From NCBI GenBank assembly GCA_903865745.1, contig CAIPKV010000061.1:1-50925 (forward strand): 50,925 bases of DNA, given 5' to 3'. Made by a program: the position numbers and the translations under genes. Of the stretch, positions 1-50,925 are shown piece after piece. Position 1 is the stretch's first letter. Each line of letters begins with the position of its first letter. The DNA comes from an uncultured Verrucomicrobia subdivision 3 bacterium (GTDB lineage: Bacteria; Verrucomicrobiota; Verrucomicrobiia; Limisphaerales; UBA11358). Below the pieces are notes generated by a model. That model saw only the letters and a list, made by a program, of their open reading frames with translations, made no database searches and was not told the DNA's origin.

Positions 1-158
1 CTTTGGACTTTAGACTTTGGACTTTAGACTTTGGACTTTAGACTTTGGACTTTAGACTTTGGACTTTAGACTTTGGACTTTGGACTTTGGACTTTGGACT
101 TTGGACTTTGGACTTTGGACTTTGGACTTTAGACTTTGGACTTTAGACTTTGGACTTT
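1..158. repeat. 7-bp tandem repeat array (continues off the left edge)
   Basis: The sequence is an unbroken run of 7-mers of two kinds, CTTTGGA and CTTTAGA. The outer parts alternate the two (14-bp period) and the middle is a run of CTTTGGA only. There is essentially no other variation. It stops about 38 bp before the sigma factor start codon, so it covers the place where that gene's promoter or upstream region should be. Because 7 is not a multiple of 3 and no ORF runs through it, it is non-coding. Near-perfect identity suggests recent slippage or expansion. The left end is not in view. Confidence 0.95.
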
Positions 159-195
159 TCCCGCTAAATTCGCCATGCGCTAGGCTCTGTTTTCA

Positions 196-765
196 TTGAG
201 CGAAGATGTCACTGACATTCTAGACCGCGCACGGCAAGGTGATCCCCAAGCCGTGGCCGCCCTGCTGCCGATGGTTTACGAAGATCTGCGCCGGCTCGCC
301 GCGCAAAAGATGTCCCGTGAAGCCGCCGGTCACACCCTCCAGCCGACTGCGCTGGTGCATGAAGCGTGGCTGCGCTTGGGGGGTGAAGCTCCACCCGCCT
401 TCCAAAATCGCGCTCACTTTTTCAGCGCGGCGGCGGAAGCGATGCGGCGCATCCTGATCGAACACGCGCGGCGAAGACTGGCGGCAAAACGCGGCGCGGG
501 CGTGGAGGTGGTTGATCTGGATGGACTCGAAATTTCTTCGCCCCTGGCCGATGACGACCAGTTGCTTGCGGTGAACGAAGCCTTGGAGAAACTCGCGGCG
601 ATTGATCCGCGCAAAGCGGAACTGGTGAAACTGCGTTACTTCGTCGGCTTGAACTTCGAGGAAGCGGCTGCCGCGCTGGGCATCGCCGTGCCCACGGCCA
701 AACAATGGTGGGCCTACGCGCGGTCGTGGCTCACGGTCGAGATGCGGAGTTCCGCCCCGCGCTGA
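196..765 (+). CDS. ECF-type RNA polymerase sigma factor
   Basis: A 189-residue sigma-70 family extracytoplasmic-function factor of the kind common in Planctomycetota and Verrucomicrobiota. Region 2 spans about residues 20-95, with the conserved VHEAWLRL stretch (54-61) and the RAHFFSAAAEAMRRILIEHARRR-type helix just after it (72-94). Region 4, the -35-binding helix-turn-helix, spans about 120-180 and ends in the WWAYARSWL helix. The chosen start is TTG at 196, because the family normally has about 20 residues before the LLP-VYEDLRRLA segment and the next ATG would remove part of region 2. A kinase-WD40 gene follows on the same strand. Such pairs are known in these phyla and suggest that kinase signalling controls the sigma factor; that link is inference. 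No anti-sigma gene is visible. Confidence 0.93.
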   Translation: MSEDVTDILDRARQGDPQAVAALLPMVYEDLRRLAAQKMSREAAGHTLQPTALVHEAWLRLGGEAPPAFQNRAHFFSAAAEAMRRILIEHARRRLAAKRGAGVEVVDLDGLEISSPLADDDQLLAVNEALEKLAAIDPRKAELVKLRYFVGLNFEEAAAALGIAVPTAKQWWAYARSWLTVEMRSSAPR

Positions 766-768
766 CGT

Positions 769-978
769 TCAGGCTTTGTTGCCTTTGGGAACATGCGTGG
801 CCCAGGTCTGGCCATGCTCCGGCTGGACGTGGGTGAAACCCGTACCCGCCGGCGGATTGGGGATGCGGATGAGGTGGTCGCAGGCGGGGCATTGAATCTG
901 GCGGCCGGCGAATTGCGGTTCGCATTTCAGCGGCTGGTCGCAGTGGGAACAATAAAATTTGAATTCGTTTGTGTTCAT
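769..978 (-). CDS. Small zinc-ribbon protein
   Basis: A 69-residue protein. Two CxxC knuckles (CSHCDQPLKC near residues 10-19 and CPACDHL near 29-35) are separated by the FAGRQIQCP stretch, which is the usual pattern of short verrucomicrobial zinc-ribbon proteins. The tail after residue 40 is polar and carries no known domain. The ATG at 978 is preferred over an upstream in-frame ATG because GGAAG lies about 7 bases before it and the protein then begins just before the first knuckle. The stop lies 3 bp from the end of the sigma factor gene (convergent), and the start faces the kinase gene. Metal binding is a family expectation; its partner is unknown. Confidence 0.7.
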   Translation of the reverse strand: MNTNEFKFYCSHCDQPLKCEPQFAGRQIQCPACDHLIRIPNPPAGTGFTHVQPEHGQTWATHVPKGNKA

Positions 979-1071
979 AATCTTCCGCTTCATCATGCGC
1001 AAACCCGGCGCAAAAAGTATATGAAAGATTTATCCATACTTTTAGTCCGCCGAATTCGCATATAACCTAGA

Positions 1072-4000
1072 GTGAATAAATCAGACATGCCATCCCCTCT
1101 AAACCGTGAAGAAGCATTATTTCAGGCCGCCGTCGCCTTGACGGGGGCGGAACGGGCCGCCTTCCTTAAGGGCGTCTGCCTGGGCGACGAAGCCCTGCAC
1201 CGGCGGCTGGAAGCGCTGCTCGCCGCGCACGATGCGCCGGATGAATTGTCGCCCAGGGAGAGACCCGGAGTGGTGGCCACCATCAAACTTGAATTGGCCG
1301 ATACCCCGGATGAAGCCGTGGGCCAGACGCTGGGGCGTTACAAACTTTTGGAGCGTGTCGGCGAAGGCGGCTGCGGCGTCGTCTATGTGGCCGAGCAGTC
1401 GGTACCCGTCCGCCGGCGCGTTGCGCTCAAGGTCATCAAGCTCGGCATGGACACTAAACAAGTCGTGGCCCGTTTTGAGGCCGAGCGGCAGGCGTTGGCG
1501 ATGATGGACCATCCGAACATCGCCAAAGTTTTGGATGCGGGCACGACCGAGCTTGGCCGTCCCTTTTTCGTGATGGAACTGGTGCGCGGCATCCGCATCA
1601 CTGATTACTGCGACCAAGCCAATCTCTCCACCAAGGAACGGATTGATTTATTCATCAAGGTTTGTCAGGCCATCCAACACGCGCACCAGAAGGGCATCAT
1701 CCATCGCGACATCAAGCCTTCGAACATTCTGGTGACGCTGCACGATGGCGTTCCGGTGCCGAAGGTGATTGATTTCGGTATCGCCAAGGCCACCGAAGGC
1801 CGGCTCACGGACGCGACGGTTTATACGCAGTTGCATCAGTTCATCGGCACGCCGGCTTACATGAGTCCGGAGCAGGCGGAGATGAGCGGGCTGGACATTG
1901 ATACGCGCAGCGACATTTATTCGCTGGGGGTATTGCTCTACGAACTGTTGGCGGGCAGCACGCCGTTTGATGGACAGGAATTGATGTCGCGAGGCATTGA
2001 CGCCATGCGCAAGACGATTCGCGAGCAGGAGCCGCCGCGGCCGAGCACGCGGTTTGCGACGCTCAAGGGCGATGATTTGACGACCACAGCCCGGCGGCGT
2101 TCGGCGGACAGCTCAAAGCTGATGCACCAGCTAAAAGGTGATTTGGATTGGATCGCCATGAAGTGTTTGGAGAAGGATCGGACGCGGCGTTACGACACCG
2201 CCAACGGGTTGGCGGCCGACCTCAAGCGGCATTTGGATAACGAGCCGGTGCTCGCCCGGCCGCCGAGTGCGGCTTACAAATTCCAAAAAGCCTTTCGCCG
2301 GAACAAAATGGTGTTCACGGCGGGCACGGCGGTGGTGGTGGCTTTGCTGTTTGGCATCATTGTCAGTACGTGGCAATCCGTGCGGGCCACCCGCGCAAAG
2401 CAAGCCGCTCTGGCCGCTGAATCGCGCGAGGCCGGCCAACGTGTAATGGCTGAAGCGAGTGAAAGAAAAGCCCTCACGGCCCAGGCCAACGAAACCAAAC
2501 TGCGCCAGCAGGCCGATGCGGCTCGCAGCCAAGCCGAAGCCGCGGAGATCACCGCCCGCCGGCGTGCCTACGCCGCCGATATGAAAGGGGCCGCACAGGC
2601 CCTAGCCGAGGACAATTTGGGACAGACATTGGATCTGTTAGACCTGCAGCGCCCCCGGCCCGGACAAAAGGATTTGCGCGGCTGGGAATGGCGTTACCTT
2701 TGGCTACAGAGCCGTGGTGACGCGCGGGTAACCCTGTGTCAGAAAGACGAAATGGAATCGCTGGCGGTTTCGGCGGACGGACGTTGGCTGGCCATTGGTT
2801 CGATGCACATGGACGGACTGTTCGTCTGGGATTTGCAAACCCGCCGCCAAGTGGCTCAACTCACGCCAGCGGAGGGGCGAATTCGCGCCGCCTTTTCTCC
2901 AGTAGAACCCTTGCTAGCTTACACCACCCATCTGGTCCTGCCCGGGGGCAAAAAAAAGCGCACCTTGCATCTATGGAATACCACTACGCGCCAAGAGATA
3001 GCCCAATATCCATTGGATCACGAATGTGCGGGGTTGATGTTCTCCCAGGATGGCCGGATGCTGGTGACTTCCACTCATACCGGACACATTACGCTCTGGC
3101 GGGTGGCGGACGGAACCCAGTTGGCCAGTTATCCCGGCGACCAGTCCGGCAGCGACAGCACCACCCGTTTTGCCGCCACTGCCGATTTGAGTCTGGCCGC
3201 CTATGTCACGCGACCCGGGAAACTTATCGTTCTGGATTTACACAATGGCAGGGAACTCTGGACTTCCGAGGGCGGATTCATCAGCGCTCTGGCATTCGCT
3301 CCCGATGGCAAAACGCTGGCGATTGGTATCGTCCAAGCGTCTACCAACGGAGTTGATCAATCAGACATCCGGCTGTGCGAGGCCGCCACGGGGAAAGAAC
3401 TCGGTCGGTTAAAAGGGCATAATGCCTGGGTCGCCTCCTTGGTATTCTGGCCGGACGGCAAAAAAATGGCCTCCGCCAGCGCGGACCAAACGATTCGCCT
3501 CTGGGATCCCGCCACCGGCCAGTGTCTGGACGTGTTGCGCGGCCATCGGCACGAAGTCTGGCGGCTGGCCTTGCTGCCGGATAACCAAACGTTGGTGAGT
3601 GCTGGTCAAGATGGGGAAATTTGCTTGTGGGACGTCTCGGTTCCTCATCCGCCACGCGAAAACATCCCGGTGGCGAGTCAGGTGGCCAACTGGCAATTTG
3701 CACCGGACGGAGGTTCGGTGGTGACCTTGGATCAAAAAGGGCAAGTCACTCGCTGGAGCGGCCCGGATTTCCAAAAAAAGGAGCCGCTGTTGAATGTAGA
3801 AGCTGAAATAAGCGCTAATTGTTTTTCCCCAGACGGCCTTCGTCTGGCCATGCACCTGACCAATGGCATCATCCGGGTTTGGGATTTGGCGCGCCCGGGG
3901 ATAGCCGGCGAATTCAAACCCGGCATTTTGAAGACCAGCGATGGTATTGTTGGCTGGGTGGAACCAGACCTTTTTCTTGATCGAGGCAAACATTTGATCG

Positions 4001-4593
4001 GTTTTTCGAGCGCCGACCTGCGCCTCTTCGAATGGGATCTCGAAGCCAATCAGCTAGTCCAGTCGTGGCCGTCCCCCGTGCGCTTTAACGCCATTGCCTT
4101 GTCCCCGGATGAACAAAAGGGGATGGCCGTCGGCTTGGATGGGGATGTGTTCGCTCTCAACCTGCCGGACCAAAGCAGCTCCAAGTTGTCGCTTGATGTG
4201 ATGGATGGCTATAGCGTCGAATTCTCTCCCGATGGCCGCCGTCTGGCCGCCAGCAGTGCCTTGGGCTATGCCCGGGTTTGGGATACGGCCACCTGGGAGG
4301 AGCAAGCGACCTTGCGCGGCTATCTCAGAGGCGTTTGCGCGGTGCATTTTTCACCGGATGGCCGGCGTCTTGCCACCAGTGGCTATAATCCAGACCTCCT
4401 CTTGAAACTCTGGGATGTGGATAGCTGGCAGGAAGTCTTCTCCCTCGCGGGCACTGGCTATCGCGCTCAATTTTCCACTGACGGTAATACTCTGGGTGCC
4501 ATCAATAGTGACGGAACGCTGCACCTCTGGCGCGCGCCGTCCTGGGCGGAAATCAACGCCGCTGAGGCACCGGAAAAATCGGTTTTGAAATAA
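1072..4593 (+). CDS. Membrane Ser/Thr protein kinase with C-terminal WD40 propeller
   Basis: An 1173-residue PknB-like receptor kinase. The glycine loop GEGGCG is at about 97-102, the ATP-binding Lys at 120, the catalytic loop HRDIKPSN at 211-218, DFG at 234-236 and the activation-segment end SPEQ near 265. All catalytic residues are present, so it should be active. A single membrane helix at about 413-434 is followed by an Ala/Arg/Glu-rich coiled coil (about 435-500), then about 600 residues of WD40 repeats recognisable by recurring FSPDGRRLA and LWD endings. The N-terminal 60 residues (LFQAAVAL...RLEALLAAHD) are typical of kinases encoded beside ECF sigma factors. The start is GTG at 1072; ATG at 1087 is an alternative. 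The kinase is predicted cytoplasmic with the propeller across the membrane. Its likely partner is the sigma factor upstream (inference). Confidence 0.95.
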   Translation: MNKSDMPSPLNREEALFQAAVALTGAERAAFLKGVCLGDEALHRRLEALLAAHDAPDELSPRERPGVVATIKLELADTPDEAVGQTLGRYKLLERVGEGGCGVVYVAEQSVPVRRRVALKVIKLGMDTKQVVARFEAERQALAMMDHPNIAKVLDAGTTELGRPFFVMELVRGIRITDYCDQANLSTKERIDLFIKVCQAIQHAHQKGIIHRDIKPSNILVTLHDGVPVPKVIDFGIAKATEGRLTDATVYTQLHQFIGTPAYMSPEQAEMSGLDIDTRSDIYSLGVLLYELLAGSTPFDGQELMSRGIDAMRKTIREQEPPRPSTRFATLKGDDLTTTARRRSADSSKLMHQLKGDLDWIAMKCLEKDRTRRYDTANGLAADLKRHLDNEPVLARPPSAAYKFQKAFRRNKMVFTAGTAVVVALLFGIIVSTWQSVRATRAKQAALAAESREAGQRVMAEASERKALTAQANETKLRQQADAARSQAEAAEITARRRAYAADMKGAAQALAEDNLGQTLDLLDLQRPRPGQKDLRGWEWRYLWLQSRGDARVTLCQKDEMESLAVSADGRWLAIGSMHMDGLFVWDLQTRRQVAQLTPAEGRIRAAFSPVEPLLAYTTHLVLPGGKKKRTLHLWNTTTRQEIAQYPLDHECAGLMFSQDGRMLVTSTHTGHITLWRVADGTQLASYPGDQSGSDSTTRFAATADLSLAAYVTRPGKLIVLDLHNGRELWTSEGGFISALAFAPDGKTLAIGIVQASTNGVDQSDIRLCEAATGKELGRLKGHNAWVASLVFWPDGKKMASASADQTIRLWDPATGQCLDVLRGHRHEVWRLALLPDNQTLVSAGQDGEICLWDVSVPHPPRENIPVASQVANWQFAPDGGSVVTLDQKGQVTRWSGPDFQKKEPLLNVEAEISANCFSPDGLRLAMHLTNGIIRVWDLARPGIAGEFKPGILKTSDGIVGWVEPDLFLDRGKHLIGFSSADLRLFEWDLEANQLVQSWPSPVRFNAIALSPDEQKGMAVGLDGDVFALNLPDQSSSKLSLDVMDGYSVEFSPDGRRLAASSALGYARVWDTATWEEQATLRGYLRGVCAVHFSPDGRRLATSGYNPDLLLKLWDVDSWQEVFSLAGTGYRAQFSTDGNTLGAINSDGTLHLWRAPSWAEINAAEAPEKSVLK

Positions 4594-4739
4594 CCATGAA
4601 ACCGAAGCGGGAAGAATCATCGAATTAAACGATGCCGCAACTTTTTTTATCAATTAACCGGTTCGGCGAAGGTGTGGTCTAGTAGAGGTGTAAATGAAAC
4701 CGCCTTCTCGAAAGGCACAACCAAAAGAAAAATAAAGTT

Positions 4740-5156
4740 ATGAAATCGAAAACACTTCTCCTAGCCGCCCTCGTCGGGGTGGCCGCCGCGTCCGCTCAAG
4801 CCGGGGTTAGCTGGAACATCTCCATCGGCCTGCCCCTGCCGGTATTCTACTCGCAACCCGTGGTGTGCGCTCCGCCGCCCGTCGTCTGCACCCCGCCGCC
4901 GGTGGTTTGCGCGCCACCCCCGGTCGTGTATACCGCCCCCTGCCCGCCGCCCGTGGTTTATTCGCCGCCGGTGTATGTGCAATCCTATCCGGCCTGCCCG
5001 AGCCCGGATATTATCTGGTTGAATGGCGGCTGGTGCAATCATCCCGCCCACTACACGGCCGGGTACGGCCATCCGGAGTATCATTCCAATTGGTATCAAC
5101 ATCGCGACGAACATTTTGAGCGCGACCATTATCAATCCGGCCGGAATCATTATTGA
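4740..5156 (+). CDS. Secreted proline/valine heptad-repeat protein
   Basis: A 138-residue protein with a clean Sec signal peptide (basic MKSK, hydrophobic core, AQA-G cleavage near residue 21-22). The middle (about 39-80) is built of heptads of the type PVVCAPP/PVVCTPP/PVVYSPP, repeated about five times with one irregular unit, which makes a Cys- and Tyr-containing polyproline-like stretch. The C-terminal 45 residues are rich in His, Tyr, Trp and charged residues and contain two more cysteines. No enzyme domain is visible. It resembles short exported low-complexity proteins that may bind metal or coat the surface, but I do not recognise a family. The ATG has only an A-rich leader. A strong terminator lies just after the stop, so it is probably monocistronic. 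Confidence 0.8.
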   Translation: MKSKTLLLAALVGVAAASAQAGVSWNISIGLPLPVFYSQPVVCAPPPVVCTPPPVVCAPPPVVYTAPCPPPVVYSPPVYVQSYPACPSPDIIWLNGGWCNHPAHYTAGYGHPEYHSNWYQHRDEHFERDHYQSGRNHY

Positions 5157-5173
5157 ATAATAGCGGACTACGC

Positions 5174-5204
5174 AAAGGCGGCGGTTAAACACCGCCGCCT
5201 TTTT
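5174..5204 (+). terminator. Rho-independent terminator after the heptad-repeat protein
   Basis: A 12-bp perfect stem (AAAGGCGGCGGT / ACCGCCGCCTTT) with a 5-base loop, followed by further T residues. It lies 17 bp after the stop codon. The A run on the other side would allow only weak action on the minus strand. Confidence 0.88.
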
Positions 5205-5315
5205 GCGTGTCTGGAATTTAAAGCCAGCGAAATCGGCGGACAAGCGGCTAGATGTAATCAAAAGCTTTTTGGGTTTCTGCTTGGAAAATAGGCTGTCCGG
5301 CTGTTAGCTGGAGGG

Positions 5316-6692
5316 ATGCAAGTAGTGCTTGATTACCTCAAACAAAATCAGAAACGCTTTGTCTCCGAATTGTGCGACTATCTGCGGTTCGCCAGTGTCT
5401 CGGCCCAGCCCCAACATAAACCCGACCTCCTAGCCTGCGCCAAATGGCTGGTCGCGCATTGCGAGCAGATTGGCCTGGAAGCTCGCCTCTGCGAAACGGA
5501 CGACCATCCTATCGTCGTCGCGCGCACGAAACGCGCCAAGAAACCTCACAAGCGGCATTACATGGTCTATGGCCATTATGACGTGCAACCGCCGGAACCG
5601 CTCGAACTCTGGACCACGCCGCCCTTCGAACCGCGCATCGACGGCAGGAACTTATTCGCGCGTGGCAGCACGGACAACAAGGGCCAGAATTTTGCGCACC
5701 TGAAAGCCGTCGAAGCCTATCTAAAAACCGGCACCCCCCTGCCCTGCGATTTGACGTTCGTGATTGAGGGCGAAGAGGAGGTTGGTAGTAAGAGCCTGTC
5801 GGGTTTCCTAAAAAAGCATCAGGAAGAACTGGCGTGCTCGGCGGTGGTGATATCGGATACCGGCATGCCAAGCTCGAATCATCCGGCGCTGACCTATGCG
5901 TTGCGCGGGATTATCGCATTTGAAATCACGCTGCACGGGCCGGCGCGGGATTTGCACTCGGGCATCTTCGGCGGTGCGGTGGATAATCCGGCAATGGCTT
6001 TGGCCCAATTGCTCGCCAAAGTGCGCGACGATCGGGGCGTTATCCAGATACCCGGTTTTTACGAGGATGTGGAGGGGATGAGCCGTGAAGAACGTTTGGA
6101 GAACAAGCGTTATCCCATGACCGATACGCAATTGAAAAAATTGCTGGGTGTCCGCGAGCTATTTGGCGAACACGGTTTTAGCGCCACGGAGCAGCGCAGT
6201 GCGCGACCTACTTTCGAGATCAACGGCCTGACGAGCGGTTATCAAGGTGAGGGCAGCAAAACGATTGTACCGGCGTGGGCACGCGCAAAAATCACCTGCC
6301 GCCTCGTGGCCAACCAAAATCCGGCGCACATCCGCCGAATCGTCTGCCAATGGCTAAAGGAGAATTGTCCGGCCACGGTGCGCCTGGAAATCACCGCCGG
6401 CCACGGCGCGGAAGCGTATCTGGTATCGCCCAAGAGTGCGGCGGCTCAGGCGGCGTTGCGCGCGTTGAAAAAGGCTTTTAATCGCAAACCCATCCTGATG
6501 CGCGAGGGCGGCTCGATTCCGATTGTCAACGAGTTCAAACAAATCCTCGGCGCGGATTCGCTGCTGCTGGGTCTCGGTTTGCCGGATGACAACGCGCATT
6601 CGCCGAATGAGAAGTTTAATCTGGATTGCTTTGAAAAAGGTCAGCAACTGAGCGCGTATCTCTGGCAGGAATTGACGCAGCCTAAAGTTTAG
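5316..6692 (+). CDS. M20 family dipeptidase / metallopeptidase
   Basis: A 458-residue cytosolic zinc peptidase of the M20 (ArgE/DapE/ACY1/CPG2) superfamily, closest in pattern to the DUG1/CNDP-like dipeptidases. Expected metal and catalytic residues are visible: His87 and Asp89 in VYGHYDVQ, Asp120 in GSTDNKGQ, the Glu pair around 153-155 in EGEEEVGS, Asp181 in ISDTGM, and a late His in DDNAHSPNE (about 436). The dimerisation lid lies between about 200 and 320 and contains DLHSG. Length is normal. The ATG at 5316 has GGAGG only one base before it, which is closer than usual, but the family start (L.YL...RF...L) supports it. It is flanked by a terminator upstream and a convergent gene downstream, so probably a single-gene unit. 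Confidence 0.93.
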   Translation: MQVVLDYLKQNQKRFVSELCDYLRFASVSAQPQHKPDLLACAKWLVAHCEQIGLEARLCETDDHPIVVARTKRAKKPHKRHYMVYGHYDVQPPEPLELWTTPPFEPRIDGRNLFARGSTDNKGQNFAHLKAVEAYLKTGTPLPCDLTFVIEGEEEVGSKSLSGFLKKHQEELACSAVVISDTGMPSSNHPALTYALRGIIAFEITLHGPARDLHSGIFGGAVDNPAMALAQLLAKVRDDRGVIQIPGFYEDVEGMSREERLENKRYPMTDTQLKKLLGVRELFGEHGFSATEQRSARPTFEINGLTSGYQGEGSKTIVPAWARAKITCRLVANQNPAHIRRIVCQWLKENCPATVRLEITAGHGAEAYLVSPKSAAAQAALRALKKAFNRKPILMREGGSIPIVNEFKQILGADSLLLGLGLPDDNAHSPNEKFNLDCFEKGQQLSAYLWQELTQPKV

Positions 6693-6715
6693 CCACAGCT
6701 CTACCTCTATTTGGC

Positions 6716-6731
6716 AAGGCGGTGACGCCTT
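6716..6731. terminator. Short hairpin between convergent genes
   Basis: A perfect 6-bp stem AAGGCG/CGCCTT with a GTGA tetraloop lies between the peptidase stop and the stop codon of the convergent barrel gene, which it overlaps. There is no clear T tract on either strand, so terminator function is only suggested by position. Confidence 0.35.
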
Positions 6732-7623
6732 AGAAATCGAACGTCAGGCTGGTGGCGATGCCGTAATGAACTTCCGAGTGCGCTCCGTTATCGACCGGGA
6801 AAACATAGCCGAGACCAAGGCTCGGCTGCACGTCACCGATGGATTTCAGGTTCATGCGAAATCCGAGACTTCCCAGCAAACGGTTCTGACCGGCATTCGC
6901 CTGATTTAGTTGCGTCCCCCCCGAGAACTCAAGCATGGGAAAGAACTGTGCCACCCCGGGGATGGGCAATGCGGCGTGCGTTAGCTGATAGCCCAGATCT
7001 ACGCCGTATTCAAAGGTTTGAAGGCCGCCCTGGTCGCCGCCGCCGAACAACGTGGAATAGCCAAGCACCGTCTGAATGGAAAAATTTTCACCCAACTTCA
7101 CATCGTCAAAAACTTTGGGCGTCAGTTCGGTATCCTTGCTCACCTCGGAATTGACCGGCAAGCCGGCTACCAGCGCCACACCAAAGGTTGAATCGAACAA
7201 CTTATTGTCCGAGACGTATTGATAGAGCGGATAGCGTCCGCCCAGACTAATGTTGCCGACGCCTTGCGAACGGATATTACCATTGGAATAATATTCGTAG
7301 GGCACGGACAATCCCATGGTCAGCAGTCCGAACCCTTTTTGAACACCCGCCGACAGCTCGTCCGCATGCTGACCACCGGCAGCCGTGGAGAGAGAGCCAA
7401 ATTCCAGATCGGCATCCTGCTCCCAGCCGGTGTCATCCACGAGCAACGGTTGTGGAAAGAAGTCCTGATAATAAACACTGTTATGATCTAGTCCGTCGAA
7501 CCAACCGAAGCGTCCTTCGGTGCCCGCAATGGAATTGGTTCGGACCGAGGTTACCGCGTTGTCGGCGGCAATGGCAATCAACCCAGACAAAGCCCAGCCC
7601 AATGCGATGGCATTAACTTTCAT
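6730..7623 (-). CDS. Outer-membrane beta-barrel protein, porin-like
   Basis: A 297-residue protein with an N-terminal signal peptide (MKVNAIALGWALSGLIAIAA) and a body of alternating hydrophobic/polar strands rich in Gly, Tyr, Ser and Asn, ending in SLTFDF with a terminal Phe, the usual signature for outer-membrane insertion by the BAM machinery. Turns such as GVGNISLGGRYPL and the long strand pairs resemble transporter-like or MetA-pathway porins of roughly 12 strands. Substrate cannot be told. The start ATG is 12 bp downstream of the YhbY-like gene's stop... that is, the two minus-strand genes lie close together (15 bp), so cotranscription with the YhbY/Maf genes is possible though functionally odd. 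Confidence 0.75.
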   Translation of the reverse strand: MKVNAIALGWALSGLIAIAADNAVTSVRTNSIAGTEGRFGWFDGLDHNSVYYQDFFPQPLLVDDTGWEQDADLEFGSLSTAAGGQHADELSAGVQKGFGLLTMGLSVPYEYYSNGNIRSQGVGNISLGGRYPLYQYVSDNKLFDSTFGVALVAGLPVNSEVSKDTELTPKVFDDVKLGENFSIQTVLGYSTLFGGGDQGGLQTFEYGVDLGYQLTHAALPIPGVAQFFPMLEFSGGTQLNQANAGQNRLLGSLGFRMNLKSIGDVQPSLGLGYVFPVDNGAHSEVHYGIATSLTFDF

Positions 7624-7638
7624 CCGTAATTAAACCGG

Positions 7639-7932
7639 TTAAGCGATCGGTTCAACTTCGGCCGGTTTGGGACGGTGCAGCACCATGACGTTACCGACGC
7701 GCATGACGAGGTGGCTGGCGGTTTTCTCAGCGAGCAGCGGGGCCAACGTTTTCTTCTCTTCCTTGAACTCGACGAATTTGATTTTAACCAGCTCGTGCCG
7801 GTCCAATTCGGCGGACACGGTGCGGATGAAGCCGTCGGTCAAGCCAGCCTTGCCGACTTTCAGCGAGGCGTCCATGAGTTGCGCCGTCGCTTTGAATTTG
7901 CGGATTTGGGAATTAGTCAATGGTTCGAGCAT
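7639..7932 (-). CDS. yhbY: YhbY/CRS1-domain RNA-binding protein
   Basis: A 97-residue single CRM-domain protein. It carries the family's opening LTNSQIRKFKATA helix, the conserved GKxG loop (VGKAGLTDGF, about residues 27-36), and the late RVGNVMVLHRP strand (about 77-87). Known family members bind pre-50S ribosomal particles and help rRNA maturation. The length is that of the bacterial stand-alone form. It sits 55 bp after maf and 15 bp before the barrel gene on the same strand, and yhbY-like genes often lie near other housekeeping genes. Assignment to the family is firm; the exact ribosomal role here is inferred from homologues. Confidence 0.93.
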   Translation of the reverse strand: MLEPLTNSQIRKFKATAQLMDASLKVGKAGLTDGFIRTVSAELDRHELVKIKFVEFKEEKKTLAPLLAEKTASHLVMRVGNVMVLHRPKPAEVEPIA

Positions 7933-7987
7933 CAGGCCGCGCAGCTTACCCGCTTTTCACAGAATTGCCAGCGGCAAACCGGCTGCC

Positions 7988-8563
7988 TCAGGCTTCGTCC
8001 CAAGCCGCCAGTTCCGCGCGCAATTGTTCCACGGGCAGGCCGACGACGTTGCTGTAGGAGCCGGAGATTTCCGAGATGATGAGTTCGCCGGAATCTTGAA
8101 TGGCGTAAGCGCCCGCCTTGTCGAGCGGCTGGATGACGGAGAGATAATCCCGAATCTGCCGCGCATCGAGCGGATGAAACAACACATCGGTGCTGACGGC
8201 AAAAATGCGCTCGCGATGAGTGCGCAAGTGCATGAGGCAAACGCCGGTGACCACCTGATGATGCCGCCCTTGCAATCGCGTCAGCATCTGGCGCGCCTCG
8301 GTGAGATTGCGGGGTTTGCCGAGAATCTCGTTATCCAGAAAGACCAACGTGTCCGCCCCAATCACGAGGGCATCAGGAATTTTCTTGGCGATGGCGCGGG
8401 CCTTGCGATGGGCGTTAAGCTGGCAGACTTCCAAGGGCGAAAGATGTTCGTGCGCCACTTCGGGGACATCACCGGGGAGAACTTGAAATTTTACCGACAC
8501 GAGCTTGAGGAGCTTCGCGCGGCGCGGTGAGGCCGAAGCGAGAATGAGCGGCGGCAATTTCAC
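7988..8563 (-). CDS. maf: Maf family nucleotide pyrophosphatase
   Basis: A 191-residue Maf/HAM1-fold enzyme. Signature pieces are in the expected order: LILASASPRRAKLL (about 7-20, phosphate-binding SxSPRR), the GADTLVFLD motif with the catalytic Asp (about 69-77), LGKP (81-84), the GRHHQVVTGVCL segment (about 99-110), and a C-terminal AYAIQDSGELIISEISGSYSNVVGLP stretch quoted here only in part as SYSNVVGLP. Such enzymes hydrolyse non-canonical or modified NTPs (dTTP/UTP or m7GTP types) to NMP and PPi, limiting their incorporation. Which subtype this is cannot be set from motifs alone. It is the first gene of a likely maf-yhbY unit. Confidence 0.94.
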   Translation of the reverse strand: MKLPPLILASASPRRAKLLKLVSVKFQVLPGDVPEVAHEHLSPLEVCQLNAHRKARAIAKKIPDALVIGADTLVFLDNEILGKPRNLTEARQMLTRLQGRHHQVVTGVCLMHLRTHRERIFAVSTDVLFHPLDARQIRDYLSVIQPLDKAGAYAIQDSGELIISEISGSYSNVVGLPVEQLRAELAAWDEA

Positions 8564-8975
8564 AATGTCAGCTTACCAGAAAGCCTGAGGCTGTCGAGTG
8601 CGAGGAAAACCAGGGATTTCTTCGAAATTGACAGGAATATCGCGGGAACGGACTTATCACCGCGATGATACATAATAATGTCATGAAAACTTCAGGATAC
8701 AAAGATTGGCTAAACAGTATCGTCAGGAATTAGTTTTAGCGTCAACAGATGCGCCAGCTTGGGATACCACAACGGACTTGGCGAACAAACTGTCGTCTTG
8801 TCAAAACAAGTTACGATGAACTTCCAAAAAACTGGCTAGGTCGGGCAGCAATCTGTTATATTCAGGAGGAAGCAAATGATCTGGGGAGTACATGAGAATT
8901 GAAAACCACCCAAAATTGGTTTTCGATTGTTTAAGAGAAAGCGTATAACTTAAAAAAACTATTGGAACCAAGGTT
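8564..8975. other. Gene-free stretch with possible decayed gene and an inverted repeat
   Basis: About 410 bp without an intact gene before the tRNA. From an ATG at 8683 a short frame (MKTSGYKDWLN) stops at once, but a shift to another frame gives KQYRQELVLAST followed by about 20 more residues, and a third frame gives a stretch with YDELPKNWLGRA (about 8812-8893). This could be a remnant of one small gene broken by two indels, or chance. An 8-bp perfect inverted repeat, GAAAACCA (8901-8908) and TGGTTTTC (8917-8924), lies downstream with no T tract. TATAAC at 8944 is a possible -10 for the tRNA but no convincing -35 is seen. Confidence 0.35.
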
Positions 8976-9063
8976 GCCGGTGTGGCGAAATGGCAGACGC
9001 ACAGGACTTAAAATCCTGGGACTATAAAAAGTCGTGCGGGTTCAAGTCCCGCCACCGGCACCA
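8976..9063 (+). tRNA. tRNA-Leu (anticodon UAA)
   Basis: Acceptor arms GCCGGTG and CACCGGC pair fully, followed by A and an encoded CCA. The anticodon loop CTTAAAA (9007-9013) gives anticodon TAA, reading UUA. The long variable arm and 88-nt length are those of a class II leucine tRNA; the T loop GGTTCAAGTCCC is standard. It stands alone on the plus strand. Confidence 0.97.
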
Positions 9064-9112
9064 AACCAATAAATATCTGTCGACATGCCCGACATCGGTA
9101 AATATCAGATAT

Positions 9113-9292
9113 ATGCTAAATTTTATCGAACAGAAATTCCTCTACCGACTGGATTGCTTGCAGTCCCATAAGCTGGCACATTGGGTTCGCCGGGCGCAGC
9201 GCCGAAACTTGATGATTGCTATAATCATCGGCTTCATTTTTGCCACTTTAGTCGTTGCCATCATGCTTTTTCAGAATCGAGGCCCCCTTTGA
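9113..9292 (+). CDS. Possible small single-span membrane protein
   Basis: A 59-residue frame starting at ATG 9113 shortly after the tRNA. The N-terminal half is basic and aromatic (HWVRRAQRRN near 28-37), followed by one strong hydrophobic helix (LMIAIIIGFIFATLVVAIML, about 34-53) and a short polar tail. The positive-inside pattern is what an inserted single-span protein would show. No ribosome site is evident and no family is recognised, so it may be a real small membrane protein or a chance frame. Confidence 0.35.
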   Translation: MLNFIEQKFLYRLDCLQSHKLAHWVRRAQRRNLMIAIIIGFIFATLVVAIMLFQNRGPL

Positions 9293-9337
9293 AGATTATT
9301 CCTACAAGGGATTAATTGGTCAATTTTATGATAGATT

Positions 9338-9577
9338 TCACCGATTAAGCTTATTAATCATGAAAACAATCACTTCAGCGAAAACAATTGTCGCTACTAT
9401 CACGCCCGCCACAACCGCCAAATGCTGCTGCCGCCGATAAAGATCCAGCTTTGGGAAAAACAACCTGCCTAGGAACCGCGTTGGAGGAAAAGAAATCCGG
9501 TTGTGTGGGCTGACGAGCAGATAGCTGATGCAAAGCACAGCAAGCACAATAGCGGCGTATTTAAGGTCGCGATACAT
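9338..9577 (-). CDS. Possible small two-span membrane protein
   Basis: A 79-residue frame with two clear hydrophobic helices, about residues 8-23 (AAIVLAVLCISYLLVS) and 52-74 (LAVVAGVIVATIVFAEVIVF), joined by a basic loop (RISFPPTRFLGRLF, KLDLYRRQQ). The pattern fits a hairpin membrane protein with a cytoplasmic positive loop. It faces the preceding small plus-strand frame tail to tail. No family is recognised. Confidence rests only on the well-formed helices and charge distribution. Confidence 0.45.
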   Translation of the reverse strand: MYRDLKYAAIVLAVLCISYLLVSPHNRISFPPTRFLGRLFFPKLDLYRRQQHLAVVAGVIVATIVFAEVIVFMINKLNR

Positions 9578-9719
9578 GGGTTATTTTATTCAAACTACGC
9601 TGTCGGTCAACGGAGTCTACTAGTCAGCGGGTTGGACCACGCAAGTAAACCGCAGGCGGAGGGACAATGCCAGCAAAAAACGGTTTGGTTTTCAATGAGT
9701 CGCGCAGTGTTAAGGATTT

Positions 9720-9761
9720 TAAAAAAATCAAACGGCGTCCGATTCTGATCGGACGCCGTTT
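9720..9761 (-). terminator. Rho-independent terminator of the rpoBC operon
   Basis: A 14-bp perfect stem (AAACGGCGTCCGAT / ATCGGACGCCGTTT) with a 4-base loop, 18 bp past the rpoC stop. On the minus strand it is followed by GATTTTTTT, so it is an efficient terminator in the direction of rpoC. Confidence 0.95.
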
Positions 9762-9778
9762 ATTAATTTACAATTGGC

Positions 9779-12700
9779 TCAGGCTAGAAGTGGATTATGT
9801 TCTGCAGGAGCTTCAGCCTCTTCGGTTTCCGGCTCGTCGGGTAATTCGACTAGCGGATTAAGTGTCACCTTACGGTGAATGTCAAAACCCGTTCCCGCCG
9901 GAATGATATGACCCATAATGACGTTTTCCTTGAACCCGCGTAGCGAGTCGATTTTAGACCGTGTCGCGGCCTCGGTCAACACGCGGGTCGTGTCCTGGAA
10001 GGACGCCGCGCTCAGGAAGCTGTCGGTTTCGAGCGAGGCCTTGGTGATGCCGAGCAGCACGGGAACGGCTTCTGCCGGCTTGCCACCCTTCTTCTCCACG
10101 GCTTCGTTCTCGGCCTCGAATTCGAGCTTGTCAATCTGCTCTCCCCAGAGGAACTGGGTATCGCCGGTCTCGGTGACACGAATCTTGCGCAGCATTTGGC
10201 GCACGATGATCTCGATGTGCTTGTCGTTAATCGTCACGCCTTGGAGACGATACACTTCCTGCACTTCGCTGACCAAGTGTTCCTGTAATTCCTGCGGGCC
10301 GCAGACATCCAGAATTTCGTGCGGATCCATCGGACCTTCGGTGAGCTGCTGGCCTTTCTTGACCAGATCGCCCTTGAAGACAATGACATGTTTGCCGATC
10401 GGGATGAGATGCTCTTCCTGTAATTTCGTGACCGGATCGGTAATTAGAACGCAACGCTTGCCGCGCACACTAGGACCGAAGTCTGCAATACCGTCAATCT
10501 TAGATATCTCGGACGCGTCTTTGGGACGTCGGGCTTCGAACAATTCCGCTACGCGGGGCAGACCGCCGGTGATGTCGCGGGTCTTGGCCTGTTTGCGCGG
10601 GGTCTTGGCGATGAGCGTGCCGGGAACAATCTTGTCGGCTTCGTTGACGACGACATGCGCGCCCGACGGAATCGGGTAGTTGGCAACGACTTCGCCCTTC
10701 TCGTCCGACATGATAATCTGCGGATGCAAATCTTCCTTGTGGTCGATGATGACCATGGATTCTTCGCCGGTGGCTTCGTCCACTTCCTGCTTCATGGTGA
10801 CACCTTCGATGATGTCATGGAACTTCACTTTGCCAGCTTTCTCAGAAAGAATCGGGACGTTGTGTGGATCCCATTGCACGAACGTATCGCCCTTCTTGAT
10901 TTTACCACCGTCCTTCACGGAAATAACCGCGCCGATGACGATGATGTGGTTCTCCAGTTCGCGGCCATCCGGCGCGAGAATCTGAATGGAACCGTTTTTG
11001 TTCAAGACGATGCTGTTGCCGTCTTCCAGTTCGACGGAGCGGAGGTCGGTATACTTGACAACACCATCATTCTTGGACTTGATTTGCGGCTGCTTGAATA
11101 CGCCTGCCGCCACACCACCGGTATGGAACGTGCGCATGGTGAGCTGGGTACCAGGTTCACCAATAGACTGCGCAGCGATAATGCCGACAGCCTCGCCGAG
11201 CTTGACCAGCGAGCCAGTCGCCAAGTTCCGGCCGTAGCAGTGACGGCAGATGCCGTGCTTGCTCTCGCACGTGAGCACGGAACGAATGCGGACGCGGTCC
11301 ACCCCAGCGACGTCAATCGCCTTGGCCTTGGACTCGTCAATTTCTTCGTTGGCGCGGATGAGGAATTCCTTCGGGCTAGTCGGATTAACGATGTCGTCGC
11401 AGGCAAAACGTCCCACCAAACGGTCGGAGATTTTGACCACTTCGTCTTCGCCTTCGAATACGGCTGAAACCCAGATGCCGTTCGTGGTGCCGCAATCCGC
11501 TTCCTGGATGATCACGTCCTGTGAAACGTCCACGAGTTTGCGTGTCATGTAACCGGAGTCAGCGGTCTTAAGCGCTGTATCGGCGAGACCTTTGCGCGCA
11601 CCGTGCGTCGAGATGAAGTATTCCAATACGGACAAACCTTCGCGAAAGTTCGCCAAGATCGGCTTCTCAATGATTTCGCCGCTGGGCTTGGCCATCAAAC
11701 CGCGGAGACCCGCAAGCTGACGTACCTGCTGTTTGTTACCACGGGCCCCGGAATCTACCATTAAATAGACGGGGTTGTATTCCTTCTTGCCCTGGTTGGC
11801 CTTTAAGGTGTCGAACATCACACCTGAAATCTGGTCCGTGCAATGCGTCCAAACGTCAACAATTTTGTTATATCGTTCGCCGGAAGTGATGACACCTTTG
11901 CGATATTGCTTCTCAACTTCCTTGATCTGGTTGTGCGCGTTGCGAATCTGCTCATCGCGTTCCTTCGGGACAATCATATCATCAATGCCGATTGACACAC
12001 CAGACTTGGTCGCTTCGCGGAAGCCGATTTCTTTGAGTTTGTCCAACATCACAACGGTCTTGTCGTGGCCGGCAAACTTGTAGCATTTCCAAATCAAATC
12101 ACCGAGGTCGGACTTTTTGACCGGTTTATTATGGAAACCGAGTTCTGACGGCCAGATTTCGCTGAACAACACACGGCCAACGGTCGTATCAATGATTTTC
12201 TTTTCGGCATTGCCAAAAGCGGTCTTTTTACCGAAATCAGGATTTGCCAGACGAATGCGGTCGTGGGTCTTAATGGCATCGTCGCTGTAGGCGTAAATGA
12301 CTTCTTCCTTCGAGCCAAACAGCGGCAACTCGCCCGTGTTGACCGGAACCGGCTTACGCGGTTCGGCCGTAACATAGTAACAGCCAAGAGTAATGTCCTG
12401 CGTAGGCGTAATAATGGGCTTGCCGGACGAAGGCGAGAAGATGTTATTGGTCGCCATCATGAGCAAACGTGCTTCCAGCTGTGCCTCGACAGATAGCGGA
12501 ACGTGAACGGCCATCTGGTCACCGTCGAAGTCAGCGTTGTAAGCGGTACATACTAACGGATGAATACGAATCGCTTCGCCTTCGATGAGTTGCGGTTCAA
12601 ACGCCTGAACAGACAAACGATGCAGTGTCGGCGCGCGGTTTAGTAAAACCGGATGACCTTTCGTTACTTCTTCGAGTACATCCCACACTTCTTTCGTCTG

Positions 12701-13921
12701 GCGCTCAATCATTTTCTTGGCGCTGCGTACGGTGTGAACATATCCCAACTCTTTCAAGCGGCGGATGATAAAAGGCTCGAACAAAACAAGCGCCATCTTC
12801 TTCGGCAGACCGCACTGGTTCAATTTCAACTCCGGTCCGATAACAATGACGGAACGGCCTGAATAGTCGACGCGCTTGCCCAGCAAGTTTTGACGGAAGC
12901 GACCACCTTTACCCTTAAGCATGTCGCTCAAAGATTTCAGGGAACGATTACCCGCACCGGTGACCGGGCGACCGTGACGTCCGTTGTCAAACAACGCATC
13001 CACAGCTTCCTGCAACATCCGTTTCTCGTTACGAATAATTACTTCAGGCGTTTTGAGCTGAAGCAATGTGCGGAGACGATTATTCCGGTTGATAACCCGA
13101 CGATAAAGATCGTTAAGGTCAGAAGTCGCAAAACGACCACCTTCCAACGGAACGAGCGGACGCAAGTCCGGCGGTATTACGGGCAATACGGTAAGAATCA
13201 TCCATTCCGGACGGCTCTTAGACGAGGCGAGGCCCTGCAACAGCTTGATGCGCTTCGCTAGTTTTTTGCGGATTTGCTTACTCTTTGTCTCTGTCATCGC
13301 GATGGCTAGCTCATCCGCCTGCTTGGCGAGATCGACACGTTCGAGCGCCTCACGTACGGCTTCTGCTCCCATCTTAGCGGTGAACGCTTCGGTACCGTAG
13401 GTCTCACGGGCCTCGCGGAGTTCCACTTCCGTGAGCAGTTGATTAGCCTTCAGGGGTGTCGTACCTGGATCGATGACGAGGTAATCTTCATAATAAATGA
13501 CGCGCTCCAGATGGCGTGCAGTCATGTCCAGCGCCAAACCGATACGCGATGGCATGCATTTAAAAAACCAGATGTGCTGTACCGGCACGGCGAGTTCAAT
13601 GTGCCCCATGCGCTCACGCCGAACGCGGGACAAAGTTACTTCTACACCGCAACGATCACAAACAATCCCGCGATGTTTAATGCGCTTATACTTACCACAG
13701 GAACATTCCCAGTCCTTAACTGGGCCAAAAATACGTTCGCAGAAAAGGCCGCCCTTTTCCGGCTTGAACGTACGGTAGTTGATCGTTTCTGGATTCTTGA
13801 CTTCGCCTTTACTCCAAGAACGGATGGCGTCGGGCGACGCTAGCGTTATACCGACATAGTCAACCTGGTTGACTTTTTCAAGGCCGAGTATCTCGCGGGC
13901 GTTTTCTTTGGAAGTGTTCAT
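9779..13921 (-). CDS. rpoC: DNA-directed RNA polymerase subunit beta'
   Basis: A 1380-residue beta' subunit, the catalytic half of RNA polymerase. The first zinc site is Cys73, Cys75, Cys88 and Cys91. The Mg-binding motif NADFDGD is at 462-468 inside the active-site loop, and the second zinc cluster ([11 protein letters not shown]) lies near residue 880. Bridge-helix and trigger-loop sequences ([16 protein letters not shown]) are intact. Length is ordinary for bacteria without large lineage insertions. It follows rpoB by 27 bp and is the last gene of the operon before a strong terminator. The ATG at 13921 is the family start (the N-terminal [14 protein letters not shown] segment follows). Confidence 0.99.
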
Positions 13922-13948
13922 ACGATTTTAATTAAGCAAAGTTTTGTT

Positions 13949-16900
13949 TCAGGGTTCGTTGGAGGTCAAGGCGGCAACGGCCGCCTGCTGCGCATTGTCA
14001 CTGCCAGCATGTTCAATCGGGTTGGAGTAACCAACCTTCACGTCCAGACCGAGTGATTGCATTTCCTTGACTAGCACGTTAAAAGATTCCGGGATGCCAG
14101 CCTCCAGCGAGTTATCACCCTTGACAATGCTTTCGTAAATGCGAGTACGGCCCTGAACGTCGTCGGATTTCACAGTCAATAATTCCTGCAACGTGTAGGC
14201 AGCGCCGTAGGCTTCCATCGCCCACACTTCCATTTCGCCGAAGCGCTGTCCGCCGTATTGCGCCTTGCCACCCAGAGGCTGCTGGGTAACTAGCGAATAT
14301 GGACCTACCGCGCGTGCGTGAATCTTGTCCGCAACCAAATGGCCGAGCTTCATCATGTAAATGTAGCCAACGACAATTTCCTGGTCGAACTGTTCGCCAG
14401 TACGCCCGTCGATCAGATGCGTCTTGGCATGTTCCGGCAAGCCAGCTTGCTTGAGATAACCACGAATATCCCTTTCCTTCATGCCATCAAACACAGGAGT
14501 GGCAAACTTCAAGCCCAGCAGCTTAGCCGCCCAGCCGAGGTGCGTTTCTAAAACCTGCCCGACATTCATACGACTTGGCACACCCAGAGGGTTCAATACG
14601 ATTTCTACGGGCGTTCCGTCCGCCAGATACGGCATATCCTCCTCTTTAACAATCTTGGCAACGACACCCTTGTTACCGTGGCGTCCGGCCATCTTGTCAC
14701 CGACAGACAATTTACGCTTCGACGCGATGTAAACTTTCACAGACTTGACGATGCCGGCTTCGACACCTTCACCGGCTTCGGCGCGTTCCATTTCTTCATC
14801 GTACTGCATCTGCAAATCATCAAACTTCTTTTTGAACTGCCCGATGATTTCATTAATTTTGTTACGAATCGGCGACGGATCGATTTCGATGCGATCGTAA
14901 ACGGTAGCTAACTTACGCAATAGTGTCTTAGTAATTTTGCGATTTGCCGGAATGATAATTTCGCCGGTTTCACTATTGACCACATCAAGCGGAATCTTTT
15001 CACCAAGCAGTATATTACTCAACGCTTCTGTCAACTGATCCTCTAGCTCACCTGTCTTCTTCTTATGATCTTCCTCAATCTGTTTCGCATGGCGTTTTTC
15101 TTCGCTGGAAACCGAGCGACTAACACGGTCAGCATCTTTTTTGGCTGAGACTTTAACGTCCATGACAATGCCGTAAGTTCCAGATGGAACTTTGAGCGAC
15201 GTATCCTTTACGTCCGCAGCCTTTTCACCAAAGATGGCGCGAAGCAAACGTTCTTCCGGCGCGAGTTCGGTTTCAGACTTGGGCGTGATTTTGCCAACAA
15301 GAATATCACCCGGCTTTACTTCTGCACCGATGCGGATAACGCCATCGGTACCGAGGTTTTTCAGTGCTTCATCACCGAGGTTCGGAATATCACGGGTGAT
15401 TTCTTCCGGCCCGAGTTTCGTGTCACGGGCAGCCACTTCAAATTCATCGATGTGAATCGAGGTAAAAATGTCTTCCTTAACAATTTTCTCACTGATCAGA
15501 ATCGCGTCCTCGAAGTTATACCCATTCCACGGCATGAACGCCACGAGTACGTTACGTCCAAGTGCTAACTCCCCACCCTGAGTGCAAGGACCATCAGCCA
15601 AAACTTGGCCCCTCTTAATATGATCGCCCTTCTCAACCAAAATTTTCTGGTTAATGCAGGTGGCCGCATTCGAGCGCATGAACTTGCGAACCGGATAAAC
15701 CGAAACACCGTTTTCCGGGTCGTGTTTAATTTTCTTTTTACCTTCGGGCAAATGACCACTTTCAGTGATGATGATTTGATCACCGCTAACGGACGCAACT
15801 TTGCCAGATGCTTCTGACACCAGCACAGCACGAGAATCGCGGGCTACACGGTCCTCCATGCCCGTGGCGACAAGTGGCGCCTCGGTAACGAGCAGCGGCA
15901 CGGCTTGGCGTTGCATGTTGGAGCCCATCAAAGCACGGTTGGCATCATCATGTTCAAGGAACGGAATCAGCGAGGCAGCAATCGATACAAGTTGCTTCGG
16001 CGATACGTCCATGTAGTCAACTTTGGTCGGCTCTATATCAATAAATTCGCCACGCTGACGACAAACTACGCGATCATCTGTGAAATGACCTTTGTCATCC
16101 ATAACAGAATTCGCCTGTGCAACGATGAACTGCTCTTCTCGATCAGCGGTCAGGTATTCTATTTTTTCTGTGACGCGACCGTTCTCGACCTTGCGGTATG
16201 GTGTTTCAAGGAAGCCGAATTCGTTAATACGCGCGAAAGTCGCAAGGGATGCAATCAAACCAATATTAGGACCTTCTGGAGTTTCAATGGGACAAATGCG
16301 ACCGTAGTGCGATGGATGAACGTCACGGACTTCAAAGCCGGCCCGGTCACGCGAAAGACCACCTGGCCCGAGAGCCGACAAGCGGCGTTTATGGGTCAGC
16401 TCAGCGAGCGGATTAATCTGATCCATGAATTGGGATAACTGGCTACGGCCAAAGAAATCACGGATTACGGCGGAAAGCGCCTTGGGATTGATAAGTTTCT
16501 GGGGCGTCATCGATTCAACGGTTTGATCAAACAAAGTCATTCGCTCCTTGACCAAACGCTCCGTGCGAGACAATCCCACGCGACATTGGTTAGAGAGCAA
16601 TTCACCCACCGTACGAATGCGGCGGCTACCCAAATGATCAATGTCGTCCAGCGAGCCTTCACCCTTCTTGAGTTTTAGTAAATACTTGGTTGCGGCAACC
16701 AAATCTTCTTTGGTCAGAATGCGGCTTTCTCCCTTCATGCCCAGCTTCTGGTTAATCTTATAGCGACCTACGCGACCGAGGTCGTAGCGCTTTTCGTCGA
16801 AAAACAAACGTTTGATGAGCGCGCGGGAGTTGGCGGCGGTCGGTGGATCGCCAGGACGTAAGCGGCGATAAATATCTTTTAGCGCCTCAACTTCATTTTT

Positions 16901-17851
16901 AGCCGGATCTTTCTTCAGGCATTTAATCATGTTTCCCTCGTCCACCGAGGTGTCGACAACCTTGATTTTGGTGATGCCAAGTTCGCCAATCTGTTTCACA
17001 ACGGCTTTTGACAGCGGCTCAAACGCGCGCGCTACAACGAGGCCTTTTTCCTCGTCAGCAACGTCGTGCACAAGGACTCGGTTCTGTAGATCCTCAATCT
17101 TCTCCGCCTCCTTCACCGTCAATTCCTCGATGGTGTAGAACAGCTTCAAAATTTCCTCGTCCGTGCCACGCAGCAGACCCGGATCTTCCTTAGACTTACT
17201 GCCTTTTTCTTTTTCTTCGTGGTCGAGAAAAGACAAAGCACGAAAGAACGTTGTCGTCAAAAATTTACGACGGCGCTTTTTGCGATCGAGATAAACATAG
17301 AGCAAATCGCTGGTGTCGAACATCGCTTCATACCAAGAACCGCGGTCAGGAATGACTCGGAAACTGTGAAGCATTTTGCCATTAGGGTGCTGGGTTGCTT
17401 CAAAAGCGATACCCGGTGAGCGGTGCAACTGGGACACGACCACGCGCTCAGCACCGTTGATGCAAAACGTGCCTTGCGGCGTCATTAGCGGGAGCTCACC
17501 CATAAAAACTTTTTCTTCTTTGGCGCTCTTGCCATCGTCCTTCAGCAGGAATGTGACATACAGCGGGGCGCCATAAGTGGTACCTTCGCGCAGGCATTCG
17601 AGCCAATCCACCTTCGGGGCACCAATTTCGTAAGAAGCGTAGTCAAGTACTACCTTGCCGTCGTAGCTCTGAATGGGAAACACTTCACGAAAGACCGATT
17701 CCAAGCCGACATGCTTCTGGCGCTTAGCCGAAGTCAGATCCGCCTGCAAAAATTCGGCGTAGGAGTTCGTCTGCAATTCAATCATGTTCGGCGGAATGAC
17801 GATTTCCTTGATTTTTCCGAAATTGATACGTTCTGAGGATCGTGATGGCAT
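13949..17851 (-). CDS. rpoB: DNA-directed RNA polymerase subunit beta
   Basis: A 1300-residue beta subunit. The fork-loop/rifampicin region ([13 protein letters not shown] and [13 protein letters not shown]) is recognisable; compared with the E. coli sequence the second residue after DQ is Ile rather than Asn. The GRHGNKGV active-site segment and the C-terminal [14 protein letters not shown]-like stretch (here [10 protein letters not shown]) are intact. A Lys/Glu-rich insertion of more than 100 residues lies between the [10 protein letters not shown] segment and the GDKMAGRHG segment, as in many non-enterobacterial and E. coli beta subunits. It is separated from rplL by about 200 bp containing an attenuator-like hairpin, and precedes rpoC by 27 bp. 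Confidence 0.99.
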
Positions 17852-18001
17852 TTTTTATTTTCTGTTAGGCACGGCACACGCCGCACGGATTTTCACTTAA
17901 CGACACAAGGCAAGCCCGTCGTCTTAGACGACCAGCTTGCCAACCGGCAACTGAATTGTTTTACCAAACTAAAATTGTCAATGAGTCCCGCCCTTTGCGG
18001 G

Positions 18002-18037
18002 GATAAAATGGGGCGACGGCAAAATGCCGCCGCCCCG
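18002..18037 (-). terminator. Attenuator-like hairpin between rplL and rpoB
   Basis: An 11-bp stem (18010-18020 with 18026-18036) and 5-base loop lie in the rplL-rpoB spacer. The single imperfect position is A/C on the plus strand but U/G in the minus-strand transcript, so the stem is continuous only in the direction of the operon. ATTTTAT follows. Partial termination between rplL and rpoB is known in E. coli and would lower polymerase subunits relative to L7/L12; that role here is inferred. Confidence 0.75.
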
Positions 18038-18049
18038 AAACCAATCATC

Positions 18050-18439
18050 TTACTTGACTTCGACTTTCGCGCCCGCTTCTTCAAGTTTTTTCTTGGCGGC
18101 GTCAGAATCAGCCTTATTGGCTCCTTCGAGCAAGGTCTTCGGTGCGCCTTCAACCAAAGCCTTGGCTTCGGCGAGACCCAAACCGGCCTTCACTTCACGA
18201 ACAGCCTTAATGACGGCAATTTTCTTGTCCGCCGGAACCGAAGCGATGATCACGTCGAACGTGTCTTTGGCTTCCGCCGGGGCAGCGGTACCACCAGCAG
18301 CAGCGCCACCGGCAGCAGCAACCGCCACGGGTGCTGCGGCAGAAACGCCCCACTTGGTTTCCAGTTGTTTCACGAGGTCGGCGGCTTCAATAACCGTCAA
18401 CTTACTTAATTCTTCCACGATGTTTGCGATGTCAGCCAT
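18050..18439 (-). CDS. rplL: 50S ribosomal protein L7/L12
   Basis: A 129-residue L7/L12 stalk protein, which dimerises on L10 and recruits translational GTPases. The N-terminal dimerisation domain (about 1-30, [17 protein letters not shown]) is followed by an Ala/Gly-rich hinge (about 35-52) and the conserved C-terminal factor-binding domain (KTFDV-like [37 protein letters not shown]). It ends in a Lys/Glu-rich tail. The hinge lacks anything unusual. It lies 138 bp after rplJ; that spacer carries two hairpins. Confidence 0.99.
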
Positions 18440-18494
18440 ATGCTATTTTCTTTTTTGGTCGTCTCGTCGTCTGCCGGAGCCCCGACAATTTTTA

Positions 18495-18570
18495 GTCCGC
18501 AGCTTGCGGACCGACGATTTACGTTTTTGTTCTTGTTTGTTTGTTCCCCGGCTTGAAAAATTCAAACCGG
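18495..18570 (-). promoter_or_regulatory. Two hairpins in the rplJ-rplL spacer
   Basis: A perfect 7-bp stem GTCCGCA/TGCGGAC with a GCT loop (18495-18511) and a second stem built from CCGG-TTGAA and TTCAA-CCGG with one mismatch (18548-18570). The T tracts on the minus strand are short. They could be processing, stability or translation-control elements for the high rplL yield; this is inferred from position only. Confidence 0.45.
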
Positions 18571-18577
18571 AAATTGT

Positions 18578-19090
18578 TTAGGCACCTTTTTCAGCCTTGG
18601 CCTTGATAACCTGCGCCAACTGCGACGCCGGCGTGTTGATCAAGGTCACCAGTTTCGTCGCCGGCGCATTGAGCAGACCCAGCAACTTGCCACGCAACAC
18701 GTCAATGCTCGGCAAATCCGCCATAGCAATGACACTCTTTTCTTCGAGCCGTTGGTTGTTTAAATAACCAAACTTGAGCTTCAACTTGTCGAACTCGGCA
18801 GCAAAATTCTTTAGCGCCTTTGCGGCGGCCGAAATATCTTTCTTGCCCGTAACCACCGCTATCTGGCCGGCAAGCGAGCCATTCAAGTCGCCGATACCAG
18901 CTTCCTTCGCTGCCACGTTGAACACAGTGTTTTTAACAACGTGAATTTCCGATCCTGCCTGGGCAAGCCTTTTACGCAACTCAGAAAGGTGAGCCACCTT
19001 CAACCCTTGATAACCGACGACGATAAAAAACGGCGAGGCGTTCAACCGACCAATATATTCAGTTGTTAATAATTTTTTTTCAGCACGCAT
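18578..19090 (-). CDS. rplJ: 50S ribosomal protein L10
   Basis: A 170-residue L10, the base of the L7/L12 stalk. The N-terminal rRNA-binding domain contains the family's VVGYQGLKVAHLSELRKRL segment and the KNTVFNVAAKEAG turn, followed by the alpha/beta body (SLAGQIAVVTG) and a C-terminal helix (ASQLAQVIKAKAEKG) that binds L7/L12 dimers. Length matches the family. The ATG at 19090 lies 12 bp from the rplA stop. In other bacteria L10 represses its own operon by binding the leader; no leader fold can be recognised in this short gap. Confidence 0.98.
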   Translation of the reverse strand: MRAEKKLLTTEYIGRLNASPFFIVVGYQGLKVAHLSELRKRLAQAGSEIHVVKNTVFNVAAKEAGIGDLNGSLAGQIAVVTGKKDISAAAKALKNFAAEFDKLKLKFGYLNNQRLEEKSVIAMADLPSIDVLRGKLLGLLNAPATKLVTLINTPASQLAQVIKAKAEKGA

Positions 19091-19101
19091 GGTAAATCCT
19101 T

Positions 19102-19794
19102 TTAGTTGGCGGCAAATTCACGAATGTCCACACGCACGGGCGGACTCATCGTCGCCGAGAGCGTGCAAGAATTGATGTAAGCACCCTTGAGACTGTTCGG
19201 GCGAGCCTTGGCCACGGCCTCAATGACGGCTCGGGCGTTTTCCTCAATCTCTTCGGGCTTGAATGAGGCTTTACCCACGATAACGTGAACGTTCGCCGCT
19301 TTGTCCACCTTGAATTCTACACGACCGGCCTTTACTTCTTTTACAGCCTTCGCCGTGTCTTCGGTGACGGTGCCAGTTTTCGGGTTCGGCATCAGACCGC
19401 GTGGTCCAAGCACTTTGCCCAGCTTGCGAACTTCAATCATCGCTTCGGGCGTCGCAATCGCGACATCAAAATCCGTCCAACCAGAATTGCACTTGGCAAT
19501 CATGTCTTCAAAACCAACATTTTCGGCACCGGCAGCTTTTGCTGCGTCAGCCGCGTTGCCTTTGGCGAAAACAAGTACACGCACCGTCTTGCCGCTGCCA
19601 TGCGGGAGCGGAACGGTGCCACGAACCATCTGATCGGACTGCTTCGGATCAACGCCGAGGCGGAAAGCGAGGTCGATGGTTTCATTGAACTTGGCTTTAG
19701 GAAATTTGGCGAGCACGCCAACGGCTTCCTTGAGGGCGTAGGCTTTTTTGCCGTCAACCACTTCAAGCGCTTTCTTGTATCTTTTGCTGGGCAT
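19102..19794 (-). CDS. rplA: 50S ribosomal protein L1
   Basis: A 230-residue L1, which binds 23S rRNA at the mobile stalk near the E site. Conserved segments include the opening MPSKRYKKALEVVD, RLGVDPKQSDQMVRGTVPLP, the LGPRGLMPNPKTGTVT loop (quoted in part), and the closing KGAYINSCTLSATMSPPVRV. The ATG at 19794 gives the usual N terminus; a TTG six codons upstream adds nothing conserved. The gene follows rplK by about 54 bp. L1 is a translational autoregulator in many bacteria, but I see no obvious operator here. Confidence 0.98.
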   Translation of the reverse strand: MPSKRYKKALEVVDGKKAYALKEAVGVLAKFPKAKFNETIDLAFRLGVDPKQSDQMVRGTVPLPHGSGKTVRVLVFAKGNAADAAKAAGAENVGFEDMIAKCNSGWTDFDVAIATPEAMIEVRKLGKVLGPRGLMPNPKTGTVTEDTAKAVKEVKAGRVEFKVDKAANVHVIVGKASFKPEEIEENARAVIEAVAKARPNSLKGAYINSCTLSATMSPPVRVDIREFAAN

Positions 19795-19848
19795 TTTGTT
19801 TGTGCGGTGCAAACGAGCTTTAGGCTCTCCCGCGATTTTTTGTTTTAA

Positions 19849-20274
19849 TTAACCGACAACTTCAATTCCCATGCTGCGCGCCGTTCCCGAAATCAGACGG
19901 ACGGCGGCATCTTCGGAATTCACATTGAGGTCTTTGGACTTCATTTTCACTATGTCCAAAATTTGTTTGCGCGTGACCTTGCCGACCTTATCTTTGTTCG
20001 GCGTCTTCGATCCGGCGGTAATGCCGGCGGCCTTTTTCAAAAGGATGGACGCGGGCGGCGACTTGGTAATAAAGGTGAATGACTTGTCTTGGTAGACGGT
20101 AATGACCACGGGAATCACCAAGCCAGCGTCGTTCTTCGTAGCTGCGTTAAATTCCTTGCAAAAACCCATGATGTTCACCCCGTGCTGACCAAGCGCGGGG
20201 CCAACGGGCGGCGCGGGATTGGCCTGACCGGCTGCAATCTGCAATTTTATTTGTCCTGTAATTTTTTTTGCCAT
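19849..20274 (-). CDS. rplK: 50S ribosomal protein L11
   Basis: A 141-residue L11, component of the GTPase-associated centre. It shows [20 protein letters not shown] in the N-terminal domain, where the Pro-rich hinge faces rRNA, the KTPPAS-like [14 protein letters not shown] turn, and the C-terminal rRNA-binding domain ending [12 protein letters not shown]. The ATG at 20274 gives [12 protein letters not shown] and the standard 141-residue length, so an upstream start that adds 21 residues is rejected. It starts 10 bp after nusG, in the usual nusG-rplK-rplA order. Confidence 0.98.
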
Positions 20275-20284
20275 AAAAATGTAA

Positions 20285-20830
20285 TTAAGCTTTTTCGACT
20301 TGCCAGTATTCCAACTCCACCGGCGTATTGCGTCCAAAGATGTTGACCGTGACTTTCAGCTTGCCGCGCTCCGGATCGATTTCTTCGATCACGCCGCTAA
20401 AATTCAGGAACGGACCGTTATTGATCTTGACCGTTTCACCGACCGCAAAATTCACCTTCGGTTTTTCCGTCTCTTCCGACGCGGAAATCTGAACCTTGAT
20501 GGCATCCACTTCCTCGGTCGGCGTCGGCTGCGGTGGATCGCTCAAGAAACCTATAACCCCCTGTGTCTCGCGTATAAAATACCAAGGTTTCTCGATGATG
20601 CGGTTCTCATCATCAAGCAAAGTCATGTCTACGAAAACGTAGCCCGGCCACAACTTCCGGTTGGAGACGGTCTTTTTCTGGTTGCGCACCTCGACAACCT
20701 TTTCAATTGGCACCATGACTTCCTTAATGAAGTCCTGCATTTCCTCGGTCTTGACGCGTTTTTCAATGCTGTCTTTGACCTTATTTTCCTGGCCGGAAAG
20801 CGTCTGAATGATGAACCACTGGTTGCGCAT
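20285..20830 (-). CDS. nusG: Transcription antitermination/elongation factor NusG
   Basis: A 181-residue NusG. The NGN domain opens with [19 protein letters not shown] and contains the [15 protein letters not shown] segment; the C-terminal KOW domain carries [19 protein letters not shown] and [14 protein letters not shown]. It binds the RNA polymerase clamp, increases elongation and couples to Rho and ribosomal S10. Size and domain order are standard. It lies 12 bp after secE, the common secE-nusG pair. Confidence 0.98.
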
Positions 20831-20842
20831 GAAATTAAAAAA

Positions 20843-21160
20843 TTATTGACGCTTGGAATTTACCGAAAGCCAAACCGCTACGCCGATGATGGCGGCTCCC
20901 TGCAACAATGGGTGAAACGACGTCTTAAAAAGCGCCGCATCCACGACCACAACAAACCCGCCAAGCAGCGCGACCATGATGATTATGAGTGCGGTAGAAC
21001 CTTTAAGCTCTTCCCAGCTCGGCCAGGCGCATTTCTTGAGCTCCTCACGTGTCTCCGTGACGTAGGCCGCCAAGCGCTGAACTTGTCCCTGCCACCAGAG
21101 GTAGCCAAACACGGCACCGATAGCCGCCGCCCAAATTCCAATATGTATCCAGTCGTTCAC
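20843..21160 (-). CDS. secE: Preprotein translocase subunit SecE
   Basis: A 105-residue SecE. After an N-terminal hydrophobic segment (IHIGIWAAAIGAVFGYLWW), the conserved amphipathic helix TREELKKCAWPSWEELKGST precedes the essential membrane helix (ALIIIMVALLGGFVVVVDAA) and a third hydrophobic stretch near the end. Extra N-terminal helices occur in some lineages. GTG at 21160 is chosen; the in-frame TTG at 21196 adds a non-conserved leader and lies inside a 14-bp tandem duplication. No clear ribosome site is seen for either, so the start is uncertain by 12 codons. With SecY and SecA it forms the Sec channel. Confidence 0.93.
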   Translation of the reverse strand: MNDWIHIGIWAAAIGAVFGYLWWQGQVQRLAAYVTETREELKKCAWPSWEELKGSTALIIIMVALLGGFVVVVDAALFKTSFHPLLQGAAIIGVAVWLSVNSKRQ

Positions 21161-21194
21161 AAAATTTATTTGAACCAGCGGAGCCGCAGCTCGC

Positions 21195-21222
21195 AATTAT
21201 TACACTTTAATTATTACACTTT
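21195..21222. repeat. 14-bp tandem duplication upstream of secE
   Basis: AATTATTACACTTT is repeated twice, back to back and without mismatch, in the gap between tRNA-Ser and secE. It is AT-rich and reads AAAGTGTAATAATT twice on the secE strand. It may duplicate a promoter -10-like element (TAATAAT) but this is only a suggestion. Confidence 0.9.
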
Positions 21223-21244
21223 GTTTCCTACACACCAGCCAAGG

Positions 21245-21334
21245 TGGCGGAGAGGGAGGGATTCGAACCCCCGTTAGGCTTTCGCCTAAAGCGGTTTTCA
21301 AGACCGCCGCGATAGACCACTCTGCCACCTCTCC
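21245..21334 (-). tRNA. tRNA-Ser (anticodon UGA)
   Basis: Acceptor arms GGAGAGG and CCTCTCC pair fully; discriminator G and an encoded CCA follow. The anticodon loop CTTGAAA gives TGA. The long variable arm (TTTAGGCGAAAGCCTAA type) and 90-nt length mark a class II serine tRNA. It sits between tRNA-Trp and secE. Confidence 0.97.
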
Positions 21335-21346
21335 ACTTTAGCAGAC

Positions 21347-21422
21347 TGGCACGGCAGGCAGGACTTGAACCTGCAACCAATGGTTTTGGAGACCACTACT
21401 CTACCAATTGAGCTACTGCCGT
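21347..21422 (-). tRNA. tRNA-Trp (anticodon CCA)
   Basis: Acceptor arms ACGGCAG and CTGCCGT pair fully, with discriminator G and encoded CCA. The anticodon loop CTCCAAA gives CCA. Length is 76 nt. A tRNA-Trp between tuf and secE is the common bacterial arrangement. Confidence 0.97.
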
Positions 21423-21453
21423 AACCGTCAAAACCACCGCCGCATCTTCGGAC

Positions 21454-21489
21454 AAAAAGGGAGCACGGAGGTTGAAACTCCGCGCTCCC
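21454..21489 (-). terminator. Terminator after tuf
   Basis: A 12-bp stem (21459-21470 with 21478-21489) and 7-base loop follow the tuf stop by 15 bp. The one imperfect pair is A/C on the plus strand but G/U in the minus-strand RNA, and TTTTTG follows on the minus strand. It separates tuf from tRNA-Trp and the secE operon. Confidence 0.92.
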
Positions 21490-21504
21490 AAAACTGACTC
21501 GCAA

Positions 21505-22692
21505 TTAAGCGATGACTTCTGTAACGATGCCGGAACCAATGGTGCGACCACCTTCGCGAATCGCAAACTTGAGGCCTTTTTCCATCGCGACCGACTTCTG
21601 CAATTCGATTTCCACCGAGACATTGTCACCCGGCATCACCATTTCAACGCCGGCCGGCAACGTGAGCGTGCCGGTAACATCGGAGGTACGGAAGTAGAAT
21701 TGGGGACGGTAATTCGTAAAAAACGGCGTATGACGACCACCTTCATCTTTGGTCAAAACGTAAACTTCGCCCTTGAATTTGGTGTGCGGCTTAATAGAGC
21801 CTGGCTTGGCCAAAACCATGCCGCGTTCCACTTCATCCTTGGTCGTGCCGCGGAGCAGCACACCAACGTTGTCGCCAGCGCTCGCCGAATCCAACAGCTT
21901 GCGGAACATTTCGATGTCGGTTGCGACAGTCTTGCGAGTGTCTTTCAAACCGACAATTTCAACTTCTTCCATTTTCTTCAGAATGCCTCGTTCAACACGA
22001 CCAGTCACCACGGTGCCACGCCCTTCAATGGTGAATACGTCTTCGACGCACATCAAAAAGGGCTTGTCAATTTCGCGCGTCGGGTCAGGGATAAACGAGT
22101 CCAACGCGTCGAGCAAGGCCGCAATGGCAGCTTCACCTTCCGGCTTACCAGCAAGGGCAGCCGTAGCAGAGGCGCGAACGATGGGCGTCTTGTCACCAGG
22201 AAATCCATACTTCGTTAGAAGTTCACGAATTTCCATTTCGATGAGTTCGAGCAAGTCGGCGTCTGCCAAGTCAACCTTATTCAGACAGACAATAATGCTC
22301 GGCACACCGACTTGGCGGGCGAGCAAAATGTGCTCGCGCGTCTGCGGCATCGGGCCGTCGGCGGCGCTCACCACGAGAATAGCGCCATCCATCTGCGCGG
22401 CACCCGTAATCATGTTCTTCACATAGTCAGCGTGGCCAGGGCAATCGACGTGAGCGTAGTGGCGCTTAGGAGATTCGTATTCCACGTGGGAGACGGCAAT
22501 AGTAACTGTCTTCGTTTCGTCACGCACAGTACCACCCTTGGTGATGTCCTTGTATTCAATCAAGGGCGCCATGCCTTTGCGGTTTTGCACCGCAACAATG
22601 GCGGCGGTCAACGTGGATTTACCGTGGTCAACGTGACCGATGGTGCCAACATTGACGTGCGGTTTCGTTCTCTGAAATTGCTCTTTGGCCAT
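21505..22692 (-). CDS. tuf: Translation elongation factor Tu
   Basis: A 395-residue EF-Tu, the GTPase that delivers aminoacyl-tRNA to the ribosome. The P loop GHVDHGKS is at 19-26, the switch II DCPGH near 81-85, and the guanine-specificity NKVD near 136. Switch I and the domain 2/3 segments ([29 protein letters not shown]) are intact. Length and start ([20 protein letters not shown]) are standard. It follows tRNA-Thr on the same strand, as in many bacteria, and is closed by its own terminator. Only one copy is present in this window. Confidence 0.99.
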
Positions 22693-22730
22693 GTTATTTC
22701 GTGTGTTGCTTTTTTCGTTTTATGTTTAAC

Positions 22731-22806
22731 TGGAGCCCATGATCAGGATTGAACTGATGACCTCGTCCTTACCAAGGACGTGCTCTACCAACTGAGCTAC
22801 ATGGGC
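22731..22806 (-). tRNA. tRNA-Thr (anticodon GGU)
   Basis: Acceptor arms GCCCATG and CATGGGC pair fully; discriminator T and an encoded CCA follow. The anticodon loop TTGGTAA gives GGT. Length is 76 nt. It directly precedes tuf, the usual place. Confidence 0.97.
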
Positions 22807-22844
22807 ATCCAGAAAATTTATGTTCAAACCCGATTCGTAAAACG

Positions 22845-22889
22845 ACAAAAAACCAACCCTCTCGACTTTCTTCCGAAATAGAGAGGGTT
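22845..22889 (-). terminator. Terminator after the SulP transporter gene
   Basis: A 9-bp perfect stem (AACCCTCTC 22855-22863 with GAGAGGGTT 22881-22889) with a 17-base loop, followed on the minus strand by GGTTTTTTG. It lies 46 bp past the SulP stop and before tRNA-Thr, so it separates the two units. Confidence 0.82.
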
Positions 22890-22934
22890 TCGGTAAATTG
22901 TATTTTACGGCTCTGACTTGCGCAAGGTAGCAAC

Positions 22935-24656
22935 TCAGGGCTGGCTGTCAATATTTTTTTTGTTTTTCTTTTGATCGAGTATCTGACGCGCCCGAGTCAG
23001 TGAACTTTCCATATCGCCACATACATTCTGCTCGCCCAGCCGTTCCATAAAACCCGCACGAGTCAGCGCAAACAAGGGCTGCGAATGCGGCCCGCAAAGG
23101 ATTAAATCCTTCTTCTTTAGCCGCTGTTTTTCTAACAAATCATCCAGCGCATCCAGCCCAGTCGCATCCAGTGCTAGCACGTCGCGCATCCGTAAAACCA
23201 ACACCTCGGGAAGCCCGCCCGCGCGGCGCAGGGATGATTCCAATTTGTCCGCCGCGCCAAAAAAGAACGCACCGAACACGCGAAATACCAATACCCCATC
23301 AGGAATTTTTTTGCCCACAGTCTGCTGCCCCGGTGCATCCCCCTGGGTGACTTCCGCATCCGGCTCCACATGCGCCGTTTCCGCAAGCCGCTTCACCATC
23401 AGCGCCGAAGCCAAAATCAGCGACGCACCCACCGCCGTTGGTAAATCCAAAACCACCGTCAGAGTAAATGCGCAAAGAAAAATCATTACGTCGCTTTTAG
23501 GCCAGCGGTTTAAGCGCACAAACTGGTGCCATTCACCCATCCGCAAAGACACGACCACAAGCACCGCGCTCAACGCCGCTAATGGAATTGTCTTAGCGAA
23601 TGGCGCAGCCAAGAGCAAAATCAGAAGCACCGTCAACGCATGGACAAGGCCCGCCACCGGTGTCCGACCACCGCTGCGCACATTCGTCGCCGTGCGGGCA
23701 ATGACGCCGGTCGTCGGCATTCCGCCAAAAAACCCCACCACAAAATTTGCGATACCCTGCCCCATCAGTTCTTGGTTTGAGTCATGTCGGTCATCGATCA
23801 TGCCATCCGCCACTACTGCCGAAAGCAACGACTCGATCGCGCCCAGAACCGCCACCGTCATCGCCGCCGGCAATAGCGCGCGCCATTCGTGGAACGTAAG
23901 TGCCGGCCAATGCGGCAGTGGCAATCCGCGGGGCATCTCGCCAAACGCAGTGCCAAGCGTCTGAATGCCAAAGTTGTTGTTGAAGTTGAAATAAACTGAG
24001 AACACCGATGCGAGCAGAATGACGACGATTGAACCCGGCAGCCGACTACCAATTCTTTTAGGCCAAAACCAGATAGCCAGCGTTGAGACTGTCGCCAACA
24101 AAAACGTCGGCCAGTTCGGTTCAAAACTTCCCGCCAGCGAATGCAACTTACCGATAAAATCCGACGGCAGCTTTTGTGGCAGCCCGAAAAAATCCCGAAT
24201 CTGTGTGCTCATGATGATGACCGCAATGCCGCTTGTAAAACCCGTCACTACGGGGTACGGAATGTATTTGATCATCGAGCCCATCTTGGTCGCACCCAGT
24301 ACAAACAAAATCACGCCTGCCATTATCGCGCAGACCGCCAGGCCTTCCGCTCCAAACACTCGGCCTTCTGGCCCCATCATGACCACAATCGGCGCGAGCA
24401 GTGGCACGAACGCGCCGGCCGGCCCACCGATCTGCACGCGCGAGCCGCCCAGCAATGAAACCAGCAATCCTCCGACGATGGCCGTGAACAAACCCACTTC
24501 CGGCTTCAGACCGGACGCGATGGCCAGTGCCAGCGATAGCGGCAGCGCCACAATTCCAACAATGATACCAGCGGTGAGATCCGCCGTAAAATCCTGCGCT
24601 GAATAGTTTTTCAGCGTGTCAAACAGCTTCGGACGAAACGAAAAATTTACTTTCAT
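22935..24656 (-). CDS. SulP (SLC26) family anion transporter with STAS domain
   Basis: A 573-residue inner-membrane transporter. About 10-14 hydrophobic helices occupy residues 25-430, starting with the family signature DLTAGIIVGIVALPLSLALA (about 26-45) and containing the GGSRVQIGGPAGAF segment (about 90-103) that lines the anion site. The C-terminal cytosolic STAS domain (about 455-560) has the VLRMRDVLALDATGLDALDD strand-helix pattern of this fold; phosphorylatable Thr/Ser sits in that loop. Substrate could be sulfate, bicarbonate or another anion and cannot be told. It is a normal length for the family, monocistronic, and its start lies 163 bp before the recombinase gene's stop on the same strand. 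Confidence 0.93.
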   Translation of the reverse strand: MKVNFSFRPKLFDTLKNYSAQDFTADLTAGIIVGIVALPLSLALAIASGLKPEVGLFTAIVGGLLVSLLGGSRVQIGGPAGAFVPLLAPIVVMMGPEGRVFGAEGLAVCAIMAGVILFVLGATKMGSMIKYIPYPVVTGFTSGIAVIIMSTQIRDFFGLPQKLPSDFIGKLHSLAGSFEPNWPTFLLATVSTLAIWFWPKRIGSRLPGSIVVILLASVFSVYFNFNNNFGIQTLGTAFGEMPRGLPLPHWPALTFHEWRALLPAAMTVAVLGAIESLLSAVVADGMIDDRHDSNQELMGQGIANFVVGFFGGMPTTGVIARTATNVRSGGRTPVAGLVHALTVLLILLLAAPFAKTIPLAALSAVLVVVSLRMGEWHQFVRLNRWPKSDVMIFLCAFTLTVVLDLPTAVGASLILASALMVKRLAETAHVEPDAEVTQGDAPGQQTVGKKIPDGVLVFRVFGAFFFGAADKLESSLRRAGGLPEVLVLRMRDVLALDATGLDALDDLLEKQRLKKKDLILCGPHSQPLFALTRAGFMERLGEQNVCGDMESSLTRARQILDQKKNKKNIDSQP

Positions 24657-24820
24657 CTTTGGAACGGGAATTATTCCTTAGATCTATTTTGCGCCAGAAG
24701 CGCGGGAACACAAACGAATTTACTTTGCAGAAATTGTCAGAAGCTATTCATATTTCGGAGGGACGAGCTTCCCGAATCACCCTACAAATATTTGTGGTTC
24801 GCGGAACTCACCTCTCCAAT

Positions 24821-25789
24821 TCACGCCCGCGGATGCGCCGTATCGTAGGCCTTTTTTAGGCGCTCGGTTGTGACATGCGTGTAAACTTGCGTCGTCACGA
24901 GGTGCGCGTGACCGAGCAGTTCCTGCACACTGCGCAGGTCAGCACCTGCGTCCAGCAGATGCGTGGCGTAGCTGTGCCGCAGCTTATGCGGCGTCAATCC
25001 CGGGTCCAATCCGGCGATGGCCAAATACCTCTTAAGTCGCCGCGACAATTGCAGCGGCGACAACGGCGCGCGTTTTTTTGTTTCGGCTAAGAAAACCGGT
25101 GCCGCACCGCCTGGCGGCTGCCGGAACGTATTCCAATAATCCTGAATTGCCATCAACGCCGGCCTGCCGACGGGCACCAGCCGTTCCTTTTTACCCTTGC
25201 CGCGCACCCGCATGATTTGCTCACCCCAGTCAAGGTCGTCCACGCGCAAGCCGCACACCTCGCTCACGCGCAGGCCACAGGAGTAAATTGTTTCGAGCAC
25301 CGCCACATCGCGTAACGCGGCAATCTGCGATATTGGCCGACCCGCTTTTTTTACCTGCTGTATTTTCAAAAGCTCAAACGGAGCCACGAGCAACGCATCC
25401 ATCTGCGCCTTCGTCAAAAACTTTGGCAACCGCTTCTCCAGTTTTGGCAGCGAAAGGTTTTTGATGGGCATACTTTCTAAAACGCCATGCCGCATGAGAA
25501 ATTTGCAAAACGTCCGCAGCGCTGAAAAACGAAGCTGGGTGGCCGCGCGACTTAAATTATTTCGCCCCAGATATCGCACAAAGGCGCGAAAATCATTGCG
25601 CTGTAATTTCCCCCAGTCTGGCGGCGTTTTCCGCTCCTCTACAAACCAGCGGTAGAACTCCGTCAGCGCCTGCCGGTAATTTCTTTGCGTATAAACCGAT
25701 GCGCCGCGGTCCGTGGCGAGATGCACGAGGAATTTCTGAATCCAACTGTCGCGGATTTCCGCGGTCTTAATGGCGGGTTCAGGGATCAA
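24821..25789 (-). CDS. xerC: Tyrosine recombinase XerC/XerD-type
   Basis: A 322-residue phage-integrase-family recombinase. The N-terminal SAM-like core-binding domain (about 15-100) is followed by the catalytic domain with Arg174 (SCGLRVSE), Lys near 198-200, His268-x-x-Arg271 (HKLRHS), His294 (LLGHAH) and the nucleophile Tyr303 (TQVYTHV). The full catalytic set and length fit housekeeping XerC/XerD, which resolve chromosome dimers at dif; which of the two it is cannot be set from motifs. The TTG start at 25789 overlaps the TGA of the upstream ligase gene, implying translational coupling. No nearby integron or phage genes are seen, which favours the housekeeping role. Confidence 0.9.
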   Translation of the reverse strand: MIPEPAIKTAEIRDSWIQKFLVHLATDRGASVYTQRNYRQALTEFYRWFVEERKTPPDWGKLQRNDFRAFVRYLGRNNLSRAATQLRFSALRTFCKFLMRHGVLESMPIKNLSLPKLEKRLPKFLTKAQMDALLVAPFELLKIQQVKKAGRPISQIAALRDVAVLETIYSCGLRVSEVCGLRVDDLDWGEQIMRVRGKGKKERLVPVGRPALMAIQDYWNTFRQPPGGAAPVFLAETKKRAPLSPLQLSRRLKRYLAIAGLDPGLTPHKLRHSYATHLLDAGADLRSVQELLGHAHLVTTQVYTHVTTERLKKAYDTAHPRA

Positions 25790-27015
25790 TGTTCAGTGCG
25801 GCAGGTTAACCGGAATTTTCCGGAAGTCAGCGGTGGCAATTTTTCAACTTCGCTAACGGAAATCTTGTTATTCAGTTGAAGCAGGTCTGCCAGCCGCTCC
25901 AGCACTTGCTGCAATTTTTCCGGCGCCAGACGTTCGCGATCAGGAATAAACTGTATATCACAATCGCCGGCCTCATTCTGCCGAAGTTGATAATGTGCCA
26001 CCCCGTCCACTTCGGCAAAGCAACGATCAATTTCCAGCGTCGTTACGCGAGCTCCGTCAGCGCGGAATAGCGCATCACGCGCCCGACAGTGGACAAAATA
26101 TTCCGTCCCGTCCAGCCGCTCACACCGTTCAACCAGGTCGCCAACGCGATAGCGCACGAGCGGCATGATCTCATTCGTCAGCGTCGTCACCACCAAATCG
26201 CCCACGCCGCGTTCGTCCGGTTCAATTATTTCGTAAAACACGTTTTCCGGGCTGGCCTTCATTTCGCCACGCTCGTCTTCCATGAGCAGATGGCCGGTTT
26301 CCGTCGAGCCGTATAGATTGTACACCGGCACACCAAACACGCGCCGCAGGATTTTCTGATGAACCACGCTGACAAATTCGTAGCTGCCCAGGATAAACTT
26401 CACCGACGGAAAGCGAATCCCCTCGCGCTCGCAATAAAGCGCAAACCACGCGCCGTGCACCGGATCCAAATCCAGGAACACCGGTGCCCACTCCAGGATT
26501 TCGCCGGCCATGCGCGCCAATTCCGCCTCGGTCAGCAGAAATGGAATGCGCGCTTGGTTCACGAACAGCGTCGTCCCCACCGTGCGCGCGGTCTTGGAAG
26601 TGTAATTGGAAAAACACACCAGCCCATTGCAGACCGGCGGCACCAACGTCGCGCGGCGCGCGTCCGGATATTTATCCAATACTTGCGCCACCAAATGATT
26701 CAGCCGCAGCACCCGCGCTTCCTGTTCGTTCCACCAGCCGCGCCGGAACAGCACCGGTGTCCGCTCATCCGAACTGCCCGACGTGTGTTCCAGTTCCACC
26801 GCTTGGGTTTCCAGCAGCACGGCAAGGCTTTGGCCGGCGTTAAGAAAATTGTTTGGAAAGTTCTCGCGCAACTCCCGTTTGCCGATCAGCGGCAGGCTGG
26901 AAAAATCATTGCCCGCCGAGCCCGCATAAAGCGGGAGTTCTTGCCAGCGCGGCAGGAGTTCTTCCACGCGTGCCAACTGTGCCGCCTCGCCCATTAATTC
27001 AGGTGTCGCTAACAT
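25786..27015 (-). CDS. PaaK-like adenylate-forming enzyme (phenylacetate-CoA ligase family)
   Basis: A 409-residue AMP-forming enzyme of the coenzyme F390 synthetase/phenylacetate-CoA ligase type. The phosphate-binding motif is EHTSGSSDERTPVLF (about 75-89), the adenine-region motif YNLYGSTETG is near 235-244, and the hinge Asp/Arg segment (MPLVRYRVGDL) near 295. A C-terminal subdomain follows (about 330-409). It would activate a carboxylate as acyl-AMP and pass it to CoA or another acceptor; the substrate is not evident. The N-terminal part is shorter than in PaaK proper. It directly precedes xerC (overlapping stop and start), a pairing I cannot explain functionally. Confidence 0.85.
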   Translation of the reverse strand: MLATPELMGEAAQLARVEELLPRWQELPLYAGSAGNDFSSLPLIGKRELRENFPNNFLNAGQSLAVLLETQAVELEHTSGSSDERTPVLFRRGWWNEQEARVLRLNHLVAQVLDKYPDARRATLVPPVCNGLVCFSNYTSKTARTVGTTLFVNQARIPFLLTEAELARMAGEILEWAPVFLDLDPVHGAWFALYCEREGIRFPSVKFILGSYEFVSVVHQKILRRVFGVPVYNLYGSTETGHLLMEDERGEMKASPENVFYEIIEPDERGVGDLVVTTLTNEIMPLVRYRVGDLVERCERLDGTEYFVHCRARDALFRADGARVTTLEIDRCFAEVDGVAHYQLRQNEAGDCDIQFIPDRERLAPEKLQQVLERLADLLQLNNKISVSEVEKLPPLTSGKFRLTCRTEH

Positions 27016-27083
27016 TCAGTCAATACCAATGCACCAAGTTTCAAATAATTCCAGTCCGATGTTTCAACCACCGCTCTTTCCGT

Positions 27084-27842
27084 TCAGAGAAAATCCATGG
27101 CCAACCTCAAAAACTCCGCCGGCGCGTCAGCGTGAACCCAGTGGTTGGCCGCCGCAATGGTCTGGATTTGCGCCGCCGTAAAATATCTTTGAATCTCCGC
27201 CGCGTCCGTCGTGCCAATGTAATCCGACTGGCCACCGCGAATGAATAGCGTCGGCTTCGTATATATTATTTGCAGGTTCAAAGGCTCGCCGAGGCGTGCG
27301 TAATTCCCGGCCACCCCGGCCAGATTCATTTTCCAGACAAACTTTCCCGCTTCGTCCCGGCCCAGATTCTTCAGGAGAAACCGCCGCAGATTCAGCGATG
27401 GAACCTCCCCCGCCAGCGCATCCTCCAGCTGCTGGCGCGTCTGGTACGCCGTCAAATCCAGCGCCAGCAGTGCGGCAAATATCGCGTCGTGCGTCCGCGC
27501 GTAGGCGCGCGGCGCCATATCCACCACGACCAACTTCTTCACGCGCGCCGGATAATCCAGCGCGAACTGCATCGCCACCTTGCCCCCCATCGAGTGGCCG
27601 ATGACGTGGGCGTCCGCAAGTCCTTGCGTCTTGAAAAACTTCTCCACATCGACCGCCATCAGCGGGTAGTTCATCTCCGCCGCGTGAGGCGAGTGGCCGT
27701 GATTGCGCAGGTCGAGGGCGTAGACATGATATTTCTCCGCGAGCTTCGGGGCGACGCCAAACCAGTTATCCGCCGACCCAAACAGACCGTGCAGCAACAC
27801 GACCGGTTCGCCGTGCCCGAGTTGTTTGAAGTGAAGCTGCAT
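27084..27842 (-). CDS. Alpha/beta hydrolase (YbfF-type esterase family)
   Basis: A 252-residue alpha/beta-hydrolase. The oxyanion strand VVLLHGLFGSADNW (about 14-27) is followed by DLRNHGHSP (about 44-52), the nucleophile elbow GHSMGG (about 82-87, Ser84) and a late His in AANHWVHADAP (about 232-242). The acid is likely the Asp in RGGQSDYIG. The order and the LRNHGHSP block match YbfF-like acyl-ester hydrolases. The substrate is unknown. It lies 60 bp after topB... in the transcript direction topB is upstream, and 68 bp before the PaaK-like ligase, so the three may be one unit. Confidence 0.88.
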   Translation of the reverse strand: MQLHFKQLGHGEPVVLLHGLFGSADNWFGVAPKLAEKYHVYALDLRNHGHSPHAAEMNYPLMAVDVEKFFKTQGLADAHVIGHSMGGKVAMQFALDYPARVKKLVVVDMAPRAYARTHDAIFAALLALDLTAYQTRQQLEDALAGEVPSLNLRRFLLKNLGRDEAGKFVWKMNLAGVAGNYARLGEPLNLQIIYTKPTLFIRGGQSDYIGTTDAAEIQRYFTAAQIQTIAAANHWVHADAPAEFLRLAMDFL

Positions 27843-27902
27843 CGTCCGTGTTAAAGCCGTCCGGTCGCGAGACTGCCCGGACCACTGCGCCTTCGTTCCG
27901 GT

Positions 27903-30695
27903 TTATTCGTCGTCGCGCGTCGGGAACTCGAAGGTGATTTTCCCCTTCTTATCCATCACGAGGAACGCCGGGAACGGCTTGCCGGATTTGGAAACAAACT
28001 TTTCCATCACGTCGCTCTTCTTATCCTTCAGAATCTTCGCCGCCTGCACGGCATCAATCGGCTGTTCCAAGATCATTTTACCGATCGGCTTGAAGGTGCA
28101 ACGCTTCTCCTCCCGCTGCGAATTCTCGCAGATATAACCCGCCTCGGTGTCGAACACCTGGCCGGCGCATTTCGGGCATTTGCCAATGACCGTCTTGCCC
28201 GCAAAATCAATCTTCGGTGGCGGCTCTTTGGGCGTCCCCCGACCCTTTTTTTCGCGCGGCTTGAACTCGAAGCCCGTCTTGCCATCCTTCACGATCAGGT
28301 ACGCCTCGAACTTCCGTTGCGTCTTGTTCGAGACAAAACCCTTGAGCAAATCCGTCTTGCCCTCGGCCAACAGCTTCTTCACCTGCTCCACCGAAATCTC
28401 CTGTTGCAGGATGATTTTGCCAGTGCGGAACTTGCACGTCTGTTCGATACCCGCCTGCTTCTCGCAGACGTAGTTCATCCCGCCGTCATAGACATTCGCA
28501 CCGCACGCCGGGCATTTGCCGAGCGGTTCCTTGCCCGTGAAATCAATCGGCGCCGCGCCCGCGCCATCTTTGCCGCCATTCCCAAAGTCAAACTCCACCT
28601 TATGCTCGGCCGTCATCTTGAGCACTGCCGCGAAGGGGAAGCCCTGCTTGCTGCGGAAGCCTTGCAGCGGGCCAATCACCTTGTCCGTAATGATTTTCTC
28701 CACCTCTTCCGGCTCAAACATCCGGCTGCACAACGTTTTCCAGAACGCGAAATCGCACTTCACGCACTGGTACTGCTTGTAGCGCTCATGAATCTCCCCG
28801 CCGCACTTCGGGCACGGCACCGCCAGCACGCCGAAGTCGCCCGGAATCGTGTCGTACTCGAATTTCTTCGCGCTGTCCACGATGCGGCGCGTCATGTCCG
28901 CGATGCCGGCCATGAACTGCTCGCGGCTCACCTTCTTCCGCTGCATTTCCTTCAACTGAAATTCCCAATCGCCCGTCAGCTCCGGCTTCGTCAACTCCGG
29001 GATTCCCAGTCCGTTCAACAATTCCATCAGCGAGAACGCCTTCGCCGTCGCCTGCAACTCGCGGCCATTGCGGTGCACGTAATCCTCATAGATTAATCCC
29101 TCAATCGTCGCCGCGCGCGTGGCTGGCGTGCCGAGCCCCTTCTCGCTCATCGCCTCGCGCAGTTCATCGTCATCAATCAGCTTGCCCGCGCCTTCCATCG
29201 CCGAGAGCAGCGTCGCTTCCGAGTACCGCGCCGGCGGCTTCGTCACGTTATCCTTCACCTCTACGGTCGTGGTCTTGACCGTTTCGCCGGGCTTGACCGG
29301 CGCGAGGCTGGGCGTCTCATCGGAATCCGATTGCTTGCCATAGACCGTCAACCAGCCCGGCGACACCAGCACCTTGCCCGCGCTCTTGAAGGGCTCACCC
29401 GCCACGCGCGTGATGCGGTTCGTTTCGAGAAATTCTGCCGCCGGATAGAAGATGGCGAGGAACCGCTTCGTCACCAAGTCATACAACTTCGATTCCGGCT
29501 CGCTCAAAGACTTCGGCGCCAGCTGCGTCGGGATAATGGCGAAGTGATCCGACACTTTCGCATTGTTAAAGATGCGTTTGTTCGGGTGCACCCAGCCATG
29601 CTTCAAGATCTGATCCGCAAAGGCTGAATAGCCCGTCACGCCCTCCAACATCCCCAGCGTCGTCTTCACCGTGCCAATATAATCCTCCGGCAACGCCCTC
29701 GAATCCGTTCTCGGATACGTCAAAACCTTGTGCTTCTCATAGAGCGCCTGCGCCAGGCCCAGCGTATTCTTCGCGCTGAAACCGAACCGCGAGTTCGCGT
29801 CCCGCTGCAAGCTCGTCAAATCATACAGCAGCGGCGACATCGACGTCGTCGGCTTGCTCTCCTCCGTGACCATGCCGGGTTTGCCCAGGCATTTCGTGCG
29901 GATCGCCTCCGCCTGCGCCTGGTCCCAGACGCGTTCCGCCTTCAACTGCTCGTCCTCGTCGCTCTTCGCAAACTTTTCGTCGAACCAGCGCCCCGTATAA
30001 TTCCCCGCCGCCGCGTCAAACGTCCCGATGACCTCCCAATAATTGCGCGGGACAAACTTCCGGATCTTCGCCTCCCGCTCCACCAAGATCGCCAGCGTCG
30101 GTGTCTGCACCCGGCCCACCGTCGTCTTGAAGAAACCACCGAGCTTGGAATTGAACGCCGTCATCGCGCGCGTGCCGTTGATGCCCACCAGCCAGTCCGC
30201 CTCACTCCGGCTCATGGCCGCATCCGCGAGCGGCAGCATGGATTCGTCGCTCTTGAGCTGGGCGAAGCCTTCGCGGATCGCGGCCGGCGTCATGGATTGG
30301 AGCCAGAGCCGTTGGATCGGCTGCTTCGCCTGGGTGTAACGGACGATATTGCGAAAGATCAACTCCCCTTCCCGCCCGGCGTCACACGCATTGATGAGCG
30401 ACGTCACATCCTTGCGTTTGATGAGTTTGGCCACCGCGCGCAGGCGCGGCGCCGTCTTCTCGATGGGCGTCAGATCGAAGTGCGGCGGGATGACCGGCAG
30501 ATGTTTGAAAGTCCATTTGCCGCGCGCCGCCTCCACGCCTTCCGGCGGGACGATGGTGAGCAAATGGCCGACCGCCGAGGTGACCACGAACTGGTCGTTC
30601 TCGAAGTAGTCGTCATGTTTTTCGAACTTGCCGAGCGCCTTGCTGATGTCGCTGGCGACCGACGGCTTTTCTGCGATGATGAGAGCTTTTCCCAT
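27903..30695 (-). CDS. topB: DNA topoisomerase III (type IA)
   Basis: A 930-residue type IA topoisomerase. The TOPRIM domain has Glu in ALIIAEKPSVASD (about 4-16) and DAGREGELIF (about 105); the domain-linking strands follow, and the catalytic Tyr sits in LTYPRTDSRALP (about 330). VGRVQTPTLAILVERE is the usual family segment after the TOPRIM part. The C terminus is extended: one CPKCGG...CVKC ribbon and then two tandem repeats, each beginning GKCP.C and carrying a FVSKSGKPFPAF-like stretch, of the topoisomerase C-terminal repeat type. Four codons upstream of the ATG there is an alternative TTG; the ATG gives the standard MGKALIIAEKP. It can relax negatively supercoiled DNA and decatenate single-strand-containing DNA. 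Confidence 0.95.
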   Translation of the reverse strand: MGKALIIAEKPSVASDISKALGKFEKHDDYFENDQFVVTSAVGHLLTIVPPEGVEAARGKWTFKHLPVIPPHFDLTPIEKTAPRLRAVAKLIKRKDVTSLINACDAGREGELIFRNIVRYTQAKQPIQRLWLQSMTPAAIREGFAQLKSDESMLPLADAAMSRSEADWLVGINGTRAMTAFNSKLGGFFKTTVGRVQTPTLAILVEREAKIRKFVPRNYWEVIGTFDAAAGNYTGRWFDEKFAKSDEDEQLKAERVWDQAQAEAIRTKCLGKPGMVTEESKPTTSMSPLLYDLTSLQRDANSRFGFSAKNTLGLAQALYEKHKVLTYPRTDSRALPEDYIGTVKTTLGMLEGVTGYSAFADQILKHGWVHPNKRIFNNAKVSDHFAIIPTQLAPKSLSEPESKLYDLVTKRFLAIFYPAAEFLETNRITRVAGEPFKSAGKVLVSPGWLTVYGKQSDSDETPSLAPVKPGETVKTTTVEVKDNVTKPPARYSEATLLSAMEGAGKLIDDDELREAMSEKGLGTPATRAATIEGLIYEDYVHRNGRELQATAKAFSLMELLNGLGIPELTKPELTGDWEFQLKEMQRKKVSREQFMAGIADMTRRIVDSAKKFEYDTIPGDFGVLAVPCPKCGGEIHERYKQYQCVKCDFAFWKTLCSRMFEPEEVEKIITDKVIGPLQGFRSKQGFPFAAVLKMTAEHKVEFDFGNGGKDGAGAAPIDFTGKEPLGKCPACGANVYDGGMNYVCEKQAGIEQTCKFRTGKIILQQEISVEQVKKLLAEGKTDLLKGFVSNKTQRKFEAYLIVKDGKTGFEFKPREKKGRGTPKEPPPKIDFAGKTVIGKCPKCAGQVFDTEAGYICENSQREEKRCTFKPIGKMILEQPIDAVQAAKILKDKKSDVMEKFVSKSGKPFPAFLVMDKKGKITFEFPTRDDE

Positions 30696-31089
30696 GTGAC
30701 GGGCCAATCTTTAAGCCGCATGACGCCCGTTGCGCAACTTAAATTTTTTAGCCGGGCACAAATAAATGACCCTGTGCGAGTCAAAATCCTTCAATTAAAA
30801 CCTGTCCCCAATGGGTTGAAACCGAGCCGCCATGGCGGCAAAGGTGTCCGCGACAGCGAGCGAATTAATACGGTAGCGGCGTTGGCAGGGCGACGTCATC
30901 TCCCTCACCCTGAATCCCTCTCCCGTTGTCTTGATACGATTCCCGGCTGAACCGCCATTTTGGTGCTTGGAAGCCCCTCCCAACTAAAACCGTCCACCTT
31001 TGAGTCGTTTCCTCAGCGGACGGGCTAAAAAGGTCTGGTTTTTGAGTTTTTAGCTGTTTTAGGCCACTTTTCACCTATCACCCCCCTTC
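30696..31089. other. Gene-free stretch before the 21-bp array
   Basis: About 390 bp with no supported gene. The only clear structure is a 14-bp perfect palindrome GCCGCCATGGCGGC (30826-30839). CTCCCTCACCCTGAATCCCTCTCCC-type intergenic text (near 30898) resembles the low-information spacer sequence common in related genomes. If the neighbouring array is transcribed on the plus strand, its promoter would have to be here; no convincing -35/-10 pair is visible to me. Confidence 0.4.
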
Positions 31090-31488
31090 CGGAACAGGTT
31101 CCGCGTCACGCGTGGGATGTTCCGCGTCGCTGGGAACATGTTCCCAGTCGCGCGGGGCATGTTCCGCACCATCCGGGGCCTGTTCCGCGTCGTCCGGAAC
31201 ATGTTCCGCGTCCTCTGGAACCTGTTCCGCACCGCTCGGGGCCTGTTCCGCGTCGCTGGGAACATGTTCCCAGTCGCGCGGGGCATGTTCCGCGCCATGC
31301 GGGGTATGCCCCGCGTCATTCGGAGCATGCCCCGTAAGTTGCGGGGTGTGCCCCGCTACTTGCGGGGACTTCCCCGCAGCCTGTGGGGACTGCTCCGCGA
31401 GCTTCGGGGTATGCCCCGCGTCGTCCGGGGTCTGCTCCGCGCCACGCGGGGTGTGCCCCGCATGGCGTGGGGTGTGCCCCACGTGAGG
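31090..31488. repeat. Array of nineteen 21-bp units with palindromic cores
   Basis: Exactly 399 bp = 19 x 21, without a single indel. Each unit is a core of about 14 bases, self-complementary (for example CGGAACATGTTCCG, GGGAACATGTTCCC, CGGGGACTTCCCCG, TGGGGTGTGCCCCA), plus a 7-base variable linker. Units grade from GGAAC...GTTCC types on the left to GGGG...CCCC types on the right. The 36-bp block starting at unit 3 (31132) recurs identically at unit 9 (31258), showing internal duplication. Because 21 is a multiple of 3 all units stay in phase, and several frames on both strands are open as heptapeptide repeats, including a minus-strand [GE]HTP..A type (31078-31545) and a plus-strand MFRVAGN type (31117-31650). 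It lies between feoB's 3' end and topB's 5' end. Confidence 0.97.
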
Positions 31489-31619
31489 GAAAACCGGTCC
31501 GGAACCATGAGCCAGCCAGCCACTACCGAAGCTAACGAAGGCCACGCAGGTTGGGACAGTTCACCGGAGATTCTCCGTTCCCTTCGTTCCCTTCTGTTCC
31601 AATCGCCTACCCTCCCCGC

Positions 31620-33647
31620 CTACGCGTGGCCGAAGTGGCGCAGGACCTGATACACAATCAACGCGGCGAAATACGCCAGCCCGGTCATGTAGGCGATCTG
31701 GAACAGCGGCCACTTCCAACTGTTCGTCTCGCGCCGCACCACGGCGGTGGTGGAAAGACATTGCGCGGCCAAAATATAGAACACCAACAGGCTCGCACAC
31801 GTCGCCGTATTGAAAATGGGCGTCCCGTCCGTGCGCTTCGCCGACCGCAACGTGCTGTACAGCGAATTCTGGTTGTTATCCGCCGCATCCTTGCCCACCC
31901 CATACACAATGGCCAGCGTCGAGACGATTACCTCGCGCGCCGCAAACGAACTGACGATGCCGATACCGATCTGCCAGTCATACCCCAGCGGTGCGATGAC
32001 CGGCTCAATGACGTGCCCGATCTTGCCCGCGTAGGAGTTCTGAAGCGAATTCTGGGCGGTCAAATGGTCGGCGGTATCGCGCAAGGCGGCGGCTTGATTC
32101 GTGTCACCGGTTTTATCCAGTTGCAACGCCTGCGCCGTCAGCGCCACGGCGGCGGCGGGCGGGCTGGACTTGGGATAATAGGAGAGCGCCCACAAAATGA
32201 GGGAGATGGCCAGGATAATGGTGCCCGCCTGCTTCACGAAGATTTTCGCCCGGTCATAAGTGTGCAGCAACGCCACGCGCAACGCCGGCACGCGGTACGG
32301 CGGCAGTTCGATCATGAGCGGTTTGCTTTCGCCCGGCAAAATCGTCTTGCGGAACAGCATCGCCATGCCGAGCGCGGCCACCACGCCCACCGCGTAGGCG
32401 CCGGTGAAGACGAGCGCGGCCTTCCACGGCGCTTGCGGGAAGAGGAGCGCGGTCACCATGGCATAAACCGGGATGCGCGCGGAACACGCCATGAGCGGCG
32501 TCACGAGAATAGTGATGAGCCGGTCACGCGGATTCTCAATCACCCGCGTGGACATGATGGCGGGGATGGCGCACGCGTGGGCGGAGAGCAGCGGCACGAA
32601 GGCTTTGCCCGGCAAACCGAGTTTGCGCATGATTTTATCCATCACGAACGCCGCGCGCGAGAGGTAGCCGGTGTCTTCGAGCAGGGACAACGCAAAAAAC
32701 AAGATGCAGATCTGCGGGAGAAACACGAGGATGCCCCCCACCCCGCCGACGACGCCATCGGAAACGAGGCTTTGCAGATCGCCCGCCGGCAGCTTGGCCG
32801 CCGTCCACGATTTGATGCCCGCGAAGAGGTGATCGATCAGCTCCATGGGGATTTGCGCCGCCCAAAAAATCAGTCCGAACAAGCCCACCATGACCGCCAG
32901 GAACGCGGCGACGCCAATGACGGGATGCGTAAAGTAATCGTCCAGCTTGTCCGTCCACACGGAGCGCTCGACAATGGCGGCGTCCATGACGCGCGTGGAT
33001 ATCTGCTCGGTCCATTCGTACCGCGCTTGAAAGGTACAGCCGCTGCACCCGGCGCAATGCGGGTCCACGTGATCCACCGACTCGGGCATGGCCCCCGCGA
33101 CGAGGCGGTTCAGCTCCGATTTTAATTCGTCGATGCCCTCCCCATTCCGTGCAGAGACGGGCACGACGACGCAGCCCAGCTCTTCGCGCAGCTTGGCCAC
33201 GTCAATGCGGATGCCATCGCGCCGCGCCATATCCATCATGTTCAAGGCGACGACGACGGGACACTTAAGCTCGAGCACCTGGCTCGCAAGGAAAAGGTTC
33301 CGCTCCAGATTCGTCGCGTCCACAACGACGAGCGCGGCGTTCGGGGCGGTATGGTCGAGCTTCCCTTGCAACGCGTCGGACGCGAGCTTTTCATCGGGCG
33401 ACTGGCTGTCGAGACTGTAAAGCCCGGGCAAATCAATGACGACGATCTGTTTCTTATCAAGGTGCAACCGGCCGACTTTGCGTTCCACGGTGGTGCCCGG
33501 GAAGTTGGCGGTCTTGGCGCGCAAGCCGGTCAGGGCGTTGAACAAGGTGGTCTTGCCGGCATTGGGATTGCCGACCAGCGCGAGCGTAAAGGCGTGGTGC
33601 TGCGCCGCGTCGGAGACCGGAGCGGAGGGTTCGTGACACTCGCTCAT
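31620..33647 (-). CDS. feoB: Ferrous iron transporter FeoB
   Basis: A 675-residue inner-membrane Fe(II) transporter. The N-terminal G domain has the P loop GNPNAGKTT (about 25-33), NFPGTTVE in switch I (about 49-56), DLPGLYSL (about 73-80) and NMMD (about 135). A linker with CAGCSGC (about 206-212) follows, then the two Gate domains and the Nucleos-recognition segment with about 8-9 membrane helices. Length is at the short end of the FeoB range. The start overlaps the feoA stop by four bases (ATGA), so the two are translationally coupled. The extra CxGCxGC cluster is typical of one subset of FeoB proteins with a Cys-rich linker; what it binds is not shown. Confidence 0.96.
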   Translation of the reverse strand: MSECHEPSAPVSDAAQHHAFTLALVGNPNAGKTTLFNALTGLRAKTANFPGTTVERKVGRLHLDKKQIVVIDLPGLYSLDSQSPDEKLASDALQGKLDHTAPNAALVVVDATNLERNLFLASQVLELKCPVVVALNMMDMARRDGIRIDVAKLREELGCVVVPVSARNGEGIDELKSELNRLVAGAMPESVDHVDPHCAGCSGCTFQARYEWTEQISTRVMDAAIVERSVWTDKLDDYFTHPVIGVAAFLAVMVGLFGLIFWAAQIPMELIDHLFAGIKSWTAAKLPAGDLQSLVSDGVVGGVGGILVFLPQICILFFALSLLEDTGYLSRAAFVMDKIMRKLGLPGKAFVPLLSAHACAIPAIMSTRVIENPRDRLITILVTPLMACSARIPVYAMVTALLFPQAPWKAALVFTGAYAVGVVAALGMAMLFRKTILPGESKPLMIELPPYRVPALRVALLHTYDRAKIFVKQAGTIILAISLILWALSYYPKSSPPAAAVALTAQALQLDKTGDTNQAAALRDTADHLTAQNSLQNSYAGKIGHVIEPVIAPLGYDWQIGIGIVSSFAAREVIVSTLAIVYGVGKDAADNNQNSLYSTLRSAKRTDGTPIFNTATCASLLVFYILAAQCLSTTAVVRRETNSWKWPLFQIAYMTGLAYFAALIVYQVLRHFGHA

Positions 33648-33937
33648 GCCGGGTGATCTTCCCGCATGGCGCAGTGACCGGGCTGGCAGATTTCCACACG
33701 TACCCGCGCCGCCAGCTCAGCCGAGATACCCAGCCGCGAACCGAAGATTTTCAGGATGAGGGGATTCCCGGCGCGCACGAGTTCGACCCGGCGGCCCACG
33801 CAAACGCCCAGGGTTTTCAGGCGATTGGTATCCTCATCGTCGGTGGCCACACTGCGCACAACGGCACAGACGCGCGGTGGTAATTCATCCAGCCGCACAG
33901 TGGGGACAGGTTGGGCAATGGTCGTCACAACGCTCAC
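33644..33937 (-). CDS. feoA: FeoA-family iron transport accessory protein
   Basis: A 97-residue SH3-like FeoA protein. The fold's strands can be followed through TVRLDELPPRVCAVV, RLKTLGVCVGRRVELVRAG (quoted in part) and PLILKIFGSRLGISAELAARV, ending in a Cys/His-containing tail. Family members assist FeoB and may touch its G domain. The ATGA overlap with feoB confirms an operon. A Fur box upstream would be expected, but I do not see a convincing one in the 200 bp before the start, so iron regulation is only a family expectation. Confidence 0.92.
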   Translation of the reverse strand: MSVVTTIAQPVPTVRLDELPPRVCAVVRSVATDDEDTNRLKTLGVCVGRRVELVRAGNPLILKIFGSRLGISAELAARVRVEICQPGHCAMREDHPA

Positions 33938-34142
33938 AAAATAATCCGAACCAGAGTCAAGTCAACCCCGCGACGGGCGGAGGTTGACGCCAGCCGAGCC
34001 GGCAAACGGGTTGTTTTCAAGCAATTATCTTAGCGCAGACGGAATTGAGGCACTGCCGGTGGCTTGCGATTTGTTGTCGGCCAATTGCACTCCGCGTTCA
34101 AGGAGGATTGATAAAGCAGAGGTCATCCGGCAGATTGGGCAG

Positions 34143-34664
34143 GTGAAGATTTACTATTTATTGGCCCTGACGCTGGCGTTGCTCACCGGTTGCAGCAAGC
34201 CGGACGCCTCCACCACGCTGAATCCGCCCCCGACGATCGACGATCTGCTCCCGAAGCAGGCGCAACCCAAGCTGCCCACCATGAAAATCTACCTGGGCGC
34301 CGAAACGTTTGACACGGAACTCGCGCTAACGGAGCGGGAGGAAATGACTGGCATGATGTTCCGCACCAATATCCAGGAAACTGACTCGATGCTGTTCGTC
34401 CTGCCCGAGCCGCAGCGCGCGAATTTCTGGATGAAGAACTGCCCTGAGTCGATTTCATGCGCGTACATCACGGGCGATGGCGTGATTCAGGAAATTCATC
34501 ACCTCGAAAAGAACGATACCAACGGCGTCCAGTCCGCGCGCGAGGATATCCAGTTCGTTTTGGAAACGCGCGAGGGGTGGTTTGGCCGGCACAATATTGC
34601 TCCGGGCACGGTGATCACGTCGGAGAAGGGATCGCTCGCGCAAACCTTTTTGCAGCGGCGCTGA
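34143..34664 (+). CDS. DUF192-family lipoprotein
   Basis: A 173-residue exported protein. GTG at 34143 gives a short basic start, a hydrophobic stretch and the lipobox LLTGC (Cys about 17), so it should be a lipoprotein; an earlier in-frame ATG would put 53 non-conserved residues before the signal and is rejected. The DUF192 domain (about 55-170) shows ELALTEREEMTGMMFRTNI, FWMKNCPESISCAYI and the late REGWFGRHNIAPG segment. Its function is not established in any organism. It converges with the thioredoxin gene with only 3 bp between stops. Confidence 0.88.
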   Translation: MKIYYLLALTLALLTGCSKPDASTTLNPPPTIDDLLPKQAQPKLPTMKIYLGAETFDTELALTEREEMTGMMFRTNIQETDSMLFVLPEPQRANFWMKNCPESISCAYITGDGVIQEIHHLEKNDTNGVQSAREDIQFVLETREGWFGRHNIAPGTVITSEKGSLAQTFLQRR

Positions 34665-34667
34665 GTG

Positions 34668-35096
34668 TTATTTAACGGCGGCCAACACTTGGAGTTTGTC
34701 GTTCAACTCCGCCTCCGACAAGAGCCCGGTCGTGCGGTCGGCGAGCTTGCCATCCTTGAAGAAGAGCAACGTGGGGATTGCCTGTATCTGGAAGTTCTGC
34801 GCCAGCCCGGGAGACTCGTCAACGTTGACCTTGTAGAACTTAATCTTGCCGGAAAACGCACCCGCCGCAGAATCCACGAGGGGCGAAAGCTGGCGGCACG
34901 GGCCACACCAAGTCGCGTAGAAATCCACGACGACCGCGCCCGCGGCACCGGTGACCTGCTCGGCAAATTCGCCCTGGGTGAGATGCTTAACGTTCGCGGT
35001 GGACTCGTTCATGGCGGCGGGCTTCTCGCAGCCGACGGCGAACAGGAGGGCTAAGGCAATCGCGACGAAATAGTTGGCTGGCAAGCGGAGGCGCAT
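34668..35096 (-). CDS. Thioredoxin-like lipoprotein
   Basis: A 142-residue thioredoxin-fold protein. A lipobox (LLFAVGC, Cys near 23) ends the signal peptide, so it is membrane-anchored outside the cytoplasm. The active site is FYATWCGPCRQLSPLV (about 64-79, WCGPC), with the cis-Pro segment IQAIPTLLFF (about 105-114) and the usual KVNVDESPGL strand. The catalytic CGPC is that of a reducing thioredoxin; in an exported setting it may act in disulfide reduction or heme/cytochrome maturation. The gene is monocistronic as far as seen, facing the DUF192 gene tail to tail. Confidence 0.9.
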   Translation of the reverse strand: MRLRLPANYFVAIALALLFAVGCEKPAAMNESTANVKHLTQGEFAEQVTGAAGAVVVDFYATWCGPCRQLSPLVDSAAGAFSGKIKFYKVNVDESPGLAQNFQIQAIPTLLFFKDGKLADRTTGLLSEAELNDKLQVLAAVK

Positions 35097-35187
35097 GGTT
35101 GGAATCTAACCGCCATCGGCTGGCGCGCAAAACATTTTTTAGCGCCAATGTATTTGCGAAATTCCCATTCCAGCTTAGGATGCGGCC

Positions 35188-36075
35188 ATGCTGTCGCTCG
35201 AACATCTGGCGGGGTTGCTGGAGCAAAACCGCGCCGCCTCCAACGCCCGGGTTAAGGAATTTTCCATGGGCGGCCGGAAATTTGCGTTTAATGTTTCGCC
35301 CGCCATCATGGGGGTGGTCAACCTCTCGACGGATTCGTGGTACCGCGAGAGTGTCTGCCTGTCGGCGGACGCGGCGGTTCAGCGCGGCAAAGTTCTGGCG
35401 GCGCAGGGAGCCAATATCATTGATGTCGGAGCGGAATCCACGCTCGCCCACGCCGCCCGCGTCGGCAACGCCGCGCAAAAGTCCAAGTTGATACCGGTCA
35501 TCAAGGGATTGCGCGCGGAAAAGATTCTGGTGTCCGTCGAGACGTATTCACCCGCCGTCACCCGCGCCAGCCTGGAAGCCGGCGCGAACCTCTTGAACCT
35601 GACCGGCACGACGGCCTCCAAGGATATTTACAAGCTGGTCGCCGCGCATGATGCCGCCGTAATCATCTGCTATGTGGCCGGCAAGAATGTCCGTGAGGTC
35701 GGGGACTTTGATTTGGGCGCGGATCCGATTCCGATGCTGCGGGATTTCTTCGCGCGGCAGATCGAAATCGCGCAGCACAACGGGGTGGAGAAGATTTTCA
35801 TAGACCCCGGCCTCGGCTTTTATTACCGCAACCTGCAGGACAGCGCCGTGCGGGTCCGCCACCAGATGAAAGTTTTCCTGAACACGTTCCGCCTGCGCGA
35901 GCTGGGCTTTCCCGTGTGCCACGCGCTGCCCCACGCGTTTGAGTTTTTCGGTGAAGAGGTCCGGTGTGCCGAGCCATATTTCGCCGTTCTAGCGGCGCTC
36001 GGTAAAACTGATTTGTACCGCACGCACGAAGTGCCCCGCATCAAAGCGGTGCTGGACACACTTAAAGCTTTCTAG
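35188..36075 (+). CDS. Dihydropteroate synthase-like pterin-binding protein
   Basis: A 295-residue TIM-barrel of the DHPS/pterin-binding superfamily. Family anchors are present in order: MGVVNLSTDS (41-50), DVGAEST (79-85), ETYSPAV (118-124), IDPGLGF (205-211) and YRTHEV (277-282). Compared with canonical folP enzymes several loops differ: TPDSF is STDSW, the GGESTRPG turn is GAESTLAH, the ND pair is NLTG, the MHM-G-P turn is CYVAGKN, and the Lys after DPGIGFGK is replaced (FYYRN). The pterin pocket may be kept but pABA chemistry is doubtful, so folP is not assigned. The ATG at 35188 gives a normal N terminus. It overlaps the convergent methyltransferase gene by 14 bp. Confidence 0.8.
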   Translation: MLSLEHLAGLLEQNRAASNARVKEFSMGGRKFAFNVSPAIMGVVNLSTDSWYRESVCLSADAAVQRGKVLAAQGANIIDVGAESTLAHAARVGNAAQKSKLIPVIKGLRAEKILVSVETYSPAVTRASLEAGANLLNLTGTTASKDIYKLVAAHDAAVIICYVAGKNVREVGDFDLGADPIPMLRDFFARQIEIAQHNGVEKIFIDPGLGFYYRNLQDSAVRVRHQMKVFLNTFRLRELGFPVCHALPHAFEFFGEEVRCAEPYFAVLAALGKTDLYRTHEVPRIKAVLDTLKAF

Positions 36076-37045
36076 AGGTGTTTCGGCGGCAGAAAAAAAC
36101 GCCTTCTTCTTCTGACTTTGTAATCCATTGGCCGGCAATTTCCAGGCCGTGGCGCTCAAGTAATTTTCGCGCGCGCGCCGGCGTGTAGCGGTAGGAAAAG
36201 AACAGCCGGATGGATTCACCACGCGCAAAGCAAAATTCTTCACCAATAACTTTAATCTTTCTAGTGCGTTGGAAATGAAATCTTGCAACCACGCGCTGCA
36301 AACCCAGCCCACCAGTCTCGGTCGTGAAAAGCAATTCGCCATCTCGTGGCTCAACGCCAAGATCAAACAGAAAGGCCGTGAGCCAGTCGCGCGTGAGCGG
36401 GTTGTCGTATTGCGGAAGAATCTTCTTCATGCCCGCACCGTAATCGTCACCGGGCGCGAGATTGGCGCTAAAGAGCAAATAATCATTTGGACGCAATAGA
36501 CTCGCAAGCTTAGGCAGAATTTCGCGCGGCTCAAAATTTGGAATCATGCCGAAGAAAGTGACGAGTGATGGGCGACGAGTAATTAATTCAGCGGGCAAAT
36601 CAGTTGCAGTTACGAGATCGCAGACAAATGGAAAACATTTTTCCTGCGACAACAAATCAAGCGCGGCTCGGCGTGCGACAAGGACCATCGCGACACTGAC
36701 ATCGCACGGCGCGTAGGAAAATCTTTTGCCAGCCAGTCGCAATTGTTTCATCAATTGCACGTCTTTCTGTCCGCCACCACAGCCAAGACCAATGACATGA
36801 ACCTGCCGCGCTTTTATTATTTTAGCAGCGGCAGCAAATGCCTCGTCGTAGGTTGCAAGGCAGTTATCGTCATAGCGAGCTGGCGAGTGAACCTCGTGCA
36901 ATGCGAGCCATTTCTGGGTCTGTTTGACGCTGTCGTAGTGAAACTTGTGGTTCACACGCCGCGTGCGCAGCGAAGCCAGCAAATCACGCCGAACATTTTC
37001 GGGAAACTGGCTAGGGTGAATCGCAACTTGGACGCTGGCGGTCAT
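36062..37045 (-). CDS. EgtD-like N-methyltransferase (histidine-specific methyltransferase family)
   Basis: A 327-residue SAM-dependent enzyme. The SAM motif is VHVIGLGCGGGQ (about 82-93), followed by YAPCDVSVAMVL (about 111-122) and the FFGMIPNFEPREILPKLASLL stretch (quoted in part), which matches the FLGSTIGNF block of the EgtD/DUF2260-like family. The canonical EgtD substrate residues cannot all be checked by eye, and no EgtB gene (the oxygenase partner in ergothioneine synthesis) is adjacent, so another amino-acid or amine substrate is possible. Length matches the family. It shares 14 bp with the DHPS-like gene at its 3' end. Confidence 0.78.
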   Translation of the reverse strand: MTASVQVAIHPSQFPENVRRDLLASLRTRRVNHKFHYDSVKQTQKWLALHEVHSPARYDDNCLATYDEAFAAAAKIIKARQVHVIGLGCGGGQKDVQLMKQLRLAGKRFSYAPCDVSVAMVLVARRAALDLLSQEKCFPFVCDLVTATDLPAELITRRPSLVTFFGMIPNFEPREILPKLASLLRPNDYLLFSANLAPGDDYGAGMKKILPQYDNPLTRDWLTAFLFDLGVEPRDGELLFTTETGGLGLQRVVARFHFQRTRKIKVIGEEFCFARGESIRLFFSYRYTPARARKLLERHGLEIAGQWITKSEEEGVFFCRRNTSRKL

Positions 37046-37051
37046 GCGCGA

Positions 37052-37480
37052 TTATTTCTGCGGGAAGATCTGGTAAAGCAAAAGGTAAATCACCACGCCG
37101 GTAACGGAAACATACATCCACAACGGCCAAGTCCACCGGGCAATTCTTTTGTGAGCCTCGAAGTTTTGTTTCTTTGCCCGCCAAAGCGTCATTAGAATCA
37201 GCGGCACAATGGCGGCGGCGAGAATCGTGTGTGTCGCTAAAATCGTCAAGTACACCGGACGAAACCACGCAGGCTCAACGAAGTGCGTGATGGTTTTGAC
37301 CGTGAGGTGGTAGGTCAGGTAGCACCCGAGAAAAATCGTCGATGTGCAAAACGCACAAACCATGCAGTTGCGATGGGCGATTTTATTTCCGCGCTTAATG
37401 AATAAAAACCCAAGCGAAAGGAAAATAGCGCTCAGACCGTTGAGCGTGGCGTTAACAGCAGGCAGGTCGTGGACATTCAT
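37052..37480 (-). CDS. DUF420 membrane protein (CtaM/YozB-like)
   Basis: A 142-residue integral membrane protein with four to five hydrophobic helices (about 10-30, 40-60, 80-100, 115-140) and the DUF420 pattern HRNCMVCAFCTSTIFLGCYL (37-56), with His residues in THFVEPAW and ATHTILAA positions. The family is known in heme-copper oxidase assembly (CtaM in Bacillus/Staphylococcus). Its start overlaps the Sco gene stop, so a joint role in oxidase assembly is likely. No oxidase subunit gene lies in the window. Confidence 0.85.
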   Translation of the reverse strand: MNVHDLPAVNATLNGLSAIFLSLGFLFIKRGNKIAHRNCMVCAFCTSTIFLGCYLTYHLTVKTITHFVEPAWFRPVYLTILATHTILAAAIVPLILMTLWRAKKQNFEAHKRIARWTWPLWMYVSVTGVVIYLLLYQIFPQK

Positions 37481-38139
37481 GGTTCAAGTTCGAGCTGATG
37501 GATAGACTGCAATATTCTAGGCTGGACGGAGTTCGTCCAGTCCACGCTGTCGCCACCAGTCTCAAAAAATCCCCGCAAACGAGAGTGTTTGTCCACAATG
37601 ACAAATATAGTTGTGTGGATGAATAAGTCAGCGACGCTTTTCTGGTCTTCGAGTTTTACAGGCACGGCGCTCAATTTTAGGCTACCGCTGGCGAGTGCGG
37701 CGATTTCGCCTTTCGTACCGGTGAGAAAAGTCCAACGGTTGGTATCGGCATTAAAACGCTCGGCGTATCTTTTCAGGACGGCCGGCGAGTCAAAGTCTGG
37801 GTCAGTCGTCAGCGTGACCAGCTTGGCGCTGCTCTCAGATGGCAAAAGATTTTGCAAAGAGCGCATCTGGCCGGTCATTCGCGGGCACGGACCGGCACAG
37901 CGCGTAAAAATGATGTCGGCTACCCAAACGTGGTTTGTAAAAGCTGCTAGCGTTACCAATTGACCATCCTGATTGGTCAAAGTGAAGCCTGCGACGGGGC
38001 CGATGACGCGGAGTAGCTGCAGATGACGGCTGCGGTTGACCTGCAAAAAAGAAATTAGTAAAGCCAACCCGAGTAAGCCGGTGACAAAGCCGAAACCCAC
38101 CCAAATGGTGCGCTGTGGGGACTGGCGAAGTTCCGTCAT
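37477..38139 (-). CDS. SCO1/SenC-family copper-binding assembly protein
   Basis: A 220-residue membrane-anchored thioredoxin-like protein. One N-terminal helix (about 12-32) anchors it; the copper site is Cys81-x3-Cys85 in TRCAGPCPRM and His175 in DLFIHTTIFVIVD. The body has the DPDFDSPAVLKRYAERF and RWTFLTGT segments of the SCO family. Sco proteins deliver copper to the CuA site of cytochrome oxidase. The gene overlaps the DUF420 gene by four bases (ATGA), supporting an oxidase-assembly unit. It is divergent from the rRNA methyltransferase gene, 116 bp away. Confidence 0.92.
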   Translation of the reverse strand: MTELRQSPQRTIWVGFGFVTGLLGLALLISFLQVNRSRHLQLLRVIGPVAGFTLTNQDGQLVTLAAFTNHVWVADIIFTRCAGPCPRMTGQMRSLQNLLPSESSAKLVTLTTDPDFDSPAVLKRYAERFNADTNRWTFLTGTKGEIAALASGSLKLSAVPVKLEDQKSVADLFIHTTIFVIVDKHSRLRGFFETGGDSVDWTNSVQPRILQSIHQLELEP

Positions 38140-38255
38140 AAAGATTATAGAGTATGCACTGAAAACGATTTACTGCAAGCTGGCGGTCACTGAGACAAAC
38201 CGGATAACCGGTGAAAAAACTTTTTTTGGCTTACCCAAAACTTTAAACTTCCGCC

Positions 38256-39389
38256 GTGTCACTCAAACTTGGCGATAAAATCATTCTGCCCATCCATGAC
38301 CTCGCTTTTGGCGGTGAAGGGGTTGGACGCGTAGATGAATTTGTGGTTTTCGTGCCGTTCGTCATCACTGGCGAAACTGTTGAGGTGGAAATATCCGAGG
38401 TGAAAAAGAATTTTGCCCGGGCAAAGTTACTGCGAATTGTCACATCGTCGCCGGAACGAGTCACGCCGGAATGCCGATACTTTGGCACATGCGGCGGTTG
38501 CCAATATCAGCATATAAATTATTCAGCGCAATTACGCTACAAGCACAAGCAGATTACGGATTTATTCAAACGAGTTGGGAAAATTTCCCGTGATATGGTT
38601 GCGCCTGTTATACCGTGCCCCGCACCTTACGGTTATCGTAACCGCATCATGATCCGAAGCCAGTGGAATGGTCCGGCAAAGAAGTTGGAAATAGGCTTCA
38701 TCCGCACTGACAACAAATTTGTCGAAGACATAACAGAGTGCAAGATCGCCGAACCGGTCCTGAACGAGCAGATTACGGACGTCCGCGCCAATCCACCGCC
38801 AAAAGGTGGCATCAAGGTAGTGCTCCGCGTCCAGCCGGAAAACTGGGAAGTACCACGCGACTCTTTCTTCCAAAACAATTTTTTCTTGTTACCTAAGCTC
38901 GTCGAGACCGTGCGCCACTTTTTGCAGACTGGCGGCGCAAAGCATCTAATTGATTTGTATTGCGGCGTGGGCTTTTTTGGTATCGAGTCAGCAAGCGTAG
39001 TGGATTCGTTCGTTGGCGTCGAATACGACCAATTAGCCATTAGCGCAGCTAGGCAAAACGCTGCGTCACGCAAAATTAACAATGGCGAGTTTGTCGCAGC
39101 GAAAGTGGAAGCTATCCTACCGGAGTTGTTGCTGCGGTTTTCAGCGGAGAAGACTGCAGTGATTCTTGATCCACCGCGCAAGGGCTGCTGGCCGGAGACA
39201 TTGGAATTACTACGGCAGACTGGGCCAAAACAGGTAATTTACGTCTCGTGCCATCCGGCGACAATGGCTCGGGATTTGAACATTTTGTGTGTGGATGGTG
39301 TCTTTCAACTCGCTCGTGTGCAACCGCTGGACATGTTTCCGCAAACGCAACATGTCGAGTGTGTGGCGGATTTGCGCCGACGAAACTGA
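38256..39389 (+). CDS. rlmD: 23S rRNA (uracil-C5)-methyltransferase, RlmD/RumA type
   Basis: A 377-residue TrmA-superfamily enzyme. An N-terminal TRAM domain (about 1-60) is followed by an iron-sulfur cluster with Cys73, Cys79, Cys82 (CRYFGTCGGC) and Cys162 (TECKIAEP). The SAM site is DLYCGVGFFG (233-242), with DPPRKG (305-310) and the nucleophile Cys332 in YVSCHPATMARDL. All are the expected RumA/RlmD positions, though the protein is shorter than E. coli RlmD (433 residues). The start GTG at 38256 gives MSLKLGDK and has no strong ribosome site. It would methylate a U in 23S rRNA; which one is not settled, since RlmCD enzymes look alike. Confidence 0.92.
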   Translation: MSLKLGDKIILPIHDLAFGGEGVGRVDEFVVFVPFVITGETVEVEISEVKKNFARAKLLRIVTSSPERVTPECRYFGTCGGCQYQHINYSAQLRYKHKQITDLFKRVGKISRDMVAPVIPCPAPYGYRNRIMIRSQWNGPAKKLEIGFIRTDNKFVEDITECKIAEPVLNEQITDVRANPPPKGGIKVVLRVQPENWEVPRDSFFQNNFFLLPKLVETVRHFLQTGGAKHLIDLYCGVGFFGIESASVVDSFVGVEYDQLAISAARQNAASRKINNGEFVAAKVEAILPELLLRFSAEKTAVILDPPRKGCWPETLELLRQTGPKQVIYVSCHPATMARDLNILCVDGVFQLARVQPLDMFPQTQHVECVADLRRRN

Positions 39390-39431
39390 ACTTGCCAAAA
39401 GGCGGTTCTTCGATTCAACTGGAGGGCTCTG

Positions 39432-42374
39432 ATGGCAACAAATAATCAAACCGACCCGCGAAAACATTTTGCGCCGCGGTTCATGCCTTGGCTGATCGCG
39501 CTGGCGATGCTGACAGTCTATGGTCTGACGCTTAACCACTGGGTAACGCTGGCAAACATCCTGCCAGTGGCAAAGGTTTGCGGCTTCACTTGGCAGCCAG
39601 AATTTTTAAGTCCGCTGACATTCCTATTCACCTACCCTTTCCACTGGCTACCTGTAGCGAAAATCCCAATTGCGCTTAACTGGTTTTCAGCAATTTGCGC
39701 AGCTGCGACCTTGGGACTGCTAGCACGATCGGTATCAATTCTTCCACATGACCGCACGGAGGCGGAGCGTGTGCGCGAACGCAGTGATTTTGCATTCATA
39801 ACAACGGGCACCGCATGGTTTCCCCCGCTCCTGGCAGCGGCGTTATTAGGATTAGAATTCGGTTTCTGGCAACACGCAACGAGTTTCACCGAGGAAGCTC
39901 TAAACACTCTAATTTTCGCAATTATCGTCTGGCTGCTACTCGAATTCCGTTTGGACGAATGGATGGGGCGACTTTACCTCGCCGCAGCTATATATGGTGC
40001 GGGACTGACGAATAATTGGGCCTTAGTTGGCTTTCTTCCGGTATTTGTATTAGCAATACTTTGGCTGCGCGGGTTGGAATTTTTTAACCTGCGCTTTCTC
40101 ATCCGCATGACCTTATGCGCCATGGTGGGAATGCTTTTCTTTCTCTTGCTGCCCATCGTGCAAAAAATATCCGGAAACCTTGGTTTGAGTTTCTGGGAAA
40201 CACTCAAGCCTGCGTGGCGTCTGGACTGGCAAGTCGTAAAATCTATCGGCAGCGGCGGCGTGCGGCATGACATAATCATCATGTCAGCAACAACTTTCCT
40301 GCCATTATTGATTATGGCGATTCGTTGGAACGCTAATTTCGGTGACAACAGCCGTCTCGGTGCCCTTTTTTCCAACTATATGTTCCATGGCGTCCACGCA
40401 GTGCTTTTCACCGTGTGCGTATGGGTAATGTTCGACCCGCCGTTCAGTCCCAGCCAACTGAGCATGGGTATGCCGGCACTGACGATGTATTATATGTCCG
40501 CACTAGGTGTGGGCTACTATTGCGGCTATTACCTTCTGATCTTTGGTAAAAAAGCCGTTCCGACCCGGCGCAATCCAAAACCCATGCCAGCACTACCCGG
40601 CAAGTATAATTTGTTTTCTCCATTAATTTACTGGGGCGTTTATGTGGCGGCGGCAATGGCGATCGGTACACTTATCTACAAAAACCTCGCACCCATCCGC
40701 GCCCTTAACGACCACACGTTGCTCAATTATGCGCAGTTCATAGAGCAAGGACTGCCTGCTGGTGGTGGTATTTTGATGAGTGATGCGGAGGCCGCAGATT
40801 ACGGCCAGCATACCCGCACCTTGCTCATGCAAGCGGCCCTAGCCCGCAGCGGCCGCGCAAAGGATTTTCTAGTGGTTGACACACAGTCCTTGAACTGGGC
40901 GCCGTATCAGCGATACCTCCACAAGATTTATCCACAGAAATGGCCGAAGGCGGTTGATGATAAGGACATGGGCAGTGTCAAACCGCTGGCAATCTTAAAC
41001 ACGTTAAGCTCGCTTGCCAAAAGCAATACTCTCTACTACCTCAACCCTAGTTTTGGCTACTATTTTGAACTGTTTTATCAGGAACCACACGGCTTGACTT
41101 ATCGGCTCAAAAGCCTCCCGGAAACCACACTCATCCCCCCAACATTGTCCGCTGACTTACTCACCGAGAACCAGAAATTCTGGGGCCAATTTGCGCAAAC
41201 CGAATTGCAGCGGCTTTCAAAGTCGTTAATTCCACGCCACCCGTGGGACCTTGCCAACACGGCCGACTGGCTTCTCATGCACTTGCACGACCAGTCGGTA
41301 GTCAACCCCAACGTCCTACTCGTTGCCGGCTATTATTCCCGCGCGCTTGACTACTGGGGCGTTGAACTTCAGCGTGCGGGGCAACTCAGTGCCGCAGCCA
41401 CCTGCTTCACCAATGCGCAAAGCCTCAACCCCGACAATGTCGCCGCCACCGTCAACCTTGAGTTCAACCAATCCCTGCAAGCCGGCACGCCCGCCACCAT
41501 CGCGCCAGAAGGAATTTCTTCCGACCAATTCGGCAAGTATCGCAACTGGAACTCGGTGCTTAACGCCACTGGACCGTTTGACGATCCCAGCTTTGTCTTT
41601 GCCAATAGTGTGCTAGTCGCCCGAGCTGGCCTCATGCGCCAAGCCGTCGCGCCCTTCGCTCATCTTCGGCAGCTAGACCCTTACAATCTCCCCGTCCGCC
41701 TCTGGCTTGCTCAACTTTATCTTGCCAGTCGGCTCCCTGACCGTGCCCTAGAAGCTCTGCACGACCCCAAAAATCACCCGCAGAGTTTTTCGCTCAGTGA
41801 AACTAACTCCACCGAATTCAACCTCCTTTCTGCCGCCGCTCATTTCCAAAAGAATGAGGTATCGCGTGGAATCGAACTCTTTGAACTAGAAATTTCTCGG
41901 CACCCAACCAACGCAGTCTTACTTACCACTGCCACTCGCGTCTATTTCATGAACGGCCTTTACAGCAACGCCCTCCACGTCATTGACCGGCAGCTCGTGC
42001 ACACCCCTGACGATCCTCAGTGGCTATTCGGCCGGGGTTTCGCCCACCTCCAACTCGGCGACTACCCGCAGGCTATCCATGCCTTCAGCCGCGTGATGGA
42101 CTTGACCACCAACAATCCCACCGCGCGCTTCAACCGCGCCTTGGCTTACTTGAAGAGCGACCAACTCGATCTTGCCCGCGCGGACTACAGCCAATTGCAG
42201 ACCACTTATACCAATTCCTTTCAGGTCAGCTACGGTCTTGGTGAAGTAGCCTGGCGCCAACATAACACCAACGAAGCCGTCAAAAATTTCCAGCTTTATC
42301 TCGCCACCGCCCCCACCAATTCGGCGGAAATCAAAATCATTCGCGACCGCCTGACCCAGCTCCAGAAAAAATAG
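39432..42374 (+). CDS. DUF2723-family membrane protein with C-terminal TPR repeats
   Basis: A 980-residue protein. Residues 15-430 hold about 10-12 membrane helices, starting with LIALAMLTVYGLTLN and including the acidic/His loops (SFTEEALNTL, GVRHDIIIM) typical of the DUF2723/GT-C-like glycosyltransferase superfamily. From about 620 the sequence changes to soluble alpha-helical repeats, among them DYWGVELQRAGQLSAAATCF, WLAQLYLASRLPDRALEAL and FGRGFAHLQLGDYPQAIHAF (quoted in part), which are TPR units. GGAGGG lies about 8 bases before the ATG. The gene is 7 bp from a GT4 gene and likely begins a glycan operon. It may glycosylate a protein or lipid; no substrate can be assigned. Confidence 0.85.
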   Translation: MATNNQTDPRKHFAPRFMPWLIALAMLTVYGLTLNHWVTLANILPVAKVCGFTWQPEFLSPLTFLFTYPFHWLPVAKIPIALNWFSAICAAATLGLLARSVSILPHDRTEAERVRERSDFAFITTGTAWFPPLLAAALLGLEFGFWQHATSFTEEALNTLIFAIIVWLLLEFRLDEWMGRLYLAAAIYGAGLTNNWALVGFLPVFVLAILWLRGLEFFNLRFLIRMTLCAMVGMLFFLLLPIVQKISGNLGLSFWETLKPAWRLDWQVVKSIGSGGVRHDIIIMSATTFLPLLIMAIRWNANFGDNSRLGALFSNYMFHGVHAVLFTVCVWVMFDPPFSPSQLSMGMPALTMYYMSALGVGYYCGYYLLIFGKKAVPTRRNPKPMPALPGKYNLFSPLIYWGVYVAAAMAIGTLIYKNLAPIRALNDHTLLNYAQFIEQGLPAGGGILMSDAEAADYGQHTRTLLMQAALARSGRAKDFLVVDTQSLNWAPYQRYLHKIYPQKWPKAVDDKDMGSVKPLAILNTLSSLAKSNTLYYLNPSFGYYFELFYQEPHGLTYRLKSLPETTLIPPTLSADLLTENQKFWGQFAQTELQRLSKSLIPRHPWDLANTADWLLMHLHDQSVVNPNVLLVAGYYSRALDYWGVELQRAGQLSAAATCFTNAQSLNPDNVAATVNLEFNQSLQAGTPATIAPEGISSDQFGKYRNWNSVLNATGPFDDPSFVFANSVLVARAGLMRQAVAPFAHLRQLDPYNLPVRLWLAQLYLASRLPDRALEALHDPKNHPQSFSLSETNSTEFNLLSAAAHFQKNEVSRGIELFELEISRHPTNAVLLTTATRVYFMNGLYSNALHVIDRQLVHTPDDPQWLFGRGFAHLQLGDYPQAIHAFSRVMDLTTNNPTARFNRALAYLKSDQLDLARADYSQLQTTYTNSFQVSYGLGEVAWRQHNTNEAVKNFQLYLATAPTNSAEIKIIRDRLTQLQKK

Positions 42375-42380
42375 CGCGCC

Positions 42381-43577
42381 ATGCGCGTCACTCACATCAT
42401 CACCCGGCTCGTCATTGGCGGCGCGCAGGAAAACACCCTTGCAACGATCCGTGGTCTTCGCCTCAAGCCCGACGTCGAAATTAAATTGATTGCCGGCCCG
42501 ACCATCGGTCCCGAAGGTTCGCTCGAAGCTGAGGCGCGCAACATCTTTTCAGACCAACCGGCTAATTTCACCATCTTCCCTGAACTCGTCCGCCCCGTAC
42601 ATCCGCTTAAAGATTTCATCGCGCTGAGTAAGCTTGAAAAACTTTTACGCGAACAAAAACCTGACATAGTCCACACTCATAGCGGCAAGGCCGGCATTCT
42701 CGGGCGACTCGCCGCCAAGCGCGCTGGCACCCCCACAATTGTTATCCATCACATCCACGGTCCCTCCTTTGGCAACTTCCAAGGCGCATTCGCCAACCTC
42801 GTCTTCACCGCCGCCGAGAAATACGCCGCCAAAGTCACCGACCATTTCTTCTGCTCCGCCAGCGCGATGACCCAACTTTATCTCGCCGCCGGCATCGGCC
42901 AGCCGGAAATGTTCACGCGCATCTTCAGCGGCTTTGATCTCCAACCGTTCCTTAACGCCAAGAACGACCCTGCACTGCGCCTAAAGCTCGGCCTTGCGGA
43001 AAACCATTTCGTCATCGGCAAAATCGGCCGCCTCTTCCAGCTCAAAGGTCACGCCGATCTCATCACCGCCTTTGCAAAGATCCTACCAAACGTACCCCAC
43101 GCCCGCTTACTTCTGGTTGGCGACGGCGCCTTGCGCAGCGATCTCGAAAGCCAGGTTCGCCGCCTCGGCCTCAACGGCAAAGTCATTTTTTCCGGCCTCG
43201 TGCCGCCGTCCGAAGTCGCGCGCTACGTCGGCATCATGGATTGCCTGGCCCATCTTTCCTATCGCGAGGCCTTATCCCGTGCCTTGCCGCAGGCGTTAGC
43301 CGCCGGCAAGCCCGTGGTCGCCTATGACTTTGATGGCGCCAACGAAGTCTGCCTCGATAACCAGTCTGGCTTCATCGTGCCTACCGGCGACACCGCCGCC
43401 GCTGCTCAAAAATTGTTGCAACTCGCCCACGACCCCGCGCTCCGTCAACGACTTGGTCAAGCCGGCGCGTCCTTTGTGAAGGATAATTTCTCCATCGAAA
43501 AGATGGTTAACGACCAATACACTATTTATCAGAAACTAGCCGCCGAACGCGGCCGCGCGCGTGACCTTTCCCTTTAA
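42381..43577 (+). CDS. GT4-family glycosyltransferase
   Basis: A 398-residue GT-B enzyme. The N-terminal Rossmann domain starts RVTHIITRLVIGGAQENTLA (quoted at its 20-residue limit) with the acceptor-side GGAQ; PDIVHTHSGKAGILGRLAA follows near 93-110. The C-terminal donor domain has IGKIGRLFQLKGH (about 212-224), LLLVGDGALRSDLE and the EX7E region with SYREALSRALPQALAAGKP (about 299-317). It would transfer a sugar from a nucleotide donor. It overlaps the next gene by 17 bp and follows the DUF2723-TPR gene by 6 bp, so the three probably act in one surface-glycan pathway. Confidence 0.93.
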   Translation: MRVTHIITRLVIGGAQENTLATIRGLRLKPDVEIKLIAGPTIGPEGSLEAEARNIFSDQPANFTIFPELVRPVHPLKDFIALSKLEKLLREQKPDIVHTHSGKAGILGRLAAKRAGTPTIVIHHIHGPSFGNFQGAFANLVFTAAEKYAAKVTDHFFCSASAMTQLYLAAGIGQPEMFTRIFSGFDLQPFLNAKNDPALRLKLGLAENHFVIGKIGRLFQLKGHADLITAFAKILPNVPHARLLLVGDGALRSDLESQVRRLGLNGKVIFSGLVPPSEVARYVGIMDCLAHLSYREALSRALPQALAAGKPVVAYDFDGANEVCLDNQSGFIVPTGDTAAAAQKLLQLAHDPALRQRLGQAGASFVKDNFSIEKMVNDQYTIYQKLAAERGRARDLSL

Positions 43578-44538
43578 CTTCTTCATCGCCGCCTTTGCGG
43601 GCGCGCTTGCAACCTCGTTAGTCGCGTTGCCGATATGGCGAAAATGGTGTCTGCGCACTAACCTCGTGGACGACCCCGGTCACCGCAAGATTCACACCTC
43701 ACCCATTCCGCTGGCAGGCGGTTTCGCGGTGCTGACGGGAATTCTCCTACCCCTCGGAGTCGGTGCAATATTGTTGAAGCTTGGCATCGTAAATATCTCC
43801 GCCGGCTCCGCCATTCTCCACGGGCTTGACCGGCGCGCACTCGAACTTACCGTGCTCGCACTGGGCGCGGTTGCCATCACCTTGCTCGGCTGGCTCGATG
43901 ACAAACACGAGTTGTCCGCGCTGCCGAAGTTTATTGGCCAGATTCTCATCGCCATCGCCGTTGCCGCCGCGTGCAAGCGCATCACGCTCTTTGTTCCCAG
44001 CGCCGTTTTTAGTTATGCCGTTACGGTGCTTTGGCTCCTCACGGTCATCAACGCCTTCAATTTCATGGATAACATGAATGGTCTTTGCGCCGGTCTGGGT
44101 GCCATCGGCGCGTTTCAATTCGCGCTGATCGCGGCCGCCAAGGGTGAATATCTCGTCGCCATTACCGGCTTTCTGATGTGCGGTGCGCTCGTTGGTTTTC
44201 TCCCTTGGAATTTCCCGAACGCCCGTGCTTTTCTCGGCGACGCCGGCAGTCATCTCGCCGGTTACCTCCTCGCCGTGATGGCGATTCTTCCTCATTTCTA
44301 TACCAAGCTTGCGCCCCATCCGCTCGCCGTTCTCGCGCCGCTGTTGGTACTGGCAATTCCTTTGGTTGACCTCGCGCAAGTGAGTTTGTTCCGTACGTTG
44401 AACCGGAAACCATTCTGGATTGGCGATACGAACCATCTCTCCCATCGCCTTGTGCGTGCCGGCCTCAGCCGGACACAGGCAGTCCTCCTGCTTTGGCTGA
44501 TTGCCGCCGTGATGGGCGCTTTCGCGAACTGGCTTTGA
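43561..44538 (+). CDS. WecA/TagO-like polyprenyl-phosphate sugar-1-phosphate transferase
   Basis: A 325-residue polytopic membrane enzyme of the MraY/WecA family. Catalytic signatures are present: LDDKHEL with Asp112/Asp113 type pair, NAFNFMDNMNG (164-174), FLGDAGSHLAG (224-234) and the late HLSHRLV motif (about 293). About nine to ten hydrophobic helices are seen. It joins a UDP-sugar phosphate to undecaprenyl phosphate, the first membrane step of a lipid-linked glycan. GTG at 43561 lies inside the GT4 gene end, so the two are coupled. The HxxHR motif suggests the GlcNAc-type group, but the sugar is not certain. It converges with rnr. Confidence 0.93.
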   Translation: MTFPFNFFIAAFAGALATSLVALPIWRKWCLRTNLVDDPGHRKIHTSPIPLAGGFAVLTGILLPLGVGAILLKLGIVNISAGSAILHGLDRRALELTVLALGAVAITLLGWLDDKHELSALPKFIGQILIAIAVAAACKRITLFVPSAVFSYAVTVLWLLTVINAFNFMDNMNGLCAGLGAIGAFQFALIAAAKGEYLVAITGFLMCGALVGFLPWNFPNARAFLGDAGSHLAGYLLAVMAILPHFYTKLAPHPLAVLAPLLVLAIPLVDLAQVSLFRTLNRKPFWIGDTNHLSHRLVRAGLSRTQAVLLLWLIAAVMGAFANWL

Positions 44539-44557
44539 GGTCAAAGCCTTAGCCGCC

Positions 44558-47008
44558 TCACCGTCCGCGTCTCGAAAAAGTCCCGTGATTGCTCGCCTTC
44601 AATAACGGACGCTGCGACGTTGGCAGCATTGAACCCGATGTCTTGAACATCGGCTTTGCCTCCGGTTGGGGTGAATCTTTTTGACGCGACGATTGCGCAT
44701 GTCCCCCCTGCCCGCGCGAATCCGGCCGACGCGACGACTGCGAACGCTCGTCCGAACGCTGCGAATTCTTCCACGGCGATTTGCCCGAAGACTGCGACGA
44801 CGGCCGCTTACCCTCCGGCCGATACGACGAAGGCCGCTTCTTTTGCTGACCTTGCTGCGGGCGCGGAGGCGCGGGCCGCAGCGGTTGCGGGCGCAACGGC
44901 GCCGGCTTGGAATCTTCCTGCGCGAGACAGAAATCCACCTGCTTCTTAAAACTGTCCACCTTCGCCACCTGCACCAGCAGTTTATCGCCGAGCTTGATCA
45001 CGCGCCGCGTGCGGCGGCCCACCAGATTGCGGCGGCGATCATCGAACACATAGAAGTCATCTTCGATGGTTGAGAGCGGCACCAGCCCGCTCATCGCCAG
45101 ACCCGTCACGTCCACGAAGAAACCGAAGTTCCGCACGTCCGTCACCAGCGCGGGATACTTAATCGGCTCCCCGGATTCAAGTTGCCCCTTCAAGAATGCA
45201 AACAACTTCACGTCCTTGCTATCGCGCTCCGCATCCGCCGAGTTGCGCTCCGTCACCGAAATATGTTCGGCCACCTCCTTGAGCGCCGATGCCTTCGCCG
45301 GTTGTTTATCGAACAGCGCGCGGTGCACCACCAGATCCGCGTAGCGCCGGATGGGCGACGTGAAATGCGTATATTTTTTCTTGGCCAACCCATAATGCCC
45401 CAGCGGCTCCACCGAATAACACGCGCGCATCAGCGATTTCAGGAACCCAATCTTCAAGGCCGACCCAATCGGCAGCGTCCCCAGCTTCGCCAGCAGTTTT
45501 TGCACCTCGGAAGCCTGGCTCAGATTCCCGCACTGCACGTTATGCGCCAGCACTTCCTGGCGATACTCCTGCAAGCGCCGCGCCTCCGGCTCCTCGTGCA
45601 CGCGATAAATCGCGGGCGTGCGCTGACTCATCAGCTTCGTCGCCACCGCCTCATTCGCGAGCAGCATGTACTCCTCGATCAGCTGATGCGACACGTCATT
45701 CTCATGCTTTTCAATCCGCAAAATCTTCCCCTGCTCGTCCAAACGAATCTTCGTTTCCGGGAAATCCAAATCCAGCGACCCGTTCTTAAAGCGATGCTTG
45801 CGAATCTTCTGCGCCAGCTGATGCGCCGCATGCAACATCGCCTCAATCGGATTATCCTCCTCCGGGTCACGCTGCAAAATCGCCAGCACCTGCGCATAAG
45901 TGAACCGCCGCTGCGAATGAATCACCGCCGCATGGAATTTCGTGCTCAGCACCCGCCCATCCGCCGACACCAAAAACTCCACGCACTTCGTCAGGCGATC
46001 CACATTCGGCTTGAGCGAGCACAACTCATTGCTCAGCGCCTCCGGCAGCATCGGGATCACGCGGTCCACCAGGTACGTCGAGTTGCCGCGCTTCCGCGCC
46101 TCCTCATCCAGCGCCGTGCCGGGCTTCACATAGTGCGACACATCCGCGATATGCACCCACAACCGCCATTGCTCCGCCGAAACCGGCTCCAGACAAATCG
46201 CATCATCGAAATCTTTCGCGTCGTCCGGGTCAATGGTCACCACGTTATGCGCCCGACAATCCAGCCGGCCGGCCAGATCCTGCGCGTGAACCACATTGCC
46301 AATCGCGTGCGCCTCCGCCAGCACCGGTTTGGGGAAATGGAGCGGCAAGTTATATTGGCGCAGCACCGACAGCATATCCACGCCCTCCGCATCCGGCGCG
46401 CCGAGCACCTCGATGATTTCGCCCTCCGGATTCGCATTGCGCTCCTCCCATTCGCGGAGTTCCACCACCACCTTGTCGCCGAGATTCGGACGACAGCCCA
46501 CATCGCGCGGCGGCGTCACATAGACATCATGCGGGATGCGCGGGTCATCCGGAATCACGTAGAGAAAGTTTTTACTTTGCGCCAGCGTGCCGACCAGTTG
46601 CGTGCGGCGCCGTTCCAAAATGCGCACCACCGTCCCCGTCTCAGTATCGCCCGGTTGAAACCGTTTCCCGTGCGAATCCCGGCGCACCAGCACGCGATCC
46701 TCGTGCAAGGCCGTGCCCGTAGCGCTCTCCGCAATGGCAATCTCCTTCAAGGTCGCGTCGTCCGGCTGCAAAAAACCTTTCCCCGCACGGTTCATGCGAA
46801 TGCGCCCCGGAATCAGGTCCGCATCCCGCGACGCCACATAGCGATTCCCCTTGATGCGCGCGATTTCCCCCGACTGTTCGAGTTTGCCGAGGGCGAGTTG
46901 CAATTCCTGTTGTTGGTTCGGGGCGCAGTGGAGCAAGGCCAGCAGTTCCGGCACATTCGCCGCCACGTATTCTTTCTGGGCCAGCAACTGGAGGATTTGT
47001 TCTCTCAT
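44558..47008 (-). CDS. rnr: Ribonuclease R (RNB-family 3'-5' exoribonuclease)
   Basis: An 816-residue RNase R. A helix-turn-helix-like start is followed by two cold-shock domains (about 65-230), the RNB catalytic domain with TIDPDDAKDFDDAI (about 262-275, the Asp cluster that binds Mg) and the S1 domain (about 640-720) containing NFGFFVDVTGLAMSGLVPL (quoted in part). The last 100 residues are Arg/Lys/Gln/Ser/Pro-rich and low in complexity, a known feature that aids structured-RNA degradation. The full catalytic set is present, so it should be active. It is monocistronic and faces the glycan operon tail to tail, 19 bp apart. Confidence 0.95.
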   Translation of the reverse strand: MREQILQLLAQKEYVAANVPELLALLHCAPNQQQELQLALGKLEQSGEIARIKGNRYVASRDADLIPGRIRMNRAGKGFLQPDDATLKEIAIAESATGTALHEDRVLVRRDSHGKRFQPGDTETGTVVRILERRRTQLVGTLAQSKNFLYVIPDDPRIPHDVYVTPPRDVGCRPNLGDKVVVELREWEERNANPEGEIIEVLGAPDAEGVDMLSVLRQYNLPLHFPKPVLAEAHAIGNVVHAQDLAGRLDCRAHNVVTIDPDDAKDFDDAICLEPVSAEQWRLWVHIADVSHYVKPGTALDEEARKRGNSTYLVDRVIPMLPEALSNELCSLKPNVDRLTKCVEFLVSADGRVLSTKFHAAVIHSQRRFTYAQVLAILQRDPEEDNPIEAMLHAAHQLAQKIRKHRFKNGSLDLDFPETKIRLDEQGKILRIEKHENDVSHQLIEEYMLLANEAVATKLMSQRTPAIYRVHEEPEARRLQEYRQEVLAHNVQCGNLSQASEVQKLLAKLGTLPIGSALKIGFLKSLMRACYSVEPLGHYGLAKKKYTHFTSPIRRYADLVVHRALFDKQPAKASALKEVAEHISVTERNSADAERDSKDVKLFAFLKGQLESGEPIKYPALVTDVRNFGFFVDVTGLAMSGLVPLSTIEDDFYVFDDRRRNLVGRRTRRVIKLGDKLLVQVAKVDSFKKQVDFCLAQEDSKPAPLRPQPLRPAPPRPQQGQQKKRPSSYRPEGKRPSSQSSGKSPWKNSQRSDERSQSSRRPDSRGQGGHAQSSRQKDSPQPEAKPMFKTSGSMLPTSQRPLLKASNHGTFSRRGR

Positions 47009-47078
47009 GGCTAACGACTATGGCACAAAGCCCCGCCGCATACGACTGGATAATTTTCGGCACACCGGAAACGGTTTT

Positions 47079-47201
47079 AGCCACAGATGCCCACAGATGA
47101 AACACAGATGAGGGGAGAACCATTTTACCCGCAGATTACGCAGATTTTCGCAGAATGATTTGCGTTCAGGTTAATCGGCGGGCATCTGTGAAATCTGCGG
47201 G
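47079..47201. repeat. Dispersed intergenic repeat with ACAGATG and CGCAGATT motifs
   Basis: Three ACAGATG copies at 11- to 12-bp spacing (about 47082-47110) are followed by CCCGCAGATT (47128-47137) and its exact inverse AATCTGCGGG (47192-47201), with CGCAGATTTTCGCAG between. This is the kind of text seen as scattered intergenic repeats in many bacteria. It lies upstream of rnr and could fold on the 10-bp arms, but the loop is over 50 bases. Confidence 0.6.
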
Positions 47202-47591
47202 CAAAGCCGGTGCCGCCGCCTGATTGCCTCGTTTCGGTTCAAAACCACCGGAAATCTTAGTTTTACCACGCTTTACCCCAAAAATAGCAACGACTTCCGC
47301 GACGCCAGTAGGTAAGTCCGTGATCAAAGTAGGTACTTTCATCTCAACAGTACCTACTTCTGTCATCAAATTACCTACTTTCAACCCGCCAGTACCTACT
47401 GCCACGTCCAAAGTACCTACAGATGCCTCGCCAGTACCTACTGGCAGACCGGACTTACCTACTTTCGTCACGAAAGTACCTACTTCCGTCTCGCCAGTAC
47501 CTACTTGTGTCCCGCTTTTACCTACCGGCGACGCTCTTTTAGACACGTTTTTGGAGGCTTTATGAGCCTTTGCACCTTCATTGACATGCAC
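47166..47591 (-). CDS. Possible heptad-repeat protein over the second 21-bp array
   Basis: A 141-residue frame starting at GTG 47591. After a basic N terminus (HKASKNVSKRASP, about 10-22) it consists of heptads of the type VGTGETE, VGTFVTK, VGKSGLP and VGTLDVA, ten or more in series, ending VPTLITD and LPTGVAE, then an unrelated tail over the dispersed repeat. There is no signal peptide and no known domain. The plus strand is open over the same array as VPT heptads (47224-47565). Because both strands are open by virtue of the 21-bp period, coding is not established. Confidence 0.25.
   Translation of the reverse strand: MHVNEGAKAHKASKNVSKRASPVGKSGTQVGTGETEVGTFVTKVGKSGLPVGTGEASVGTLDVAVGTGGLKVGNLMTEVGTVEMKVPTLITDLPTGVAEVVAIFGVKRGKTKISGGFEPKRGNQAAAPALPADFTDARRLT
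47305..47535. repeat. Array of eleven 21-bp units with AGTA-NN-TACT cores
   Basis: Exactly 231 bp = 11 x 21 with no indels. The core is AGTACCTACT, self-complementary arms AGTA/TACT around a CC centre, followed by an 11-base variable part. The first two units carry the inverted centre: unit 2 has AGTAGGTACT, the exact reverse complement of the core, and unit 1 has AGTAGGTAAG, the exact reverse complement of unit 8's CTTACCTACT. Units 2 and 3 form a perfect 11-bp hairpin (47327-47337 with 47349-47359, 11-base loop). The first two bases of many units alternate CC and AA. The array lies about 300 bp from rnr and 170 bp from the next plus-strand gene. Confidence 0.95.
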
Positions 47592-47705
47592 TTATGACTC
47601 TTTAGACCGACCAAAAACGGCTTCAATAATAAATGAAGTATTAGCTCGCTACTTCAGACAAACAGCCGCAAGGTCAGTGATAAGCCAAATTCCAAACAAA
47701 AATAT

Positions 47706-48338
47706 ATGACTCTCCAAATCGCCCCCATCCACGTTTCCCTCGCCTTCGCCCAGTTTGGTGATTTAGATACCGTCAAGTTTGCGAAGGGCGTCGTCAAGCT
47801 GATGGGTGAAAATATCGTGCTCTTTGCCGACCCCACCGTGCCGCTGATTAGCATCAGCGCGGCAATCCTGTCGTTTGAGACCGCCATCACCGCCACGCAA
47901 CAACAAGGGACCGCTGCGACCGAAGATAAAAACATCAAAAAGGCGTTACTCGTTAATCTCCTCCGCACCCAAGCGGGCTACATCCAAGCCTTACTCGGTC
48001 TCACTGAAGCGACCGTACTCCTCTCCGGTTTTACCGTCGCGAACATCGGCCATCATGCAGCGGTTGTCCTGGTCCCACCGGTCATTCTCGGCCTCAGCAA
48101 TCCCGCGAGCACCCAAATCGGCGTCTCCCTCCAAGGTTCGCCCGGCGCGACCGGCTATGATTTACGAGCCAGCGTGGATGGCGCCCCGCCTGTCCCCTGC
48201 GGTCATTATTCCTCCACGCGCGGCATCGTTATTCTCGGCTGCAAACCCGGTTCCACGCTGGCCATCCAAGCGCGCGCCTGCGCGGGTAATAATCAAGTCA
48301 GCGCCTGGAGCGATCCCGTCAGCCACATGTCCACGTGA
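47706..48338 (+). CDS. Hypothetical protein, possible C-terminal fibronectin-III-like fold
   Basis: A 210-residue protein. Residues 1-115 are mostly alpha-helical and rich in Ala, Leu, Thr and Val (KFAKGVVKLMGENIVLF, LLRTQAGYIQALLGLTEATV). From about 125 the sequence turns to short strands with GVSLQGSPGATGYDLRASVD and GHYSSTRGIVILG (quoted in part) and ends WSDPVSH, the spacing of a fibronectin type III-like domain, which I recall from Verrucomicrobiota proteins but cannot verify. No signal peptide is present. It starts at ATG 47706 about 40 bp after a short AT-rich leader. It faces the serine recombinase gene tail to tail and may be cargo of that element. Confidence 0.6.
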   Translation: MTLQIAPIHVSLAFAQFGDLDTVKFAKGVVKLMGENIVLFADPTVPLISISAAILSFETAITATQQQGTAATEDKNIKKALLVNLLRTQAGYIQALLGLTEATVLLSGFTVANIGHHAAVVLVPPVILGLSNPASTQIGVSLQGSPGATGYDLRASVDGAPPVPCGHYSSTRGIVILGCKPGSTLAIQARACAGNNQVSAWSDPVSHMST

Positions 48339-48382
48339 AGCGGGGGCGGCGAGGTGATTGGTTTTATCGGGGAAGTCCGCCC

Positions 48383-49873
48383 TCACCCTAGCCCTAACCT
48401 CTGCTGGTTTTTGCACTGTTCTATAGAAGTAGGCAGCGATGAATAGGTTATGTCAATTTCTCCATTGCCGATTATGATCTTTTCGATGAGGGCTTCGACA
48501 TTTTGCCGCTTCTCTGCCGGCGGCATTTTTGGCCACCTTTTGTGCAAAGAATGGGACTCGTTCAAAACGTCATCCGCGGACAGCTTGTTTATCTTCAATA
48601 AATCCACCTCAGCTTCCAGCTTTGGTAGTCGGGAGTTCAACTGTTTCATCTGTTCTTCGGCGGGCGCGTAAAGGTCTCGGAAACCGTCGCCGGAAATCTG
48701 CTTGTTCAAATACAACTGGTGCGTCTGGTGCATTTCCTCCCGCACTTTCTGAATCTCCCGCTGGTGGACTGCCAGCAAGGCGGACTTTTCCGCCAGATTC
48801 TTTTCCGCCGCCTGCAAATGGCTGGCAATCCGCCCGGGCTGTCCAAAAAACGTCTTCAATTCCGAAAGGATGACGTTTTCCAAATCCACAATCGCAATCT
48901 TGTTGCAGCATTTCCGGCAAAAGTATTTTGGGCTGTTGGCGGCAACATACATTTTATGACCGCACGAACAATGTGCCAGGCCGCTAAACAGATGCACCGG
49001 CGGCTTGCCGGGCTTTTTATATGCCTTCAATTGTGCGGCGATGATTTCGTTTACCTGATTCCATAAATCTTCGGTAACAATCGGCGGACATTCGACCCGA
49101 CCCCATTCGCTTTCCGGTTTGAGTTCGGTGCGCCATGTTCCAATCAGACGCATGGTGTTGAACACATATACGCCCTTGGCGCTGGATTCATTCAATATGC
49201 GTTCTATGGAAGTGTCCCGCCAAATGTTTCCCTTGCGCGTGCGATAGCCGGCGGCGTTAAGTTCTTTGGCAACTTGTCCCTTGCGGCGAAACTTTAAAAA
49301 TAATTCGTAGGCTTTGCGGCGGATGGCGGCTTCTTCGGGTTTGATGACCAGCTTGCGATCTTTCCATTCGTAGCCATAGGGCGATGTGCCATTGATGGAC
49401 TTGCCGAGCTTGGCGCGAGTCAACACCGACGCGTTAACACGTTCGGTGATTTCCTCCCGCTCCCACTGTGCGAACACGCCCAGCAGATGAAAAAACATCC
49501 GGCCACCGGCGGTGCTGGTGTCAATCGCCTCGCTCAAAGAAATCAAGTCGGCATCATGCTTGTTAAAGAAATCTGAAAAATCTTCCAGTTCGCGGCGGTT
49601 GCGGGACAGGCGGGCGAGCTTGGAAAAAACGAGGCCGGTGATATGGCCGCGTTCAACATCCTTCATCATGCGCCGGGCTTCCGGGTTTTGCATGACGGCT
49701 TTGCCGCTTTGCCCGGCCAAATTATAAAGCTCTCTGACCTCCCAGCCCCGGCTCTTGGCGTAGGCGCGGGCGCGCTCTTCGTGGTGTTCGGGGCTGTCCC
49801 CTTTGGCCTGGTCTTCGGTGCTGACGCGAATCCAGATGCCAACCGGCTTGTTCAAGGCATGGTTGTCCTTCAT
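48383..49873 (-). CDS. Large serine recombinase
   Basis: A 496-residue serine integrase/transposase. The N-terminal resolvase domain (about 10-150) has catalytic Ser18 in IWIRVSTEDQ, with SKLARLSRNRRELEDF near 84-99. The recombinase domain (about 165-270) includes the LNAAGYRTRKGNIW segment, followed by a zinc ribbon with CSCGHKM and FCRKCC (about 310-335), a long coiled coil (about 340-430) and a C-terminal helical tail. All parts are those of phage/ICE integrases. It could integrate an element, but att sites cannot be recognised by eye. Genes to its right are small and mobile-type, supporting an accessory island. Confidence 0.93.
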   Translation of the reverse strand: MKDNHALNKPVGIWIRVSTEDQAKGDSPEHHEERARAYAKSRGWEVRELYNLAGQSGKAVMQNPEARRMMKDVERGHITGLVFSKLARLSRNRRELEDFSDFFNKHDADLISLSEAIDTSTAGGRMFFHLLGVFAQWEREEITERVNASVLTRAKLGKSINGTSPYGYEWKDRKLVIKPEEAAIRRKAYELFLKFRRKGQVAKELNAAGYRTRKGNIWRDTSIERILNESSAKGVYVFNTMRLIGTWRTELKPESEWGRVECPPIVTEDLWNQVNEIIAAQLKAYKKPGKPPVHLFSGLAHCSCGHKMYVAANSPKYFCRKCCNKIAIVDLENVILSELKTFFGQPGRIASHLQAAEKNLAEKSALLAVHQREIQKVREEMHQTHQLYLNKQISGDGFRDLYAPAEEQMKQLNSRLPKLEAEVDLLKINKLSADDVLNESHSLHKRWPKMPPAEKRQNVEALIEKIIIGNGEIDITYSSLPTSIEQCKNQQRLGLG

Positions 49874-49945
49874 ACACTACTTCTTGGCAAAGAACGAAAG
49901 CTGAATCAAGCACGAATTGAAATTTTCTGAAATACAAATTACGCA

Positions 49946-49980
49946 AACAAAAAACCGGCACACGCTGGCATTGTGCCGGT
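49946..49980 (-). terminator. Rho-independent terminator
   Basis: A 9-bp perfect stem ACCGGCACA/TGTGCCGGT with a 9-base loop, followed on the minus strand by TTTTTTG. It lies 17 bp past the stop of the small downstream-coded protein and before the recombinase start, so it ends that small gene's transcript. Confidence 0.92.
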
Positions 49981-49996
49981 ATTTCGCCTCTCTAAA

Positions 49997-50353
49997 TTAA
50001 GCAAGGCCGCCTTGCGCGTCGGCGATGATGCTCTTGATTAACTGCGCGTCCCGGCCTTTGACTTTCTTGCCGGCTCCGTCGCCCCAATCTAAAAACCAAA
50101 ACTCAACCCCGCCGCCGTCTTGGTCGTAATAGCGGAATTCTTCGGCGGGGCCGCCCCACGAAATTTGATAGCGCCAATAGCCCGGATGTATGCCGAAAGT
50201 GTCCGCCGCCACCCGGTCCACGCAAAGCCCGTATTCTTCCAATCGGCCAAGATTTTTCACCTCAACGCCGTAACCCGCCTGGGAAAGTTTTCGCAAATCG
50301 GACATGCGGGACGCAAAGGCATCGGCAACCCTGTCCTTACATTTTATATCCAT
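49997..50353 (-). CDS. Uncharacterised small protein of mobile-element type
   Basis: A 118-residue soluble protein. Its middle reads RYQISWGGPAEEFRYYDQDG and EFWFLDWGDGAGKKVKG, which I recall from small accessory proteins on plasmids and conjugative elements of several phyla; I cannot verify this here. It has no signal, membrane segment or known catalytic motif. A hairpin terminator follows it. Upstream, about 108 bp away on the same strand, is the truncated gene below, so the two may once have been a pair. The ATG at 50353 is the only sensible start. Confidence 0.65.
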   Translation of the reverse strand: MDIKCKDRVADAFASRMSDLRKLSQAGYGVEVKNLGRLEEYGLCVDRVAADTFGIHPGYWRYQISWGGPAEEFRYYDQDGGGVEFWFLDWGDGAGKKVKGRDAQLIKSIIADAQGGLA

Positions 50354-50460
50354 TTTTTAATGAGCGCCGCCACCAGCTAGCGGCGGGGAAAATAACATTA
50401 TGATAAAGGCGTTAAATTTCCCATGAGCGGCACAAGCGCGATTGCGCCGCCGAGTGAGAT

Positions 50461-50590
50461 TCATTCCGCTACCGTGACGGGAACCAAGTCCAAATTTTCG
50501 GGCAAATCTTCCAGCGGGATTTTTTCCCAGCGAGAAGTTGAATAGTAGCCTTGTTGCTCAAACCGCTTGCACCACTGGTAGGCATATTTT
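50461..50590 (-). pseudogene. C-terminal remnant of a gene cut by the IS1380-family element
   Basis: On the minus strand an open frame runs in from the element boundary and ends in a TGA at 50461-50463. It reads KYAYQWCKRFEQQGYY and then STSRWEKIPLEDLPENLDL, ending LVPVTVAE, about 42 residues with balanced composition. There is no start codon; the frame runs straight out of the predicted insertion point at about 50591. The upstream part would lie beyond the right-hand end of the element, outside the window. I do not recognise the family. The reading is inferred from frame integrity and from an element end abutting it. Confidence 0.55.
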
Positions 50591-50925
50591 ACCCCATATT
50601 TCCCAAATAAACTTCACAAGCAGGAGTTAGTGGCATACAATAAAGCCGCATAAACAAAGGCTTTCATCTATGTCCAACCAACGAAAAACCGAGAATCCAA
50701 CGGGTGCAGGCATAAAACCGGGTCTGCGGATGGCTTTTGATAGTCGGTTGAAGCTGGAGTTTCACGGTTCCAAGATCACGTCTGATGCCGGGTTGCTGGC
50801 CTATCGGGAACTGGATGCGGCACTGGGTCTAACCGATCTGGGTGAAAATCTGTTGAGTGATGGTCGGACGGGTAAGAACACGCAACACTCGATGGTAGCG
50901 CAGATGCGGCAGTCCATCTTCAGCC
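50591..50925 (+). mobile_element. IS1380-family insertion sequence, left part (continues off the right edge)
   Basis: The transposase start (next entry) and a sharp change from coding to AT-rich text at about 50591 define the left end. CCCCATATTTCCC begins there and could be part of the terminal inverted repeat, but the right end is not in view, so neither the repeat nor the target duplication can be confirmed. About 80 bp of untranslated leader precedes the transposase. Confidence 0.6.
50670..50925 (+). CDS. IS1380-family transposase, N-terminal part
   Basis: An open frame from ATG 50670 continues past the window end; 85 residues are seen. The sequence has the family's opening block LKLEFHGSKITSDAGLLAYR (at its 20-residue limit) followed by ELDAALGLTDLGENLLSDGR and HSMVAQMRQS. 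These match the start of DDE-type IS1380 transposases. No catalytic Asp/Glu triad lies in this part. It is missing its C-terminal three-quarters only because the window ends. Confidence 0.88.
   Translation, partial: MSNQRKTENPTGAGIKPGLRMAFDSRLKLEFHGSKITSDAGLLAYRELDAALGLTDLGENLLSDGRTGKNTQHSMVAQMRQSIFS

Follow-up and report, generated by a model that had tools for sequence, protein, structure and literature searches.

The DNA analysed here (the window; 50,925 nucleotides) contains a tandem repeat of 21 bp units (array 1; 31,090 bp–31,488 bp, no strand assigned), and the question raised by this locus is whether such a repeat encodes structured RNA, encodes a repetitive protein, provides sites for a DNA-binding protein or is the neutral product of duplication. 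Array 1 lies between a type IA DNA topoisomerase gene (27,903 bp–30,707 bp, minus strand; Pfam Topoisom_bac, E 4.6e-113, Toprim_Crpt and Toprim) and a gene for a FeoB ferrous iron transporter (31,620 bp–33,647 bp, minus strand; Pfam FeoB_N, E 7.7e-58, Gate and FeoB_C). A unit-by-unit check of the sequence bore out the 19 contiguous 21 bp units, without an indel, that had been reported in the first-pass annotation. The description of these units as exact holds for their length, which is always 21 bp, but not for their sequence, the mean pairwise difference being 7.7 of the 21 positions. The core can be written as (C)GGRRN-NT-GYYCC(G) and consecutive cores are separated by 7-nt linkers. The periodicity was evident in a lag scan (z 12.1) and the dyad symmetry of the consensus was 0.76, compared to 0.56 under the null (p 0.01).

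As had been claimed, the cores of array 1 (12 bp–14 bp) were self-complementary. Pairing was scored over six pairs, columns 1–6 with columns 9–14, with the identical units 3 and 9 counted once. Standard pairs made up 96.3% of the 108 cells from the 18 distinct units, compared to a mean of 89.6% in shuffled versions, and none of the 500 shuffles was as high; sliding the partner columns by 1–3 positions reduced pairing to 32–56%. The outermost pair showed the states described previously (C-G in 14 units, U-G in two, U-A in one and G-C in one, units 3 and 9 counting once), and the reported plus-strand bias towards G.T was also recovered, with 20 G.T cells and one A.C cell in the 18 distinct units. 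The covariation score was 0.469 compared to 0.305 in shuffled versions, a value that none of 500 shuffles reached. All of this is consistent with tandem RNA hairpins, in which the array would be transcribed and every unit would fold into a small stem-loop recognised by a regulator or a ribonuclease, and array 1 is the best case for such hairpins (z 3.7). Its arm states nevertheless sit in blocks, the right arm having TT in units 1–10 and mostly CC in units 11–19, so that there are few independent compensatory events. Also against such hairpins, the plus strand of array 1 is antisense to both neighbouring genes.

The window holds a second 21 bp array in addition to array 1 and the finding is thus larger than first described. 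Array 2 (47,305 bp–47,528 bp, no strand assigned) has 11 units with the core (AA/CC)AGTACCTACT(TT/GG), a palindrome that differs from that of array 1 and whose outer pairs are AA..TT or CC..GG in several units; imperfections are found in unit 1 and in several outer pairs. Its lag scan gave a z of 10.8 and its dyad symmetry was 0.76 (p 0.005). To the left is an RNase R-like gene with an RNB domain (44,558 bp–47,008 bp, minus strand; Pfam RNB, E 1.9e-111) and to the right is an ORF of 210 aa (47,706 bp–48,338 bp, plus strand) that had no Pfam match at E 0.001. An ORF of similar size, again without a Pfam match, adjoins another divergent array (L011, 3039 bp–3704 bp). Additionally, a 7 bp tandem array (CTTTGGA, 22.6 copies) occupies the contig end (1 bp–158 bp of the window).

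The same genome was scanned for any period between 5 bp and 70 bp in 30 stretches (597,877 bases) that had not been selected for arrays. The first ten contigs came from an earlier list of chance matches, and the twenty further stretches lay mostly in the middle of contigs, and for three the contig was known to carry an array elsewhere (C13 twice and C18 once). This revealed 33 periodic regions in 598 kb, 28 of which had a fundamental period of 21 bp; periods of 6 bp, 12 bp, 18 bp, 42 bp and 66 bp were each found once. No periodic region occurred in 20 control stretches (397,877 bases) generated by Markov resampling. The density of arrays was approximately 47 per Mb, or one per 21 kb of sampled chromosome, which by extrapolation gives about 170 arrays in the genome, roughly 18% of which was read. 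Counted per 20 kb stretch, the arrays were spaced more evenly than Poisson (index 0.53, p 0.019 in a single uncorrected test).

Many of the arrays are GC-rich and their sequences are mostly unrelated to one another within the genome. Array 1 is related to arrays on C13, C18 and C82 and resembles part of those on C13 and C18. The arrays on C13, C18 and C82 have flanks in common and appear to have been copied, as do L125, L165 and L180, and L167 and L179. Mobile copies of one repeat were rejected, flanks being common to some arrays only, and a CRISPR array was rejected for units that are diverged throughout, have no spacer and have a period of 21 bp. Twelve of 36 arrays overlapped ORFs of 150 aa or longer, which may be real or spurious. 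The genes neighbouring the other 24 were divergent in seven cases, both on the plus strand in six, both on the minus strand in five and convergent in three, with three arrays at stretch ends; so mixed an orientation speaks against the arrays being simple terminators or promoters. Two further observations concern the surroundings of the arrays. A TATTTCGCGTATTTCGCGGTAA-like motif recurs near several of them (L125, 56 bp–86 bp; L165, 1947 bp–1995 bp and 2499 bp–2534 bp; L168, 5652 bp–5698 bp; L123, 558 bp–606 bp; L180, 10,393 bp–10,430 bp), and an Acido-Lenti-1 RNA (Rfam RF01687; L125, 16,534 bp–16,579 bp) lies approximately 0.9 kb from an array, with a Y1_Tnp match next to it on that contig.

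Neither array 1 nor an array on C82 had a real counterpart among 48 congeners, the one match found (27 bp, in G034) being near the E-value limit. Period-21 regions were present in two of 18 sampled congeners, G039 (two in 225 kb) and G036 (one in 51 kb), and in 20 genomes belonging to other families (332 kb) all six periodic regions had periods other than 21 bp. A two-unit pattern searched against 387 genomes of the phylum matched in ten, and the source genome alone was above the control (14 matches compared to 0); each of the other nine matched at a single place, and reversing the pattern as a control likewise gave matches in approximately ten genomes. In named genome contigs, the exact two-unit pattern was found at five loci, in Culturomica, Tannerella, Treponema and Odoribacteraceae MAGs and in Nocardia. 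The isolate codes of the four MAGs presumably denote termite-gut samples. The Nocardia locus (L026) is a diverged repeat in which five of the six reading frames are open, and it was set aside as probably coding.

In the Treponema MAG, TAGAACATGTTCTA-type units at exactly 21 bp were present at no fewer than eight additional loci, and one of these loci was matched in nine of the 195 genomes of the family group, the MAG itself included. When eight contigs of this MAG, picked by number and totalling 108 kb, were scanned, nine regions proved periodic; four were of period 21, with four new sequences, and the dyad was significant in two of these. At the Odoribacteraceae locus two different palindromes alternate at exact 21 bp steps. 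The same MAG has a period-75 repeat with approximately 46 conserved nucleotides (L112, 12 bp–584 bp) that looks like a CRISPR array. Arrays of period 7 were also found in G036 and the Treponema MAG. Distant blastn searches gave no match for array 1 in phages and plasmids and none for a Treponema array in plasmids, and viral contigs contained no three-unit match and one two-unit match without further units.

Of 36 arrays, 21 had a consensus dyad above that of the column-permuted null at p ≤ 0.05 (approximately two expected) and 17 at p ≤ 0.01; 15 had no significant dyad. What makes these arrays a genome-wide class is less their sequence than their period and symmetry. The class does not behave as the RNA hairpins of array 1 would predict, even though folding gave a z below −2 relative to column-permuted versions on at least one strand in 28 of 34 arrays, and some cores have odd centres and asymmetric loops. 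Folding was equal on the two strands (mean z −3.35 and −3.16), and the 21 arrays with a significant dyad totalled 140 G.T and 116 A.C cells, which is no strand bias. In the orientation that best matches array 1, the core pairs of the C13 array (11 units) showed the opposite bias with three G.T and nine A.C; the dyad centre picked by the script for this array was the linker centre, so its cells in the 21-array totals are not core cells, whereas the counts of three and nine are. In Treponema arrays the bias in core pairs goes both ways. Across the 21 arrays, Watson–Crick cells numbered 1189 compared to 1145 expected under independence, a slight excess, and dyad column pairs were no more informative than other column pairs (mutual information, p = 0.13). 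No Rfam family was found on the window arrays or at nine other loci searched. Covariation is therefore borne out for array 1 alone and shows no excess in the class of 21 arrays, and the proposal that selection keeps hairpins in a plus-strand RNA is not upheld by the comparison, given the opposite bias on C13 and the lack of class-wide strand bias or excess covariation. Although array 1 by itself passes the covariation test, RNA hairpins are not favoured overall and we consider them improbable.

A second possibility put forward in the first-pass annotation was a heptapeptide-repeat protein, 21 bp being seven codons. Frames of array 1 are open on both strands, its heptads are amphipathic by eye in one frame, and array L173 lies within an ORF that by eye seems to be coding. 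Four frames of array 1 were however without a Pfam match above the curated cut-off, column variation was three-periodic in none of 34 arrays (p < 0.05), and five of the 34 had stops in all six frames after their ends were trimmed. Differences by codon position in a common frame were 10, 12 and 4 between C13 and C82 and 9, 8 and 7 between C13 and C18, with no wobble bias. In eight Treponema arrays 72 of the 79 units start with TAG, which would end translation in the plus frame open in array 1. A coding repeat was rejected on the codon-position counts, the stops and the absence of a common frame; heptapeptide coding would thus appear to be largely refuted already, and we give it the lowest likelihood of the explanations considered.

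The geometry of the arrays was far more constant than their sequence. Thirty-four arrays of at least six units each comprised 444 units and at least 2175 substitutions (minimum spanning trees); units are approximately 40% diverged and phase shifts are almost absent: clear out-of-phase units occurred within one array (L176) and a weak out-of-phase match in another (L167), although this constancy may be overestimated because the lag-21 trimming of arrays favours in-phase units. A 1 bp shift was found in L085, an array from another genome in the Treponema family group. Beside the arrays, A/T-tracts are phased at 10.1 bp–10.2 bp with a coefficient of 0.40 (46 flanking intergenic segments), compared to −0.04 in 162 array-free intergenic segments of similar G+C, and none of 300 run-preserving shuffles was as high. 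This A-tract cap is mainly one-sided at many arrays and absent at some. To the left of array 1 (31,027 bp–31,071 bp) there are five A/T-tracts of 4–5 bases with centres 8 bp–12 bp apart (mean approximately 10 bp), and the phase score is 0.85 at 10.2 bp (six tracts within 130 bp). To the left of array 2 (47,241 bp–47,284 bp) three tracts lie approximately 20 bp apart, with a phase score of 1.0 at 9.9 bp for these three tracts only. Conservation of units showed no clear polarity towards the cap (10 of 15 arrays, mean difference 0.14 positions).

One palindrome per 21 bp corresponds to two turns of B-DNA, which places each site on the same side of the helix. A symmetric consensus, deviations from it that are largely independent, as expected for degenerate binding sites, and a fixed helical step fit the sites of a protein dimer better than stem-loops or templated repair. 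The repeated protein-binding site that the first-pass annotation had listed among its alternatives is what we would now prefer. We tentatively propose, at a little less than an even chance, that the arrays are non-coding dyad sites in helical phase, capped by A-tracts, on which a nucleoprotein scaffold is built. A putative symmetric protein dimer would bind each unit, adjacent dimers on one face of the helix would cooperate to form a filament or scaffold, and the curved stretch of A-tracts, which often lies at one end, may start or anchor it; candidate roles are a nucleoid domain, an insulator or a centromere-like site. The recurrence of the same design in the Treponema MAG counts for this scaffold. 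Against it count the 15 arrays with no significant dyad, the 12 that overlap an ORF, and the lack of relation between the cores of different arrays, which a single protein recognising one sequence would not readily explain; the binder would have to read shape and symmetry more than bases, or there would be several related binders. Presence in two of 18 congeners argues against an essential chromosome function, and the period-7 arrays hint at a 7 bp mutational unit instead of helical phase. An archaeal-type histone was rejected as an explanation, having no correlate, with the histone family in none of 12 genomes.

The main rival of the scaffold is neutral duplication with a fixed 21 bp step, and the period-7 arrays favour keeping it in consideration. 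Palindromes promote slippage. In such neutral or selfish minisatellites, palindrome-aided tandem duplication would spread the units and quasi-palindrome repair would match their arms, with no host function. The sporadic presence in related species, the copied-looking arrays with common flanks and the coexistence of period-7 arrays all fit this explanation. Neutral unit lengths should however vary, and 28 of the 33 regions have 21 bp; units as diverged as these should not have remained almost free of phase shifts; quasi-palindrome repair predicts a covariation within units that is weak across arrays; and the phased A-tracts are not predicted. We regard neutral minisatellites as plausible, at somewhat lower odds than the scaffold.

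Another candidate was REP/BIME-type palindromes mobilised by a RAYT (TnpA-REP) transposase. These are GTAG- or CGTC-tagged families, known in Verrucomicrobia from Opitutus terrae, and in the cited part of the survey they are short, mostly extragenic, many-copy palindromes that sometimes form tandem clusters (PMC3733652). The arrays are likewise palindromic, multi-copy and mostly intergenic, some have common flanks, and the source genome has two Y1_Tnp matches. REP/BIME elements as described there are recognised by family sequence, terminal tag and variable spacing, whereas the arrays have constant spacing and varied, mostly mutually dissimilar sequences, and 32 of 34 are untagged, the GTAG/CGTC tetramer being present in at least 60% of units in only two. 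The main text of the REP survey does not mention "21 bp", and Y1_Tnp is found in 44 of 49 family genomes and so does not track the arrays. With the tag so rare and no correlate in Y1_Tnp, REP/RAYT was rejected and seems to us very improbable as an explanation.

Other known systems resemble the arrays in part. The sopC site of F consists of tandem units, each with a dimer-bound inverted repeat, at a near-integral helical spacing of 43 bp. Array 1 and its class share tandem inverted-repeat units at constant spacing with sopC, but each plasmid has a single sopC of one sequence, served by a dedicated partition pair, whereas the arrays occur about once per 21 kb with many sequences. Cyanobacterial STRR are short intergenic heptamer repeats. 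The TAACTGA repeats of Beggiatoaceae are of the same kind (PMC4679880). Like the arrays, heptamer repeats are genome-wide and intergenic, and period-7 arrays occur here too, but the heptamer repeats consist of one short sequence instead of 21 bp dyad units of many sequences. PARCEL, in the portion of its description used here, is a protein-coding repeat of 25 residues (75 nt) with tandem units, dyad symmetry and a patchy distribution across distant bacteria (PMC2996958); it differs in that its 75-nt unit is coding, while the units here are 21 bp and their 34 arrays lack a codon signal. Fis is a dimer that reads shape at poorly related sites and contacts 21 bp, with complexes and curvature raised by flanking A-tracts, and its sites have a 15 bp AT-rich core between G and C (PMC4784862, in part). 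Fis would serve as a working comparison for the arrays, with no kinship claimed; on that description its AT-rich cores differ from the many GC-rich arrays. Among the titles and abstract beginnings listed from one open-access library, none gave an account of intergenic arrays with constant period and variable sequence.

In its widest form the proposal is of a chromosomal element whose geometry is conserved and whose sequence is not. A genome would carry tens to hundreds of arrays, mostly intergenic and for the most part each with a different palindrome, held to a two-turn helical step beside curved A-tract DNA and read for symmetry and shape by a dimer. This bacterial nucleoid scaffold would come and go among sister species and be found again in phyla far apart. 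We advance this generalisation more cautiously than the scaffold itself, as a possibility that is less likely than not. To our knowledge, bacterial repeat families are recognised by sequence. The constants here are the 21 bp spacing, the dyad symmetry and the phased A-tracts while sequence varies; similarity searches would miss such a class. The patchy occurrence of the arrays, common in this genome, rare in the sampled sister species and present in the Treponema MAG, provides a natural comparison. Either outcome would be new: a protein scaffold would give a handle on chromosome folding and insulation in bacteria beyond the usual models, and neutral arrays would reveal an unrecognised duplication process with a fixed 21 bp step.
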